From: Streptomyces sp. ISL-87
Lineage (GTDB): Bacteria; Actinomycetota; Actinomycetes; Streptomycetales; Streptomycetaceae
Direction: 5' to 3'
Assembly (NCBI RefSeq): GCF_018614095.1
Contig: NZ_JAGGOY010000008.1
Span: forward strand, 124,001 to 188,000
DNA: 64,000 nt
Shown here: positions 1 through 64,000 of the stretch, piece after piece
How the letters are laid out: every line of letters begins with the position of its first letter
Position numbering within the stretch: position 1 is the first letter of the stretch
The notes under the pieces: model-generated
What the model was told of the DNA's origin: nothing
The model's database searches: none
The model's input: the letters and a program-made list of their open reading frames with translations, nothing else
Program-made: the position numbers and the translations under genes

Positions 1-426
1 CCCCGCGTAGGCGACCCCGCCCGTGAGCGCGGCGTGGAAGTCCTCGCTCGCCGAGGGCGCGTAGCTGTCGATGTCGTTGCACGGACCGGCGGGTCCGGGC
101 GGTCCGGGCCGGCCCGGCTCACCCGGGTCACCCTTCGGCCCGCGCGGGCCCACCAGGCAGTCGTGCCCGCCCGCCGGCGCCGCGGCACCCGCCGTCCGGC
201 CCTCCTCCTCCTCCTCATCCTTGTCGGGCCTGTTGTGCGACGGCTTGCAGTGGTCCCCGCCGCCCGACACCTTCGCCGTCCCCCCGGCAGGGCCGGTGGC
301 GGCGGCGGCCGGAACCACCATGGCCGCCAGCACCATCGCGGCGGAGGCGAGGGCGCCTCCGGCCAGCCGGCCTGCTCGTCGTGGGACCGGCCCCAGGATT
401 GATCGGGCTCTAGCCTCAGCACTCAT
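1..426 (-). CDS. Secreted collagen-like protein (3' end beyond the window)
   Basis: The ATG at 426-424 has an AAGGAG ribosome binding site just upstream on the minus strand, and the frame stays open to the window edge, so only the first 142 codons are visible. An Arg-rich start (RARSILGPVPRRAGRLAG) is followed by a hydrophobic Ala/Val/Met segment ending in an AAAATGPAGG-like cleavage region, a typical Sec signal peptide. Next come a KPSHNRPDKDEEEEEG acidic stretch and a short Gly-X-Y tract ([23 protein letters not shown], about residues 95-117) like bacterial collagen-like repeats. Cysteines flank the tract (HDC before, PCND after). A small exported structural or surface protein is inferred; specific function unknown. 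Confidence 0.75.
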   Translation of the reverse strand, partial: MSAEARARSILGPVPRRAGRLAGGALASAAMVLAAMVVPAAAATGPAGGTAKVSGGGDHCKPSHNRPDKDEEEEEGRTAGAAAPAGGHDCLVGPRGPKGDPGEPGRPGPPGPAGPCNDIDSYAPSASEDFHAALTGGVAYAG

Positions 427-597
427 CTACCGCTCCTTGCGAACACGGGATCGAATGACTTTGCGGAATCCGGACAAAAGCCCGAAGCCCGCCCACCATC
501 CTGTAGACCCCGCGCCACCGCGCCGGTGCGGCGCGCCCGGGCTGTCAGCGGAACGGCCCATCACGGACGGCCAGATGGCCGTGTCCACTACGCCACT

Positions 598-651
598 GAG
601 GGCGGTGGGGCCTCGATGTTTCACGTGAAACATCGAGGCCCCACCGCCCTC
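598..651. terminator. 54-bp perfect inverted repeat with parS at its centre; likely terminator
   Basis: Positions 598-624 are the exact reverse complement of 625-651. The centre is a full parS (617-632) and the outer arms are GC-rich (GGGCGGTGGGGCCTCGA). It starts 8 bases past the stop codon of the minus-strand aldo/keto reductase gene, where a transcript terminator is expected. The hairpin would form in RNA from either strand. Confidence 0.6.
617..632. other. parS: parS centromere site 1
   Basis: Exact 16-bp TGTTTCACGTGAAACA, the known Streptomyces ParB-binding site. It forms the tip of the 54-bp palindrome downstream of the aldo/keto reductase gene and is the parS farthest from oriC in this window (about 52 kb). 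Confidence 0.93.
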
Positions 652-658
652 CTACGGT

Positions 659-1714
659 CTAGCCGGCCGCCCGGTCGTCCAGCGGGCGCCGCCGCTGCGC
701 GAGGTCCGTCAGGGCCGGGGGCATCCAGGCCCCGTCCGGGTGGTAGAGGTTCCTGCCGGGCGGCACGATCTCGTCGATCCGGTCCAGCGCAGCATCGTCG
801 AGGACCAGCCCGGCGCCCTTGACCAGAGACTCCATCTGCTCCATGGTCCGCGGCCCGATGATCACCGAGGTGACGGCGGGGTGTGCCGCGGCGAAGGCGA
901 CGGCCAGCACAGGCAAGGTGCAGCCGATGGAATCGGCAAGCTCCACCAGCTGCTCGACCGCCTCCAGCTTCGCGACGTTCCCCGGGATCGCCGGGTCGAA
1001 GCGCGCCGGCGTGAGTGCTGCCCGGCCCGAGGTCATGTCGATGGGCCCGCCGAGCCGGTACTTGCCGCTCAGGAACCCGGACGCGAGCGGGCTCCAGGTC
1101 AGCACCCCCATCCCGTACCGCCGGGCGACCGGCAGCACATCGGCCTCGATCCCGCGCGCGAGGATCGAGTAGGGCGGCTGCTCGGTGCGGAACCGCGGCA
1201 GCGCCCTCCGCTCGGCGACCTGGTGGGCCTCGACGAGCTCCTCGGCCGGGAAGGTCGAGCACCCGAAGGCCCGGATCTTCCCGGCCCGCACCAGATCGCC
1301 GAGGACGGACAGGGTCTCCTCGACGTCCGTCGAGTGGTCCGGCCGGTGCACCTGGTAGAGGTCGATCCAGTCGGTGTCCAGCCGCCGCAGGCTGTCCTCC
1401 ACCGCCCGTACGATCCACCGTCGCGAATTCCCGCTGCGGTTACGCCCCTCCCCCATCTGGAAGTGCACCTTGGTGGCGAGCACGACATCGTCGCGCCGCC
1501 CCTTGAGCGCCTTCCCGACGATCACCTCGGACTCCCCGGCGGAGTACATGTCCGCGGTGTCGACGAAGTTGATGCCCTGATCGAGCGCAGCGTGGATGAT
1601 CCGCGCACACTCCTCGTGGTCCGGGTTCCCCACCGCCCCGAACATCATCGTGCCGAGGCAGTGAGCACTCACCTCTATGCCGGTCCCACCCAGAATTCGG
1701 TATCGCATGGTCAT
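659..1714 (-). CDS. Aldo/keto reductase
   Basis: A 351-residue NAD(P)H-dependent aldo/keto reductase of the (beta/alpha)8-barrel family, cytoplasmic. Seen: N-terminal strand MRYRILGGTGIEVSAHCLGTMMFG; the catalytic tetrad as D and Y in DTADMYSAGESE (about 50-61), K in ATKVHF and H in YQVHRPD; and the C-terminal cofactor segment TSVIIGPRTMEQM. ATG codons at 1714 and 1708 are both possible; neither has a strong ribosome site and homology fits either. It stands alone. Upstream is a short near-palindrome (1734-1747, TGGAG-CACA-CTCCA) of the kind seen at MerR-family promoters. The stop is followed by the parS-containing palindrome. Substrate cannot be predicted. Confidence 0.88.
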   Translation of the reverse strand: MTMRYRILGGTGIEVSAHCLGTMMFGAVGNPDHEECARIIHAALDQGINFVDTADMYSAGESEVIVGKALKGRRDDVVLATKVHFQMGEGRNRSGNSRRWIVRAVEDSLRRLDTDWIDLYQVHRPDHSTDVEETLSVLGDLVRAGKIRAFGCSTFPAEELVEAHQVAERRALPRFRTEQPPYSILARGIEADVLPVARRYGMGVLTWSPLASGFLSGKYRLGGPIDMTSGRAALTPARFDPAIPGNVAKLEAVEQLVELADSIGCTLPVLAVAFAAAHPAVTSVIIGPRTMEQMESLVKGAGLVLDDAALDRIDEIVPPGRNLYHPDGAWMPPALTDLAQRRRPLDDRAAG

Positions 1715-1733
1715 GAACCCGCACCCTAGGAGT

Positions 1734-1747
1734 TGGAGCACACTCCA
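1734..1747 (-). promoter_or_regulatory. Possible MerR-type operator upstream of the aldo/keto reductase
   Basis: TGGAG-CACA-CTCCA: five-base arms with a 4-base spacer, 20-33 bases upstream of the reductase start. MerR-family sites often have TGGAG/CTCCA-like arms within the promoter spacer. No merR gene is adjacent, so this is tentative. Confidence 0.3.
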
Positions 1748-1836
1748 GCGCAAGAGGCGAGTGAGCTGGAGAACCAGGTGCATGATGGCCCCGGCCGGGT
1801 GGCAGCAGCCCGGATCAGAGCCGTTGGGGGCGACGT

Positions 1837-2405
1837 ATGCCAAGTGCCGACATACCGGGGGGATTCCCGTACGCGCCGTGGCCTCCCGTGCCCCCGCGGC
1901 GAAATCGCCGATGGCTCGTCATCGGCATCGTCGTGGGGCTGGCAGTGGCGCTGGCGGGTGTCATCCTGGTCCCTCTGGCCCTTGTTGCGATGCTGCTCGT
2001 CGGCCGCGTCCTGACGCTACCCCCATACCGGACGGTGATCCGCTCGTGCTGGCCGGGAGCGAGGTGACGGGCACCTGGCAGGACAAGGAGGGCGGCCGCC
2101 TCGTGCTGGCCGACGACGGAACGTTCAGCGCGTCGAACGTGTGCGGTGACTACGGCGACCCCGTCGCCGGAACCAGCTCCGGATTCGGGCTCCCCAGGGT
2201 CAGGACGGGTACCGGCACGTGGAAGCAGTCCAAGTCGCACGACACCAAGATGGTGACGGCAGTCCGGACCACCTATGGCCAAGGCGGGGTCTGGGCCGAG
2301 TACGAAGCACGAGGCACGGCCGCCGCCCCCGTCTTGTGGGCGTACATCGGCGACCCCGACTCCGGGCACATCTGTGTCCTGGAGAAGGCCCCGGCCCGGC
2401 GGTAA
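1837..2405 (+). pseudogene. Membrane-anchored small protein interrupted by a one-base frameshift
   Basis: The first part starts at ATG 1837 after GGGGG and encodes a Pro-rich leader (GGFPYAPWPPVPPRRNRRW) and a single membrane helix (LVIGIVVGLAVALAGVILVPLALVAMLL); this frame stops at 2067. The remainder (PIPDGDPLVLAGSEVTGTWQ, DDGTFSASNVCGDY, GHICVLEKAP) lies in the next frame, to TAA 2403-2405. Adding one C to the five-C run at 2020-2024 joins them as GRVLTLPPIPDGDPLVLAG, so a one-base deletion there best explains the break. The intact product would be about 189 residues: an N-terminal anchor with a small extracytoplasmic domain built on a TGTW...DGTF pattern. The break could be a sequence error or a real lesion. 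Function unknown. Confidence 0.6.
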
Positions 2406-2416
2406 GCACCCACGGC

Positions 2417-2463
2417 AGCGGACCGGCCCAACGACTCCCCCTCGGGCCGTGGGGCGGTCCGCT
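2417..2463. terminator. Terminator between the frameshifted gene and thiC
   Basis: AGCGGACCG (2417-2425) pairs with CGGTCCGCT (2455-2463), with an inner GCCC/GGGC pairing. It sits between two converging genes and could serve both. Confidence 0.55.
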
Positions 2464-2472
2464 ACCGCGAAC

Positions 2473-4413
<1,941 letters not shown>

Positions 4414-4473
4414 CTAGCGTCATATATGGCGTGCTGAACAGTGGGCCCCCTCATCTCTTGCGATGATCTGCCA

Positions 4474-5853
4474 GTGACGTCCTCGCCGCAGCCCCCCACT
4501 GACCCCACAGAGCCCACCGGCCACACGGACCCCGCGCACTCGGGTTCTGGGCACGGCCACGGGCACTCCCACAGCCACAGCCACGGCCCGGCAGCCCCCG
4601 TCTCGAAGCACCTGCGCAAGGTCATCGCCGCGGTGCTGATCCCCTTCGCCGCCGCCGTCGTCGTCGGTCTCGCGGTCCTCTGGCCCGGCGGCGCCCCCGA
4701 CCACGAACGCTCCGGGGTGGGGTTCGACCGCCAGACCCAGCAGGGCACGGTCACCTCGCTGGCGCGGGTCGACTGCAAATCGGTCAACGCCTCACAGGTA
4801 CCGCCCACCGGCGACACGTCCACCCCCGAAGGCCGCGAGGCACAGGCCGCGCAGACGGGCGAGTGCAAGAAGGCCACCATCGAGGTCGGCACCGGTCCGG
4901 ACAAGGGCCGCACCTTCGTCGAGATCGTCCAGCCCGGCGCACCGCGGCAGTTGGCGAAGGGTCAGGGGGTCGTGGTCGCCTACGCGCCGGACGCGCCCCG
5001 GGATCTCCAGTACTCCGTGATCGACGTGAACCGCAAGCTCCCGATGGCGCTGCTGGCCGGCATCTTCGCCGTGGCGGTCGTCGTGGTCGGCCGGATGCGC
5101 GGGGTGTTCGCGCTGATTGCGCTGGTCATCAGCTTCGGCGTGCTGACCCTGTTCATCCTCCCCGCGATCCTCCAGGGCTCGAACCCGCTGCTCGTCGCCG
5201 TCGTCGGGGCCAGCGCCATCATGCTGATCGCGCTCTACATGTGCCACGGGCTGACGGCCCGCACCTCGGTGGCCGTCCTCGGCACGCTCGTTTCGCTGCT
5301 GCTGATCGGGCTGCTGGGCTCGGTGTTCATCGACTGGGCGTTCCTCAGCGGCAACACCGACGACAACACCGGGCTGATCCACGGGCTCTACCCGAACATC
5401 GACATGAGCGGTCTGCTGCTCGCGGGCGTCATCATCGGTTCGCTGGGCGTCCTCGACGACGTGACGGTCACGCAGACCTCGGCGGTCTGGGAACTCCACC
5501 AGGCCGACCCGTCGATGGGGTCGCGCGCCCTGTACCGGGCGGCTATCCGGATCGGCCGCGACCACATCGCGTCGGTGGTCAACACGCTGGTACTGGCCTA
5601 CGCGGGCGCCGCACTCCCCCTGCTGCTGCTGTTCTCGATCGCGAACAGCAGCATGGGTTCGGTGGCCAACAGCGAGCTGGTCGCGGAGGAGATCGTACGG
5701 ACCCTCGTGGGCTCGATCGGCCTGGTCGCCTCGGTTCCCGTGACAACGGTGCTGGCCGCGCTAGTGGTTTCCGCCGACCGGCCGGGATCCCCGGGCGCCG
5801 GGCCGGCCTCGGGGCCGGTCCGCGGCGGCCGGGGCCGGCGGCGCAAGCGCTGA
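4474..5853 (+). CDS. YibE/F-family multipass membrane protein with His-rich N-terminus
   Basis: About 459 residues. The N-terminus is Pro/Thr-rich and then carries HGHGHSHSHSHG (about residues 27-38), a metal-binding-like His cluster facing the cytoplasm. One membrane helix (VIAAVLIPFAAAVVVGLAVLW) precedes an extracytoplasmic domain of about 130 residues with CKSVNAS and GECKKATIEVG. At least seven further helices follow, including GLLLAGVIIGSLGVLDDVTVTQTS, the most characteristic segment of the YibE/F family, and the protein ends in a basic RGGRGRRRKR tail. GTG 4474 is preferred; GTG 4441 is in frame and also possible. Function of the family is not established; transport is often suggested. 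Confidence 0.8.
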   Translation: MTSSPQPPTDPTEPTGHTDPAHSGSGHGHGHSHSHSHGPAAPVSKHLRKVIAAVLIPFAAAVVVGLAVLWPGGAPDHERSGVGFDRQTQQGTVTSLARVDCKSVNASQVPPTGDTSTPEGREAQAAQTGECKKATIEVGTGPDKGRTFVEIVQPGAPRQLAKGQGVVVAYAPDAPRDLQYSVIDVNRKLPMALLAGIFAVAVVVVGRMRGVFALIALVISFGVLTLFILPAILQGSNPLLVAVVGASAIMLIALYMCHGLTARTSVAVLGTLVSLLLIGLLGSVFIDWAFLSGNTDDNTGLIHGLYPNIDMSGLLLAGVIIGSLGVLDDVTVTQTSAVWELHQADPSMGSRALYRAAIRIGRDHIASVVNTLVLAYAGAALPLLLLFSIANSSMGSVANSELVAEEIVRTLVGSIGLVASVPVTTVLAALVVSADRPGSPGAGPASGPVRGGRGRRRKR

Positions 5854-5885
5854 ATGGCGGGGCCGGCCGGTGAACGCGGCTTCCC

Positions 5886-6335
5886 TCAGCCGGCGTTCTG
5901 CTCGTTCTGCCGCGACTCGGCGAGGATCTTGCCGAGTGCCTCCTCCAGGTTCTCCTCGAAGTCGCCGAGATTGCGCTCCTGACCGAGCGGAACGAGCCGG
6001 TCGGTGCGGTCGAGGAACGCGACGAGCGGTGCCGCGCTGGCGCGGAACAGGGCCCGGTCGCCGCCGACCTGGAGGCGGATGTGGACATCGGACAGGTCCT
6101 CCGGATCGGTGGGGGCGATGTGCACATCGCCGTCACCGCACGGCTTGTTGATGCCGTCGAGGAGGAGCTCCCGGCCGAAGGCCCACGTTACGGGCGCATC
6201 TCCGGGAAGGTGGAAAGTCAGGCGCACTGCGTAGGGGTCTCGAGCGTCGTACCGGAGTTCCACCGGAATCCGGAACGAGAGCTCCTCGGAGACGAGGAAG
6301 CTCATCATGACCTCTGCCTGTACCGACTCGCGCAT
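5886..6335 (-). CDS. ssgA: SsgA, sporulation-associated cell-division regulator
   Basis: 149 residues, slightly longer than the usual ~136 for SsgA-like proteins. The N-terminus MRESVQAEVMMSFLVSEELS and the core FHLPGDAPVTWAFGRELLLDG, DGDVHIAP and FLDRTDRLVPLG match the SsgA subfamily closely as I remember it. SsgA helps position septa and FtsZ assembly through SsgB during sporulation and affects cell-wall remodelling. The start ATG has a GGGGTAGG ribosome site. It lies 97 bases downstream of an IclR-type gene in the same orientation, the arrangement of ssgR-ssgA, which makes SsgA a better call than another SALP paralogue. The family is confined to morphologically complex actinobacteria. Confidence 0.93.
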   Translation of the reverse strand: MRESVQAEVMMSFLVSEELSFRIPVELRYDARDPYAVRLTFHLPGDAPVTWAFGRELLLDGINKPCGDGDVHIAPTDPEDLSDVHIRLQVGGDRALFRASAAPLVAFLDRTDRLVPLGQERNLGDFEENLEEALGKILAESRQNEQNAG

Positions 6336-6432
6336 TGCCTACCCCGCTGTAGTGGAAGTGGCCAGGAATGGTCCCCCAGGACCCACTTGACAAGAGTGGT
6401 GGAAGCGCTAGCAGATCACAAGGAGTGAGTTT

Positions 6433-7203
6433 TCAGATACTGATAGAGAACGAGAGGGTGCTCAACAGCGCGCCTACTTCACTCCGTAGCCGATCAACTA
6501 CATGCAGCAATCGGTCTTCCTGGTGCAGAGGTAGTGAAATGGCCATGGTTGCGGCGGCATCGCCGGCTGTGATCGGGATCGCCGCGCACACCGTGCCCAA
6601 TGCATATTCCTGACGCTCTGTCACCGGCTGCATCCGTCCCATGGAGCCGATCCGGTCTTCCAGTGCGTGCAGGTCGCGCACGGTGTAGGGGGTGATGGCC
6701 TCGACCGGATGGCGGTCGTAGTAGTCCTTGCGTGCCTTCTCGTCGAGCTGCGCCAGCAGGCACTGGCCGATGGCGTGGGCGTAACCGGTCGCGCGGAAGT
6801 CGGCCCACTCCTTGCAGGCGGGGCTGGCCGGGGTGTCCGAGACGCCGACGAGCTCGATTTCACCCTCGCGGTACACCGCGAAGTAGACGGGGGCTCCAAC
6901 CGCGTCGCGGAAGTGCGCGAGCGAGTCGACGATCATGCTGCGACGTTTCTGCTGGAGCCCGCCACCGGCGAGCCGACCGGCCGCGGCGCCGAGCACGAAG
7001 ACGCCGCTCTCTCTGCGCAGGTAGCCCTCGTGCGTCAGGGTGCGCAGCAGGTGGTACGCGGTGGGAAGCGGGAGCCCGGCCTCGCGCGCCAGTTGCTTCG
7101 CCGGGGCCCCGTCGCTGTGGGAACCCGCTGCTTCGAGCAGCCTCAGCGCCCTCTGCACCGAGCCGATCAGGGTCGGCACACCGGCATTGTGAACCGAAGA
7201 CAA
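6433..7203 (-). CDS. ssgR: SsgR, IclR-family activator of ssgA
   Basis: 256 residues. The N-terminal winged helix-turn-helix is LIGSVQRALRLLEAAG...AKQLAREAGLPLPTAYHLLRTLTHEGYL (about 12-63), followed by the IclR effector-binding domain with ARYGEIEL-like, ATGYAHAIGQCLLAQLDEKARKDY and CAAIPITAGDAAATMAISLPL segments. Its place immediately upstream of ssgA, same strand, identifies it as SsgR, known in S. coelicolor to activate ssgA. The apparent start is TTG 7203, preceded by GGGGGTGAG; a GTG at 7179 is an alternative. The rare start codon may limit expression. The 97-base gap to ssgA would hold the ssgA promoter. Confidence 0.85.
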   Translation of the reverse strand: MSSVHNAGVPTLIGSVQRALRLLEAAGSHSDGAPAKQLAREAGLPLPTAYHLLRTLTHEGYLRRESGVFVLGAAAGRLAGGGLQQKRRSMIVDSLAHFRDAVGAPVYFAVYREGEIELVGVSDTPASPACKEWADFRATGYAHAIGQCLLAQLDEKARKDYYDRHPVEAITPYTVRDLHALEDRIGSMGRMQPVTERQEYALGTVCAAIPITAGDAAATMAISLPLHQEDRLLHVVDRLRSEVGALLSTLSFSISI

Positions 7204-7436
7204 AGCTCACCCCCAGGCGTGGCGGCGGGCCTTGGGGGCCCGCCCTGCGGGGGCCGCCCCCGCGCATGCCGTGGCTCCTGGGGGTCGTGCTCGGCGGCTG
7301 CTTGACGTAACCGCTGGTCAGAGCGGATTACCGGCTCTCGGTGCCCAGGGAGCGACACAGATTGCGACCTTATCGGCCTATTCCCGCGGTGTGGGCGGTT
7401 TGCCGCCTCAGGTTCCCTCACCTGGGTCAATCCCGG

Positions 7437-7457
7437 GGCCGCCCGGCCGGGGCGGCC
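7437..7457 (-). terminator. Terminator after the small membrane protein gene
   Basis: GGCCGCCC (7437-7444), loop GGCCG, GGGCGGCC (7450-7457), just past the TAG of the minus-strand gene ending at 7461. Confidence 0.5.
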
Positions 7458-7460
7458 GGT

Positions 7461-7688
7461 CTACCAGTCGCCCGAGGAGGACTTGGTACCGCCGCCGGTG
7501 AACTTCTTCACGAGGAAGACCAGGCCGCCGACGAGGGCGGCGAGAAGCAGCAGCTTGAAGACGAACCCGATCAGCGTGCTGAGGATGCTGGTGATGACAC
7601 CGCCGAAGACGAAGAGCACCAGAAGCGGAATGGCGACCCACTTCACCCACCCGGGCAAGCCCGCGAATATCCCTCGGATCCCGTCCAT
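7461..7688 (-). CDS. Small two-helix membrane protein
   Basis: 75 residues: an amphipathic MDGIRGIFAGLPGWVKW start, two predicted membrane helices (VAIPLLVLFVFGGVITSILSTLIGF and KLLLLAALVGGLVFLVKKF) and a polar tail GGGTKSSSGDW. It resembles the small Streptomyces family I know as DUF5326, though this is from memory only. ATG 7688 follows AGGAAGAGG-like sequence. Flanked by its own hairpins, so probably monocistronic. Function unknown. Confidence 0.72.
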   Translation of the reverse strand: MDGIRGIFAGLPGWVKWVAIPLLVLFVFGGVITSILSTLIGFVFKLLLLAALVGGLVFLVKKFTGGGTKSSSGDW

Positions 7689-7775
7689 GTCCTCAACCTC
7701 TTCCTCGTCTGTGACTTCCTGCTGACGATGCTAGGAGGCCACCGCCCCGGACGGGGGCCCGCGAGCCCCCGGAGT

Positions 7776-7806
7776 CCCCTGATCCGCCCCCTAGGGGGAT
7801 CAGGGG
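7776..7806 (-). terminator. Terminator after the cupin gene
   Basis: CCCCTGATCC (7776-7785) pairs with GGATCAGGGG (7797-7806), with further C/G pairing inside, 25 bases past the cupin stop on the minus strand. Confidence 0.6.
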
Positions 7807-7830
7807 GCCGACCCTCATGCCTGAGGCGTC

Positions 7831-8148
7831 TCAGCCTTCCGGCGGCGAGAACACCACCATCACCTTCAGGTTCTCGGTGATGTGGTGGAACTTGTGGGGC
7901 ACCCCGGCCGGGACGTAGACCACGCTCCCGTTCGCCACCACCGTCGTCTCCTCCCCGACCGTGATCGAGGCGCGCCCGCTGACCACGAAGTACACCTCGT
8001 CCTGTCCGTGCGGCTGCTGCGGATCGCTCTGCCCGGCGTCGAGCGCGTACAGCCCGACCGACATGTTCCGTTCCCGCAGGAACTGCAGATAGGCGCCGTC
8101 GTTGGCGACCCGCTCCGCCTCGAGCTCATCCAGCCGGAAGGCCTTCAT
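7831..8148 (-). CDS. Small single-domain cupin protein
   Basis: 105 residues, one beta-barrel cupin domain. Motif 1 is weak and His-containing (SDPQQPHGQDEVYFVVSGRASI) and motif 2 is VYVPAGVPHKFHHI; the His and Glu residues could hold a metal. ATG 8148 is chosen because MKAFRLDELEAE is a typical beginning and has AAGGGGCAC upstream; an earlier in-frame GTG is less likely. The gene ends in its own terminator. Such proteins include small-molecule isomerases, dioxygenases and sensors, and nothing here decides between them. Confidence 0.75.
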   Translation of the reverse strand: MKAFRLDELEAERVANDGAYLQFLRERNMSVGLYALDAGQSDPQQPHGQDEVYFVVSGRASITVGEETTVVANGSVVYVPAGVPHKFHHITENLKVMVVFSPPEG

Positions 8149-8238
8149 CGTGCTTGTGCCCCTTGTGCTCTCTTGTCCCCGCGGCATCCGCAGATCTGCT
8201 TATGTCCCACGGGGATCTTCTCTGCCACGATCAGACAC

Positions 8239-8619
8239 ATGACGAATTTCGTAGTCAAGACGCTCGCCAACGCGGCAGCCCTGGCCGTCGCCATCTGGCT
8301 GCTCGCCGGCATCACCCTCGACGACGGCAGCAGCCTCGGCCGCCGCACCGTCACGCTGCTCCTGGTCGCGCTGGTCTTCGGCCTGGTCAACTTCATCGTC
8401 AAGCCCGTGGTGAAGCTGCTCTCGCTGCCGCTGTTCATCCTCACCCTCGGCCTGTTCACCCTCGTCGTGAACGCCCTGATGCTGCTCCTGACCTCCTGGC
8501 TGGCCACGAAGCTCGACCTCAGCTTCCACGTCGACAACTTCTGGACGGCGGTCGTCGGCGGCCTGATCATCTCCATCGTCTCCTGGGCCGTGAACATGGT
8601 CCTGCCCGACCGGGACTGA
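8239..8619 (+). CDS. Phage-holin-like four-helix membrane protein (YvlD type)
   Basis: 126 residues with four hydrophobic helices: FVVKTLANAAALAVAIWLLAG, VTLLLVALVFGLVNFIVKPVVKLL, PLFILTLGLFTLVVNALMLLL and FWTAVVGGLIISIVSWAVNMVL. The signature NFIVKPVVKLLSLPLFILTLGLFTLVVNALML identifies the DUF360/YvlD group, sometimes annotated as a holin superfamily IV protein; real lytic function is not implied. Divergent from the cupin gene, with a 90-base intergenic region. Role unknown; relatives respond to envelope stress. Confidence 0.8.
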   Translation: MTNFVVKTLANAAALAVAIWLLAGITLDDGSSLGRRTVTLLLVALVFGLVNFIVKPVVKLLSLPLFILTLGLFTLVVNALMLLLTSWLATKLDLSFHVDNFWTAVVGGLIISIVSWAVNMVLPDRD

Positions 8620-8689
8620 CCCGACCGGGACTGAGCGGGCCGTGGAGGCCGGCATACCGGATCCCTGAAGCCGTGAAGGAGTACGCCCC

Positions 8690-9853
8690 GTGAACGATCG
8701 CACCCCCGGACCAGGCGGGCCGGGCCGCCTCGGCGACGGTACCCGCGCCGTCCGTGCCGGACTGCCCGAGCCCGTGAAGAACGAGCCGACCCTGCCCGGT
8801 CCGGTGTTCGCCGCGCACTTCCACCTGCCCGGCGACGTCGAAGGCCCGTACACCTACGGCCGCGACACCAACCCCACCTGGACCCTGCTGGAGCGGGCCA
8901 TCGGAGAGCTGGAGGCCCCCGGCCAGGACGGCGTGCACACCATCGTCTTCGCCTCGGGGATGGCCGCGATCTCGGCCGTCCTCCTCTCCCAGGCGCGCAC
9001 CGACGACACCGTCGTCCTGCCCGACGACGGCTACCAGGCGCTTCCGCTGGTGCGGGAACAGCTGGAGGCGTACGGGATCCGGGTGCGCACCGCCCCGACC
9101 GGCGAGGACGCGCAGCTCACAGTCCTCGACGGGGCTCGGCTGCTGTGGATCGAGACCCCGTCCAACCCCGGACTCGACGTGTGCGACATCCGGCGGTTGG
9201 TCGAGGCGGCCCATGCCGGCGGCACCCTGGTCGCCGTGGACAACACCCTCGCCACCCCGCTCGGCCAGCGGCCCCTCGAACTCGGCGCGGACTTCTCCGT
9301 CGCCAGCGGCACCAAGGGCCTGACCGGCCACGGCGACCTGCTGCTCGGCTACGTCGTCTGCCGCGACCCCGAGCTCGCCGCAGCCGTCCGCCGGTGGCGC
9401 AAGATCGTCGGCGCGATCCCGGGCCCCATGGAGGCCTGGCTGGCCCACCGCTCGCTGGCCACCATCCAGTTGCGCGCCCAGCGCCAGTGGGCCAACGCGC
9501 AGGCCGTCGCCGAGGCGCTGGCCGACCGCGGCGAGGTCACCGGGCTGCGCTACCCCGGGCTGCCCGCGGATCCCTCCCACAAGACGGCTGCCCTGCAGAT
9601 GCACGGCTTCGGGTCGGTCGTCTCCTTCACCCTGCCCGACCGCGGCCACGCGGAGCGCTTCATGGCCGCCCTCCGCCTGGTCGAGGACGCCACGAGCTTC
9701 GGCGGCGTACGGTCCACCGCGGAGCGCCGCGGACGGTGGGGCGGCGACGCCGTGCCGGAGGGGTTCATCCGCTTCTCGGCCGGCGCCGAGGACACCGAGG
9801 ATCTGGTCGAGGACGTGCTCCGAGCCCTCGATTCCGCGGGCCCGGCCGCCTGA
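8690..9853 (+). CDS. Cystathionine gamma-lyase-type PLP enzyme
   Basis: 387 residues of the Cys/Met-metabolism PLP family (fold type I), cytoplasmic. Seen: TYGRDTNPTWTLLERAIGELE near the N-terminus, FASGMAAISAVLL, WIETPSNPGLDVCDI, VDNTLATPLGQRPLELGADF (the PLP-contacting Asp), and VASGTKGLTGHGDLLLGYVV with the Schiff-base lysine (about 208). GTG 8690 has GAAGGAG at ideal distance. Probable reaction: gamma-elimination of cystathionine to cysteine, 2-oxobutyrate and ammonia, but gamma-synthase or methionine gamma-lyase activity cannot be excluded. The first 20 residues are a Gly/Pro-rich extension. Stands alone before a hairpin. Confidence 0.85.
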   Translation: MNDRTPGPGGPGRLGDGTRAVRAGLPEPVKNEPTLPGPVFAAHFHLPGDVEGPYTYGRDTNPTWTLLERAIGELEAPGQDGVHTIVFASGMAAISAVLLSQARTDDTVVLPDDGYQALPLVREQLEAYGIRVRTAPTGEDAQLTVLDGARLLWIETPSNPGLDVCDIRRLVEAAHAGGTLVAVDNTLATPLGQRPLELGADFSVASGTKGLTGHGDLLLGYVVCRDPELAAAVRRWRKIVGAIPGPMEAWLAHRSLATIQLRAQRQWANAQAVAEALADRGEVTGLRYPGLPADPSHKTAALQMHGFGSVVSFTLPDRGHAERFMAALRLVEDATSFGGVRSTAERRGRWGGDAVPEGFIRFSAGAEDTEDLVEDVLRALDSAGPAA

Positions 9854-9872
9854 ACAGCACGCGGACAGGCGA

Positions 9873-9899
9873 TCCGAGCCTCCCCCCTCGTGGCTCGGA
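9873..9899 (+). terminator. Terminator after the gamma-lyase gene
   Basis: TCCGAGCC (9873-9880), 11-base loop, GGCTCGGA (9892-9899), 20 bases past the stop. Confidence 0.55.
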
Positions 9900-10028
9900 C
9901 CGCCCCGGGTTCCGCGAGCGAAGAACCACGCCCCAAGGCTAGTTGACTCAGTGTCAGAGTCCAATCACGGTAACGACAGGGGCCTATCGGCATATTTATA
10001 TTTGTAGGCCCCACCGAGAGGGGCCCTT

Positions 10029-10790
10029 ATGGACCTGGCCCTGCTGCGCACCTTCGTCGCCGTGCACCGGGCCGGCTCGTTCACCCGGGCCGCCGCGTTC
10101 CTCGGGCTGTCGCAGCCCGCCGTCACCTCGCAGATCCGTACCCTCGAACGCCAGCTGGGCCGCCCGCTCTTCCACCGCCGGGCCCGCGGGGTCATCCCGA
10201 CCGCCGTCGGCGACGAGCTCGCCCACAAGGCCGCCCCGCACCTCGATGCCCTGCTCCAGATCGCCGAGACCGAGCGGGAGGCGGCCGGCGCACTGCGCAC
10301 TCTGCACGTCGCCGGGCCGCCCGAGTTCCTGTGCCTGCGCGTGCTGCCCGCGCTGGCCCCTCTCGTCGGCCAGGGGCAGACCCTGCGCACCGCCCTGCGG
10401 GCCGACGCCGAGGAAACCCTCGACGAGCTCGCCGCGGGCCGCCACGACCTCGTCGTCACCAACGCCCGGCCCCGCGGCGGGCTCTTCGCCGCCACCGCCC
10501 TGTGCGACGAGGAGCACGTCCTGGTGGCCGCGCACTACTGGGCCGCCCTGGTCGGCTCGGACCGGCTGCGCGACAAAGACCCGGCCGCCCTCGACGGCAT
10601 CCCTCTCGTCGAGGTCCACGAGAGCCTGCCGCTCGTCACCCGCTACTGGGCCGCTGTCTTCGAGACCCGGTGTTCGCGGAGGTCGGGGCACCCGTGCGCG
10701 TTTCAGAAGCGGAACTCTGGGCCACTCTTCTCCCATGACCGAACGTCCCGTCGTCAAACGCACCGCCCGCGCGATCCTGCTCGACGGTGA
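10029..10790 (+). CDS. LysR-family regulator, C-terminal domain truncated
   Basis: The first ~60 residues are a typical LysR winged helix (LALLRTFVAVHRAGSFTRAAAFLGLSQPAVTSQIRTLERQLGRPLFHR). The effector-binding lobe begins normally (TLHVAGPPEFLCLRVLPALAPL, GRHDLVVTNARPRGG), and similarity to LysR proteins stops at VTRYWAAVFETR, about residue 211. What follows (CSRRSGHPCAFQKRNSG...) is Arg/Ser-rich and reads out of frame through the start of the Nudix gene, overlapping it by 56 bases. LysR proteins are usually 290-310 residues, so roughly the last 90 residues are missing, as after a deletion. AT-rich sequence at 9990-10003 and an ATG after GAGAGGGGCCC mark the 5' end. DNA binding may survive; effector response probably does not. 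Confidence 0.65.
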   Translation: MDLALLRTFVAVHRAGSFTRAAAFLGLSQPAVTSQIRTLERQLGRPLFHRRARGVIPTAVGDELAHKAAPHLDALLQIAETEREAAGALRTLHVAGPPEFLCLRVLPALAPLVGQGQTLRTALRADAEETLDELAAGRHDLVVTNARPRGGLFAATALCDEEHVLVAAHYWAALVGSDRLRDKDPAALDGIPLVEVHESLPLVTRYWAAVFETRCSRRSGHPCAFQKRNSGPLFSHDRTSRRQTHRPRDPARR

Positions 10791-11214
10791 CGACCTGATC
10801 CTCATCAAGCGCACCAAGCCCGGCGTCGATCCGTACTGGGTCACCCCCGGCGGGGGAGTGGAGTCCTCGGACGCCACCGTCGTCGACGCGCTCCACCGAG
10901 AGGTCCACGAAGAGCTCGGAGCGAAGATCACCGATGTGGTGCCCTGCTTCGTCGATACCGTCGAGCACATCGCCGACGCCGGAGTGACCGGCGTCAAGGT
11001 GCAGCACTTCTTCGTCTGCCACCTAGAGTCGATGGACCCCAGCCAACGGCACGGCCCCGAGATCGACCAGCCCGAGGGCGAGTACGAGATCGTCCGCGTG
11101 CCCTTCAGCCGGGTCGGCATCGCCACCGTCCATCTCGTCCCGCTGTCCCTGCGCCACTACCTCGACGGCAACATCGAAGGCGTACGCGCCATGCACGCCC
11201 CCGACCTGGGCTGA
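10735..11214 (+). CDS. Nudix hydrolase
   Basis: 159 residues. The Nudix box is GGGVESSDATVVDALHREVHEELG (about 40-63): it keeps the GX5EX7REVXEELG pattern apart from a Ser/Asp-rich start (G-G-V-E-S-S-D), so metal-dependent hydrolysis of a nucleoside-diphosphate-linked substrate is likely. The N-terminal RARAILLDGDDLILIKRTKPG fits the family. ATG 10735 lies inside the tail of the truncated LysR frame. The terminator at 11225-11254 follows. Substrate unknown. Confidence 0.8.
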   Translation: MTERPVVKRTARAILLDGDDLILIKRTKPGVDPYWVTPGGGVESSDATVVDALHREVHEELGAKITDVVPCFVDTVEHIADAGVTGVKVQHFFVCHLESMDPSQRHGPEIDQPEGEYEIVRVPFSRVGIATVHLVPLSLRHYLDGNIEGVRAMHAPDLG

Positions 11215-11224
11215 TCCCTCTTCC

Positions 11225-11254
11225 CTGAGGCCGACGGGAGCCCGTCGGCCTCAG
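11225..11254. terminator. Bidirectional terminator containing the hmp stop codon
   Basis: CTGAGGCCGACGGG (11225-11238) pairs with CCCGTCGGCCTCAG (11241-11254). It separates the converging Nudix and flavohemoprotein genes; the TGA of the latter (11251-11253) is within the right arm. Confidence 0.75.
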
Positions 11255-12435
11255 TCGGCGACGCCCGCCAGCTCCTCCAGCGCGTCGTAGCGGATCCGCT
11301 GTTCGGGGATCCCGATCCGCTTGAGGGCGTCCACACCGCTGCGGATCATCGCCGGCGGCCCCGAAATGAACGCGTCGTACGAGCTCCACGGCCCGTGCTC
11401 GCCGATCGCCTGCGGTAGCTGCCCGGCCAGCCCCTCGCCGACCACCGGGCGCACCGACAGCCACGGATGCGAGCGCTGCAACCCGAGCAGGGTGTCCTTG
11501 TCGTACAGGTCGTTGTCACTGCGCGCCCCGAAGAACACCTCCACCGGGCGCCGCTCACCGTGCTCGGCCACGTCTTCGATCAAGGCCTTGATGGGGGCGA
11601 TGCCGGTGCCGCCGCCCAGACACAGCATCCCGTTGTCGGTGCTGTGGTCCACCACCATCGATCCCGCCGGCGGCCCCAGCCGCAGCACATCGCCCGGCCG
11701 GGCGTGCCGCACCAGCGCGTTGGAGACCCAGCCCGCCGGCACGGCCTTCACGTGGAAGGACAGCAGTCCGTCGGCCCGCGGCGCCGAGGCGAAGGAGTAG
11801 TGCCGCCACACCCGCGGCCACCACGGGGTCTCCAGGCTGGTGTACTGGCCCGCGAGGAACGCGTACGGCTGGTCCGGGCGGACCGTCAGCACGGCGATGT
11901 CCGGGGTGCGCAGATCGTGGGAGACCACCTCCGCGTGCCACCACGCCCGGGACTTCACCTCGTCCTCGGCCGCCGCGTCGATCATGATCTGGGAGATCGC
12001 GGTGTACGCACGCACCCACGCGGCCTCCGTCTCGGGCCCCCAGGTCAGCTCCGCGTACCGGGCCAGCGCCCCGACCAGGGCCTCACCCACCACGGGATAG
12101 TGGCCCGGCAGGGTGCCGTACTTCCGGTGGCCGGTGCCCAGCCGGGACAGATAGGGGCCGAGCACCTCAGGGTTGTCGATGTGCTCGGCGGCCGTCAGCA
12201 GCGCCTTCAGCAGCCGGTCACGCTGCACGTCCATGGCGGCGGGGAACAGGCCCCGCAGTTCCGGGTGCCCGGTGAACACCAGGGCGTAGAAGTACGAGGT
12301 CACCTTGTCGGCGACAGGGCCGATTTCCGCGAGGGTCCGGCGGATGAGCAAGGCGTCCGGGGAGGGCTCGACTTCACCGCCCCCGGAGGGTATCCGGCCC
12401 GTCCCTCTGGCCGATCTGGTGGGCGGAGCGTCCAT
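11251..12435 (-). CDS. Flavohemoprotein (globin plus ferredoxin-reductase domains)
   Basis: 394 residues: globin domain (about 25-155) and an FAD/NAD(P)H reductase domain (about 160-394). The globin has proximal-helix motif LGTGHRKYGTLPGHYPVVGEAL, with the haem-binding His in GHRKYG. The reductase has RHYSFASAP (FAD), LGGGTGIAPIKALIEDVAE and FFGARSDNDLYD (NAD). Such proteins detoxify nitric oxide by dioxygenation to nitrate, or act as oxygen/redox proteins. ATG 12435, preceded by GCGAGG, is preferred; ATG 12456 is possible. The first ~25 residues are low-complexity. No linked nitrosative-stress regulator is seen. Oriented toward the Nudix gene, sharing a terminator. Confidence 0.87.
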   Translation of the reverse strand: MDAPPTRSARGTGRIPSGGGEVEPSPDALLIRRTLAEIGPVADKVTSYFYALVFTGHPELRGLFPAAMDVQRDRLLKALLTAAEHIDNPEVLGPYLSRLGTGHRKYGTLPGHYPVVGEALVGALARYAELTWGPETEAAWVRAYTAISQIMIDAAAEDEVKSRAWWHAEVVSHDLRTPDIAVLTVRPDQPYAFLAGQYTSLETPWWPRVWRHYSFASAPRADGLLSFHVKAVPAGWVSNALVRHARPGDVLRLGPPAGSMVVDHSTDNGMLCLGGGTGIAPIKALIEDVAEHGERRPVEVFFGARSDNDLYDKDTLLGLQRSHPWLSVRPVVGEGLAGQLPQAIGEHGPWSSYDAFISGPPAMIRSGVDALKRIGIPEQRIRYDALEELAGVAD

Positions 12436-12574
12436 TCGGTGCCTCGCTTCGAGCATCTCGGTCGGTCTGCACACTCCACGGCCTCGATCCGTGGTTCCGG
12501 GTTCCACAGCGTGCCAGCCCCCTGAGGGCCTCGCGGGGGAATGCGGAAAATCCCGTTTCGAATCACCTTTCCCC

Positions 12575-13225
12575 TTAAGATGCCTCAACTCCCGGGGGCG
12601 CCAACCCCAATAGCTGGTATGCCTCCCGCAGATCGCGGCCCTCGTAGACATACGTCGCCCGCTCCGCCAGGTACGGCCGCGCGTTGACCGCCACCGATCT
12701 CGGCACCGCCTCGAAGAGCACCGCATCGGTCCGCGAATCCCCGTACGCGACGCAGTCGGCCCGGTTCACCCCGAATCGCGCGCAGAGCCGGTCCGCCACC
12801 TCGACCTTGCCCTCCGGGGTCAGGATGCCGGCCACATCCATGGGCCCGGTGAACGGCACCGACGGGTAGACCGAGCCGTGCGCGGCATGCGCGCCCCATT
12901 CCAGGAGCAGCTCCACGAAGAACGACGGCGACAGCGAGATCACCGCGCAGTAGTCGCCGCGCTCATAGATCTCCCGCCACACCTCCCGGATCCCCGCAAG
13001 CCAGGGGGACCCGTCGAACGCCGCCCGGACATGCGCCGGAGTCAGCTCCACCCACAGGGCATGCGCCGCGACGGAGAACTCCTGCGGGCTGATCTCCTGC
13101 TTGGCGAACGCGCGCTCCAGCTCGCCGATCTCGGCGCTCACGCCGATCTGCCGGGATATCTCGACCGGCGCCGCTGAGCCGTACATCAGCGTCCCGTCGA
13201 GGTCGAAGAGGTGCAGGAGAGTCAT
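12575..13225 (-). CDS. HAD-superfamily phosphatase
   Basis: 216 residues. Motif I HLFDLDGTLM (Asp nucleophile, about residues 6-15), motif II VISLSPSFF, motif III lysine in TPEGKVEVADRL, and motif IV CVAYGDSRTDAVLF are all present, with a helical cap between motifs I and II, as in SerB-like phosphatases. ATG 13225 is set by motif I, which must lie near the N-terminus. It diverges from the GNAT gene at 13329, and two parS sites occupy the 103-base gap between them. Substrate unknown, probably a small phosphorylated metabolite. Confidence 0.83.
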   Translation of the reverse strand: MTLLHLFDLDGTLMYGSAAPVEISRQIGVSAEIGELERAFAKQEISPQEFSVAAHALWVELTPAHVRAAFDGSPWLAGIREVWREIYERGDYCAVISLSPSFFVELLLEWGAHAAHGSVYPSVPFTGPMDVAGILTPEGKVEVADRLCARFGVNRADCVAYGDSRTDAVLFEAVPRSVAVNARPYLAERATYVYEGRDLREAYQLLGLAPPGVEAS

Positions 13226-13259
13226 AACAGCTGAGGCTAGCCGGTCGGAGCCGTGCGGA

Positions 13260-13275
13260 TGTTTCACGTGAAACA
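13260..13275. other. parS: parS site 2
   Basis: Exact TGTTTCACGTGAAACA, 20 bases centre-to-centre from site 3, between divergent HAD and GNAT genes. Confidence 0.93.
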
Positions 13276-13279
13276 GCGA

Positions 13280-13295
13280 TGTTTCACGTGAAACA
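13280..13295. other. parS: parS site 3
   Basis: Exact TGTTTCACGTGAAACA within a 22-bp palindrome (CGA/TCG flanks). The pair with site 2 would place two ParB dimers about two helical turns apart, on the same face of the DNA. Confidence 0.93.
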
Positions 13296-13328
13296 TCGGC
13301 CCCAAATCCTCTGGACGGCCTTCGGCCG

Positions 13329-14243
13329 ATGATCCAATCTGAGCCGGTGACACCACCACAACTCACCGACCTGCCGATCCGCGCACTGACCGTGGACGAT
13401 CTCCTCCACTGCGCCGACCTGTCCCAAGACCGCGGCTGGCCGCGTGAGGACCACAAGTGGGGGCTCCTCCTCGCCGCCGGAGACGGCTACGGCATCGACG
13501 CCCACGACGGACAGGGCCTTGCCGCCGTCTGCGTCGTCACCCGGTACGGGCACAGCCACGCGGAACCTGACCTCGCCTCCATCGGAATGGTGCTCGTCGC
13601 CGAGCGCTACGCCCGACAGGGCCTGGGCCGCCGCCTGATGACGTACATCTGCGACGAGGTCCTCAAGGGCATCCCCCTGACCCTGCACGCCACCCCTTAC
13701 GGCCGCCCCCTCTACGAGGAACTCGGGTTCGACGCCACCGGCCGGGCCGAGATGCTCGTAGGCACCTTCCGCCCCGGCCCCGACTCCCCCGACGCCCCCG
13801 AGGCGGCCGTCGGCGTGATTCGGCCGGCCACCGCACGAGACCTCCCGCGGATCCTCCGCCTCGACGCCGAGGTCTTCGGCGCCGACCGGACTCACATGAT
13901 CACGCGGCTGCCGGCCTTCGCGGACCAGCTGCTCGTCGCCGAGGACGCCACCGGCGACCTGATCGGCTACGCCGCCCTCTGGCCCAATATGCAGACCCAT
14001 GTCATCGGCCCGCTGATCGCCGGCGACACCGCCGGAGCCCAGGCGCTCGTGACCGCCCTCGCCGCAACCACCGAGCGGCCCCTGCGTACGGATGTGGATG
14101 TGCGCCACGAGGAGCTCCTCGGCTGGCTCAAGGACCGCGGCCTCGACTCCGTGGCCTTCAACGCCGTGATGACCCGCGGCATCCCCGGCCTGCCGGGCGA
14201 CTGGACCCGCCGCTGGGCACCGCTGACCGTGGCCGCCGGCTGA
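13329..14243 (+). CDS. Tandem GNAT acetyltransferase
   Basis: 304 residues with two GNAT folds. The N-terminal domain (about 15-155) contains IGMVLVAERYARQGLGRRLMTYI, the acetyl-CoA pyrophosphate loop Q-x-x-G-x-G/A, and YGRPLYEELGFDATGR. The C-terminal domain (about 160-300) has VIRPATARDLPRILRLDAEVFGADR and TDVDVRHEELLGWLKDRGL but a weaker CoA site, like acetyltransferases that keep one active domain. ATG 13329 follows the parS pair. The next GNAT gene begins 16 bases after its stop, suggesting cotranscription. Substrate not predictable. Confidence 0.82.
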   Translation: MIQSEPVTPPQLTDLPIRALTVDDLLHCADLSQDRGWPREDHKWGLLLAAGDGYGIDAHDGQGLAAVCVVTRYGHSHAEPDLASIGMVLVAERYARQGLGRRLMTYICDEVLKGIPLTLHATPYGRPLYEELGFDATGRAEMLVGTFRPGPDSPDAPEAAVGVIRPATARDLPRILRLDAEVFGADRTHMITRLPAFADQLLVAEDATGDLIGYAALWPNMQTHVIGPLIAGDTAGAQALVTALAATTERPLRTDVDVRHEELLGWLKDRGLDSVAFNAVMTRGIPGLPGDWTRRWAPLTVAAG

Positions 14244-14259
14244 GATGAGGAACCCCGCC

Positions 14260-14721
14260 GTGACCGACACCTCCGAGCTGTCCATCCGCCCCGCGACCGA
14301 GGACGATCTGCCCGCCATCGTCGCCATGCTCGCCGACGACCCGCTGGGAGCCGCCCGCGAGTCCCCGGACGACCTCACCCCGTACATCGCGGCCCTCAAG
14401 CGCCTGACCGACGACCCGAACCAGCACCTGGTCGTGGCGGTCCGTGCGGGCCGGGTCGTGGGCACCCTCCAGCTCACCATCGTCTCCGGCCTGTCCCGCA
14501 AGGGGGCCACCCGCTCCATCATCGAAGGCGTCCGCGTCCACGCCGACGAACGCGGCGGCGGCCTCGGCACCCGGTTCATCGAGTGGGCCATCGACCAGTC
14601 CCGCCGGGAGAACTGCCAACTCGTCCAGCTCACCTCGGACGTGAGCCGCACCGACGCCCACAGGTTCTACGAGCGGCTCGGGTTCACCGCCTCGCACGTC
14701 GGATTCAAGCTGCAACTCTGA
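14260..14721 (+). CDS. GNAT-family N-acetyltransferase
   Basis: 153 residues, single GNAT domain: LSIRPATEDDLPAIVAML at the start, VVGTLQLTIVSGLSR, the CoA loop VRVHADERGGGLGTRFIEWAI (about 90-110) and YERLGFTASHVGFKL at the end. GTG 14260 is preferred because the ATG at 14245 overlaps ATGAGGA, which is a well-placed ribosome site for the GTG. Probably cotranscribed with the preceding tandem-GNAT gene. Substrate unknown. Confidence 0.82.
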   Translation: MTDTSELSIRPATEDDLPAIVAMLADDPLGAARESPDDLTPYIAALKRLTDDPNQHLVVAVRAGRVVGTLQLTIVSGLSRKGATRSIIEGVRVHADERGGGLGTRFIEWAIDQSRRENCQLVQLTSDVSRTDAHRFYERLGFTASHVGFKLQL

Positions 14722-14777
14722 CCACGGGAAACCGGCAGGCCGGGTCGCTGTGGGCGGCCCGGCCTACGATCGGGAGG

Positions 14778-15953
14778 ATGAGCCCCCGCCTCCCCCTCAT
14801 CACCACCGCCGAGCGCCGCCACCGGCTCGGGCGCCGACACCGCCTGGCTCCCTCGGCCCATGCCGCCACCGTCCCCCAGGCAGCGGACGCCGTCGTCGCC
14901 CTGCACGCCACGGACGCCGCGACCGTCTTCCTCTCCGCGCGCGCCCGGCTCACCGAAAGCAGCCCCGCCGCGATCGAACGGGCTCTCTACGAGGACGTCG
15001 GCCTCGTCCGGCTGCTCAGCATGCGCAACACGCTCTTCGCCGTCTCCACCGAACTCGCCCCCTACGTCGACGCGTCCACCGCACGGGGTATCGCCGTCAA
15101 GGAGCGCCGCACCCTCCTCAAGCACCTCTACGAGGACGGCCAGGGGCTCGACGCCGACTGGCTGGCCCAGGCCGAGGCGGCCGCGCTCGACGCACTCGAC
15201 GCCCGGGGCCCCTCGACCGGCAGCCAGCTCTCCGCCGCCGTGCCCGCGCTGCGCCAGAAGATCACCATGGCGCGGGGAAAGAAGTACGAGACCGAGACCG
15301 GCGTCGCCACCCGCGTCATCCGCCTCCTGGCCGCCGACGGCCGGATCCGCCGCGACCGGCCCCGCGGATCATGGACCTCCAGCCAGTTCCGCTGGGTCCA
15401 CACCGAGCCCTGGCCCGCGCTGCCGGCCGCCGAGGCCCGGGCCGAGATCGCGCGCCGCTGGCTGTACGCCTACGGTCCCGCAACCGAAGCCGACCTCAAG
15501 TGGTGGACCGGCTGGTCCCTCACCGACGTCCGCAAGGCCCTCGCGGCCGTCGGCCCCGACCAGGTACGCCTCGACGACGGCGGCACCGGCCTGGTCGGCC
15601 CCGGGGACACCGCGCCCGAGCCCGCCCCGGAACCATGGGCCGCCCTGCTGCCCGGCCTGGACCCCAGCGGCATGGGCTGGGCGGACCGCGGCTTCCACCT
15701 GGACCCGGCCCATCGGACCGCCCTCTTCGACTACGCGGGCAACGCCGGTCCGACCGTGTGGTGGAACGGCGAGATCGTGGGCGGCTGGGCCCAGCGCCCG
15801 GACGGCGAGATCGTCTGGCGGCTGCTCGGCGACCCCGGCCGCGCCGCCGAGCAGGCCATCATCGCCGAGGCCGCCCGGCTCGCCCTGTGGGTGGGCGACG
15901 CCCGCATCACTCCGCGCTTCCGCACCCCGCTGGAACGCGAACTCGTCGCCTGA
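14778..15953 (+). CDS. Winged-helix DNA-binding protein of the AlkZ/YcaQ-related family
   Basis: 391 residues of the HTH_42 superfamily. Seen: an N-terminal RRHRLAPSA, VVALHATDAATVFLSARAR, LVRLLSMRNTLFAVS, and several winged-helix segments including GVATRVIRLLAADGRIRRDRPRGSWTSSQFRW and EARAEIARRWLYAYGPATEADLKWWTGWSLTDVRKAL. The C-terminal VWWNGEIVGGWAQRPDGEIVWRLL matches the group. Characterised relatives (AlkZ, YcaQ) are DNA glycosylases that unhook interstrand crosslinks; the QxQ/QxD-type active site of AlkZ is not obvious here, so only DNA binding is safe to infer. ATG 14778 follows GGGAGG with no spacing, an unusual start context. Confidence 0.72.
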   Translation: MSPRLPLITTAERRHRLGRRHRLAPSAHAATVPQAADAVVALHATDAATVFLSARARLTESSPAAIERALYEDVGLVRLLSMRNTLFAVSTELAPYVDASTARGIAVKERRTLLKHLYEDGQGLDADWLAQAEAAALDALDARGPSTGSQLSAAVPALRQKITMARGKKYETETGVATRVIRLLAADGRIRRDRPRGSWTSSQFRWVHTEPWPALPAAEARAEIARRWLYAYGPATEADLKWWTGWSLTDVRKALAAVGPDQVRLDDGGTGLVGPGDTAPEPAPEPWAALLPGLDPSGMGWADRGFHLDPAHRTALFDYAGNAGPTVWWNGEIVGGWAQRPDGEIVWRLLGDPGRAAEQAIIAEAARLALWVGDARITPRFRTPLERELVA

Positions 15954-15990
15954 GCCGGAGCCGGCCCGCCCTGATCCGGAAGACAGGCCC

Positions 15991-16030
15991 CTAGGGGGTG
16001 TCCGGCGGATCAGGGTCGGACACCCCCTAG
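15991..16030. terminator. Bidirectional terminator, 14-bp stem
   Basis: CTAGGGGGTGTCCG (15991-16004), 12-base loop, CGGACACCCCCTAG (16017-16030), between two converging genes. The TAG stop of the hydrolase gene (16027-16029) is in the right arm. Confidence 0.8.
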
Positions 16031-17412
16031 CCGATGCCGCGCCAGCCCTGCGGGTCCACGCCGCCGGGCACCGGGGCCTGGGCGTCGTACGGCTCCCGTG
16101 TGAACACGAACGAACCCAGATCGAGGTTGCTCACCGAGCCGTCCGGCCGCCGCACGGCCCTCAGCGTCTCCCCCGCGAAGTAGCCGGACAGGCCCGTCCA
16201 CCCGCCGTCCGGCTCCGCACGGAACCGGGCCGCACGCCCGCTCACACCGACCGGGCCGAGTTCCAGCTGCCCGTCCGCCGTCAGCCGCACCACGTGTGCC
16301 GCCGTACCCCAGTACCAGGGGCCGCACAGCTCCAGCGCCACCGGATCGGCCTCCCGGAACGGCCGCCACGGTTCCGGGAACCGCGGCTCCGCCGCCGCGA
16401 CGATCCCCACGAGGTCCGCGGCGACCGTCGTGGCCGGCAGCCCCGATGTGCAGTTCGCCAGCACCACCGCCGCCGCGTCGTCCGCCTCGCTGAGCCACAG
16501 CCCCGCGACGAACCCCGGCAGCGATCCGCTGTGCCCGACGAGCCGTCGCCCGCCGCTGTCCACCAGCTGCATCCCGAGCCCGTACCCGAACTCGGCGATC
16601 CCCGGCTCCAGCGGAGCTGCCGACGTACGCATCTCCCGTACCGTCTCCGCACTCAGCACCCGCTCGTCGCCCCGTGCGAGGAACACCGCGAACCGCGCCA
16701 AGTCCCTTGTCGTGGACCACAGCTGACCGGCCGGAGCCATCAGCCCGAGATCCTCCATGGGCTCCGGCATGATCACGTCCGCCCAGGGGTGCACCGCCCA
16801 GCCGCCCGTGTGCGGGGCCTGCGGCAGCACCGTCGTACGGTCCATCCCCAGCGGCTCCAGCACCTCGGCCCGCAGCGCCTCCTCCCAGGACTTGCCCCGG
16901 ACGGCCTCGACGAGCGAACCCAGCAGCGTGTAGCCCGGGTTGGAGTAGTGGAACCGCATGCCGGGCTCGTGCCGGAAGGGCTCCTCGCCCAGCACGTCGG
17001 AGAGCCGCGGACGCAGCGCCGCCGGCGTCCGCTCCCACCACTCGCCCGGTGTCTCCGCCGCCAGCCCCGAGGTGTGGGCCAGCAGCTGACCGACGGTCAC
17101 CTCTGCGGCGCCCGTTCCCGGCAGGTGCTTCTCCAGCGGATCCCCGAGTCCCAGCAGGCCCTCGTCCCGCAGCCGCATCACCAGAACGGCGGTGAAGGTC
17201 TTGGTGATCGACCCGATCCGGTACTGCACGTTCCCGTCGGGCCGCTGCCCCTCGACGGAGGTCCGCGACCCCTCCCAGACCACCTCGCCACCGCGCACCA
17301 CGGCCGCCACCACCGACGGCGCCCGGCCTTCGCTCTGAGCGACGGCGATCCGGTGCCTCAGCGCACGCCGAGTGGCAGGGAGCAGTTCCAGATCTTCAGA
17401 AAGGGCATCCAT
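16027..17412 (-). CDS. Serine beta-lactamase-fold hydrolase (class C / esterase type)
   Basis: 461 residues: transpeptidase-like domain (about 15-340) and a C-terminal lipocalin-like domain (about 345-455; FREADPVALELCGPWYWG, FRAEPDGGWTGLSGYFAGE). Catalytic motifs: SITK (S-x-x-K, about 68-71) in YRIGSITKTFTAV, HYSNPGY (Y-x-N), and HSGSLPGF in place of the K-T-G motif. No signal peptide is visible, so it is probably cytoplasmic, more like esterases or D-aminopeptidases than a resistance enzyme. ATG 17412 is 10 bases from the dnaB stop on the same strand, so it may be cotranscribed with dnaB. Confidence 0.82.
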   Translation of the reverse strand: MDALSEDLELLPATRRALRHRIAVAQSEGRAPSVVAAVVRGGEVVWEGSRTSVEGQRPDGNVQYRIGSITKTFTAVLVMRLRDEGLLGLGDPLEKHLPGTGAAEVTVGQLLAHTSGLAAETPGEWWERTPAALRPRLSDVLGEEPFRHEPGMRFHYSNPGYTLLGSLVEAVRGKSWEEALRAEVLEPLGMDRTTVLPQAPHTGGWAVHPWADVIMPEPMEDLGLMAPAGQLWSTTRDLARFAVFLARGDERVLSAETVREMRTSAAPLEPGIAEFGYGLGMQLVDSGGRRLVGHSGSLPGFVAGLWLSEADDAAAVVLANCTSGLPATTVAADLVGIVAAAEPRFPEPWRPFREADPVALELCGPWYWGTAAHVVRLTADGQLELGPVGVSGRAARFRAEPDGGWTGLSGYFAGETLRAVRRPDGSVSNLDLGSFVFTREPYDAQAPVPGGVDPQGWRGIG

Positions 17413-17421
17413 GGCCGGATG

Positions 17422-18903
17422 CTACGTGTTGGCCATGTCCACGAACCGCGAATAGTGGCCCTGGAAGGCCACGGTGATGGTGGCCGTGGGGCCGTTACGG
17501 TGCTTCGCCACGATCAGGTCGGCCTCGCCCGCGCGGGGCGACTCCTTCTCGTAGGCGTCCTCGCGGTGCAGCAGGATCACCATGTCGGCGTCCTGCTCAA
17601 TCGAGCCCGATTCACGCAGGTCGGAGACCATCGGCTTCTTGTCGGTGCGCTGCTCCGGACCACGGTTCAGCTGGGACAGCGCGATCACCGGGACCTCCAG
17701 CTCCTTCGCCAGCAGCTTGAGGTTTCGGGACATGTCCGAGACCTCCTGCTGGCGGCTCTCGGGACGGCGCGAGCCGCCCGACTGCATCAGCTGGAGGTAG
17801 TCGATGACGACGAGCGAGAGGTCGTTGCGCTGCTTGAGCCGGCGGCACTTGGCCCGGATCTCCATCATCGACAGGTTGGGCGAGTCGTCGATGTAGAGGG
17901 GGGCGGCGGAGACGTCCGGCATCCGGCGGGCCAGCCGCGTCCAGTCGTCGTCGGTCATCGTGCCCGAGCGCATGTGGTGCAGGGCCACCCGGGCCTCCGC
18001 CGACAGCAGGCGCATCGCGATCTCGTTGCGGCCCATTTCGAGGGAGAAGATGACGCTCGGCAGGTTGCTCTTGATCGAGCAGGCGCGGGCGAAGTCCAGT
18101 GCGAGTGTGGACTTACCCATGGCGGGTCGGGCCGCGATGACGATCATCTGGCCCGGGTGGAGCCCGTTGGTGAGCGAGTCGAGGTCGGTGAAGCCGGTGG
18201 GGACGCCCGACATCTGGCCACTGCGCGAGCCGATCGCCTCGATCTCGTCGAGGGCGCCTTCCATGATGTCGCCGAGCGGCAGGTAGTCCTCGGAGGTCCG
18301 CTGCTCGGTGACGGCGTAGATCTCGGCCTGGGCGCTGTTGACGATCTCGTCGACGTCGCCGTCCGCCGCGTATCCCATCTGCGTGATCTTCGTACCGGCG
18401 GCGACCAGGCGCCGCAGTACCGCCCGCTCGTGGACGATCTCCGCGTAGTACTCGGCGTTCGCCGCCGTTGGTACCGACTGGACCAGGGTGTGCAGGTAGG
18501 AGGCCCCGCCGACCTTGCTGATCTCGCCGCGCCGGGTCAGCTCGGCGCCGACCGTGATCGGGTCGGCCGGCTCCCCCTTGGCGTACAGGTCGAGGATGGC
18601 CTGGTAGATCGTCTCGTGCGAGGGCCGGTAGAAGTCGTGGCCCTTGAGGACCTCGACCACGTCGGCGATGGCGTCCTTGGACAGCAGCATGCCGCCGAGC
18701 ACCGACTGCTCCGCGTCGAGGTCCTGCGGCGGGACGCGCTCGAAGCCACCGCCCGCGCCGTCCCAGGAGCCGCCCTCGCGGCCCCCGTCACGGTGGTCGT
18801 CGCCGCGGGAGCGGCCTTCGCTGTTACGGCGCGGACGGGCGGGCAGACGGTCACCTGGACCGCTGTCGGCCCAGGGGTCGTCCATGGGCTCGGGCATACT
18901 CAC
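17422..18903 (-). CDS. dnaB: Replicative DNA helicase DnaB
   Basis: 493 residues. A charged Gly/Arg/Asp-rich N-terminal extension (about 1-53) precedes VPPQDLDAEQSVLGGMLLS, the start of the conserved N-terminal domain; the RecA-like domain has Walker A ARPAMGKST (about 256-264), Walker B LSLVVIDYLQLM and ALSQLNRGPEQRTDKKP. ATP-driven hexameric helicase unwinding DNA at the fork, loaded at oriC with DnaA and a loader (see dciA). No intein interrupts it. GTG 18903 is preferred over ATG 18897 because GGAGGAGG lies at suitable distance. The upstream region has a striking DnaA-box cluster. Confidence 0.96.
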   Translation of the reverse strand: MSMPEPMDDPWADSGPGDRLPARPRRNSEGRSRGDDHRDGGREGGSWDGAGGGFERVPPQDLDAEQSVLGGMLLSKDAIADVVEVLKGHDFYRPSHETIYQAILDLYAKGEPADPITVGAELTRRGEISKVGGASYLHTLVQSVPTAANAEYYAEIVHERAVLRRLVAAGTKITQMGYAADGDVDEIVNSAQAEIYAVTEQRTSEDYLPLGDIMEGALDEIEAIGSRSGQMSGVPTGFTDLDSLTNGLHPGQMIVIAARPAMGKSTLALDFARACSIKSNLPSVIFSLEMGRNEIAMRLLSAEARVALHHMRSGTMTDDDWTRLARRMPDVSAAPLYIDDSPNLSMMEIRAKCRRLKQRNDLSLVVIDYLQLMQSGGSRRPESRQQEVSDMSRNLKLLAKELEVPVIALSQLNRGPEQRTDKKPMVSDLRESGSIEQDADMVILLHREDAYEKESPRAGEADLIVAKHRNGPTATITVAFQGHYSRFVDMANT

Positions 18904-19337
18904 CGGGCCGCCTCCTCCCGTCCGCAACGCGGACCTCGCCGTGCCAATCTTTCTACGACACGGCTCTGACATTTGGGGCACCCGAATCGGCACGTGACAC
19001 GTCGGGCAACGCCCAACGGTAGGGCCGCGAGCGACGTCAGCCAATCTTGTTATCCACAGGCTGTGTGGATGAGATGTGGACGACCGCGCCAATGCTGTGG
19101 GTAACTCCCCCGAAGCTGTGCACGGACCGGGGGACGAGGCTGTGGACAAAATCACCCGGGGCACCCCAACACCCCATTTGACCTGGGATTTCTTGTTCCG
19201 CTGGGTGCCTCGGAGAAAAATCTTGGCCACTGTCTCAAGATCGCCTCCAACGGGGTGCGAAGAACGCACAAGTCAACGCGTTGGTAAGGATCACAAATGC
19301 CTTGCATCCATTACCTGTGGAAGATTAGATTGAGCAC
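18904..19337. promoter_or_regulatory. dnaB/MATE divergent intergenic region with DnaA-box cluster
   Basis: 434 bases between divergent dnaB and a MATE gene. Within 100 bases it holds five DnaA-box-like 9-mers: TTATCCACA 19050-19058 (plus); on the minus strand TCATCCACA 19064-19072, TCGTCCACA 19075-19083, TTACCCACA 19096-19104 and TTGTCCACA 19141-19149. A weaker TCTTCCACA is at 19317-19325. Such density outside oriC suggests DnaA control of dnaB or a DnaA-titrating site. No gene is apparent. Confidence 0.75.
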
Positions 19338-20675
19338 ATGACACAGGCCCCTCCCGCACCGAAGGCTGCCCTGAGACGGCACGACCGCGAGATACTCGCC
19401 CTCGCCGTCCCGGCCTTCGGTGCGCTCGTCGCCGAACCCCTGTTCGTGATGGCCGACAGCGCCATCGTGGGTCACCTCGGCACCTCACAGCTCGCCGGGC
19501 TCGGTGTCGCCGCCGCTCTGCTCACGACCGCCGTGAGCGTCTTCGTCTTCCTCGCCTACGCCACCACCGCGGCCGTTTCCCGACGCGTCGGCGCGGGCGA
19601 CCTCCAGGCGGCCATCCGGCAGGGCATGGACGGGATCTGGCTCGCCCTCCTGCTCGGCGTGGCCGTCATCGCCGTCGTCCTGCCCGCGGCGCCCTGGCTG
19701 ATCTCCCTCTTCGGGGCCTCCGACACCATCGCCCCGCACGCGATCACCTATCTGCGGATCTCCGCCGTGGGCATCCCGGCCATGCTCATGGTGCTCGCCG
19801 CCACGGGCGTCATCCGTGGCCTCCAGGACACCCGGACCCCGCTCTACGTGGCCGTCGGCGGCTTCGCCCTCAACGGCGGCCTGAACTTCGCCCTCGTCTA
19901 CGGCGCGGGACTCGGCATCGCCGGCTCAGCCTGGGGCACGGTCATCGCCCAGTGCGCCATGGCCACCGCCTACCTCATCGTGGTCGTACGCGGTGCCCGG
20001 AAGCACGGGGCCTCCCTGCGTCCCGATACTGCGGGCATCCGGGCCTGCGCCCAGGCCGGCGTACCTCTGCTGGTCCGCACCCTGTCCCTGCGCGCCGTGC
20101 TGCTGATCGCCACCGCCGTCGCGACCCGGCTGGGCGATACCGAGATCGCGGCCCACCAGATCATGCTCTCGCTCTGGTCCCTGCTGGCTTTCGCCCTGGA
20201 CGCGATCGCCATCGCCGGACAGGCCATCATCGGCCGCTACCTGGGTGCGAGCGACACCGAGGGCGCCAAGGCCGCCTGTCGGCGCATGGTGCAGTGGGGA
20301 ATCGCCGCGGGCATCGTGCTCGGCCTGCTGGTCGTCCTGGCCCGCCCGGTGTTCATTCCGCTGTTCACCGGCGATCCCGCGGTCGAGGACGCCCTGCTGC
20401 CCGCCCTGCTGGTCGTGGCACTGTCCCAGCCGGTCTCCGGCATCGTGTTCGTCCTCGACGGGGTTCTGATGGGCGCGGGCGACGGCCGTTACCTCGCCTG
20501 GGCGATGCTGCTGACGCTCGCCGTGTTCACACCGGCCGCACTGCTCGTCCCGGCCGTCGGCGGAGGCCTGACCACCCTCTGGTGGGCCATGACGCTGATG
20601 ATGCTGGTCCGGATGGCCACCCTCCAGCTCCGTGCCCGCTCGGGCCGCTGGCTGGTCGCGGGGGCCACCCGCTGA
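19338..20675 (+). CDS. MATE-family efflux transporter (DinF type)
   Basis: 445 residues with 12 predicted membrane helices in two repeats of six. Family segments: PAFGALVAEPLFVMADSAIVGHLGTSQLAGLGVAAAL in helices 1-2, GVIRGLQDTRTPLYVAVGGFALNGGLNFALVYG, EIAAHQIMLSLWSLLAFALDAIAIAGQAIIGRYLG and VLDGVLMGAGDGRYLAWAM. It exports cationic or amphipathic drugs using Na+ or H+ gradients; the substrate is not predictable. ATG 19338 has no strong ribosome site upstream. It reads away from dnaB, and its stop is 5 bases before parS site 4. Confidence 0.88.
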   Translation: MTQAPPAPKAALRRHDREILALAVPAFGALVAEPLFVMADSAIVGHLGTSQLAGLGVAAALLTTAVSVFVFLAYATTAAVSRRVGAGDLQAAIRQGMDGIWLALLLGVAVIAVVLPAAPWLISLFGASDTIAPHAITYLRISAVGIPAMLMVLAATGVIRGLQDTRTPLYVAVGGFALNGGLNFALVYGAGLGIAGSAWGTVIAQCAMATAYLIVVVRGARKHGASLRPDTAGIRACAQAGVPLLVRTLSLRAVLLIATAVATRLGDTEIAAHQIMLSLWSLLAFALDAIAIAGQAIIGRYLGASDTEGAKAACRRMVQWGIAAGIVLGLLVVLARPVFIPLFTGDPAVEDALLPALLVVALSQPVSGIVFVLDGVLMGAGDGRYLAWAMLLTLAVFTPAALLVPAVGGGLTTLWWAMTLMMLVRMATLQLRARSGRWLVAGATR

Positions 20676-20680
20676 AGCGA

Positions 20681-20696
20681 TGTTTCACGTGAAACA
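20681..20696. other. parS: parS site 4
   Basis: Exact TGTTTCACGTGAAACA immediately downstream of the MATE gene. Confidence 0.93.
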
Positions 20697-20726
20697 TGCG
20701 CGGAGCACTCCTTGTCGCTCCGACGG

Positions 20727-20762
20727 CGGTCCGATGTTTCACGGTCGGTCCGATGTTTCACG
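20727..20762. repeat. 17-bp direct repeat including a parS half-site
   Basis: CGGTCCGATGTTTCACG occurs at 20727-20743 and 20746-20762. The second copy continues into the full parS site 5; the first breaks off after TGTTTCACG, leaving an isolated half-site. Confidence 0.85.
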
Positions 20763-20769
20763 TGAAACA
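20754..20769. other. parS: parS site 5
   Basis: Exact TGTTTCACGTGAAACA between the MATE gene and the rplI terminator. Confidence 0.93.
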
Positions 20770-20787
20770 TCCGAGCGCGACAACGAC

Positions 20788-20819
20788 GAAGGGCCGCACC
20801 CCGAGGGGTGCGGCCCTTC
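20788..20819. terminator. Terminator of the rpsF-ssb-rpsR-rplI operon
   Basis: GAAGGGCCGCACCCC (20788-20802) and GGGGTGCGGCCCTTC (20805-20819) form a 15-bp near-continuous stem, 11 bases past the rplI stop on the minus strand; it can also act on MATE transcripts. Confidence 0.85.
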
Positions 20820-20830
20820 ACGCGCAGCCC

Positions 20831-21277
20831 TTAGGCGGCGACGACCTCGATGCCCACGTTCGCGGCGACCTCAGCGTGCAGACGCACGGAGACCTGGTAC
20901 GAACCGAGGGTCTTGATCGGGGAGCCCAGCTCCACGCGACGCTTGTCAACCTTCGGGCCACCGGACGCCTCGATCGCCGAGGCGATGTCGGACGGGGTGA
21001 CGGAGCCGAAGAGGCGACCGGCGTCACCCGCGCGGGTGGCCAGACGGACCTTCACGCCCTCGAGCTTGGCCTTGACCTCGTTGGCCTGCTCGATGGTCGC
21101 GATCTCGTGGATCTTGCGGGCGCGGCGGATCTGCGCCACGTCCTTCTCGCCACCCTTGGTCCAGCGGATCGCGAAACCACGCGGGACCAGGTAGTTGCGA
21201 GCGTAACCGTCCTTGACGTCGACGACATCGCCGGCGGTGCCGAGGCCAGAGACCTCGTGGGTCAGGATGATCTTCAT
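20831..21277 (-). CDS. rplI: 50S ribosomal protein L9
   Basis: 148 residues, normal length. The N-terminal domain [36 protein letters not shown] carries the L9 signature (GxxGxxVxVKxGYxRNxLxPxxxA), followed by the long connecting helix and C-terminal domain ([31 protein letters not shown]). Binds 23S rRNA near the L1 stalk base. ATG 21277 follows AAAGGG. Last gene of rpsF-ssb-rpsR-rplI, 18 bases after rpsR. Confidence 0.97.
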
Positions 21278-21295
21278 TAGTCGGTCACCCTTTCC

Positions 21296-21532
21296 TTATC
21301 GCGCGGTGGACGTGTAGGGCAGCAGCGCCATCTCACGGCTGTTCTTCACGGCCGTGGCGACGTCACGCTGGTGCTGCGTGCAGTTGCCGGTAACGCGGCG
21401 GGCACGGATCTTGCCGCGGTCGGAAATGAACTTCCGCAGCATGTTCGTGTCCTTGTAGTCCACGTACGCGGTCTTGTCCTTGCAGAACGCGCAGACCTTC
21501 TTCTTAGGCTTGCGCACAGGCGGCTTCGCCAT
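21296..21532 (-). CDS. rpsR: 30S ribosomal protein S18 (zinc-type)
   Basis: 78 residues. CAFC (C14, C17) and CTQHQRD (C-x-x-H) provide four likely zinc ligands, so this is the 'C+' form; Streptomyces species often also have a zinc-free paralogue. The [22 protein letters not shown] segment is the S18 signature. S18 binds S6 (rpsF, same operon) in the 30S platform. ATG 21532 follows AGGAGAG. Confidence 0.96.
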
Positions 21533-21574
21533 TGTGTCTCTCCTGTGTGATCAAGAAGTGGGGATGGAGCTGCC

Positions 21575-22174
21575 CTAGAAGGGCGGCTCGTCCGAGTAGC
21601 CACCGCCGGAGCCGCCGGAGCTTCCGCCCCAGCCGCCCCCGCCGCCGCCCTGCTGCTGCTGGCCGCCGGCCGGCGCGCTGGACGCCCACGGGTCGTCGGA
21701 GGGAGCTCCGCCGCCCTGCGGGGCGCCGCCACTGGGGGCTCCGCCCCAGTTACCGCCGCCGCCACCCTGCTGCTGACCGCCGCCGCCGTATCCGCCCTGG
21801 CCACCGCGACCGCTGGTCTTGGCGACCTTGGCCGTGGCGCTCTTCAGGCTGGGGCCGACTTCCTCGACGTCCAGCTCGTAGACCGTGCGCTTGACACCCT
21901 CACGGTCCTCGTAGGACCGCTGCTTCAGCCGGCCCTGCACGATGACGCGCATGCCCCGCTGAAGGGACTCGGCGACGTTCTCCGCCGCCTGACGCCAGAC
22001 CGAGCAGGTCAGGAACAGGCCTTCGCCGTCCTTCCACTCATTGGTCTGCTTGTCGAAGATGCGGGGAGTGGACGCGACACGGAACTTCGCGACCGCCGCA
22101 CCCGAGGGGGTGAAGCGCAGCTCGGGGTCGTCGACGAGATTGCCGACGACCGTGATGACGGTCTCGCCTGCCAT
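21575..22174 (-). CDS. ssb: Single-stranded DNA-binding protein SsbA
   Basis: 199 residues. N-terminal OB-fold (about 1-110; [67 protein letters not shown]), then a flexible Gly/Gln-rich linker (about 122-190; [18 protein letters not shown]) and the acidic tip SDEPPF that recruits replication and repair proteins. Its position between rpsF and rpsR marks it as the principal replicative SSB. GC-rich linker codons make several antisense frames open here. Confidence 0.96.
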
Positions 22175-22247
22175 GGATGAACCTCTCGGCGGGGATTTGC
22201 TGCTGGGCTGCTGTGCTACTCGGTCCCGATTACCGCTGAACCGAAGT

Positions 22248-22538
22248 TCAGTGGGTCTCGGGGCGAAGGACCTTGGTCCGGAGAACCGACTCGTTCAGGT
22301 TCATCTGTCGGTCAAGCTCCTTGACGACCGCAGGCTCGGCCTGAAGGTCGATGACCGAGTAGATGCCCTCGGGCTTCTTCTTGATCTCGTAAGCGAGACG
22401 ACGACGGCCCCAGGTGTCGACCTTCTCAACCTTTCCGTTGCCCTCACGGACGACGGAGAGGAAGTTCTCGATCAGCGGGGAGACAGCGCGCTCCTCGAGA
22501 TCGGGGTCGAGGATGACCATCACTTCGTAGTGACGCAT
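22248..22538 (-). CDS. rpsF: 30S ribosomal protein S6
   Basis: 96 residues: [19 protein letters not shown] at the start, [33 protein letters not shown] in the middle (S6 signature), [16 protein letters not shown] at the end. First gene of the rpsF-ssb-rpsR-rplI operon; S6 pairs with S18. ATG 22538 is preceded by a strong GGAGGTGG. The 250-base region upstream (22539-22788) should contain the operon promoter; I did not pin it down. Confidence 0.96.
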
Positions 22539-22788
22539 GTGGAACCCACCTCCTTTGGACTCAGCGGCCACGGTCGTTCCGTGGCAGGAGGGTCGTGATG
22601 CGTACGCACGGCGTCTGAGAACAGACACCGCGCAGACCGTACAGACTACCTGCTCGACTCCTTCCGGTTGAAATCCGGCAGGAGAGGGCCACACTCTGTA
22701 TCCATCGGGTGTGCTCGGTGCTATGTCCCCGGCTCTGTCCGGGGGCGGCCCCCCGCACCGTTCTGCTTCAGCCAGGAGGTGCCTTCCG

Positions 22789-23109
22789 ATGGCCCAGGCA
22801 ATGCGACGCCAGTCCGCCCCGTCGATCTCCCTCTTCTCCACCGACGGCAAGCCCCACCCGCTCCAGGACACCCTGCTCGCGGTCACGCTGGTCCTCGGCG
22901 CCGTGGCGTTCGTCACGGCGTTCTTCCACAACCTGCACCTGCTCAGCTCGTGGACCGGGCTGATCGGGATCCTCACCGGCGCGTACGGACAGTTCATCTC
23001 CGTCACGACACGCGAGCGCTTCGCACTGATCATCGGCCTTGGCGCCGCGGCCATCGGCTTCTTCCTCGGAATGGCGCACGGCGGCCTCTTCGGCGGCTGG
23101 CTGGGCTGA
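22789..23109 (+). CDS. Small membrane protein
   Basis: 106 residues with three hydrophobic helices: [38 protein letters not shown] and [22 protein letters not shown] 22789 follows CAGGAGGTG at ideal distance; earlier in-frame codons are rejected because they carry no ribosome site. I do not recognise the family. It diverges from the rpsF operon. Confidence 0.72.
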
Positions 23110-23240
23110 CCGGGGCACCTCCGCGACAGGGCGCCGGCCTCACTCCGGCCCGGGCACGGCCCGTCCCCCAGATGGGTGGCGCCCTTGTCGCAGTAGGCTT
23201 CGCGCCATAGCCAGCGAAGCCGCCGGAGGAGACGCCCCGC

Positions 23241-24356
23241 ATGAGCCTGTCCCTGAGGACCATCAGCCGAGAGCAGCATCTGGGTTACCTCCAGAGCCTG
23301 CCCTCTGCTAGCCACTGCCAGGTCCCGGCGTGGGCCGACGTGAAGAACGAGTGGCGTTCGGAGAACCTCGGATGGTTCCAGAACGATGAACTCGTCGGCG
23401 CCGCCCTCGTGTTGTACCGGCAGCTGCCCAAGGTGAAGCGGTACCTCGCTTATCTTCCCGAAGGTCCTGTCATCAACTGGTACGCCCCGAATCTGGAGGA
23501 GTGGCTCCAGCCGATGCTGGCGCACCTCAAGAACCAGGGCGCCTTCACCGTGAAGATGGGCCCGCCCGTCGTCATCCGCCGCTGGAACTCGGCCGCCATC
23601 AAGGCCGGCATCCAGGACCCCGACGTCAAGCGCCTGCGCGACGTGGAGGCTTCGGTCATCGAGCCCCGCGCGTTCGAGGTGTCGGACAAGCTGCGCCGTA
23701 TGGGCTGGCAGCAGGCCGAGGACGGCGGCGCCGGGTTCGGCGACGTCCAGCCCCGCTACGTCTTCCAGGTGCCGCTGGCCAACCGCTCGCTGGACGATGT
23801 CCTCAAGGGCTTCAACCAGCTGTGGCGCCGCAACATCAAGAAGGCCGAGAAGGCCGGCGTCGAGGTCGTCCAGGGCGGCTACGAGGACCTGCCGACCTGG
23901 CAGCACCTGTACGAGATCACGGCCGAGCGCGACAAGTTCCGCCCGCGCCCGCTCAGCTACTTCCAGCGCCAGTGGACGGCCCTCAACTCCGAGGACCCCA
24001 ACCGGATGCGCCTGTACATCGCCAAGCACGAGGGGGAGCCGCTGGCCGCCGCCACGATGCTCACCGTCGGCCAGCACGTCTGGTACTCGTACGGCGCGTC
24101 CGCCAACCACAAGCGCGAGGTACGCCCCTCGAACGCGATGCAGTGGCGCATGCTGCGCGACTCGTACGCGCTCGGCGCGAGCGTCTACGACTTGCGCGGC
24201 ATCAGTGACACGCTGGACGAGAACGACCACCTGTTCGGCCTGATCCAGTTCAAGGTCGGTACGGGCGGCGAGGCCGTCGAGTACGTCGGCGAATGGGACT
24301 TCCCGCTCAACAAGGTGCTGCACAAGGCGCTCGACATCTACATGTCGCGCCGCTGA
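23241..24356 (+). CDS. femX: FemX-type peptidyltransferase (lipid II branching)
   Basis: 371 residues of the FemABX family, two GNAT-like subdomains: [53 protein letters not shown] (about 170-205), [20 protein letters not shown], and [35 protein letters not shown]. In S. coelicolor the homologue in this location adds the glycine branch to lipid II from Gly-tRNA. ATG 23241 follows GGAGGAGACGCC. Cytoplasmic, acting at the membrane. Followed by an alanine-racemase-like gene, so both may serve peptidoglycan precursors. Confidence 0.85.
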
Positions 24357-24428
24357 CCCGCACCCCACCCCATCCCCACACACAGCACCGCTGCACCCAG
24401 CGGCTTATCAGAGAGGCTCCGGACGGGC

Positions 24429-25460
24429 ATGGCGCTCACGCTCTACGTCGACACCGCGCGCTGGCGTGCGCACCAGAAGCAGGTCGCGGACCAGTTCCCC
24501 GGGTTGATCCCGGTCTGCAAGGGCAACGGCTACGGCTTCGGCCACGAGCGGCTGTGCGAGGAGGCGACCCGGATGGGCGCCGACGTCCTGGCCGTCGGGA
24601 CGACGTACGAGGCGGCCAGGATCAAGGACTGGTTCGGCGGTGATCTGCTCGTCCTCACCCCGTTCCGGCGGGGCGAGGAGCCGGTGCCGCTGCCGGACCG
24701 GGTGATCCGCTCGGTGTCCTCGGTGGACGGGGTCCGTGCCCTGGTCGGCGCCCGGGTGGTCATCGAGTGCATGAGCTCGATGCGCCGCCACGGCATCTCC
24801 GAGCAGGACCTGGGGCAGCTGCACTCGGCGATCGAGGACGTCCGCCTGGAGGGCTTCGCCCTGCATCTGCCGCTGGACCGCCCGGACGGCTCCGACGCCG
24901 TCGAGGAGGTCATCGGCTGGATGGACCGGCTGCGTGCGGCCCGGCTCCCGCTGCACACCATGTTCGTCAGCCACCTGAAGGCCCAGGAGCTGACACGGCT
25001 CCAGCAGCAGTTCCCGCAGACCCGCTTCCGGGCCCGCATCGGCACCCGGCTGTGGCTGGGCGACCACGACGCGACGGAGTACCGCGGTGCGGTCCTCGAC
25101 GTCACGCGCGTCGCCAAGGGCGACCGGTTCGGCTACCGCCAGCAGAAGGCCGCGTCCGACGGCTGGCTGGTCGTGGTCGCGGGCGGCACCTCGCACGGGG
25201 TGGGCCTGGAGGCTCCCAAGGCCCTGCACGGTGTGATGCCGCGTGCCAAGGGCGTGGCCCGGGCTGGCCTGGCCACCGTCAACCGGAACCTGTCGCCGTT
25301 CGTGTGGGCGGGCAAGCAGCGCTGGTTCGCGGAGCCGCCGCACATGCAGGTCTCGATCCTGTTCGTGCCCTCGGACGCGACCGAGCCGAAGGTCGGCGAC
25401 GAGCTGGTGGCGCACCTGCGGCACACCACCACGCAGTTCGACCGGGTGCTCGACGCCTGA
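24429..25460 (+). CDS. Alanine-racemase-like PLP protein
   Basis: 343 residues with the N-terminal alanine-racemase-like barrel. The PLP lysine is in VCKGNGYGFGHERL (about residue 30). Substrate-side features VIECMSSMRRHGISE, FRARIGTRLWLGD and GVARAGLATVNRNLSPFVW are present. It is shorter than canonical Alr (about 370) and diverges in the beta-barrel C-terminal half (GYRQQKAASDGWLVVVAGGTSHGVGL), so it may be a dedicated racemase or a regulatory homologue, not the housekeeping Alr. ATG 24429 has GAGAGGCTCC upstream. Cotranscription with femX is likely (72-base gap). Confidence 0.75.
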   Translation: MALTLYVDTARWRAHQKQVADQFPGLIPVCKGNGYGFGHERLCEEATRMGADVLAVGTTYEAARIKDWFGGDLLVLTPFRRGEEPVPLPDRVIRSVSSVDGVRALVGARVVIECMSSMRRHGISEQDLGQLHSAIEDVRLEGFALHLPLDRPDGSDAVEEVIGWMDRLRAARLPLHTMFVSHLKAQELTRLQQQFPQTRFRARIGTRLWLGDHDATEYRGAVLDVTRVAKGDRFGYRQQKAASDGWLVVVAGGTSHGVGLEAPKALHGVMPRAKGVARAGLATVNRNLSPFVWAGKQRWFAEPPHMQVSILFVPSDATEPKVGDELVAHLRHTTTQFDRVLDA

Positions 25461-25489
25461 GCCGCCGCATGTGACGGGAGCAGGGCGGG

Positions 25490-26974
25490 TCAGTGGCCGG
25501 GGTCCACGCCCCAGTCGACCCGCTGTCCCTCCGAAGGCGCCGCGTACTGCGGCGCCTTCGCCGTGTGCGAGAGCGCGAAAACGTCCTCGGCCCCGTCCAG
25601 GACGCCGCCGGAGGGGTCGTCCGAGCCGTCCCGGCGTACGAGGTCCCGCTCGGGCAGCAGGATGTCCCGGACCACGACGGCGCACAGGTAGAGGGTCGCC
25701 AGCAGGTGGGCGGCGATCGCCAGCTGGTAGCCCTCCACGGGCAGGCCCTGGTGCTTGTCCCCGCTGGTCGTGTAGGCGAGGTAGAACCAGATCCCGAGGA
25801 AGTACACGACCTCGCCGGCCTGCCAGATCAGGAAGTCACGCCAGCGCGGCCGGGCCAGCGCGGCGAGCGGGATGAGCCACAGCACGTACTGCGGCGAGTA
25901 GACCTTGTTGGCCAGGATGAAGGCCGCGACGACCAGGAAGGCCAGCTGCGCGAAGCGGGGGCGCCGGGGGGCCGTCAGGGTGAGCAGTCCGATCGCCAGG
26001 CACAGCAGCAGCGTCAGGACCGTCGCGTACGTGTTGGCGCCCTCCAGGGGGTTCCCCGAGCGCTGGGAGATCAGCAGCCACACGGAACCGAAGTCGATGG
26101 GCCGCTCCTGGCTGAAGACGTAGAACCGCTTCCAGCCGTCCCAGGCGAAGTACATGACGGGCCCGTTGACCAGGAGCCAGGAGCCGGCCGCGCCGAGGAC
26201 GGCGGCGCCGAACGCGCGCCACTTGCCGGCCCTCCAGCAGAGCACGAAGAGCACCCCGAGCAGCAGGACGGGATAGAGCTTGGCCGCGGTGGCGAGGCCG
26301 ATGAAGATGCCGAAGAGCACCGGCCGGCCGCGGGACCACATGAGCATCGCGGCGGCGGTCAGGGCGATGGCCAGCAGGTCCCAGTTGATCGTCGCGTTGA
26401 GGGCGAAGGCGGGTGCGAGGGCGAAGAGCAGGGCGTCCCAGGGCCGGCGGCGGTGGGTGCGGGTGACGCAGTAGGCGATGACCGCGGCGCAGATCATCAG
26501 CATGCCCGCATTGACCATCCAGTACATCTGCTCGCGGTGCTGGATGGAGCCGGCCCCGGGGGTGAGCCACGAGGCGACCTGCATGAAGGCCCCGGTGAGC
26601 ACCGGGTATTCGACGTACTCCATGCCGCCGTACTTCGGGTCGGCCTCGATGGAGGGGAACCGGTCGAAGTAGGGCAGGAGGCCGTCGGCGAAGCCGCGTG
26701 CGGAGTACAGGTGCGGGATGTCGGAGTAGCAGGCGTGGGTGTACTGCGAGCCGGCTCCCTGGAACCACGCCCAGTCGTAGCAGGGCAGTTTCTGCACCAT
26801 GCCGAGCGCGAACATACCGAGCGCGACGAGGACGATGACGCGGACCGGTCCCAGCCAGTGGCCGCCCAGCCGGGCGTGGCGCCCGATCGGGCCGCCGATG
26901 AGCTCGCTGCCGGCCGCGGCGACCTCGTCCTGCTGGGTGGGCAGTACGGGCCGTTCCTCGTGCACCTTCGTCAT
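25490..26974 (-). CDS. GT87-type polyprenol-phosphate-dependent membrane mannosyltransferase
   Basis: 494 residues with about ten membrane helices (IVLVALGMFALGM, MLMICAAVIAYCV, ALLFALAPAFALNATINWDLLAIALTAAAM, TLLLCLAIGLLTL and others). A large loop after helix 1 has YDWAWFQGAG, CYSDIPHLYSARGFADGLLPYFD and YGGMEYVEYPVLTGAF, characteristic of the DUF2029/GT87 family, whose members move mannose or arabinose from polyprenyl-phosphate donors outside the membrane. ATG 26974 is set by the hydrophilic MTKVHEERPVLPTQ start. The acceptor is unknown. Lies head-to-tail behind the PBP gene; they may be cotranscribed. Confidence 0.75.
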   Translation of the reverse strand: MTKVHEERPVLPTQQDEVAAAGSELIGGPIGRHARLGGHWLGPVRVIVLVALGMFALGMVQKLPCYDWAWFQGAGSQYTHACYSDIPHLYSARGFADGLLPYFDRFPSIEADPKYGGMEYVEYPVLTGAFMQVASWLTPGAGSIQHREQMYWMVNAGMLMICAAVIAYCVTRTHRRRPWDALLFALAPAFALNATINWDLLAIALTAAAMLMWSRGRPVLFGIFIGLATAAKLYPVLLLGVLFVLCWRAGKWRAFGAAVLGAAGSWLLVNGPVMYFAWDGWKRFYVFSQERPIDFGSVWLLISQRSGNPLEGANTYATVLTLLLCLAIGLLTLTAPRRPRFAQLAFLVVAAFILANKVYSPQYVLWLIPLAALARPRWRDFLIWQAGEVVYFLGIWFYLAYTTSGDKHQGLPVEGYQLAIAAHLLATLYLCAVVVRDILLPERDLVRRDGSDDPSGGVLDGAEDVFALSHTAKAPQYAAPSEGQRVDWGVDPGH

Positions 26975-27007
26975 GCGGACATCCTGCCGTACGGGCCGGG
27001 CATGGGG

Positions 27008-27038
27008 GAGGGCCGCCGCACCGGGTGCGACGGCCCTC
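27008..27038 (-). terminator. Terminator after the PBP gene
   Basis: GAGGGCCG (27008-27015) pairs with CGGCCCTC (27031-27038); CGCACCGGGTGCG lies inside. It is 39 bases past the PBP stop. Confidence 0.55.
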
Positions 27039-27076
27039 GTGAGCTCGGGGCGGTGCTGGTCGGCCTGCGGGCCGGG

Positions 27077-29662
27077 TCAGCCGGTGGTGCCCGTGGTGGT
27101 GCCGCCCCAGGTGGTGACACCGCCTGGGCGGCCCGGTTTGCCCGAGGTGGAGGGCGATGGCGTCCCCGTCGGGTCGCCGCTGGGTCCGCCGGTGGTTTCC
27201 CCGGTAGTGGTCCCGCCGGTGGTCGCCGGGTCGCAGTACAGCTGCCACGGCTTGCAGGTGGGCTTGCCGGCCTTGGACGGGCTCGGGGAGACCGAGGGCG
27301 AGGGGCTCACCGGCGGCGTCGACGCCGACATGGAGGGCGACGGGGAAGCCGAGGGGGTGGGGGTGGGGGCGCCGGACGCGTCCGCGGTGACACCGATCTC
27401 GTCGGGCTCCGGGAAGCTCTTGAGCGGGGTGCCCTTCAGCGCCTCGCGCATGTACTCGGTCCAGATCACGGCCGGGATGTCACCACCGTGGATGGACTCG
27501 ATGCCGCCCACCCGGTTCATGGACATCAGCTTCTTGTCCGCCGAGGTGGGGTCGGTACGGAACAGGGTGACCGCGGTGGACAGCTCCGGGGTGTAGCCGA
27601 CGAACCAGGCCGACTTGTTCTGGTCGGTGGTGCCGGTCTTGCCGGCCGCAGGCCGGCCCAGCTTCTTGACCTTGGTGCCGGTGCCGTTCTCGACGACGTT
27701 CTCCAGCACCTTGGTGACATTGTCGGCGATGGCGTCGTTCATGGCGCGCTCGGCCTTGGGCGCCTCGAAGCCGGGCAGCTCCTTGCCGTCCTTCTCGACC
27801 TTGGTCACGGAGTACGGCTCGTGGTGGGTGCCGGAGGCGGCGAAGGTGGCGTACGAGTCGGCCATCCGGATCGCGCTGGGGGTGGAGGTACCCAGGGCGA
27901 AGGAGGCGTTGTTGTTCGGGTTCATCGACTCGGGGAGGATGCCGGTGGACTTGGCGACCTCCCGGACCTTGTTGTGGCCAACGTCGAAGACGAGCTGGGC
28001 GAACGGCACGTTGATGGACTTCTCCATCGCCTCGTTGAGAGTCACGTATCCGTAGGGGTACGTGCTCTCGTTCTTCTGCCGGAACGGCTTGCCGTTCTCG
28101 TCGCGCAGTGGCTGGCCGTCACGGTTGTTGATCACGGTCAGGTCGTTGGCGGGGTACTTGCTGTCGACCGCCAGACCTTCGCCCTTCGAGTTCTTGGTGC
28201 CGTACTCCATCGCGGCGGCCAGCACATACGGCTTCCAGGTCGAGCCGACCGGGACACCGATGGTGTTGGCGTTGTTGGTGAAGTGCTTCTTGTCCCAGCC
28301 CGGCCCGCCGTACAGCGCCCTGATCGCCCCCGTCTTCACGTCCACGGAGGCGGCGCCGAACTGTACGAACGTGTCGTACTCGGGTCGCTTCTTCTCGTCG
28401 AGGAAGTCGTTGCGGGTGTCCTCGACGGCCTTGACCAGCGCGTCCACCTTCGGCTTCTGGAAGGTGGTGTGGATCTGGTAGCCGCCCAGGGCCATCTGGT
28501 CGGGGGTGATGTTCTGGACCTTCATCACGTACTGCTTGGCCGTCTCGACCAGGTAGCCGGTCTGGCCGGACATGCCGCGGGCCAGCTCGGAGTCGACGAG
28601 CTTGGGGAACTCCTTGATCTGGTCCCGCTCGGACTTCTGCATCCGGCCCACCGCGACCTCGCGGTCCAGCACCCAGGCCCAGCGCAGGCGGGCGCGATCG
28701 GTGTTGGCCTGGGGGGTGGCCGCGGCCCCGATGCCGCCGTCCGGGTTGTACAGGTTGGGTCCCTTGAGCACGGAGGCCAGGAAGGCGCTCTCGGACGCGG
28801 TGAGGTCTTCGCAGTCCTTGCCGAAGTAGGCTCGCGCGGCCGCCTGGATCCCGTAGGCGTCGCGACCGTAGTAGGCGGTGTTGAGGTAGCCCGCGAGGAC
28901 TTCGTCCTTCTCGACGCTCACACCCAGCTTTATCGCGATGAAGAGCTCGGTGACCTTGCGCTTGAGCGTCTGGTCGGAGTCCAGGTACGTGTTCTTCACG
29001 TACTGCTGGGTGATGGTCGAGCCACCCTGGGTGGAGCCGCCCTGGGCCATGTTCCACACGGCCCGGGCGATGCCCATCGGGTCGACGCCCTTGTCCGTCT
29101 CGAAGGACTCGTTCTCCGCCGCGATCACCGCGTCCTGCATCGACCGGGGGATCTTGGAGATGGGCACGATCTGCCGGTTCATGGAACCGCCGGTCGCGAC
29201 CATCTGGGTGCCGTCCTCCCAGAAGAAAACGTTGTTCTGCGCCCGGGCCGCCTTGTTCGCGTCCGGCGTGTTCACCATGGCGATGCCGATGCCGGCTCCG
29301 GCCGTGACGACCGCGAAGAAGCCGAGGGCCGTGCCGCAGACGAGCTTCCAGGACGGTACGAAGCGCTGCCAGCCGTCCTTGTCCGACCGCGGGTAGTTGA
29401 TGAACCGCTTGTCGGGGCGGCCCGCGCCCTTTCCGGCCTTGCCGCCGCGTCCGCGGCCGCCGGGCCCACGCTGGGTGGATCTGCGGGCCTCGGCACGGCT
29501 TCCGTGGGCGGCCTGGTCTGCGTAGGGGACGCTCGGGGACGCGGTGGATACGTCGCGTCCGGCGCCGGAGGCGCCCCGGCCGGGGCGCTGCTGGGCGGCC
29601 CGGCGGGCCGCGGCTCGTCCGCCACCTTGGGCCTGGGGCGGTTTGCGGCGGTGCTCGCTCAT
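27077..29662 (-). CDS. Class A penicillin-binding protein
   Basis: 861 residues. A cytoplasmic N-terminus of about 115 residues (basic, Gly/Arg/Gln-rich) precedes a membrane helix (LVCGTALGFFAVVTAGAGIGIAMV). The GT51 glycosyltransferase domain shows VIAAENESFETDKGVDPMGIARAVWNMAQGGSTQGGSTITQQYVKN (about 180-225). The transpeptidase domain has STWK (about 470-473), SIN and KTGTT (about 670). The C-terminal tail (about 760-861) is Pro/Ser/Thr- then Gly/Thr-rich, with cysteines in CKPWQLYCDP. It polymerises and crosslinks peptidoglycan outside the membrane. ATG 29662 follows GAGGAG. Which PBP paralogue is uncertain. Confidence 0.9.
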   Translation of the reverse strand: MSEHRRKPPQAQGGGRAAARRAAQQRPGRGASGAGRDVSTASPSVPYADQAAHGSRAEARRSTQRGPGGRGRGGKAGKGAGRPDKRFINYPRSDKDGWQRFVPSWKLVCGTALGFFAVVTAGAGIGIAMVNTPDANKAARAQNNVFFWEDGTQMVATGGSMNRQIVPISKIPRSMQDAVIAAENESFETDKGVDPMGIARAVWNMAQGGSTQGGSTITQQYVKNTYLDSDQTLKRKVTELFIAIKLGVSVEKDEVLAGYLNTAYYGRDAYGIQAAARAYFGKDCEDLTASESAFLASVLKGPNLYNPDGGIGAAATPQANTDRARLRWAWVLDREVAVGRMQKSERDQIKEFPKLVDSELARGMSGQTGYLVETAKQYVMKVQNITPDQMALGGYQIHTTFQKPKVDALVKAVEDTRNDFLDEKKRPEYDTFVQFGAASVDVKTGAIRALYGGPGWDKKHFTNNANTIGVPVGSTWKPYVLAAAMEYGTKNSKGEGLAVDSKYPANDLTVINNRDGQPLRDENGKPFRQKNESTYPYGYVTLNEAMEKSINVPFAQLVFDVGHNKVREVAKSTGILPESMNPNNNASFALGTSTPSAIRMADSYATFAASGTHHEPYSVTKVEKDGKELPGFEAPKAERAMNDAIADNVTKVLENVVENGTGTKVKKLGRPAAGKTGTTDQNKSAWFVGYTPELSTAVTLFRTDPTSADKKLMSMNRVGGIESIHGGDIPAVIWTEYMREALKGTPLKSFPEPDEIGVTADASGAPTPTPSASPSPSMSASTPPVSPSPSVSPSPSKAGKPTCKPWQLYCDPATTGGTTTGETTGGPSGDPTGTPSPSTSGKPGRPGGVTTWGGTTTGTTG

Positions 29663-29873
29663 CGAACGACTACTCCTCGGGCAGGCGAGTGGCCTGGAAG
29701 CGGCAGATGAATTCCGGTCCCCCCGGTGTCTGCCGCACAGACTACGCACGGTCAAAACCCAATCAGTGCCGAAGTTCACCCCAAATCGGGCAACTTACCT
29801 GGTACGAATTGGTGATGTGATGCCGGTCACTACACCACCCCTTGTCGCCGGAGTCAGCCCGTTCTATCGTCTG

Positions 29874-29894
29874 GATGTATCGAGTCGATACATC
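29874..29894. promoter_or_regulatory. 21-bp perfect operator-like inverted repeat upstream of padR
   Basis: GATGTATCG (29874-29882), spacer AGT, CGATACATC (29886-29894): a perfect palindrome with ATGT...ACAT ends, as in PadR-family sites, 47 bases before the PadR-gene ATG. It likely mediates autoregulation. Confidence 0.7.
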
Positions 29895-29940
29895 AGCTCG
29901 ACATAAACACTCAGGGGCGGCGGCAGAGAGGAGAAGGCGG

Positions 29941-30543
29941 ATGAGCAGACGCTCAGGCATCCTCGAGTTCGCCGTCCTCGGCCTGCTTCGCGAATCCCCC
30001 ATGCACGGCTACGAGCTGCGCAAGCGGCTCAACACGTCACTGGGGGTGTTCAGAGCGTTCAGCTACGGGACGCTCTATCCCTGCCTCAAGACGCTGGTCG
30101 CCAGCGGCTGGTTGATCGAAGAACCGGGCAACGCCCCGGAAGACGCTCTCGCCGCTTCACTCGCAGGGCGCCGCGCCAAGATCGTCTATCGGTTGACGGC
30201 CGCGGGCAAGGAGCACTTCGAGGAGCTCCTTTCCCACACCGGCCCCGACACCTGGGAAGACGAGTCCTTCGCCGCCCGCTTCGCCTTCTTCGGCCAGACC
30301 GAGCGAGAAGTGCGCATGCGGGTGCTGGAGGGCCGCCGCAGCCGGCTGGAAGAGCGCCTGGAGAAGATGCGGGCTTCACTCGCCCGCACCCGGGAGCGCC
30401 TCGACGACTACACGCTTGAACTGCAGCGACACGGTATGGAATCCGTGGAGCGCGAAGTGCGCTGGCTGAACGAGCTGATCGAGAGCGAGCGGGCGGGACG
30501 GGATCAGAGACGACCCGGCCCGTCCGACGAAACTGCAAAGTGA
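29941..30543 (+). CDS. PadR-family transcriptional regulator
   Basis: 200 residues: winged helix-turn-helix (about 1-75; [55 protein letters not shown]) and a C-terminal helical dimerisation domain (about 85-190) with a long charged coiled coil ([27 protein letters not shown]). ATG 29941 follows GGAGAAGG. The perfect inverted repeat at 29874-29894 is the likely operator. The inositol-phosphate synthase gene starts 49 bases after its stop, the usual pairing in Streptomyces, so it is probably a regulator of that gene as well as of itself. Confidence 0.85.
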
Positions 30544-30592
30544 GGCCTGCATCTCGCAGGCCTCGTCCGAGAACAAACAGGGAGCAACCGGA

Positions 30593-31675
30593 ATGGGTTC
30601 GGTTCGCGTAGCCATCGTCGGCGTGGGCAACTGCGCCGCCTCGCTGGTGCAGGGCGTCGAGTACTACAAGGACGCCGACCCGGCGGCCAAGGTCCCCGGT
30701 CTGATGCACGTCCAGTTCGGCGACTACCACGTGCGTGACATCGAGTTCGTCGCCGCGTTCGACGTCGACGCGAAGAAGGTCGGCCTCGACCTCTCGGACG
30801 CCATCGGCGCCAGCGAGAACAACACCATCAAGATCTGCGACGTCCCGAACGCAGGTGTGACCGTGCAGCGCGGCCACACCCTGGACGGCCTGGGCAAGTA
30901 CTACCGCATGACGATCGAGGAGTCCGCCGAGGCTCCGGTCGACGTGGTCCAGATCCTCAAGGACCGCCAGGTCGACGTCCTGATCTGCTACCTGCCCGTC
31001 GGCTCCGAGGCCGCGGCGAAGTTCTACGCGCAGTGCGCCATCGACGCCAAGGTCGCGTTCGTCAACGCCCTCCCGGTCTTCATCGCCGGCACCAAGGAGT
31101 GGGCTGACAAGTTCACCGAGGCCGGTGTCCCGATCGTCGGCGACGACATCAAGTCGCAGGTCGGCGCCACCATCACGCACCGCGTGATGGCGAAGCTGTT
31201 CGAGGACCGCGGTGTCCGTCTTGAGCGCACGATGCAGCTCAACGTCGGCGGCAACATGGACTTCAAGAACATGCTCGAGCGCGACCGCCTCGAGTCGAAG
31301 AAGATCTCCAAGACGCAGGCCGTCACCTCGCAGATCCCCGACCGTGAGCTCGGCGAGAAGAACGTCCACATCGGCCCGTCCGACTACGTCGCGTGGCTCG
31401 ACGACCGCAAGTGGGCCTACGTCCGCCTTGAGGGCCGCGCGTTCGGCGATGTCCCGCTGAACCTCGAGTACAAGCTCGAGGTGTGGGACTCCCCGAACTC
31501 CGCCGGTGTCATCATCGACGCCCTGCGCGCCGCGAAGATCGCCAAGGACCGCGGTATCGGCGGCCCGATCCTGTCGGCGTCGAGCTACTTCATGAAGTCC
31601 CCGCCGGTGCAGTACTTCGACGACGAGGCCCTGGCCAACGTCGAGAAGTTCATCAAGGGCGAGGTCGAGCGCTAG
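30593..31675 (+). CDS. ino1: Inositol-3-phosphate synthase
   Basis: 360 residues. N-terminal Rossmann motif [17 protein letters not shown] (NAD), [53 protein letters not shown] and [25 protein letters not shown]. Converts glucose 6-phosphate to 1L-myo-inositol 1-phosphate, which feeds mycothiol, phosphatidylinositol and related products. This short form is typical of actinobacteria and archaea. ATG 30593 follows AGGGAGCAA. In a likely operon with the PadR gene and closed by a strong terminator. Confidence 0.95.
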
Positions 31676-31733
31676 TCGAGCACTAGTCGAACCCAAGGGT
31701 CCTCAGGACACCTGGACTTCGGCTGTTCTTCCG

Positions 31734-31770
31734 CGGAGGGTCCCCGGGCAATGCGCCCGGGGACCCTCCG
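31734..31770 (+). terminator. Strong terminator after inositol-phosphate synthase
   Basis: CGGAGGGTCCCCGGGC (31734-31749), AATGC loop-like 5 bases, GCCCGGGGACCCTCCG (31755-31770): a perfect 16-bp stem. Confidence 0.88.
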
Positions 31771-31790
31771 CGTATGTGACCCTTGCCCTC

Positions 31791-33059
31791 ATGCCTGTCG
31801 TACGTGATCTGCGCGTACTCCTGCGCCTGAGGGACTTCCGCAACCTGCTCGCCGTACGGCTGCTCTCCCAGGCCGCGGATGGCGTGTACCAGGTCGCGCT
31901 CGCCACCTACGTGGTCTTCTCCCCGGAGAAGCAGACCTCGCCCGCGGCCATCGCCTCGGCCATGGCGGTCCTGCTGCTCCCCTACTCGGCGATCGGCCCC
32001 TTCGCCGGCGTGCTGCTGGACCGCTGGCGTCGCCGCCAGGTTTTCCTCTACGGGAACCTGCTGCGGGCCTTCCTCGCCTGCGTCACCGGTGTGCTGATCG
32101 TCGCGCACGTGCCCGAGTGGCTGTTCTACGCCTCGGCCCTGTCCGTGACCGCCGTCAACCGCTTCGTCCTGGCCGGGCTCGCCGCATCCCTGCCCCACGT
32201 CGTCGGCCCGGAACAGCTGGTCACCGCGAACGCCCTCTCGCCCACCGCCGGGACCCTCGCGGCGGTGGCCGGCGGGGGCCTGGCCTTCCTCGTGCGGCTG
32301 CTGGCCTCCGACTCCGGCTCCGCCGTCGTTCTCCTCGGCGCCGGGCTCTACCTCTGCGCGGCCCTGGTCTCCCTGCGCCTGGCCATCGGGCTCCTCGGGC
32401 CCGACCACCCCACCGGCCGGCCCCACCCGTCCGTCGCCGCAGGGGTCGCCCTGACCGTCCGGGGCATGGCCGAAGGCCTGCGGCACCTGTCCGAGCGGCG
32501 GGAGGCCGCGCAGACGCTGGCTGCGATGACGATGATGCGGTTCTGCTACGGGGCCCTGACGGTGATGCTGCTGATGCTCTGCCGATACTCCTGGGCGGAC
32601 AACGAGTCCGACGGCCTGGCCCTGCTGGGCATCGCGGTCGGGGTCTCCGGTGCCGGATTCTTCGCCGCCGCCGTCGTCACCCCGTCGATGGTGGACCGCC
32701 TCGGCACCCGCGGCTGGATCACGGCCTGCGCCGCCACCGCCGCTGTCCTGGTCCCGGCGCTCGGCCTCTTCTTCGCGCCCGGACCGGGGCTCGTCGCCGC
32801 CTTCGCCCTCGGCCTCACTACCCAGGGCGCCAAGATCTGCACCGACACAGTGATTCAGTCGCGGGTGGACGACGAGTTCCGCGGCCGTGTGTTCGCCGTC
32901 TACGACGTGCTGTTCAACGTGGCCTTCGTCGGCGCGGCAGCGGTGGCCGCCCTCATGCTCCCAGCCAGCGGACAGTCCACCGTGCTGATCATGAGCGTGG
33001 CCGTCCTCTACGCCGCGACCGCGGTGCTCCTGAGGCGGCAAGGGCGATGTTTCACGTGA
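31791..33059 (+). CDS. MFS transporter whose stop codon lies inside parS
   Basis: 422 residues with about 12 membrane helices. Family cues: VRLLSQAADGVYQVALATYVVFSPEK, GPFAGVLLDRWRRRQVFLYGNLLRA (the MFS loop 2-3 D/R-R motif), and NRFVLAGLAASLPHVV. ATG 31791 is used; GTG 31776 is in frame and also possible, neither with a clear ribosome site. The last codons read RQGRCFT and then TGA at 33057-33059, within parS site 6, so the parS fixes the C-terminus. Substrate unknown. Confidence 0.82.
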   Translation: MPVVRDLRVLLRLRDFRNLLAVRLLSQAADGVYQVALATYVVFSPEKQTSPAAIASAMAVLLLPYSAIGPFAGVLLDRWRRRQVFLYGNLLRAFLACVTGVLIVAHVPEWLFYASALSVTAVNRFVLAGLAASLPHVVGPEQLVTANALSPTAGTLAAVAGGGLAFLVRLLASDSGSAVVLLGAGLYLCAALVSLRLAIGLLGPDHPTGRPHPSVAAGVALTVRGMAEGLRHLSERREAAQTLAAMTMMRFCYGALTVMLLMLCRYSWADNESDGLALLGIAVGVSGAGFFAAAVVTPSMVDRLGTRGWITACAATAAVLVPALGLFFAPGPGLVAAFALGLTTQGAKICTDTVIQSRVDDEFRGRVFAVYDVLFNVAFVGAAAVAALMLPASGQSTVLIMSVAVLYAATAVLLRRQGRCFT

Positions 33060-33070
33060 AACATCGCCCT
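33041..33070. repeat. 30-bp palindrome centred on parS at the end of the MFS gene
   Basis: AGGGCGATGTTTCAC is exactly repeated in reverse complement across 33041-33070. It may act as a terminator for the MFS transcript as well as a ParB site. Confidence 0.7.
33048..33063. other. parS: parS site 6
   Basis: Exact TGTTTCACGTGAAACA; contains the TGA of the MFS gene (33057-33059). Confidence 0.93.
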
Positions 33071-33090
33071 CACCGATCCCGTGCACGCGA

Positions 33091-33106
33091 TGTTTCACGT
33101 GAAACA
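33091..33106. other. parS: parS site 7
   Basis: Exact TGTTTCACGTGAAACA with CGA/TCG flanks, 43 bases from site 6, in the gap between converging MFS and CCA-enzyme genes. Confidence 0.93.
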
Positions 33107-33125
33107 TCGACGCGTCAGCCGTGCC

Positions 33126-34592
33126 TCAGGCCTGTGCGGCCCACCACTCCTTGAGCGCGGCCACCGCCGCGTCATGCCCCATCGGGCCGTTCTCCAGGCG
33201 CAGCTCCAGCAGGAACGCGTAAGCCTTGCCGATCACCGGGCCGGGGCCGACCCCCAGCACCTGCTGGATCTCGTTGCCGTCCAGGTCGGGCCGGATCGCG
33301 TCCAGCTGCTCCTGCTCCTTGAGCTGCGCGATGCGCTCCTCAAGGCCGTCGTAGGTACGGGAGAGCGCGGTGGCCTTGCGCTTGTTGCGCGTGGTGCAGT
33401 CGGAGCGGGTCAGCTTGTGCAGGCGCTCCAGCAGCGGACCGGCGTCGCGGACGTAGCGCCGCACCGCGGAGTCGGTCCACTCGCCGTCCCCGTAGCCGTG
33501 GAAGCGCAGGTGCAGCTCCACCAGCCGGGACACGTCCTTGATCATGTCGTTGGAGTACTTCAGCGCGGTCATGCGCTTCTTGGTCATCTTCGCGCCCACC
33601 ACCTCGTGGTGGTGGAAGGAGACGCGGCCGTCGGTCTCGAACCGGCGAGTGCGGGGCTTGCCGATGTCGTGCAGCAGGGCGGCCAGCCGGAGCACGAGGT
33701 CCGGGCCGTCCTCCTCCAGGTCCATGGCCTGCTCCAGGACGATCAGCGAGTGGTCGTAGACGTCCTTGTGCCGGTGGTGCTCGTCGCTCTCCAGCCGAAG
33801 CGCGGGCAGCTCCGGAAGCACGTGGTCGGCCAGCCCGGTGTCCACGAGCAGGCCCAGGCCCTTGCGGGGGTTCGCGGACAGGAGCAGCTTGTTCAGCTCG
33901 CCCTGCACGCGTTCCGCGGAGACGATCTCGATCCGGTCGGACATCGCCTCCATCGCGGCCACTACCTCGGGGGCGACCTCGAAGTCCAGCTGCGCGGCGA
34001 ACCGGGCCGCGCGCAGCATGCGCAGGGGATCGTCGGAGAACGAGTCCTCCGGGGTGCCGGGGGTACGCAGCACACCGGCCTGGAGGTCCTCCAGCCCGGC
34101 GTGCGGATCCACGAACTCCTTCTCGGGCAGCGCGACCGCCATCGCGTTCACGGTGAAGTCGCGGCGGACCAGGTCCTCCTCGATCGAGTCGCCGTAGGAG
34201 ACCTCCGGCTTGCGCGAGGTGCGGTCGTAGGACTCCGAGCGGTAGGTGGTGACCTCGATCTGGAAGTTTCGATCAGCGTCTCCGACGCGGGCCAGCTTCT
34301 GGGCCCCGACCGTGCCGAAGGCGATACCCACGTCCCACACCGAGTCCGCCCACGGCCGGACGATCTTCAGAACGTCCTCGGGGCGGGCGTCGGTGGTGAA
34401 GTCGAGGTCGTTGCCGAGACGCCCGAGCAGCGCGTCGCGGACGGACCCGCCGACCAGGGCGAGGCGGAAGCCCGCCTGCTGGAATCGGCGGCCGAGGTCG
34501 TCGGCGACAGGGGCGACCCGCAGCAGTTCACTCACCGCGCGGCGCTGCACCTGACTCAGGGCACTGGGGTTGTCTTCATTGGCGTTCGGCAC
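33126..34592 (-). CDS. cca: CCA-adding enzyme (tRNA nucleotidyltransferase)
   Basis: 488 residues, class II nucleotidyltransferase with HD domain. Seen: VGGSVRDALLGRLGNDLDFTTDARPEDVL (about 44-72, the DxD catalytic motif in DLDF), RRDFTVNAMAV, DPHAGLEDLQAGVLR, DDPLRMLRAARFAAQLDF, and the HD domain HKDVYDHSLIVLEQ...LAALLHDIGKP (about 265-300). Adds or repairs CCA on tRNA 3' ends; actinobacterial members may alternatively be poly(A)-polymerase-like (pcnA). GTG 34592 is chosen from the family start; no ribosome site is visible, so the mRNA may be leaderless. Diverges from the gene at 34776. Confidence 0.9.
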   Translation of the reverse strand: MPNANEDNPSALSQVQRRAVSELLRVAPVADDLGRRFQQAGFRLALVGGSVRDALLGRLGNDLDFTTDARPEDVLKIVRPWADSVWDVGIAFGTVGAQKLARVGDADRNFQIEVTTYRSESYDRTSRKPEVSYGDSIEEDLVRRDFTVNAMAVALPEKEFVDPHAGLEDLQAGVLRTPGTPEDSFSDDPLRMLRAARFAAQLDFEVAPEVVAAMEAMSDRIEIVSAERVQGELNKLLLSANPRKGLGLLVDTGLADHVLPELPALRLESDEHHRHKDVYDHSLIVLEQAMDLEEDGPDLVLRLAALLHDIGKPRTRRFETDGRVSFHHHEVVGAKMTKKRMTALKYSNDMIKDVSRLVELHLRFHGYGDGEWTDSAVRRYVRDAGPLLERLHKLTRSDCTTRNKRKATALSRTYDGLEERIAQLKEQEQLDAIRPDLDGNEIQQVLGVGPGPVIGKAYAFLLELRLENGPMGHDAAVAALKEWWAAQA

Positions 34593-34775
34593 AACAGAAA
34601 AGGGTACGTGCCCGGCCCGGCGAGGGCTCCCCCGTTTGTGGCCACCCCGGTATACGGCGGCCGAGAGCCGGACCCGATCATGTGGAGCAAGGCGCGGCAC
34701 CAGCGCACAGCGGGCCTCGTTACCATGCGTGGACGCATAAACGTCGACCATGACACTTCGAGGACGGGCGGGCGC

Positions 34776-37037
34776 GTGGCCGAGGCGGCAGACATCCAGG
34801 GGGCAGCAGCCGCCCCTGCCCGGCGTCGCTGGCTACGGCGGGCGGTCGTCGTGCTCGCTGGGACACCGGTGCTCGCCGCCCTGGTCTATGCCCCTGCCCC
34901 GCCGGCCCAGGCGGCCGAGGCCGCCGTCGATGTGCATCTGGACACCCTGGCCCCCACCGCTCCGGTCAAGGGCGACACGCTCACCATCTCCGGCACGGTG
35001 ATCAACAACGGCCGCGAGACGATCAAGAACGCCCATGTGGGGCTGCGGGTCGGCTCCGCGCTGAGTGACCGGTCCGCCATCGACGAGGTCGCCGAACGCA
35101 ACGGTTTCCGTCCGGGCACGGATCCCGGCGAAATCGACTCGGCGTACTCCGTCAAGATCGATTCGCTGCCTTCGAAGGCCGGCCAGACCTTCACCATCAA
35201 GGTCCCGGTGAACAAGCTGGAGCTGGACAAGGACGGCGTCTACCCGCTCGGCGTCTCCCTGTCGGGCGAGACCGCGAGCCGCCAGTACGAGCAGGTCCTC
35301 GGGATCAAGCGGACCTTCCTGCCCTGGCAGCCGGAGGCCGCCTCCAAGCGCTCGCACCTCACCTATGTGTGGCCGCTGATCTCCACCACGCACCTCACGG
35401 CGGAGACCGGCTCGGACGAGACGCAGACCCCCGTCTTCCTCGACGACAACCTCGCCGCCGAGCTGCGGCCGGGCGGCCGCCTGGAGCAGATGGTCGCTCT
35501 CGGCAAGGAGCTGCCCATCACCTGGGTCATCGATCCCGACCTGCTCTCCACGGTCGACGCGATGACCAAGGGCTACCGGATCCGCACCCCCGACGGCCGG
35601 ACCGTCCAGGGCAAGAACAAAGCGGTGGCCGAGCAGTGGCTGAGCTCCCTGGAAGCGGCCGTGCAGGGCAAGAAGGTGGTCGCGCTGCCCTTCGCCGACC
35701 CCGACATCGCCTCCCTCGCACACCAGGGCAAGGATGTCTCGGGCACCCTGGGCCAGCTGCGGCCCGCCACCGACAAAGCGAGGCAGGCCGTCGAGACGGT
35801 TCTGCACGTGCCCGCGTCCACGGGCTTCTCCTGGCCGGTGGACGGTGCCATCGATCCGTCGATCGTCAATGTCGCCACCTCCGCCGGCGCCCACAACGTC
35901 CTCACCCGCAGTGACAGCCTCAAGGAGACCGGCTCCCTCGGCTACACCCCCTCGGCCGCCCGCCCCATCGGCGCGGGCAACACCGCCGTCGTGGCCGACG
36001 CCGAGCTCTCCACCGCCTTCGAGGGCGACATGCTCAGCTCCGGGAACTCCACGCTCGCCGTGCAGCAGTTCCTCGCGCACAGCCTCGCCCTCAACCTGCA
36101 GAGCGCCGGCGACCAGCGCAGCTTCGTCGTCGCCCCGCAGCGGATGCCATCCGCCAGCCAGGCGCAGACGATGGCCGACGCCCTGCGCGGGCTCCAGGGC
36201 GGTCGCTGGACCCAGGCCGCGGATCTGGAGGCCGCGGCCGCGGCCAAGCCCGACCCGGGCGCCGCCACCCAGGTACCCGGCGCCGGCCAGTACCCCGACG
36301 CCCTGCGCAAGCAGGAGCTGCCGGTGTCCGCGTTCGAGAAGATCCGCACCACCCAGAACACCCTCGACCACTTCAAGGTGATCCTCTCCGCGCCCGACCG
36401 TGTGGAGATCCCCTTCGGCAACGCCACCAACCGGGAGATGTCCAGCTCGTGGCGCGGCCGCCCCGAGGAGGCGACGCTCTACCGGGAGCAGGTGCAGGAC
36501 TACCTGATCGGCCTGACCGAGAAGGTCAAGGTCATCCCCAAGTCCGACGCCACCCTGTCCGGGCACAGCGCGACCATCCCGGTCACGGTCCAGAACAGCC
36601 TCGTCCAGGACGTCCACGACCTGGTGCTGCGGGTGAAGTCCGCCAACCCCACCCGCCTGATGTTCGGCGACAGGGGCACGGCCGAGCAGGAAGTGACCGT
36701 CCAGGCCGACCACAGCCAGACCCTGAAGTTCACCGCCAACGCCACGGCGAGCGGTCCTGTCGAGGTCACGGCGCAGCTTTTCACCAAGGACGGCGTGCCC
36801 TACGGCAAGGAACGCAAGTTCACCGTCGAGGCCACCGAGATCACCCCGACGGTGATGCTCGTCATCGCCGGCGGTGTGCTCCTCCTCGTCCTGGCCGGCA
36901 TCAAGATGTACGCCAGCCGCAAGCGGGTCGCGGCCCGCGCGGCCGCGGAGGAGAGCACGCAGCAGAGTGACGAGTCCCCGGACACCGGACCGCAAAGCGC
37001 GAGCGGGTCCGGCACGGGTGAGACAGTGGACCGTTGA
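34776..37037 (+). CDS. Large exported membrane-anchored protein (DUF6049 type)
   Basis: 753 residues. Signal peptide: RRRWLRRAVVVLAGTPVLAALVYAPAPPAQA. The ectodomain starts with a beta-sandwich-like VDVHLDTLAPTAPVKGDTLTISGTVINNG and has a central part with YVWPLISTTHLTAETG, ITWVIDPDLL and VVALPFADPDI. A second Ig-like domain (about 570-690) and a C-terminal membrane helix (PTVMLVIAGGVLLLVLAGIKMY) precede a basic, Ser-rich tail. It directly precedes murJ, an arrangement conserved in actinobacteria, so a role in envelope assembly is plausible. GTG 34776 is used; ATG 34725 is in frame. Confidence 0.78.
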   Translation: MAEAADIQGAAAAPARRRWLRRAVVVLAGTPVLAALVYAPAPPAQAAEAAVDVHLDTLAPTAPVKGDTLTISGTVINNGRETIKNAHVGLRVGSALSDRSAIDEVAERNGFRPGTDPGEIDSAYSVKIDSLPSKAGQTFTIKVPVNKLELDKDGVYPLGVSLSGETASRQYEQVLGIKRTFLPWQPEAASKRSHLTYVWPLISTTHLTAETGSDETQTPVFLDDNLAAELRPGGRLEQMVALGKELPITWVIDPDLLSTVDAMTKGYRIRTPDGRTVQGKNKAVAEQWLSSLEAAVQGKKVVALPFADPDIASLAHQGKDVSGTLGQLRPATDKARQAVETVLHVPASTGFSWPVDGAIDPSIVNVATSAGAHNVLTRSDSLKETGSLGYTPSAARPIGAGNTAVVADAELSTAFEGDMLSSGNSTLAVQQFLAHSLALNLQSAGDQRSFVVAPQRMPSASQAQTMADALRGLQGGRWTQAADLEAAAAAKPDPGAATQVPGAGQYPDALRKQELPVSAFEKIRTTQNTLDHFKVILSAPDRVEIPFGNATNREMSSSWRGRPEEATLYREQVQDYLIGLTEKVKVIPKSDATLSGHSATIPVTVQNSLVQDVHDLVLRVKSANPTRLMFGDRGTAEQEVTVQADHSQTLKFTANATASGPVEVTAQLFTKDGVPYGKERKFTVEATEITPTVMLVIAGGVLLLVLAGIKMYASRKRVAARAAAEESTQQSDESPDTGPQSASGSGTGETVDR

Positions 37038-37083
37038 GCGATGCCGTGGCCGGCCGGCCTGGGGACGATGAGGTGGGGTTTCG

Positions 37084-39261
37084 ATGAACGCGCCGTACGA
37101 CGGTGACCGCGCGCAGGGCACTGGTGGGCCTGCGCCCTCCCAGGGCACTGCCCCGGGCGCCCCGGTGCCCGGGCAGGGTCCCGCGCCCGCGCCAGCGCCG
37201 GACCACGACCCTTATGTCCAGGACGCCTACGACCGCGACCCGTACCGGTCGCAGGACCTGTCCGCCCAGGACCCCGTGGCGGAGGTCCTCTACGACCGGG
37301 CCGCCCACCCCCCGCCGCCGCCCGGCACGTACCAGGAGCCCGGCCCGCTCTACGCGGCCCCGTCGGCGCCCTCGCACGGCCCCGACCCGCGCGTATGGGC
37401 GCAGACCCCGCCGCCCGAACCGGACGGCCCCTCGCGCCACCTGCCCTACGGCGACCGCGCCACCACCACCGAGTTCGTCGGCGTGGACTCGCTCGTGACC
37501 AAGGCCTCGGACGAGCAGCCCGAGCCGGATGCCTTCGCGCACCTCTACCGTGACCAGCAGGCGGCGCCGCGCACCCCGGCCGAGGACCCCCCCGTCGCCG
37601 CCCCGGCGCCGAGCAAGCCCGCGGGCCGCGCCTCCAGCCTGCTCAAGTCGAGCGCGCTGATGGCCGCCGGCACGATCGTCTCCCGCATCACCGGCTTCAT
37701 GCGGACCCTCGTGATCGCCGGTGCCATCGGCGTCGCCACACTCAACGACAGCTACCAGGTCGCCAACACCCTGCCGACGATGATCTACGTCCTGGTCGGC
37801 GGCGGTGCCCTCAACGCGGTCTTCATCCCGCAGCTGGTGCGCGCGATGAAGAACGACGAGGACGGCGGAGAGGCCTACGCCAACCGCCTGCTGACCCTCG
37901 TCATGGTCCTGCTGGGCGCCGTCACCGTCATCTGTGTGCTCGCGGCCCCGCTGTTCATCGGCATGATGTCGCAGAAGATCGCCGGCGATCCGCAGCGGCT
38001 GGACGTCGCCGTCGCCTTCGCCCACTACTGCCTGCCCACCATGTTCTTCATGGGCATGCACGTGGTCCTCGGTCAGATCCTCAACGCCCGCGGCCGGTTC
38101 GGCGCGATGATGTGGACCCCCGTACTCAACAACATCGTCGTCATCACCACCTTCGGTGCCTTCATCTGGGCGTTCGGCGGGTTCACCACCACCGGCGTCA
38201 CCGAGGCCGGCATCACCCCCGAAGGCGTGCGGCTGCTGGGCCTGGGCACCCTGCTCGGCCTCGTCGTCCAGTCCCTGGCGATGGTTCCGTACCTGCGCGA
38301 CGCCGGCTTCAAGCCGCGCCTGCGGTTCGACTGGAAGGGCCACGGCCTCGGCAAGGCCGCCGGCCTGGCCAAGTGGACGTTCTTCTTCGTCCTCGCCAAC
38401 CAGCTCGGCCTCGTCGTCGTCACCCAGCTCGCCACCTGGGCGGGCGAGGTCGCCGACAAGCAGGGCCACGGCGGTACCGGTATCACCGGCTACAACTACG
38501 CCCTGCTGCTCTGGCAGATGCCGCAGGCCATCATCACCGTCTCCGTCATGACGGCCGTCCTGCCGCGCATCTCCCGCTCCGCGCACGACGGCGACGCCGC
38601 CGCCGTCCGCGACGACATCTCCTACGGACTGCGCACCTCGGCCGTCGCGATCGTGCCCTGCGCCTTCGCGTTCCTCGCACTGGGCGTCCCTATGGCCGGC
38701 CTGCTCTACGCCGGCTCGGGCGCGCAGAGCGCCCAGAACATCGGGTTCATCCTCATGGCCTTCGGCCTCGGACTGATCCCGTACTCCGTCCAGTACGTCG
38801 TCCTGCGCGGCTTCTACGCCTACGAGGACACCCGGACGCCCTTCTACAACACGGTCATCGTCGCCGCCGTCAACGCGGGCATCTCCGCCGTCGCCTTCTT
38901 CGTCCTCCCGGCCCGCTGGGCCGTCGTCGGCATGGCCGCCGCCTACGGGCTCGGCTACGCCGTCGGCGTCGGCGTCGCCTGGCGCCGGCTGCGCACGCGC
39001 CTCGGCGGCGACCTCGACGGCGCCCACGTGATGCGCACCTACACCCGCCTCATCGGCGCCTGCGTCCCGGCCGCCGCCGTCGCCGGTGCCACCGCCTACG
39101 GGATCATCCAGTGGCTGGGCAGCGGAGCATTCGGTTCCCTCGCTGCCCTGGTGGCCGGACTCATCGCCCTGGCCGCCGTGTTCCTCGCCGCCGCCAAGCG
39201 GATGCGGATCGAAGAGCTCAACGCGATGGTCGGGATGGTCCGCGGACGCATGGGGCGCTGA
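37084..39261 (+). CDS. murJ: Lipid II flippase MurJ (MviN family)
   Basis: 725 residues. The first ~185 residues are cytoplasmic, Pro/Asp-rich and disordered (DRDPYRSQDLSAQDP, PPPPPGTYQEPG). Then come about 14 membrane helices with SALMAAGTIVSRITGFMRTLVIAGAIG, DSYQVANTLPTMIYVLVGGGALNAVFIPQLVRAM, LNNIVVITTFGAFIWAF and QMPQAIITVSVMTAVLPRIS, the conserved MurJ helices. MurJ moves lipid II across the membrane for peptidoglycan synthesis. In mycobacteria the C-terminus is fused to a pseudokinase; here the pseudokinase is a separate gene starting ~120 bases downstream. The ATG follows GGGTTTCG-like sequence. Confidence 0.93.
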   Translation: MNAPYDGDRAQGTGGPAPSQGTAPGAPVPGQGPAPAPAPDHDPYVQDAYDRDPYRSQDLSAQDPVAEVLYDRAAHPPPPPGTYQEPGPLYAAPSAPSHGPDPRVWAQTPPPEPDGPSRHLPYGDRATTTEFVGVDSLVTKASDEQPEPDAFAHLYRDQQAAPRTPAEDPPVAAPAPSKPAGRASSLLKSSALMAAGTIVSRITGFMRTLVIAGAIGVATLNDSYQVANTLPTMIYVLVGGGALNAVFIPQLVRAMKNDEDGGEAYANRLLTLVMVLLGAVTVICVLAAPLFIGMMSQKIAGDPQRLDVAVAFAHYCLPTMFFMGMHVVLGQILNARGRFGAMMWTPVLNNIVVITTFGAFIWAFGGFTTTGVTEAGITPEGVRLLGLGTLLGLVVQSLAMVPYLRDAGFKPRLRFDWKGHGLGKAAGLAKWTFFFVLANQLGLVVVTQLATWAGEVADKQGHGGTGITGYNYALLLWQMPQAIITVSVMTAVLPRISRSAHDGDAAAVRDDISYGLRTSAVAIVPCAFAFLALGVPMAGLLYAGSGAQSAQNIGFILMAFGLGLIPYSVQYVVLRGFYAYEDTRTPFYNTVIVAAVNAGISAVAFFVLPARWAVVGMAAAYGLGYAVGVGVAWRRLRTRLGGDLDGAHVMRTYTRLIGACVPAAAVAGATAYGIIQWLGSGAFGSLAALVAGLIALAAVFLAAAKRMRIEELNAMVGMVRGRMGR

Positions 39262-39378
39262 TGCGCACAACCGTTGCCCTCCTTCGCGTGTCGTGCATAG
39301 CGCCGGACTGTGGGCACAATTGGCATGGCTTCGCAGACTGGCCGACAGCGCGCAACGGATGGGGAGGCAGGGACGACG

Positions 39379-41100
39379 GTGGCGGAACGTAGCACGGCTG
39401 CCGTCGACGTGGCCGACAACAGCGGCGATGAGCCGCTGGCCGCAGAAGCGGCCAAGGTCACGGCCGACGGGGTGGACACCCAGAACGGACGAGCCGCGGA
39501 CGGACCCATGCCCGAAAAGGACGGCAAACGCAGAAGCGCGGCCCCCGCGGCTGCGCCCGAACTCCACAGCGGCCACAAGCTCGCCAGACGCTACCGGCTC
39601 GAGGAGTGCGTCACCCGTCTGGACGGATTCAGCAGCTGGCGCGCGATGGACGAGAAACTGCGCCGCGCGGTGGGCGTCCACCTGCTGCCCGCCGACCACC
39701 CGCGCGCTCGCTCGGTCCTGGCCGCCGCCCGCTCCTCGGCGCTGCTCGGCGACCCCCGGTTCGTCCAGGTCCTCGACGCGGTCGAGGAGAACGACCTCGT
39801 CTACGTCGTCCACGAATGGCTGCCCGACGCCACCGAACTCACCGCACTCCTCGCGGCGGGCCCGCTGGAGCCCCACGAGGCCTACCAGCTCGTCAGCCAG
39901 GTCTCCCAGGCGATGGCCGCGGCCCACCGCGAAGGCCTGGCCCACCTGCGCCTGACGCCCAGCGCGATACTGCGCACCTCCACGGGGCAGTACCGCATCC
40001 GCGGCCTCGCCGTGAACGCCGCCCTGCGCGGCATCACCAGTGAGACCCCGCAGCGCGCGGACACCGAAGCCATCGGCGCACTCCTGTACGCCTCCCTCAC
40101 CCAGCGCTGGCCCTACGAGAACGACGCCTACGGCCTGACCGGCCTGCCCAAGGGCGTCGGCCTGATCGCCCCCGACCAGGTCCGCGCGGGCGTCCACCGG
40201 GGCCTGGGCGAGCTCGCCATGCGCGCCCTCGCCAACGACGGGGCCACCGCCTCCCGTCAGGAACCCGCCTGCACCACCCCGGAAGAGCTGGCCAAGGCCG
40301 TCGCCGCGATGCCCCGCATCCGGCCGCCGGAGCCCGCCTTCACCGCCCCGCCCGAGTACCAGCACACCACCTACCAGCAGGGCAGCTACGGCCGGCCCAC
40401 GCCCCCCGGCGTGCCCACCGCCCAGAGCCTCACCGTCACGCCCCCGCCGCCGCCGCTGCAGAGCCGCACCGGCAGGGCCCTCAAGTGGGGTGTCGCGGCC
40501 CTGCTGATCGCGGCCCTCGGCCTGGGCAGCTGGCAGCTCGCCGACACCCTCCTGGACCGCGGTAACCAGAAGAGCGACGGCCACCACTCCCCGTCCACGA
40601 AGGACGACGACGCCCCGGACAAGAAGGACCCGGCGCCGCTCGCCATCAAGGACGCCCAGGAGTACTACCCCGACGGCACGCCCCAGGATCTCGACGGCGT
40701 CTCCAACACCTACGACGGGGACGCCTCCACGTACTGGCGCACCAGGACCTTCTACGACGGCCCTGAGATCAAGGCCTACAAGGCCGGCGTCGGCATCGTC
40801 TACGATCTCGGCTCCGAGCACGACGTCAGTGCAGCCTCGATAGCGCTGAAGTTCGCCGGGAACCACACCACCGCCACGCTCTACGCGACCGGCAACATGT
40901 CCTCGCAGACCCCGGTCGGCTCCATGAAGAAGATCGTCGGCACCACCACCTCGGACAGCGTGCTCAAACTGACCACCGAAACACCGGTCAAGACGCGCTA
41001 CGTCCTCCTGTGGATCACCGCCATGCCGCAGGCCGGCGCCGACGACTACACCAAACCCGGCTACAAGCAGGCCATCACGGATGTGAAGTTCGCGGGCTGA
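39379..41100 (+). CDS. Membrane-anchored pseudokinase next to murJ
   Basis: 573 residues. The kinase-like domain (about 65-310) begins GHKLARRYRLEECVTRLDGFSSWRAMDEKLRRAVGVHLL. The VAIK lysine is absent (AVGVHLLP), the catalytic loop reads HREGLAHLRLTPSAIL (no HRD or D-x-x-x-x-N) and no DFG is visible, so it is inactive. After a Pro/Tyr-rich linker there is one membrane helix (ALKWGVAALLIAALGLGSWQ, about 370) and an extracytoplasmic C-terminal domain (YYPDGTPQDLDGVSNTYDGDASTYWRT...GVGIVYDLGSEHDVSAASI), a discoidin-like fold. Corresponds to the pseudokinase half of mycobacterial MviN. GTG 39379, after AGGGA, is preferred; GTG 39310 and ATG 39325 are alternatives. Confidence 0.8.
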   Translation: MAERSTAAVDVADNSGDEPLAAEAAKVTADGVDTQNGRAADGPMPEKDGKRRSAAPAAAPELHSGHKLARRYRLEECVTRLDGFSSWRAMDEKLRRAVGVHLLPADHPRARSVLAAARSSALLGDPRFVQVLDAVEENDLVYVVHEWLPDATELTALLAAGPLEPHEAYQLVSQVSQAMAAAHREGLAHLRLTPSAILRTSTGQYRIRGLAVNAALRGITSETPQRADTEAIGALLYASLTQRWPYENDAYGLTGLPKGVGLIAPDQVRAGVHRGLGELAMRALANDGATASRQEPACTTPEELAKAVAAMPRIRPPEPAFTAPPEYQHTTYQQGSYGRPTPPGVPTAQSLTVTPPPPPLQSRTGRALKWGVAALLIAALGLGSWQLADTLLDRGNQKSDGHHSPSTKDDDAPDKKDPAPLAIKDAQEYYPDGTPQDLDGVSNTYDGDASTYWRTRTFYDGPEIKAYKAGVGIVYDLGSEHDVSAASIALKFAGNHTTATLYATGNMSSQTPVGSMKKIVGTTTSDSVLKLTTETPVKTRYVLLWITAMPQAGADDYTKPGYKQAITDVKFAG

Positions 41101-41123
41101 TAGGGCAGGGGAGGGGCTCACCG

Positions 41124-41837
41124 TTGGACGACGCCACAACCGGCGGCCACAGCGACCAGGAACTCCTGGCGTTGCACGCCGCCGGAGACCCCGACGCCTT
41201 CGGTGAGCTGGTCCGCCGCCACCGGGACCGGCTGTGGGCCGTGGCCCTGCGCACCCTCGGCGACCGCGAGGAGGCTGCCGACGCCGTACAGGACGCCCTC
41301 GTCTCCGCCTACCGGGCCGCCCACACCTTCCGCGGCGAATCCGCCGTCACCACCTGGCTGCACCGCATCACCGTCAACGCCTGCCTCGACCGGGCCCGCA
41401 AGAGCGCCTCCCGCAGGACCTCACCCCTCGACGACACGGAGCGCCTGGAGCGGCTCCTGGAGCCCCACGAGTCCGCCGAGGCCCCCGCGGAACGCCAGGA
41501 GCTCCACCGCCAGCTCCTGGCCGCCCTCAGCACCCTCCCGGCCGAGCAGAGGGCCGCGCTCGTCCTCGTCGACATGCAGGGATACCCCGTCGCCGAAGCC
41601 GCCCGCATCCTCGACGTCCCCACCGGCACGGTGAAGAGCCGGTGTGCGCGCGGCCGGGCAAAACTCCTCCCGATGCTCACCCATCTACGCACGAATGCCG
41701 GGGATAACACCGCCACCGAGCGGGGAAGGAACCGAACGCCGGGGACACCCGTCCCACCAGCGGCAAGCCCCATGCATCCGGCCCCGCATCCGGCCCCGGA
41801 CCCAGACGCTGTGAAGGGCGGAGGTGGACGAGCGTGA
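41124..41837 (+). CDS. sigM: ECF sigma factor SigM
   Basis: 237 residues. Sigma2 region: DQELLALHAAGDPDAFGELVRRHRDRLWAVALRTLGDREEAADAVQDALVSAYRAAHTFRGESAVTTWLHRITVNACLDRARK (about 10-92). Sigma4: LSTLPAEQRAALVLVDMQGYPVAEAARILDVPTGTVKSRCARGRAKL (about 140-186). TTG 41124 is the start, with GGGGAGGGG at ideal distance; the rare codon may lower expression. About 50 extra C-terminal residues are Pro/His-rich. Its stop overlaps the start of the anti-sigma gene by 4 bases, indicating translational coupling. Position next to murJ and trxB matches actinobacterial sigM. Confidence 0.9.
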   Translation: MDDATTGGHSDQELLALHAAGDPDAFGELVRRHRDRLWAVALRTLGDREEAADAVQDALVSAYRAAHTFRGESAVTTWLHRITVNACLDRARKSASRRTSPLDDTERLERLLEPHESAEAPAERQELHRQLLAALSTLPAEQRAALVLVDMQGYPVAEAARILDVPTGTVKSRCARGRAKLLPMLTHLRTNAGDNTATERGRNRTPGTPVPPAASPMHPAPHPAPDPDAVKGGGGRA

Positions 41838-42775
41838 CTTCCACAACCGGCACGATCCGGCACCCGGACGTCTCGGAAATCTCCGACCTGACCGAGGGGC
41901 TCCTCTCCCCGGCCCGGACCGCCGAAGTGCGCCGCCACCTGGGCGACTGCGTCCTGTGCGCCGATGTCCGGGCTTCCCTCGACGAGATCCGCTCTCTCCT
42001 CGGGACCCTCCCGGGCCCGCCGCGGATGCCCGTCGGCATCGCCGGACGCATCGACGCGGCCCTCGCCGCCGAAGCTCTCCTCGACGCCACCACACCCCGC
42101 GCCGAGGCCGCACCCGCCGAACAGGCCCTCCCCGATGTTTCACGTGAAACATCGGCCGGCGCGGCCGGACCCGGCGGCCACCGGCCGGCCGGTCACCCGG
42201 TCGGCGCAACGGGCCCCGGCCGGCGCCGCGCCCGCCGCCGGATCGCCCTCATCGCGGGCCTCACCGGAGCCGCCGCCTGCGCTCTCGCGGTCTTCCTGGT
42301 CAACGGCCTCTCCGGCACGCCCGCCCATGACACGGCCGCCCGGAACGAAAGCCAGAGCAGCGCCGCCCAGCCCACCGCGGGCACGTACACCGCCCAGGGC
42401 ATGCCGGGCAGCATCCGACAGCTCCTGGCCACCGCGGCCACCGCGGAGAGCCCCAAGGCCTCGGCGGGCGAGCAGAACAACACCTACGGGATGGAGAACG
42501 AGAGTCCCCCTGCCGGAGTCGCCCCCGGCGACCGCCGGGTCCCTCCGGTCCCGCCCTGTGTCCAGGACGCGACCGGCCGGCCGGAGGCCCCGCTCGCGAG
42601 CGAACGCGGCAGCTATCAGGGCGCTCCCGTCTACCTCCTCGTCTTCCCGCACCCCGGCGACGCGGCCCGTGTCGACGCCTACCTCGTCGGCTCCGGCTGC
42701 GCGAACACCCCTGGGGAGAACCCCGCGAAGGCCTCCGAAAAGCCGCTGCTGACCGGCACCTACCCTCGAACCTGA
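41834..42775 (+). CDS. Anti-sigma factor with zinc-finger-like N-terminus
   Basis: 313 residues. The N-terminal domain has [11 protein letters not shown] (H-x3-C-x2-C), the zinc-associated anti-sigma motif, and binds the sigma factor encoded just upstream. A membrane helix [22 protein letters not shown] follows (about 138-160), then an extracytoplasmic part with PPCVQDATG and [12 protein letters not shown]. The 4-base GTGA overlap with sigM supports the pair. parS site 8 lies inside the coding sequence and is read as DVSRETS in the cytoplasmic linker. Regulated release of SigM presumably occurs by proteolysis, by analogy. Confidence 0.85.
42136..42151. other. parS: parS site 8, inside the anti-sigma coding sequence
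   Basis: Exact TGTTTCACGTGAAACA within a 24-bp palindrome, read in frame as DVSRETS. Confidence 0.93.
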
Positions 42776-42803
42776 CCCGTTCGGCGCCGCAGTCGGACAA
42801 GTG

Positions 42804-42830
42804 GGGAATGCGCGCGCCGTAGGATCCGTT
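42804..42830 (+). promoter_or_regulatory. SigR-type promoter of trxBA
   Basis: GGGAAT (42804-42809), 18-base spacer, GTT (42828-42830): the consensus for oxidative-stress sigma factor SigR (GGGAAT-N16-20-GTT), 70 bases before the trxB GTG. In S. coelicolor trxBA is a known SigR target. Confidence 0.88.
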
Positions 42831-42899
42831 GGGTGGGGTGAGAGTCCGCACCGGCCCCCGGTAGGCAGCACGCAGTCCGCAGAGACGAGGAAAGAACCC

Positions 42900-43859
42900 G
42901 TGAGCGACGTACGAAACGTGATCATCATCGGCTCCGGGCCGGCCGGTTACACCGCCGCCCTGTACACCGCACGCGCTTCGCTCAAGCCGCTGGTCTTCGA
43001 AGGTGCCGTCACCGCCGGTGGCGCACTCATGAACACCACCGAGGTCGAGAACTTCCCCGGGTTCCAGGACGGCATCATGGGCCCGGACCTCATGGACAAC
43101 ATGCGTGGCCAGGCCGAGCGCTTCGGTGCCGAGCTGGTCCCGGACGACGTCGTCGCCGTGGACCTCACCGGCGAGATCAAGACCGTCACCGACACCGCCG
43201 GCACCGTGCACCGCGCGAAGGCCGTCATCGTCACCACCGGCTCCCAGCACCGCAAGTTGGGCCTCCCCAACGAGGACGCCCTCTCCGGACGCGGCGTCTC
43301 CTGGTGCGCCACCTGCGACGGGTTCTTCTTCAAGGACCAGGACATCGCCGTGGTCGGCGGCGGCGACACCGCGATGGAGGAGGCCACCTTCCTCTCCCGG
43401 TTCGCCAAGTCCGTGACCATCGTCCACCGCCGCGACAGCCTGCGTGCCTCCAAGGCCATGCAGGACCGTGCCTTCGCCGACCCGAAGATCACCGTCGCCT
43501 GGGACAGCGAGGTCGCCGAGATCCACGGTGAGCAGAAGCTTTCCGGCCTCACCCTGCGCAACACCAAGACCGGTGAGACCTCCGAGCTTCCCGTGACCGG
43601 CCTCTTCATTGCCGTCGGCCACGACCCGCGCACCGAACTGTTCACCGGTCAGCTGGAGCTGGACGAGGAGGGCTACCTCAAGGTCGATGCCCCCTCCACC
43701 CGCACCAACGTCACCGGCGTCTTCGGCGCCGGTGACGTCGTCGACCACACCTACCGTCAGGCCATCACCGCCGCGGGCACCGGCTGCTCCGCCGCCCTCG
43801 ACGCGGAGCGCTTCCTCGCCGCCCTCGCGGACGCCGAGCACGCCCACGCGACCGTCTGA
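42900..43859 (+). CDS. trxB: Thioredoxin reductase
   Basis: 319 residues. FAD motif [22 protein letters not shown], redox-active [10 protein letters not shown] (about 134-143), NADPH motif [21 protein letters not shown], and C-terminal [27 protein letters not shown]. Transfers electrons from NADPH to thioredoxin. GTG 42900, with GAGGAAAG upstream, fits the family start. The SigR-type promoter lies 70 bases upstream. In operon with trxA. Confidence 0.97.
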
Positions 43860-43905
43860 CCCTCGTACCCCCCCATCTCACACCCCCAGGAATAAGGAGG
43901 CCGCT

Positions 43906-44247
43906 GTGGCCGGCACCCTCAAGAACGTGACCGACGCCGACTTCGACGCCCAGGTCCTCGCCAGTGACAAGCCCGTACTGGTGGACTTCTGGGCCGAATG
44001 GTGCGGCCCGTGCCGCCAGATCGCGCCGTCCCTGGAGGCCATCGCGGCCGAGTACGGCGACCAGATCGAGATCGTCAAGCTCAACATCGACCAGAACCCG
44101 GCCACGGCTGCCAAGTACGGCGTCATGTCCATCCCGACCCTGAACGTCTACCAGGGCGGCGAGGTCGCCAAGACCATCGTCGGCGCCAAGCCGAAGGCCG
44201 CCATCCTGCGCGACCTCGAGGGCTTCGTCCAGGTCAAGACCGCCTGA
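43906..44247 (+). CDS. trxA: Thioredoxin
   Basis: 113 residues; active site WAEWCGPCRQIAPSL (about 29-43), then the cis-proline loop SIPTLNVYQGGEVAKTIVGAKPKAAI. Reduces disulfides in cytoplasmic proteins, recycled by TrxB. GTG 43906 follows AAGGAGG. Same operon as trxB and closed by the terminator at 44275, which overlaps parS site 9. Confidence 0.97.
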   Translation: MAGTLKNVTDADFDAQVLASDKPVLVDFWAEWCGPCRQIAPSLEAIAAEYGDQIEIVKLNIDQNPATAAKYGVMSIPTLNVYQGGEVAKTIVGAKPKAAILRDLEGFVQVKTA

Positions 44248-44259
44248 CGCACCCCCGGT

Positions 44260-44275
44260 TGTTTCACGTGAAACG
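44260..44275. other. parS: parS site 9 (15/16 match)
   Basis: TGTTTCACGTGAAACG: one mismatch at the last base, which also starts the trxA terminator stem. Confidence 0.85.
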
Positions 44276-44300
44276 GGGCCGCCCCACAAGGGGCGGCCCC
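44275..44300 (+). terminator. Terminator of trxBA
   Basis: GGGGCCGCCCC (44275-44285), loop ACAA, GGGGCGGCCCC (44290-44300): a perfect 11-bp stem, 27 bases past the trxA stop. Confidence 0.88.
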
Positions 44301-44323
44301 GTTCGCGCGTCCGCGCCACGCAT

Positions 44324-44451
44324 CACGCCGGACGGAGCTCACGCCGGGCGGAGTTCACTGTGGACGGAGCTCACGCCGGGCGGAGTTCACTGTGGACGGA
44401 CCTCACAGCGGACGGAGTTCACTGTGGACGGACCTCACAGCGGACGGAGCG
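44324..44451. repeat. Eight tandem 16-bp units in a 32-bp higher-order repeat, with DnaA-box-like 9-mers
   Basis: Units start at 44324, 44340, 44356, 44372, 44388, 44404, 44420 and 44436, e.g. CACGCCGGGCGGAGTT alternating with CACTGTGGACGGAGCT or close variants. Units 3, 5 and 7 contain TGTGGACGG (44359, 44391, 44423), the reverse of CCGTCCACA, a DnaA-box variant that also occurs in oriC. The last units include the final codons and stop of the adjacent GNAT gene. Purpose unknown. Confidence 0.85.
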
Positions 44452-45052
44452 CCGGTTCCTTCCGCGCCGCACCCAGCAGCCGGTCCAGTGCGAGCTCCAC
44501 GTCTTCCTTCCAGGACAGCGTCGACCGCAGCTCCAGCCGCAGCCGCGGATGCACCGGATGGGGCCTCACCGTCTTGAAGCCCACCGACAGCAAATGGTCC
44601 GCAGGCAGCAGGCACGCCGGCTCGCTCCACCGGGCATCCCCGAACGCCTCGATCGCGCGGAACCCCCGGCGCAGCAGATCCTTCGCCACCGTCTGGACCA
44701 TCACCCGCCCCAGACCCTGCCCCTGATAGCCCGGCGTGATCCACGCCGTGATCAACTGCACCGCGTCGGGAGAGACCGGGCTGGTCGGAAACGCCGTCGC
44801 CCGCGGGACGTACGCCGCCGGCGCGTACAGCACGAACCCCACGGGGACCTCGTCCACATAGACCACCCGGCCGCACGAGCCCCACTCCAGAAGGACGGCG
44901 GAGATCCACGCCTCCTTCTCCAGCTCCGCAGTACCCGCCTTCACCGCGGCATCACCACTGACGGGATCCAGCTCCCAGAACACACAGGACCGGCAACGCC
45001 GGGGCAGGTCCTGGAGGTTGTCCAGCGTGAGCGGTACCAGCCGACGACCCAT
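44435..45052 (-). CDS. GNAT-family N-acetyltransferase near parAB
   Basis: 205 residues. GNAT core: VYVDEVPVGFVLYAPAAYVPRA, LITAWITPGYQGQGLGRVMVQTVAKDLLRRGFRAIEAFGDAR (CoA loop Q-x-x-G-x-G, about 110-150), LPADHLLSVGFKTVRPHP. Cysteines in RRCRSCVFWELD near the N-terminus form an extra CX2C motif. ATG 45052 is used; an in-frame GTG lies at 45058, neither with a clear ribosome site. The gene sits just downstream of parB on the same strand, and its last codons lie in the tandem repeat. Its position next to parB is conserved in Streptomyces as I remember it; substrate unknown. Confidence 0.8.
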   Translation of the reverse strand: MGRRLVPLTLDNLQDLPRRCRSCVFWELDPVSGDAAVKAGTAELEKEAWISAVLLEWGSCGRVVYVDEVPVGFVLYAPAAYVPRATAFPTSPVSPDAVQLITAWITPGYQGQGLGRVMVQTVAKDLLRRGFRAIEAFGDARWSEPACLLPADHLLSVGFKTVRPHPVHPRLRLELRSTLSWKEDVELALDRLLGAARKEPALRPL

Positions 45053-45093
45053 GCGCACATCGTATCCAGACCCCGAATCGGGCGAAACCGCAA

Positions 45094-45151
45094 CAAGGCA
45101 AAGGGGCGGACCGCACCGGCTCCCACCGGCACAGCCCGCCCCTCCGCCTTG
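45094..45151 (-). terminator. Terminator after parB
   Basis: CAAGGCAAAGGGGCGG (45094-45109) pairs with CCGCCCCTCCGCCTTG (45136-45151) with two mismatches, 27 bases past the parB stop. Confidence 0.65.
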
Positions 45152-45177
45152 TCGTCACAGAGCCAGGCGGCCCGGGA

Positions 45178-46305
45178 TCACTCCCCGGAGAGACCCTGCT
45201 CCAGCACCCGGCCCTCGCCCGGCGCCAGCGTCCCCAGAATCCGCTCCAGATCCTCCATCGACGCGAACTCGACGGTGATCTTGCCCTTCTTCTGGCCCAG
45301 ATCCACCTTCACCCGCGTCTCGAACCGGTCCGACAGCCGCGTCGCCAGCTCGCTGAGCGCCGGAGCCACCCGGGCACCCGCCCGGGGCCCCTTCGGCTTC
45401 ACCGCAACGGACGGCTCCGACTCCATCATCTTGACGAGCTCTTCGACCGCCCGCACCGACAGACCCTCGGCCACGATCCGGTGTGCCAGCCGGTCCTGCT
45501 GCTCGCTGTCCTCCACCGACAGCAAGGCCCGCGCGTGCCCCGCCGACAGCACTCCCGCCGCCACCCGGCGCTGCACGCGGGCCGACAGGTTCAGCAGGCG
45601 CAGCGTGTTCGTCACCTGGGGACGCGAACGCCCGATCCGGTCCGCCAGCTGGTCGTGCGTGCAGTTGAAGTCCTGGAGCAGCTGGTCGTACGCGGCCGCC
45701 TCCTCCAGCGGGTTCAGCTGCGCGCGGTGCAGGTTCTCCAGGAGCGCGTCCAGCAGCAGCTTCTCGTCGTCCGTCGCCCGGATGATCGCCGGAATGCGAT
45801 CCAGCCCGGCCTCCCGGCACGCACGCCACCGGCGCTCGCCCATGATCAGTTCATAGCGGCCCGGTGCCGCCTGGCGCACCACCACCGGCTGAAGCAGGCC
45901 CACCTCCTGAATGGAGGTCACCAGCTCCGCCAGCGCGTCCTCGTCGAACACCTCACGCGGCTGCCGCGGATTCGGCGTGATCGAGTCCATCGGAAGCTCC
46001 GCGAACGTCGCTCCCGCCACCGCGTTGGCCTCCGGCGCCGGCTCCGTCTCCAGCTCCGGCTCGTTCACCGGACCGGCCGGACCGGCCGGACCAGCCACAC
46101 CGACCGGCGTCAATGTTTCACGTGAAACATCGGCCTGCGCGAGCGCCGCAAGCTTCGCCGCAGCGACCCCGCGCTCCGACGTCAACACCGGTACCGCCGA
46201 CGGAGACGTCGACCCCGATCCCATCGCCGGCGGCGTCTTCTCCTGCGGAGCTGCGGGAATCAGCGCGCCGAGCCCCCGCCCCAGACCTCTACGTCGCTCA
46301 CTCAC
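45178..46305 (-). CDS. parB: Chromosome partitioning protein ParB
   Basis: 375 residues. N-terminal [13 protein letters not shown] (ParA-interacting region), a disordered linker carrying parS site 10 as DVSRET (about 59-65), the CTP/ParB box [22 protein letters not shown]...LLQPVVVR...[12 protein letters not shown] (about 110-165), the helix-turn-helix [22 protein letters not shown] (about 215-237), and a C-terminal dimerisation domain. It loads at parS, spreads along the DNA and organises the origin region, moved by ParA. GTG 46305 overlaps the parA stop by 4 bases. Confidence 0.97.
46114..46129. other. parS: parS site 10, inside parB
   Basis: Exact TGTTTCACGTGAAACA, read by parB (minus strand) as DVSRET. 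Confidence 0.93.
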
Positions 46306-47390
46306 TGGTTCCCCTCCGCCATGCTCTGCGTGCTGTTCAGGCCCGCGCCCAGGTGGGCGTTCTGGGCGTCGTACGAAATCCCGGCTCCTCGCAGCGCAAT
46401 CTCACGCGCCGCCTCCAGATAGGAGAGGGAGCCGCTGGAACCCGGGTCGTAGGTGAGCACCGTCTGCCCGTAGCTCGGCGCCTCGGAGATACGCACCGAC
46501 CGCGGAATGCTCGTGCGCAGCACCTCCTTGCCGAAGTGGGTGCGCACCTCGTCCGCCACCTGCGAGGCCAGCCGCGTCCTGCCGTCGTACATCGTCAGCA
46601 GGATGGTCGACACATGCAGCGTGGGGTTCAGGTGGGCCCGCACCAGGTCGACATTGCGCAGCAGCTGACCCAGTCCTTCCAGCGCGTAGTACTCGCACTG
46701 AATCGGGATCAGCACTTCCGCGCCGGCGACCAGAGCGTTCACCGTCAGCAGCCCCAGCGACGGCGGGCAGTCGATCAGGATGTAGTCGAGCGGCTGCTCG
46801 TACGCCTGGATCGCACGCTGGAGCCGGCTCTCACGCGCCACCAGCGAGACCAGCTCGATCTCAGCGCCCGCCAGATCGATCGTGGCGGGAGCGCAGAACA
46901 GGCCCTCCACATCCACCACCGGCTGGACGACCTCCAGCAGCGGCCGGCTGTCCACGAGTACGTCGTAGATCGACGGCACATCCGCGTGGTGGTCGATGCC
47001 CAGCGCCGTGGAGGCGTTGCCCTGCGGGTCGAGGTCGATCACCAGAACCCGTGCCCCGTGCAGGGCCAGCGAGGCAGCCAGATTCACGGTCGTCGTGGTC
47101 TTGCCCACGCCGCCCTTCTGGTTGGCCACCACGATGACCCGGGTCTGCGCCGGGCGGGGCAGACCCTCACCGGCACGCCCCAGCGCCTCGACCGCCAGCT
47201 GGGCGGATCGGCCGATGGGGGTGTCGTTGTCTACAAGGGGCGGAGGCGATGTTTCACGTGAAACATCGTCTCCCGCCGATTCAGAGCGGGGACCGGGGAC
47301 CGGATCGGCCATCGGCCCCGCGAGGTTGGCGTCGGACCGCACGGTGTCACTCTCCTCGACATCAGGCTCGCGATGAACAGAGCCTCCCAT
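46302..47390 (-). CDS. parA: Chromosome partitioning ATPase ParA
   Basis: 362 residues. Deviant Walker [21 protein letters not shown] (about 88-107), [15 protein letters not shown] and [36 protein letters not shown]. The N-terminal 85 residues are disordered and contain parS site 11 read as DVSRETS. ParA forms ATP-dependent structures along hyphae and positions ParB-origin complexes. ATG 47390 ([13 protein letters not shown]) is preferred; frames upstream stay open as far as parS site 12. Two DnaA-box-like sites lie 37-63 bases upstream of the start. Confidence 0.95.
47250..47265. other. parS: parS site 11, inside parA
   Basis: Exact TGTTTCACGTGAAACA with CGA/TCG flanks, read by parA as DVSRETS. 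Confidence 0.93.
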
Positions 47391-47426
47391 GTCACCAGGG
47401 TCGCGAACCAGCGGGGCCCGTACTCC

Positions 47427-47453
47427 TGTGGATGAATCCACCGATGTGGACAA
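47427..47453. promoter_or_regulatory. Two DnaA-box-like sites upstream of parA
   Basis: TGTGGATGA (47427-47435) and TGTGGACAA (47445-47453), reverse complements TCATCCACA and TTGTCCACA (the latter a perfect box), 18 bases apart and in the same orientation. They lie between the parA start and parS site 12, where the parAB promoter is expected. Confidence 0.7.
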
Positions 47454-47535
47454 CTCTGTCCCCCCTGCCTGCTTGCGTTGGCGCGGGGACGCAGCGGCAC
47501 GGCCGCGGCTGATGATTCCGTGCAGCAGAGAGCGA

Positions 47536-47551
47536 TGTTTCACGTGAAACA
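47536..47551. other. parS: parS site 12, upstream of parA
   Basis: Exact TGTTTCACGTGAAACA in the parA-rsmG gap, about 5.5 kb from oriC, the nearest parS to the origin in this window. Confidence 0.93.
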
Positions 47552-47645
47552 CGATGCCCGGACCGAGTCTTCCGGCCGCTACGACACTCCGAAATCCATA
47601 CCTATAGGGCGCAACCCGCCTACAAGTCCACGGAAAACGGGAAGA

Positions 47646-48362
47646 TCAACGGCGCCGACGCGTACGGCTCACCCGGGCGGCCTTCGCCCGCTTGGCCGCG
47701 AACCGCACCCCGCCGGGGCTCTCGCCGACCTCGACGCGCACCACCGTCGACAGCGGATCCACCACACCCTCACCGACGTGCAGCACCGAGGTCTTCACCA
47801 CACCGAGCTTCGTCAGCGCGGCCTTCGCCGCCACCAGCTCCTCGTCGGCGGTGTCACCCTTCAGGGCCAGCATCTCCCCGTACGGACGCAGCAGCGGCAC
47901 ACCCCAGCCCGCCAGCCGGTCCAGCGGAGCCACGGCGCGCGCGGTCACCACATGCACCGGCTGGAGCTTGCCCAGGACCTCCTCGGCACGCCCGCGCACC
48001 ACCGTGACGTGGTCCAGGCCCAGCAGCTCCACGACCTCCTGGAGGAAATTCGTCCGCCGCAGCAGCGGCTCCAGCAGCGTGATCTTCAGATCCCGCCGCA
48101 CCAGAGCCAGCGGAATGCCCGGCAGGCCGGCACCCGAGCCCACATCGCACACGGTGACGCCCTCCGGCACCACCTCGGACAGCACCGCACAGTTCAGCAG
48201 GTGCCGCTCCCACAGGCGCGGAACCTCACGCGGCCCGATCAGGCCCCGCTTGACCCCCGCATCCGCCAGCAGCTCCGCATACCGCACAGCTTCGGGGAAA
48301 AACTCACCGAACACCGCGCGCGCCTCTTCAGGCGCCGGGGGAAGCTCCGCTGCCTCCGTCAC
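47646..48362 (-). CDS. rsmG: 16S rRNA m7G527 methyltransferase
   Basis: 238 residues. SAM-binding VCDVGSGAGLPGIPLALVRRDLKITLLEPLLRR (about 71-103) and LPPAPEEARAVFGEFFPEAVRYAELLADAGVKRGLIGPREVPRLWERHLLNCAVL upstream match RsmG (GidB). Methylates G527 of 16S rRNA; loss gives low-level streptomycin resistance and affects antibiotic production in Streptomyces. The Arg-rich C-terminus (RVSRTRRRR) is an extension. GTG 48362 follows GGAAGGACGG. Confidence 0.95.
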   Translation of the reverse strand: MTEAAELPPAPEEARAVFGEFFPEAVRYAELLADAGVKRGLIGPREVPRLWERHLLNCAVLSEVVPEGVTVCDVGSGAGLPGIPLALVRRDLKITLLEPLLRRTNFLQEVVELLGLDHVTVVRGRAEEVLGKLQPVHVVTARAVAPLDRLAGWGVPLLRPYGEMLALKGDTADEELVAAKAALTKLGVVKTSVLHVGEGVVDPLSTVVRVEVGESPGGVRFAAKRAKAARVSRTRRRR

Positions 48363-48420
48363 GGGGACCGTCCTTCCGTACAGAACTGATGGTGTCGTTC
48401 AACTGCAAGGCTTACAAACA

Positions 48421-48451
48421 TCGGCCCCGCCTGCGATCCAGACGGGGCCGA
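48421..48451 (-). terminator. Terminator between jag and rsmG
   Basis: TCGGCCCCG (48421-48429) pairs with CGGGGCCGA (48443-48451), 17 bases past the jag stop. Confidence 0.6.
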
Positions 48452-48467
48452 CCACACACACTTCCGG

Positions 48468-48980
48468 TCAGGCCGGGAGCACAACGACGAAGCGCTGCGG
48501 CTCCTCGCCCTCGGACTCGCTCTTCAGACCGGCGGCCGCCACGGCGTCGTGGACGACCTTCCGTTCGAACGGCGTCATCGGAGCCAGCTTCAGCGGCTCG
48601 CCCGAGGCCTTCACGTCGGCCGCGGCCTTGGCGCCCAGCACCGCCAGCTCCTCGCGCTTCTTCGCACGGAACCCGGCGATGTCCAGCATCAGGCGGCTGC
48701 GGTCACCGGTCTCCCGGTGCACGGCGAGGCGGGTCAGCTCCTGCAGAGCCTCCAGAACCTCACCGTCGCGGCCCACGAGCTTCTGCAGGTCACGGCTGGC
48801 GGAGTCACTGACGATCGACACCGCGGCCCGGTCGGCCTCGACGTCCATGTCGATGTCGCCGTCCAGATCGGCGATGTCCAGCAGACCCTCAAGGTAGTCA
48901 GCCGCGATCTCACCCTCCTGCTCCAGGCGGGTCAGGGTGTCGCCACTCTCAGCGGCGGCGGTGGTGGTGCCTTCCGTCAC
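48468..48980 (-). CDS. jag: Jag/KhpB-type RNA-binding protein
   Basis: 170 residues: N-terminal acidic segment, a KH-like domain (SDSASRDLQKLVGRDGEVLEALQELTRLAVHRETGDRSRLMLDIAGFRAKKREEL, about 57-112, with the GXXG loop as GRDG) and an R3H domain (TPFERKVVHDAVAAAGLKSESEGEEPQRFVVV). Family members bind RNA and affect cell division. Ends in VVVLPA. GTG 48980 follows GGAGGGA. It lies 15 bases downstream of yidC on the same strand, the common yidC-jag order. Confidence 0.92.
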   Translation of the reverse strand: MTEGTTTAAAESGDTLTRLEQEGEIAADYLEGLLDIADLDGDIDMDVEADRAAVSIVSDSASRDLQKLVGRDGEVLEALQELTRLAVHRETGDRSRLMLDIAGFRAKKREELAVLGAKAAADVKASGEPLKLAPMTPFERKVVHDAVAAAGLKSESEGEEPQRFVVVLPA

Positions 48981-48995
48981 GGGAGGGACTCCTTC

Positions 48996-50102
48996 TTACT
49001 TCTTGGAAGAGGGCTTGCTGGGGGGCGTCTGGCGCTGGGATTTCGACTGCCGCTTCGGCTGCTGCCGCTTCTGGACACCGCTGGTGGCCGCATCCGAGTC
49101 GGCCGTGGCCTCAGCACTCTTGATCACGGAACCATCCGCCTGCGCGGCCATGCCCCGCTTCGACAGCGCCGTGATGAACTTCCGCTCGTTGTCGTTGCGG
49201 TCCGGGCCCTTGGCCACGATCGCCGCGACGATCTTCTTCTTGCCCCGGCCCTTGAGCTCGCCGTGCGAGGTGACGTGCTTCAGGAGACGGGTCAGGTACT
49301 GGTCCTGCGCCTTGCTGCCCGGCGTCGGGTTCTGGTTGATCACGTACATCTGCTGGCCCATGGTCCACACGTTCGTGGTCAGCCAGTAGACGAGAACACC
49401 GACGGGGAAGTTGATGCCCATGAAGGCGAAGATCAGCGGGAAGATGTACATCAGCATCTTCTGCTGCTGCATGAACGGCGTCTTGACCGAGAGGTCGACG
49501 TTCTTCTGCATCAGCTGACGCTGGGTGTAGAACTGCGACAGCGACATCAGGACGATCATGATCGCGGTCACGATCCGCACGTCGGTCAGAGAGGCGCCGA
49601 GCGCGGCGACCTTCTCCTCGCTGTCCGTGAACTTCGCCGCCAGCGGGGCGCCGAAGATGTGCGCCTGGCGGGCGCTCTCCAGCAGCGGCTGGTTGATGAC
49701 GCCGATGGTCTCGCCGCTGGCGATGCTCGACAGCACTCGGTACAGCGCGAAGAAGAACGGGGACTGCGCCAGGATGGGAAGGCACGAGGAGAGCGGGTTG
49801 GTACCCGTCTCCTTGTACAGCTTCATCATCTCTTCGGACTGGCGCTGCTTGTCGTTCTTGTAGCGCTCCTGGATCGCCTTCATCTTCGGCTGGAGCGCCT
49901 GCATGCCGCGCGTCGCCTTGATCTGCTTCACGAAGAGCGGGATCAGGCAGATGCGAATCAAGATCACCAGGGACACGATGGACAGGCCCCAGGCCAGCCC
50001 GCTGTCCGCGCCGAAGATCGCGCCGTACAGGCTGTGGAACTGGACGATGACCCACGAGACGGGCGTGGTGATAAAGCTGAACAGACTGGCAATCGTGTCC
50101 AC
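48996..50102 (-). CDS. yidC: Membrane protein insertase YidC
   Basis: 368 residues. About five membrane helices: [90 protein letters not shown] and [33 protein letters not shown]. The conserved Arg in [12 protein letters not shown] is the hydrophilic-groove residue. The C-terminus is Lys/Gln/Ser-rich ([15 protein letters not shown]), likely ribosome-binding. Inserts membrane proteins with or without SecYEG. GTG 50102 follows AAGGAG. Followed by jag and preceded by yidD. Confidence 0.96.
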
Positions 50103-50105
50103 TAA

Positions 50106-50387
50106 TCAGGCTCCTTGAGCATTGCGAGATCTACGCAACGCACTGCGCAGCTGCTCATGCCAACGCGGGCGTTTACGAGGTGGGACATGGTCCACACCAC
50201 CCGGAGACCACGGATTGCACCGCAGGATCCGCCAGGCGGTCAGAACCGTCCCCTTCACCGCACCATGCCGGTCGATGGCGGTGTACCCGTAGTGCGAGCA
50301 CGACGGGTAGTAGCGGCACACCGGCCCGAGCAGCGGACTGATGGTCCACTGGTACAGCTTGATCAAAGCGAGCAGCGGGTACTTCAT
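50106..50387 (-). CDS. yidD: YidD, membrane protein insertion factor
   Basis: 93 residues: [62 protein letters not shown], the full YidD signature with three conserved cysteines. ATG 50387 overlaps the rnpA stop by 4 bases. Between rnpA and yidC, as in most bacteria. Confidence 0.96.
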
Positions 50388-50758
50388 CGAGCCACGCCTC
50401 CCAGGAGCCGCGTCAAAGCGGCATCCAGGTCCCGGGCCAACTCGTCGAGGCCGGCATCACCCGCTCCGGGCAACGCCCGCACTACCACCAGGCTACCGGC
50501 GGGCAGCTGGAGCAGTCGCTCCCGGACAAGATGGCGCAGACGCCGCTTCACCCGGTTACGGACGACAGCCCCGCCGACAGCCTTGCTGACGACGAAACCC
50601 GCACGCGCCGAGGGATCAGTCTCCCCCGACTCGTGCGGGTCCGTTGCACCGCTTGTACGTAGGTGGACGACGAGGAGCGGACGACCTGCCCGCCTGCCTC
50701 GGCGTACCGCGCTCGCGAAGTCCTCGCGCCGCCTCAGCCGATTTTCGGGAGACAGCAC
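50384..50758 (-). CDS. rnpA: Ribonuclease P protein component
   Basis: 124 residues. [67 protein letters not shown] (the RNR motif, about 62-75) and [25 protein letters not shown]. Partners the RNase P RNA in tRNA 5' processing. GTG 50758. [13 protein letters not shown] insertion is unusual but typical of actinobacterial forms. Downstream of rpmH in the conserved cluster. Confidence 0.95.
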
Positions 50759-50779
50759 GACGTCACGACCTGCGCGTTG

Positions 50780-50917
50780 TTACGCGGAAAGGGCGGCGCG
50801 GCCCTTGCCACGACGGTTCGCGAGGATCGCGCGACCGGCACGGGTACGCATCCGCAGGCGGAAGCCGTGGGTCTTGGCACGACGGCGGTTGTTCGGCTGG
50901 AAGGTGCGCTTGCTCAC
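50780..50917 (-). CDS. rpmH: 50S ribosomal protein L34
   Basis: 45 residues: starts [20 protein letters not shown] and ends [12 protein letters not shown], the normal L34. GTG 50917 follows GGAG at 8 bases. First gene of rpmH-rnpA-yidD-yidC and head-to-head with dnaA. Confidence 0.96.
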
Positions 50918-51276
50918 TCGGGGGCTCCAGAGAATGAATCGTTGTGGCGGGACATCGCCTGGCTGTCACCGTGCGCCCACGAGGAAACTCGCGTGTTCGC
51001 CCGAGTGGCACCGCTAAACGATCACTAATAGTGATCTTCGCCCATCGGTAGGCAGGCGGCAGCAGCCATCGACAACTCGACCTCGTTACGGTACGCGCGG
51101 CTACGCCATCCGGTCAAACCGAGCTCTCGTGGCCCCACACTGTGCACAGGCTGTGGACAACGACTTGAACCGTACCCACCAGCCTGACTACCGTTGACCG
51201 ATCCCGGATTTTTTTATCCCGACCGTCCCAAAGAACCACACATTCGTGGGACGGGACCTGTGAGAGAGCGTGCTCT
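50918..51276. promoter_or_regulatory. rpmH-dnaA divergent regulatory region
   Basis: 359 bases. Contains a 17-bp palindrome GATCACTAATAGTGATC (51020-51036), a perfect minus-strand DnaA box TGTGGACAA (51152-51160, TTGTCCACA) and an AT-rich tract ATTTTTTTAT around 51208-51217. A TTGACC at 51194-51199 could be the dnaA -35 element, though no convincing -10 follows at standard spacing. The DnaA box fits the known autoregulation of dnaA in Streptomyces. No gene is apparent. Confidence 0.8.
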
Positions 51277-53058
51277 GTGGCTGACGTACCTGCCGATCTT
51301 GCCGCAGTGTGGCCACGGGTGCTCGAGAAGCTCCTCGGAGAGGGCCAGCAGGGGATCGAGTCCAAGGACAAGCAGTGGGTCGAACGCTGCCAGCCTCTGG
51401 CCCTCGTCGCCGACACCGCACTGCTGGCCGTGCCCAATGAATGGGGCAAGCGCGTCCTCGAAGGCCGCCTCGCCCCCCTCATCAGCGACGCCCTCAGCCG
51501 GGAATGCGGCCGCCCGATCCGGATCGCCATCACCGTGGACGACTCCGCCGGCGAACCCGCGCCCCCCGCCCCGCCCGCCTCCTCGCAGCGCGACTCCTAC
51601 GAGCCGTACGGCGGCCAGCGCCCCGGCGGCCCGGGCGACGACCAGCTCCCCACCGCCCGGCCCGCCTACCCGGAGTACCAGCAGCAGCGCCCCGAGCCCG
51701 GCGCCTGGCCCCGCGGCGGCCAGCAGGACGACTACGGATGGCAGCAGCCCCGCCTCGGCGGCTTCCCCGAGCGCGACCCGTACGCCTCCCCGCAGCCGGG
51801 CTACCTCCAGCAGTCCGAGCCCTCGGGCTACGACCAGGGCTCCTCCTACGAGCAGCAGAAGTACGAGCAGCAGAAGTACGAGCAGTCCGGGTACGAGGGC
51901 CAGCAGCCCCACCAGCCCCGTCAGTACGAGCAGCAGCAGTACGAGCAGCCCGCCCCGCGTCCGGCCCCCAGCCGGCCCGCCCCCTCGGCCCCGTCCGGCG
52001 GCTCCACCTCGGGCCCGCTGGAGCCGACCGCCCGGCTGAATCCCAAGTACCTCTTCGACACGTTCGTCATCGGCGCCTCCAACCGCTTCGCGCACGCCGC
52101 CGCGGTGGCCGTCGCCGAGGCGCCCGCGAAGGCGTACAACCCCCTCTTCATCTATGGGGAGTCGGGCCTCGGCAAGACGCACCTGCTGCACGCCATCGGG
52201 CACTACGCGCGGAGCCTCTACCCCGGCACCCGGGTGCGCTACGTGAGCTCCGAGGAGTTCACCAACGAGTTCATCAACTCCATCCGCGACGGCAAGGGCG
52301 ACGCGTTCCGCAAGCGCTACCGCGAGATGGACATCCTGCTCGTCGACGACATCCAGTTCCTCGCGAGCAAGGAGTCGACGCAGGAGGAGTTCTTCCACAC
52401 CTTCAATACGCTCCACAACGCCAACAAGCAGATCGTGCTCTCCTCCGACCGGCCGCCCAAGCAGCTCGTCACCCTGGAGGACCGGCTCCGCAACCGCTTC
52501 GAGTGGGGCCTGATCACCGACGTCCAGCCGCCCGAGCTGGAGACCCGTATCGCGATCCTGCGCAAGAAGGCCGTCCAGGAGCACCTCAACGCCCCGCCGG
52601 AGGTACTGGAGTTCATCGCCTCCCGCATCTCGCGCAACATCCGCGAGCTGGAGGGGGCGCTGATCCGGGTCACGGCCTTCGCGAGCCTGAACCGGCAGCC
52701 GGTCGACCTGGGCCTCACCGAGGACGTCCTCAAGAACCTGATCCCGGGCGGCGAGGACAGCGCGCCCGAGATCACCGCCTCGGACATCATGGCGGCCACC
52801 GCCGACTACTTCGGGCTCACCGTGGACGACCTGTGCGGCTCCTCGCGCAGCCGGGTCCTGGTCACCGCCCGGCAGATCGCCATGTACCTGTGCCGGGAAC
52901 TCACCGACCTCTCCCTGCCCAAGATCGGGGCGCAGTTCGGCGGCCGCGACCACACCACCGTCATGCACGCGGACCGCAAGATCCGCGCCCTGATGGCGGA
53001 ACGCCGCTCCATCTACAACCAGGTCACGGAGCTCACCAACCGCATCAAGAACGCCTGA
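51277..53058 (+). CDS. dnaA: Chromosomal replication initiator DnaA
   Basis: 593 residues. Domain I (about 1-90; [18 protein letters not shown]), a very long linker domain II (about 91-248; Gln/Tyr/Glu/Pro-rich with KYEQQKYEQ-like repeats) typical of Streptomyces, domain III AAA+ (Walker [22 protein letters not shown] at about 294-301, Walker B LLVDDIQF at about 354-361), and domain IV with [19 protein letters not shown] (about 550-568), the DnaA-box recognition helix. Binds DnaA boxes at oriC, opens the DNA and helps load DnaB. GTG 51277. Terminates at a hairpin before oriC. Confidence 0.98.
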
Positions 53059-53909
53059 GTCAGACGCATCGCAGGGCGCTCCCGGACTGCTTCGGGGGCG
53101 CCCTTCTTCGTCCGCACGCCCCTGACCTGTTCGAATGCGCCCCCAAAGGAGCAACTCATCCACAGATTGGCGGACTTTCTTCCGTCCACAGCCTGGGGAC
53201 GGGTTCCTTCACCCACAATCTGTCCACAGGGGTGCCGGGTGAGGCCCCATCAGTCCAGGTCAGCTGCCTGTGGAATTGTGCGCAAGGATTGTCCACAGCC
53301 TGTGGACAGAAAAATCATCCACAGGCTCATCCACCCCTCTGTCCACCGGCGACCCACAGGTTGCCGCATCCTGTGCACAGGATCTGATGAGTTACCCACA
53401 CCGTTGTCCACTGTTCGGCAACAAGGGGCCCGCTCTCACCTTCCGGAGTGAAAGCGGTCACACGCAGGTCGACGTTTGGGCTGTGGAGTACTGGGGAAAA
53501 GCTGGGGACGCAGCTGTGGAGGAGTGGGGGTCTCCTGGGGACAGCCTGTGCAGAAGTTTTCGTTCTCCACAGCCACACCGTGTTGTCCACCGGTGTCACC
53601 CACAGGGTGTGGGGATAAAAAACGAGGGCTGACCTGGGAAAACGGGCTTATCCACCGTTTCCACAGGCCCTACTACTACCCCCATAGAGAGTTAGCCCGG
53701 TTTCGGTTTTCAAGCAGGTCCTGTGCACAACTCGGTGGGCGGCCGCCCCGACGCCTCGCTCCCGACTTGACCTCCGGCAGCGACGACTGTCGGCGCCGTA
53801 CGTCAGACTGGTCCCCGGCATCGAGGCTCCGAGCCATCGAGGGCATCGAGGCATCGAGCCGACGACGAAGGCCGGCCAGACGAGCGAGCAACAGCAGGAG
53901 GCGGTTCCG
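53059..53909. other. oriC: Chromosomal replication origin oriC
   Basis: 851 bases between dnaA and dnaN with about 20 DnaA-box-like 9-mers in both orientations. Closest to consensus: TTGTCCACA 53289 (perfect); CTGTCCACA 53220 and 53301 (minus); TCATCCACA 53156 and 53315; CCGTCCACA 53182. Weaker: TTACCCACA 53392, TTGTCCACT 53404, TTCTCCACA 53563, TTGTCCACC 53583, TTATCCACC 53648, GTTTCCACA 53657; minus strand TACTCCACA 53482 and TCCTCCACA 53515. A relatively AT-rich stretch (GGATAAAAAACGAG, about 53612) may be an unwinding element. Dispersed weak boxes match known Streptomyces origins. It is the only region like this in the window. Confidence 0.97.
53074..53103 (+). terminator. dnaA terminator
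   Basis: GGGCGCTCCCG (53074-53084) pairs with CGGGGGCGCCC (53093-53103), one G-T pair, followed by TTCTTC; 16 bases past the dnaA stop. Confidence 0.8.
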
Positions 53910-55040
53910 GTGAAGATCCGGGTGGAGCGCGACGTACTCGCGGAGGCGGTGGCTTGGGCGGCCCGTAGCCTCCCGGCCCGGCCGCCGGTGCCCGTTCTCG
54001 CGGGCCTGCTGCTCAAGGCCGAGGACGGCACGCTGAGCCTGTCCGGCTTCGACTACGAGGTCTCGGCCCGCGTCTCCGTCGAGGCGGACGTCGAGGAGGA
54101 CGGCACCGTCCTGGTTTCCGGCCGGCTGCTCGCCGACATCTGCCGCGCCCTCCCCAACCGCCCGGTGGAGATTTCCACAGACGGTGTACGGGCGGTCGTG
54201 GTCTGCGGCTCCTCGCGATTCACACTCCACACCCTGCCTGTGGAGGAATACCCGGCGCTGCCGCAGATGCCGACCGCGACCGGCACCGTGCCCGGTGAGG
54301 TCTTTGCCTCCGCCGCCGCCCAGGTCGCCATCGCCGCCGGCCGCGACGACACGCTGCCCGTGCTGACCGGTGTCCGCATCGAGATCGAGGGCGACCGCGT
54401 CACCCTGGCCTCCACTGACCGCTACCGCTTCGCGGTCCGCGAGTTCCTGTGGAAGCCGGAGAACCCGGACGCCTCGGCCGTGGCCCTGGTGCCCGCCAAG
54501 ACGCTGCTGGACACCGCCAAGTCCCTGACCAGCGGTGACACGGTCACCCTGGCGCTGTCGGGCTCCGGCGCCGGCGAGGGCCTCATCGGCTTCGAGGGCG
54601 CGGGCCGCCGTACCACCACCCGCCTGCTCGAAGGCGACCTGCCGAAGTACCGCACGCTCTTCCCGACGGAGTTCAACTCCATCGCCGTGATCGAGACCGC
54701 CCCGTTCGTCGAGGCCGTCAAGCGCGTGGCCCTGGTCGCCGAGCGCAACACGCCGGTGCGTCTGAGCTTCGAGCAGGGCGTGCTGATCCTGGAGGCCGGT
54801 TCCTCCGACGATGCACAGGCTGTGGAGCGCGTCGACGCCAAGCTGGAGGGCGACGACATCTCGATCGCCTTCAACCCGACCTTCCTGCTGGACGGCCTGA
54901 GCGCGATCGACTCGCCGGCCGCGCAGCTCAGCTTCACCACGTCCACCAAGCCGGCGCTGCTCAGCGGCCGCCCGGCGGTCGACGCGGAAGCCGACGAGGC
55001 CTACAAGTACCTGATCATGCCGGTGCGCCTCTCCGGCTGA
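53910..55040 (+). CDS. dnaN: DNA polymerase III sliding clamp (beta subunit)
   Basis: 376 residues with three clamp domains: VERDVLAEAVAWAARSLPARPPVPVLAGLLL, ISTDGVRAVVVCGSSRFTLHTLPVEEYPALP, and RLSFEQGVLILEAGSSDDAQAVERVDAKLEGDDISIAFNPTFLLDGL; ends YKYLIMPVRLSG with the conserved partner-binding MPVRL. Encircles DNA and tethers the replicase. GTG 53910 follows CAGGAGG. Short CATCGAG repeats (53819-53857) lie just upstream. Confidence 0.98.
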   Translation: MKIRVERDVLAEAVAWAARSLPARPPVPVLAGLLLKAEDGTLSLSGFDYEVSARVSVEADVEEDGTVLVSGRLLADICRALPNRPVEISTDGVRAVVVCGSSRFTLHTLPVEEYPALPQMPTATGTVPGEVFASAAAQVAIAAGRDDTLPVLTGVRIEIEGDRVTLASTDRYRFAVREFLWKPENPDASAVALVPAKTLLDTAKSLTSGDTVTLALSGSGAGEGLIGFEGAGRRTTTRLLEGDLPKYRTLFPTEFNSIAVIETAPFVEAVKRVALVAERNTPVRLSFEQGVLILEAGSSDDAQAVERVDAKLEGDDISIAFNPTFLLDGLSAIDSPAAQLSFTTSTKPALLSGRPAVDAEADEAYKYLIMPVRLSG

Positions 55041-55049
55041 CAGCCGTAT

Positions 55050-55092
55050 CCGTCGGGCCCGGTCTCGCAGGCTGCGGGGCCGGGCCCGACGG
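55050..55092 (+). terminator. dnaN terminator
   Basis: CCGTCGGGCCCGG (55050-55062) pairs with CCGGGCCCGACGG (55080-55092): a perfect 13-bp stem, 10 bases past the dnaN stop. Confidence 0.82.
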
Positions 55093-55258
55093 CGTTCGCC
55101 CCCTGCCCGCGGAGCCTCGCGGGAGCGCCCCTTCCGCGCACATAGAGCGCCCGTGGGGCCCGGCCGGGCGGCCGGGCGTAGGCTCGGGGCCCTGGGGTGT
55201 CCCCGGGTAGCAGGGGAACCCCGGCACAGACGGCCACAACGCTTAAGGAACCTCTCTG

Positions 55259-56134
55259 ATGGAGCTTGGTCTCGTCGGTCTCGGCAAGATGGGCGGCAAC
55301 ATGCGCGAGCGCATCCGCCGCGCCGGCCACACCGTCATCGGATTCGACCGCAACCCGGACCTCGCCGATGTCCACAGCCTGTCGGAACTTGTGGACAGCC
55401 TCCAGGCCCCCCGCGTGGTGTGGGTGATGGTCCCGGCCGGTGCGGCGACGCAGTCCACCGTCGACGAGCTGGCGGAGCTGCTGTCTCCCGGCGACATCGT
55501 CGTGGACGGCGGCAACTCGCGCTGGACGGACGACGAGAAGCACGCCGCGGAGCTGGAGGCCAAGGGCATCGGCTTCGTCGACTGCGGAGTCTCCGGCGGC
55601 GTGTGGGGCCTGGAGAACGGCTACGCGCTGATGTACGGAGGCGAGAAGGAGCACGTCGCGGCCGTACAGCCGGTCTTCGACGCCCTCAAGCCCGAGGGCG
55701 AGTTCGGCGCCGTGCACGCCGGCAAGGTCGGCGCGGGCCACTTCGCGAAGATGGTCCACAACGGCATCGAGTACGCCATGATGCAGGCCTACGCCGAGGG
55801 CTGGGAGCTCCTGGAGAAGGTGGACTCGGTCACCGACGTCCGCGAGGTGTTCCGGTCCTGGCAGGAGGGCACGGTCATCCGTTCCTGGCTGCTGGACCTC
55901 GCGGTGAACGCGCTGGACGAGGACGAGCACCTGGAGCAGCTCCGGGGCTTCGCGCAGGACTCGGGCGAGGGCCGCTGGACGGTGGAGGCGGCGATCGACA
56001 ACGCCGTGCCGCTGCCCGCGATCACCGCCTCGCTGTTCGCGCGGTTCGCGTCCCGTCAGGACGACTCCCCGCAGATGAAGATGATCGCCGCGCTGCGCAA
56101 CCAGTTCGGCGGCCACGCGGTCGAGAAGAAGTAG
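55259..56134 (+). CDS. gnd: 6-phosphogluconate dehydrogenase (short, decarboxylating form)
   Basis: 291 residues, the short form usually NAD-dependent. MELGLVGLGKMGGNMRERIRRAGHTVIGFDRN (Rossmann), VDGGNSRWTDDEKHAAEL, FVDCGVSGGVWGLENGYALMYGG (signature), HFAKMVHNGIEYAMMQAYAEGW with the catalytic lysine. It makes ribulose 5-phosphate and CO2. Position between dnaN and recF is characteristic of Streptomyces. The first part of the gene carries inverted DnaA-box-like sites (55368-55398). ATG 55259 follows AAGGAACC. Confidence 0.95.
   Translation: MELGLVGLGKMGGNMRERIRRAGHTVIGFDRNPDLADVHSLSELVDSLQAPRVVWVMVPAGAATQSTVDELAELLSPGDIVVDGGNSRWTDDEKHAAELEAKGIGFVDCGVSGGVWGLENGYALMYGGEKEHVAAVQPVFDALKPEGEFGAVHAGKVGAGHFAKMVHNGIEYAMMQAYAEGWELLEKVDSVTDVREVFRSWQEGTVIRSWLLDLAVNALDEDEHLEQLRGFAQDSGEGRWTVEAAIDNAVPLPAITASLFARFASRQDDSPQMKMIAALRNQFGGHAVEKK
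55368..55398. other. Inverted pair of DnaA-box-like sites inside gnd
   Basis: ATGTCCACA (55368-55376) and TGTGGACAG (55390-55398, reverse CTGTCCACA), 22 bases apart and head to head, 1.5 kb from oriC within coding sequence. Could extend the DnaA-binding zone or be chance. Confidence 0.5.
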
Positions 56135-56164
56135 CCGCTCACAGCGGCGGAGCAGTACAGCAGC

Positions 56165-56212
56165 ACAGCGGTACAGCGGTACAGCGGTACAGCGGTACAG
56201 CGGTACAGCAGT
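56165..56212. repeat. Tandem 8-bp ACAGCGGT repeat upstream of recF
   Basis: Five perfect ACAGCGGT copies (56165-56204) and one ACAGCAGT (56205-56212), with related ACAGCAGC/ACAGCGGC sequence before them. Lies in the gnd-recF gap, ending 41 bases before recF. Such arrays change copy number by slippage. Confidence 0.85.
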
Positions 56213-56253
56213 AAGCAGAGCAGTAGCAGGAAGCCGGGGGAGGTCGGCGCCGT

Positions 56254-57390
56254 ATGCATGTCTCGCATCTCTCATTGGCCGACTTCCGCTCGTACGCCCG
56301 GGCCGAGGTTCCCCTCGACCCGGGCGTCACGGCTTTCGTGGGTCCGAACGGCCAGGGGAAGACCAACCTGGTCGAGGCGATCGGCTATCTGGCGACGCTG
56401 GGCAGCCACCGGGTGTCCTCGGACGCCCCCCTGGTCCGGCTGGGCGCGGACCGGGCGATCATCCGGGCCGCCGTGACCCAGGGCGAGCGCCAGCAGCTGG
56501 TGGAGCTGGAGCTGAACCCGGGACGGGCGAACCGGGCCCGGATCAACCGGTCCTCGCAGGTCAGGCCGCGGGATGTGCTGGGGATCGTGCGGACGGTGCT
56601 GTTCGCGCCGGAGGACCTGGCCCTGGTGAAGGGGGATCCGGGCGAGCGGCGCCGGTTCCTGGACGAGCTCGTCACGGCGCGCTCGCCCCGGATGGCGGCG
56701 GTGCGCTCGGACTACGAGCGGGTGCTCAAGCAGCGCAACACGCTCCTCAAGTCGGCGGCGATGGCCCGCCGGCACGGCGGCCGCTCCATGGACCTGTCCA
56801 CGCTCGACGTGTGGGACCAGCACCTCGCGCGCGCGGGCGCGGAACTGCTGGCGCAGCGGCTGGACCTGATCGGGACGCTGCTGCCGCTGGCGGACAAGGC
56901 GTACGAGCAGCTGGCGCCCGGCGGCGGGCCGCTGGGGCTGGCGTACAAGTCGTCGGCCGGCGAGCCGGTGGACAGCGGCGCGGCCCGCACCCGGGAGGCG
57001 CTGTACGAGGTGCTCCTGGCGGCGCTGGCCGACGTACGCAAGCAGGAGATAGAACGGGGCGTGACCTTGGTGGGTCCGCACCGGGACGATGTGGTGCTGC
57101 GGCTGGGCGAGCTGCCGGCGAAGGGCTACGCGAGCCATGGGGAGTCGTGGTCGTACGCGCTGTCCCTGCGGCTGGCCTCCTACGAGCTGCTGCGCTCCGA
57201 GGGCAACGAGCCGGTGCTGGTCCTGGACGACGTGTTCGCCGAGCTGGACGCCCGGCGGCGGGAGCGGCTGGCGGAGCTGGTGGCGCCGGGCGAGCAGGTG
57301 TTGGTGACGGCGGCTGTGGACGATGACGTTCCGGGTGTGTTGGCGGGGGCGCGGTTCGGGGTGTCCGGCGGTGAGGTGACCCGGCTGTGA
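56254..57390 (+). CDS. recF: DNA replication and repair protein RecF
   Basis: 378 residues. [53 protein letters not shown] with Walker A GPNGQGKT (about 30-37), an ABC-type signature region [14 protein letters not shown], and Walker [14 protein letters not shown] (about 318-330). SMC-like ATPase that loads RecA at gaps with RecO/RecR. ATG 56254 follows GGGGGAGG. Its stop overlaps the dciA start by 4 bases. Confidence 0.96.
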
Positions 57391-57923
57391 GCGATCAGCA
57401 GAAGGATCCGGCCAAAGAGTCCCGGAAGGCGCCGGAGCCCTCCGGTGTGGATCTGGCGCGGCAGGCGCTGGCCGCCGCGCGGGAGCAGGCGCGGGCCCGG
57501 GGCAACGCGGCGAGCGGCAAGAAGCGGCATCAGCCGGGGCTTCGCTCGGGCGCGCGTGCGGACGGCCGGGACCCCATGCCGTTGATGGCGGCCCTGGACC
57601 GGCTCCGGACGGAGCGCGGCTGGGAGATGCCGATGGCGGTGGCGGGCGTGATGGAGCGCTGGCCGGAGATCGTCGGCCCGGAGATCGCCGCGCACTGTGA
57701 ACCGGACCGGTACGAGGACCGTGAACTGGTCGTGCGGTGTGATTCCTCGGCGTGGGCGGCGCAGCTGAAGCTGCTGGCCCCGCAGCTGGTGGCGCGGCTG
57801 AACGCCGACCTGGGGCAGGGCACGGTGCGCCTGATCAAGGTGCAGGGCCCGGGCGGACGGCCGAAGCGGTACGGGCCGTGGCGGGCGCCGGGGAGCACGG
57901 GTCCGGGGGACACCTACGCGTAG
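57387..57923 (+). CDS. dciA: DciA-family protein (DUF721), probable DnaB loader
   Basis: 178 residues. Disordered Ala/Arg/Lys-rich N-terminus (about 1-65), then the DUF721/DciA domain: [90 protein letters not shown]. DciA proteins load or activate DnaB in bacteria lacking DnaC/DnaI. GTGA overlap with recF gives translational coupling, and gyrB follows. The linkage to recF and gyrB is common in actinobacteria. Confidence 0.9.
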
Positions 57924-60410
<2,487 letters not shown>

Positions 60411-60451
60411 GTCGGTCTCAGCTGACCGCCTGAAAGGACTTCTGACCAGCA

Positions 60452-63061
<2,610 letters not shown>

Positions 63062-63064
63062 GTC

Positions 63065-63715
63065 GTGAGTGGAGCCACGGGCGCCGGACCGTCCAAGACT
63101 GGAGCCAACGGTGCCCGTGGCCCCGCCGCGGACTCCCAAGGTGGGGACACCACCGCCGAAGGCAGGGGGACAACCGTGACTGATGGCCGAGGACCGCAGC
63201 CGACGGCCGGCCCGGGCGCGGGCGCGGGCGCCCCTGCCGGGCAGGGCCGGCCGGCCCAGCCGTACCAGCCGCCGCAGGCCTACGCGGCGCCTCCGGGCCC
63301 GGGTGCGCAGCGCAAGGCGCGTCCGGGGGTGCGTACGGCGCCCAGGACGCGCAAGGCGCGGCTGCGGGTGGCGAAGGCCGACCCTTGGTCGGTGATGAAG
63401 GTCAGCTTCCTGCTGTCGATCGCGCTGGGCGTCTGCACGGTCGTGGCGTCGGTGGTGCTGTGGATGGTCATGGACGCGATGGGCGTCTTCTCGACCGTCG
63501 GCGGCACCATCAGCGAGGCGACCGGGTCGAACGAGAGCAACGGCTTCGACCTCCAGTCGTTCCTGTCGCTGCCGCGCGTGCTGATCTTCACGTCGGTCAT
63601 CGCGGTCATCGACGTGGTGCTGATGACGGCGCTGGCGACGCTCGGCTCGTTCATCTACAACCTGTCGGCGGGCTTCGTCGGCGGTGTGGAGCTGACCCTC
63701 GCCGAGGACGAATGA
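63065..63715 (+). CDS. DUF3566 membrane protein downstream of gyrA
   Basis: 216 residues. Disordered Gly/Pro/Ala-rich N-terminus (about 1-85), basic RKARPGVRTAPRTRKARLRVAKADPWSVMK, then two membrane helices (VSFLLSIALGVCTVVASVVLWMVMDAMGVF and VLIFTSVIAVIDVVLMTALATLGSFIYNLSAGFVGG). Matches the DUF3566 family found after gyrA in actinobacteria. GTG 63065 lies 3 bases after the gyrA stop, so it is surely in the gyrBA operon. Function unknown. Confidence 0.9.
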   Translation: MSGATGAGPSKTGANGARGPAADSQGGDTTAEGRGTTVTDGRGPQPTAGPGAGAGAPAGQGRPAQPYQPPQAYAAPPGPGAQRKARPGVRTAPRTRKARLRVAKADPWSVMKVSFLLSIALGVCTVVASVVLWMVMDAMGVFSTVGGTISEATGSNESNGFDLQSFLSLPRVLIFTSVIAVIDVVLMTALATLGSFIYNLSAGFVGGVELTLAEDE

Positions 63716-63798
63716 CCTGCGCAGACGCTCGGCGGGAACCGATTTTGGCGTGACCGTGTCTGTGCGCTAATCTTCAGGAGTCAGCGCGCAGCGCGGAT

Positions 63799-63872
63799 GG
63801 GGCTATAGCTCAGTTGGTTAGAGCGCATCCCTGATAAGGATGAGGCCACAGGTTCAAATCCTGTTAGCCCCA
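63799..63872 (+). tRNA. tRNA-Ile (GAT anticodon)
   Basis: 74 bases: acceptor GGGGCTA / TAGCCCC, D arm GCTCAGTTGGTTAGAGC, anticodon stem-loop CATCC-CTGATAA-GGATG with anticodon GAT, T arm ACAGG-TTCAAAT-CCTGT, discriminator A. CCA is not encoded, so it is added by the CCA enzyme. In actinobacteria tRNA-Ile commonly follows gyrA. A terminator follows at 63882. Confidence 0.98.
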
Positions 63873-63881
63873 CAGTGTCGA

Positions 63882-63911
63882 AGACCCCCAGGCCCAACGG
63901 CCTGGGGGTCT
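63882..63911 (+). terminator. tRNA-Ile terminator
   Basis: AGACCCCCAGGCC (63882-63894) pairs with GGCCTGGGGGTCT (63899-63911), loop CAAC, followed by TTGTC. The remaining 89 bases hold nothing I recognise. Confidence 0.85.
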
Positions 63912-64000
63912 TTGTCGTTGGGCCAGTTGGGGCTTCAGCGCCGGTCGAAAGGCGCCGATCGGATATCGGTCGGTGTGTATTGTTGGCCGCCAGAAGTCCC

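Follow-up and report, generated by a model that had tools for sequence, protein, structure and literature searches.

A conserved array of predicted DnaA boxes stands at a fixed place relative to the putative dnaB promoter in Streptomyces and related genera

Predicted DnaA boxes between dnaB and a divergent transporter gene

We analysed a stretch of 64,000 nucleotides from Streptomyces sp. ISL-87 (contig NZ_JAGGOY010000008.1, positions 124,001 to 188,000), hereafter the window, in which dnaB is separated from a divergent MATE gene by 434 bp (18904-19337). The genes and elements of this region, together with the oriC used for comparison, are given below in window coordinates.

17422-18903, minus strand: dnaB, replicative helicase, with a GTG start and the Pfam domains DnaB and DnaB_C
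19016-19021, minus strand: putative -10 of dnaB, TACCGT, after a 17-bp spacer from the -35 (predicted)
19039-19044, minus strand: putative -35 of dnaB, TTGGCT (predicted)
19050-19058, plus strand: inverted DnaA box B5, TTATCCACA, its end 5 bp ahead of the putative -35
19064-19072, minus strand: extra DnaA box, TCATCCACA, 11 bp past B4, a feature of the window's group (12 of 127 same-genus loci)
19075-19083, minus strand: DnaA box B4, TCGTCCACA
19096-19104, minus strand: DnaA box B3, TTACCCACA; most relatives have TTCTCCACA
19117-19125, minus strand: weak DnaA box B2, CCGTGCACA, 24 bp past B1 in the dnaB direction
19141-19149, minus strand: DnaA box B1, the first in the dnaB direction, TTGTCCACA, within one mismatch of TTRTCCACA
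19178-19186, minus strand: window copy of the GCAGGTCAG motif, which is common to oriC, reading CCAGGTCAA
19214-19220, minus strand: T tract TTTTTCT, the upstream edge of a conserved block
19316-19324, minus strand: weak box B0, TCTTCCACA, just upstream of the MATE gene
19338-20675, plus strand: MatE-family (MATE) transporter gene, divergent from dnaB
53059-53909, strand not assigned: oriC, the dnaA-dnaN intergenic region, used for comparison
53629-53637, minus strand: oriC copy of the GCAGGTCAG motif, reading CCAGGTCAG

A preliminary description of this DNA had noted five DnaA-box-like 9-mers within 100 bp between dnaB and the divergent MATE gene, and these were borne out at the positions listed. 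The weak box B2 was also found to be conserved, with the form TTGTGCACA in several other genera, and many other genera have TCATCCACA or TCGTCCACA at the position of the weak box B0.

A known RNA element in this region was rejected, as the Rfam search of 18400-19700 returned no match up to E = 1 and the fold of the window's dnaB leader was not better than that of shuffles (z = -0.10). Conserved complementary words, GCCGTG..CACGGC and GTCCGC..GCGGAC, were observed in the dnaB leader (18898-18970, minus strand), the latter just before GGAGGAGG. A plasmid search with the intergenic region as the query gave no match. The sequence TGTTTCACGTGAAACA, which we take to be the ParB site parS, occurs in eleven exact copies in the window, such as 20681-20696 and 20754-20769, with none expected by chance, and a second DnaB-like gene, 58% identical, is present in the window's own genome (C17:11217-12614).

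The boxes are clustered beyond chance

We counted as a box any 9-mer within one mismatch of TTRTCCACA, and as a strict box TTRTCCACA itself. The whole window contains 32 boxes, and the window maximum is found at 19050-19149, where two strict and three one-mismatch boxes are predicted in 100 bp. The density had been claimed to equal that of oriC, and the comparison holds, with 5 boxes per 100 bp at dnaB versus a peak of 4 at oriC calculated from the box positions. Dinucleotide shuffles of the whole window (n = 100) contained 7.42 boxes on average and at most 2 per 100 bp, a value reached in 3 of the 100. Chance clustering was thus ruled out, as more than 2 boxes per 100 bp never appeared in the shuffles. 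The 8.14-Mb assembly contains 45 strict boxes, two of which lie in the dnaB array, and a pair of strict boxes was found in at least 170 of the 394 class-wide genomes.

Besides the dnaB array, close groups of strict boxes were found at three other places in the assembly. Three identical TTGTCCACA boxes in 15-bp steps lie upstream of a RecD2-type helicase gene, 41-79 bp from its start (C66:22275-22313; L031 5276-5314). Another box group lies between the prephenate dehydratase and seryl-tRNA synthetase genes (C145:89138-89435; L033 5127-5539), which we assume is perhaps the D78 cluster of S. coelicolor, and three boxes are located just behind a rhomboid-family gene (C65:159548-159599; L032 4549-4600), presumably perhaps the H69 cluster.

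Two strict and three one-mismatch boxes in 100 bp, 34 kb from oriC, are what a titration locus, with several strong boxes outside oriC, would look like. Such a locus, like D78, the B. subtilis clusters or datA of E. coli, would bind DnaA soon after its own replication and delay re-initiation, and its place at dnaB would be incidental. Reviews cite the S. coelicolor clusters near oriC as repressing untimely initiation. The geometry of the array and its neighbours in other families, described below, bear on this explanation.

Array geometry is conserved in the genus and in most of the family

For comparison, regions upstream of dnaB were taken from 127 of 150 searched same-genus genomes, with 23 left out owing to low-ranked, partial or split matches, and from 39 usable loci of 16 other genera of the family; L142 (163 bases) and L179 (347 bases) were excluded from the family and class counts. 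The DnaB matches in some genomes, such as G169, G179 and G088, fall into two parts inside a single long open frame, the pattern expected of inteins.

We found the direct first box B1 and the inverted TTATCCACA (B5) at one of three spacings in 126 of the 127 same-genus loci. Read in the dnaB direction, the spacing is 0/45/66/80 in 103 loci, 0/45/66/77/91 in 12 loci, the window's group, where a step of 11 bp leads to the extra box, and 0/45/80 in 11 loci. The remaining locus has three boxes, including the B3-B5 spacing, and a weaker first box. The B3-B5 spacing is preserved in all 127 same-genus loci and in 32 of the 39 loci from the other family genera; the seven exceptions comprise five loci with another layout, one that is off by 1 bp, and one with B5 only. 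When named genomes were scanned for the geometry, at least 118 stretches were found, and among the 80 matches listed 79 were from Streptomyces and one was from Actinacidiphila.

A gap-free alignment of 147 loci on B5 gave mean consensus frequencies of 0.91 for B1, 0.92 for B2, 0.95 for B4, 0.94 for the -35 and 0.86 for the -10, with 0.79 for the spacers. Since the alignment was anchored on B5 and on the CCACA of B3, conservation at these letters is inflated and was not taken as evidence.

The array follows the putative promoter of dnaB

B5 was found in 161 of 167 loci and is followed, in order, by 5 bp, TTGGCT (or TTGGCG, TTGGCC), mostly 17 bp, and TACCGT, TACGGT or TAACGT. The -35 test was passed by 148 of the 161 loci, including all 127 same-genus loci, and nine of the 13 that failed this strict test have TTGG at the same place. 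Between B5 and the putative -35, the gap is 5 bp in 147 of the passing loci and 4 bp in one, so that the boxes hold a conserved place relative to the predicted promoter in 147 of the 161 loci with B5. A TANNNT -10 at 17 or 18 bp was present in 146 of the 148 passing loci and missing from two. The distance from the putative -10 to the start codon is variable, ranging from 110 to 194 among the 127 same-genus loci. The fixed gap between B5 and the promoter, combined with the variable distance from promoter to start codon, indicates that the array tracks the putative promoter and not the gene start.

A box this close to a -35 could serve repression as well as activation, and repression is the nearest rival to activation. 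A DnaA complex on B5 would then bar RNA polymerase from the -35 until DnaA leaves. The 5-bp distance between the end of B5 and the -35 is compatible with such a block, and the dnaA promoter is described as repressed by DnaA in several bacteria in a review. However, the nearest box stands 5 bp off and overlaps no promoter hexamer in 147 of the 148 loci passing the -35 test, and we regard repression of dnaB by DnaA as quite improbable.

Boxes stay with dnaB beyond the family

At the class level, 118 genomes were searched, and 40 loci outside the family were taken, of which 39 were used. The 450 bp before the start of the DnaB match contained 107 boxes in these 39 loci versus 5.15 in shuffles, and the next 750 bp upstream contained 16. 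The check on conservation upstream of dnaB in other actinobacteria, which the preliminary description had suggested, thus gave a positive outcome, with boxes kept in the genus, in most family loci and, beyond the family, in 38 of the 39 loci (two or more boxes in 30, three or more in 20). The array spacing is not preserved outside the family.

Of the 39 outside-family loci, 14 have a MATE-like neighbour upstream of dnaB, 15 have an RplI-like one and 10 have neither, and boxes are present in 14/14, 14/15 and 10/10 of these, respectively. The persistence of boxes whatever the upstream neighbour indicates that they belong with dnaB. We rejected the MATE gene as an explanation of the boxes, since they are also located near dnaB where RplI or neither gene is upstream.

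These comparisons also speak against a locus that merely titrates DnaA. Titration needs sites but not a fixed spacing to a promoter, and the boxes are found near dnaB in other families despite a different upstream gene. We therefore consider it unlikely that the array is a titration locus placed at dnaB by accident.

A motif common to the dnaB region and oriC

About 35 bp upstream of B1, counted from motif start to box start, lies the end of a conserved block, TTTTTCT.ctgCACAGcC.gTGGAtgg..aA...gCAGGTCAg. CAGGTCA, read towards dnaB, occurs in 110 of the 127 same-genus loci (5.5 on average in shuffles, 0 on the opposite strand), 35 of the 39 other family loci (2.0 and 0, respectively) and 12 of the 39 class loci (1.85 and 1); GCAGGTCA was likewise found in 12 of the 39 class loci, with a shuffle mean of 0.4. 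In the 161 loci with B5, the distance from the motif to B5 is -115 in 121 and -127 in 11; another 8 lie no more than one base from these values, and 21 do not have the motif. The start of GTGGA and the start of GCAGGTCAG are 15 apart in all 113 dnaB loci having both within 30 bp. A strict 39-letter pattern of the block was present in 6 of 20 selected genomes, which all belong to the same genus, and in neither the window's genome nor any outside the genus, showing that the block is degenerate when taken in full. The window has 35 words at most one mismatch from GCAGGTCAG, where 26.1 are expected, so the evidence for this motif lies in position and pairing only, not in word rarity.

At oriC, the order of the unwinding module is TAG trios, TGTGGATAC, GTGGATAAC, 9-10 bp and GCAGGTCAG. 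The 59 oriC loci were matched allowing up to 3 mismatches in 18 and any spacer from 4 to 17; GTGGATAAC plus GCAGGTCAG with a spacer of 9-11 was found in 30/30 family loci and 20/29 other actinobacterial loci, and a match with this spacer was never seen in five shuffles per set. Some family oriC loci have a second CAGGTCA on the other strand, further upstream.

Scanning 61 family genomes for GTGGA-N10-14-GCAGGTCAG gave 101 matches, comprising 21 at dnaB, 17 at oriC, 16 at the inferred oriC place and 47 elsewhere. All 21 matches at dnaB are 24 letters long and all 33 at oriC or the inferred oriC place are 27 or 28 letters long, the latter with the starts of GTGGA and of the motif 18-19 apart. 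The 47 scattered matches are about at chance level, because a reversed-pattern control gave 42; one of them, G199:C1:2518, resembles the oriC copy. The exact pattern was not found in the window's own genome, where the copies are imperfect (CCAGGTCAA at dnaB and CCAGGTCAG at oriC). The dnaB region and the actinobacterial oriC unwinding module thus both carry GTGGA followed by GCAGGTCAG at a set distance, but this distance is 15 at dnaB versus 18-19 at oriC, and the dnaB region has no TAG trios.

The DnaA array and the motif common to oriC might suggest a second, oriC-like replication origin. A DnaA-trio unwinding module was not detected at dnaB, however, as neither TAGTAG nor CTACTA occurs in the 400 bp before dnaB in any of 166 loci, whereas the oriC of the window has CTACTA twice. 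A second origin was rejected on this basis, and we hold it to be highly improbable.

GCAGGTCAG is not a DnaA box, as it does not have the CACA core. To our knowledge, no protein is known to bind this word, and nothing related was found, judged by title, in the literature on it with oriC and DnaA. We tentatively raise the possibility that the region controlling dnaB resembles a part of oriC in its build, with GCAGGTCAG as the site of a DnaA partner or of a special DnaA complex, so that a single nucleoprotein could read one cue at both the origin and dnaB. The motif offers a concrete bait for a protein that would act at both oriC and dnaB.

A candidate DnaA-controlled promoter of dnaB

We consider it likely, from the sequence comparisons above, that the region is a control platform of dnaB transcription, with a DnaA-controlled promoter that is probably activated and with titration as a side effect. 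The array and the GCAGGTCAG motif make up a block with almost no indels, which stops 5 bp short of the putative promoter in all same-genus loci studied and in most of the other family genera. Most boxes lie about one or two helical turns apart in the same orientation, which suggests that DnaA would bind cooperatively, starting at the strong boxes B1 and B5. From B5, which spans about -49 to -41 relative to the predicted start, DnaA would be within reach of RNA polymerase, and activation of dnaB is predicted from this; preferring activation to repression is a guess from the box position. The dnaB gene would be activated when DnaA, probably ATP-DnaA, is plentiful, and helicase supply would consequently follow initiation capacity. 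The array sites would also bind some DnaA and hence titrate it, and such titration probably occurs as well. Through B0, DnaA may also hold back the MATE promoter.

Coupling of helicase supply to initiation by DnaA had been proposed alongside titration, and the rigid spacing, the promoter lock and the boxes staying with dnaB favour the coupling. Should dnaB of actinobacteria be under DnaA control, the supply of helicase would be tied to initiation, a link of importance in Streptomyces, whose hyphae hold many chromosomes in each compartment. The conserved promoter-locked array makes this idea testable.

Comparison with known DnaA-box clusters

In S. coelicolor, Smulczyk-Krawczyszyn and colleagues reportedly described in 2006 three DnaA-box clusters near oriC, named H69, H24 and D78; the study is said to have dealt with their DnaA binding and titration, with D78 foremost. 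We assume that cosmid H24 carries dnaB. The box groups at dnaB, at the prephenate dehydratase and seryl-tRNA synthetase genes, and at the rhomboid-family gene would fit the three cosmids, so the dnaB array is probably H24, a match that depends on the cosmid names. What the array shares with H24 is a DnaA-box cluster near oriC in Streptomyces, whereas the promoter lock, the rigid geometry and the motif common to oriC come from the present analysis.

The dnaB gene of S. coelicolor is SCO3911, and its mRNA increased after 5-aza-dC, according to PMC10148868. In Caulobacter crescentus, which belongs to another phylum, predicted DnaA boxes are likewise located upstream of dnaB, and the gene is a member of the DnaA regulon (Hottes et al. 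2005, as cited in PMC8203912). The E. coli datA and the oriC-proximal B. subtilis clusters are also chromosomal DnaA-box clusters outside oriC, but their reported role is repressing untimely initiation, and the review excerpts on them mention no link to a helicase promoter.

In the literature on DnaA sites at dnaB in Streptomyces and actinobacteria, covered by titles and abstract openings and including few subscription papers, a promoter-locked array at dnaB was not found, and neither was a motif common to dnaB and oriC in the literature searched. The DnaA-box cluster itself is probably already known, and the lock of the array to a putative promoter, the spread of the boxes over the class and the motif common to oriC are probably new.
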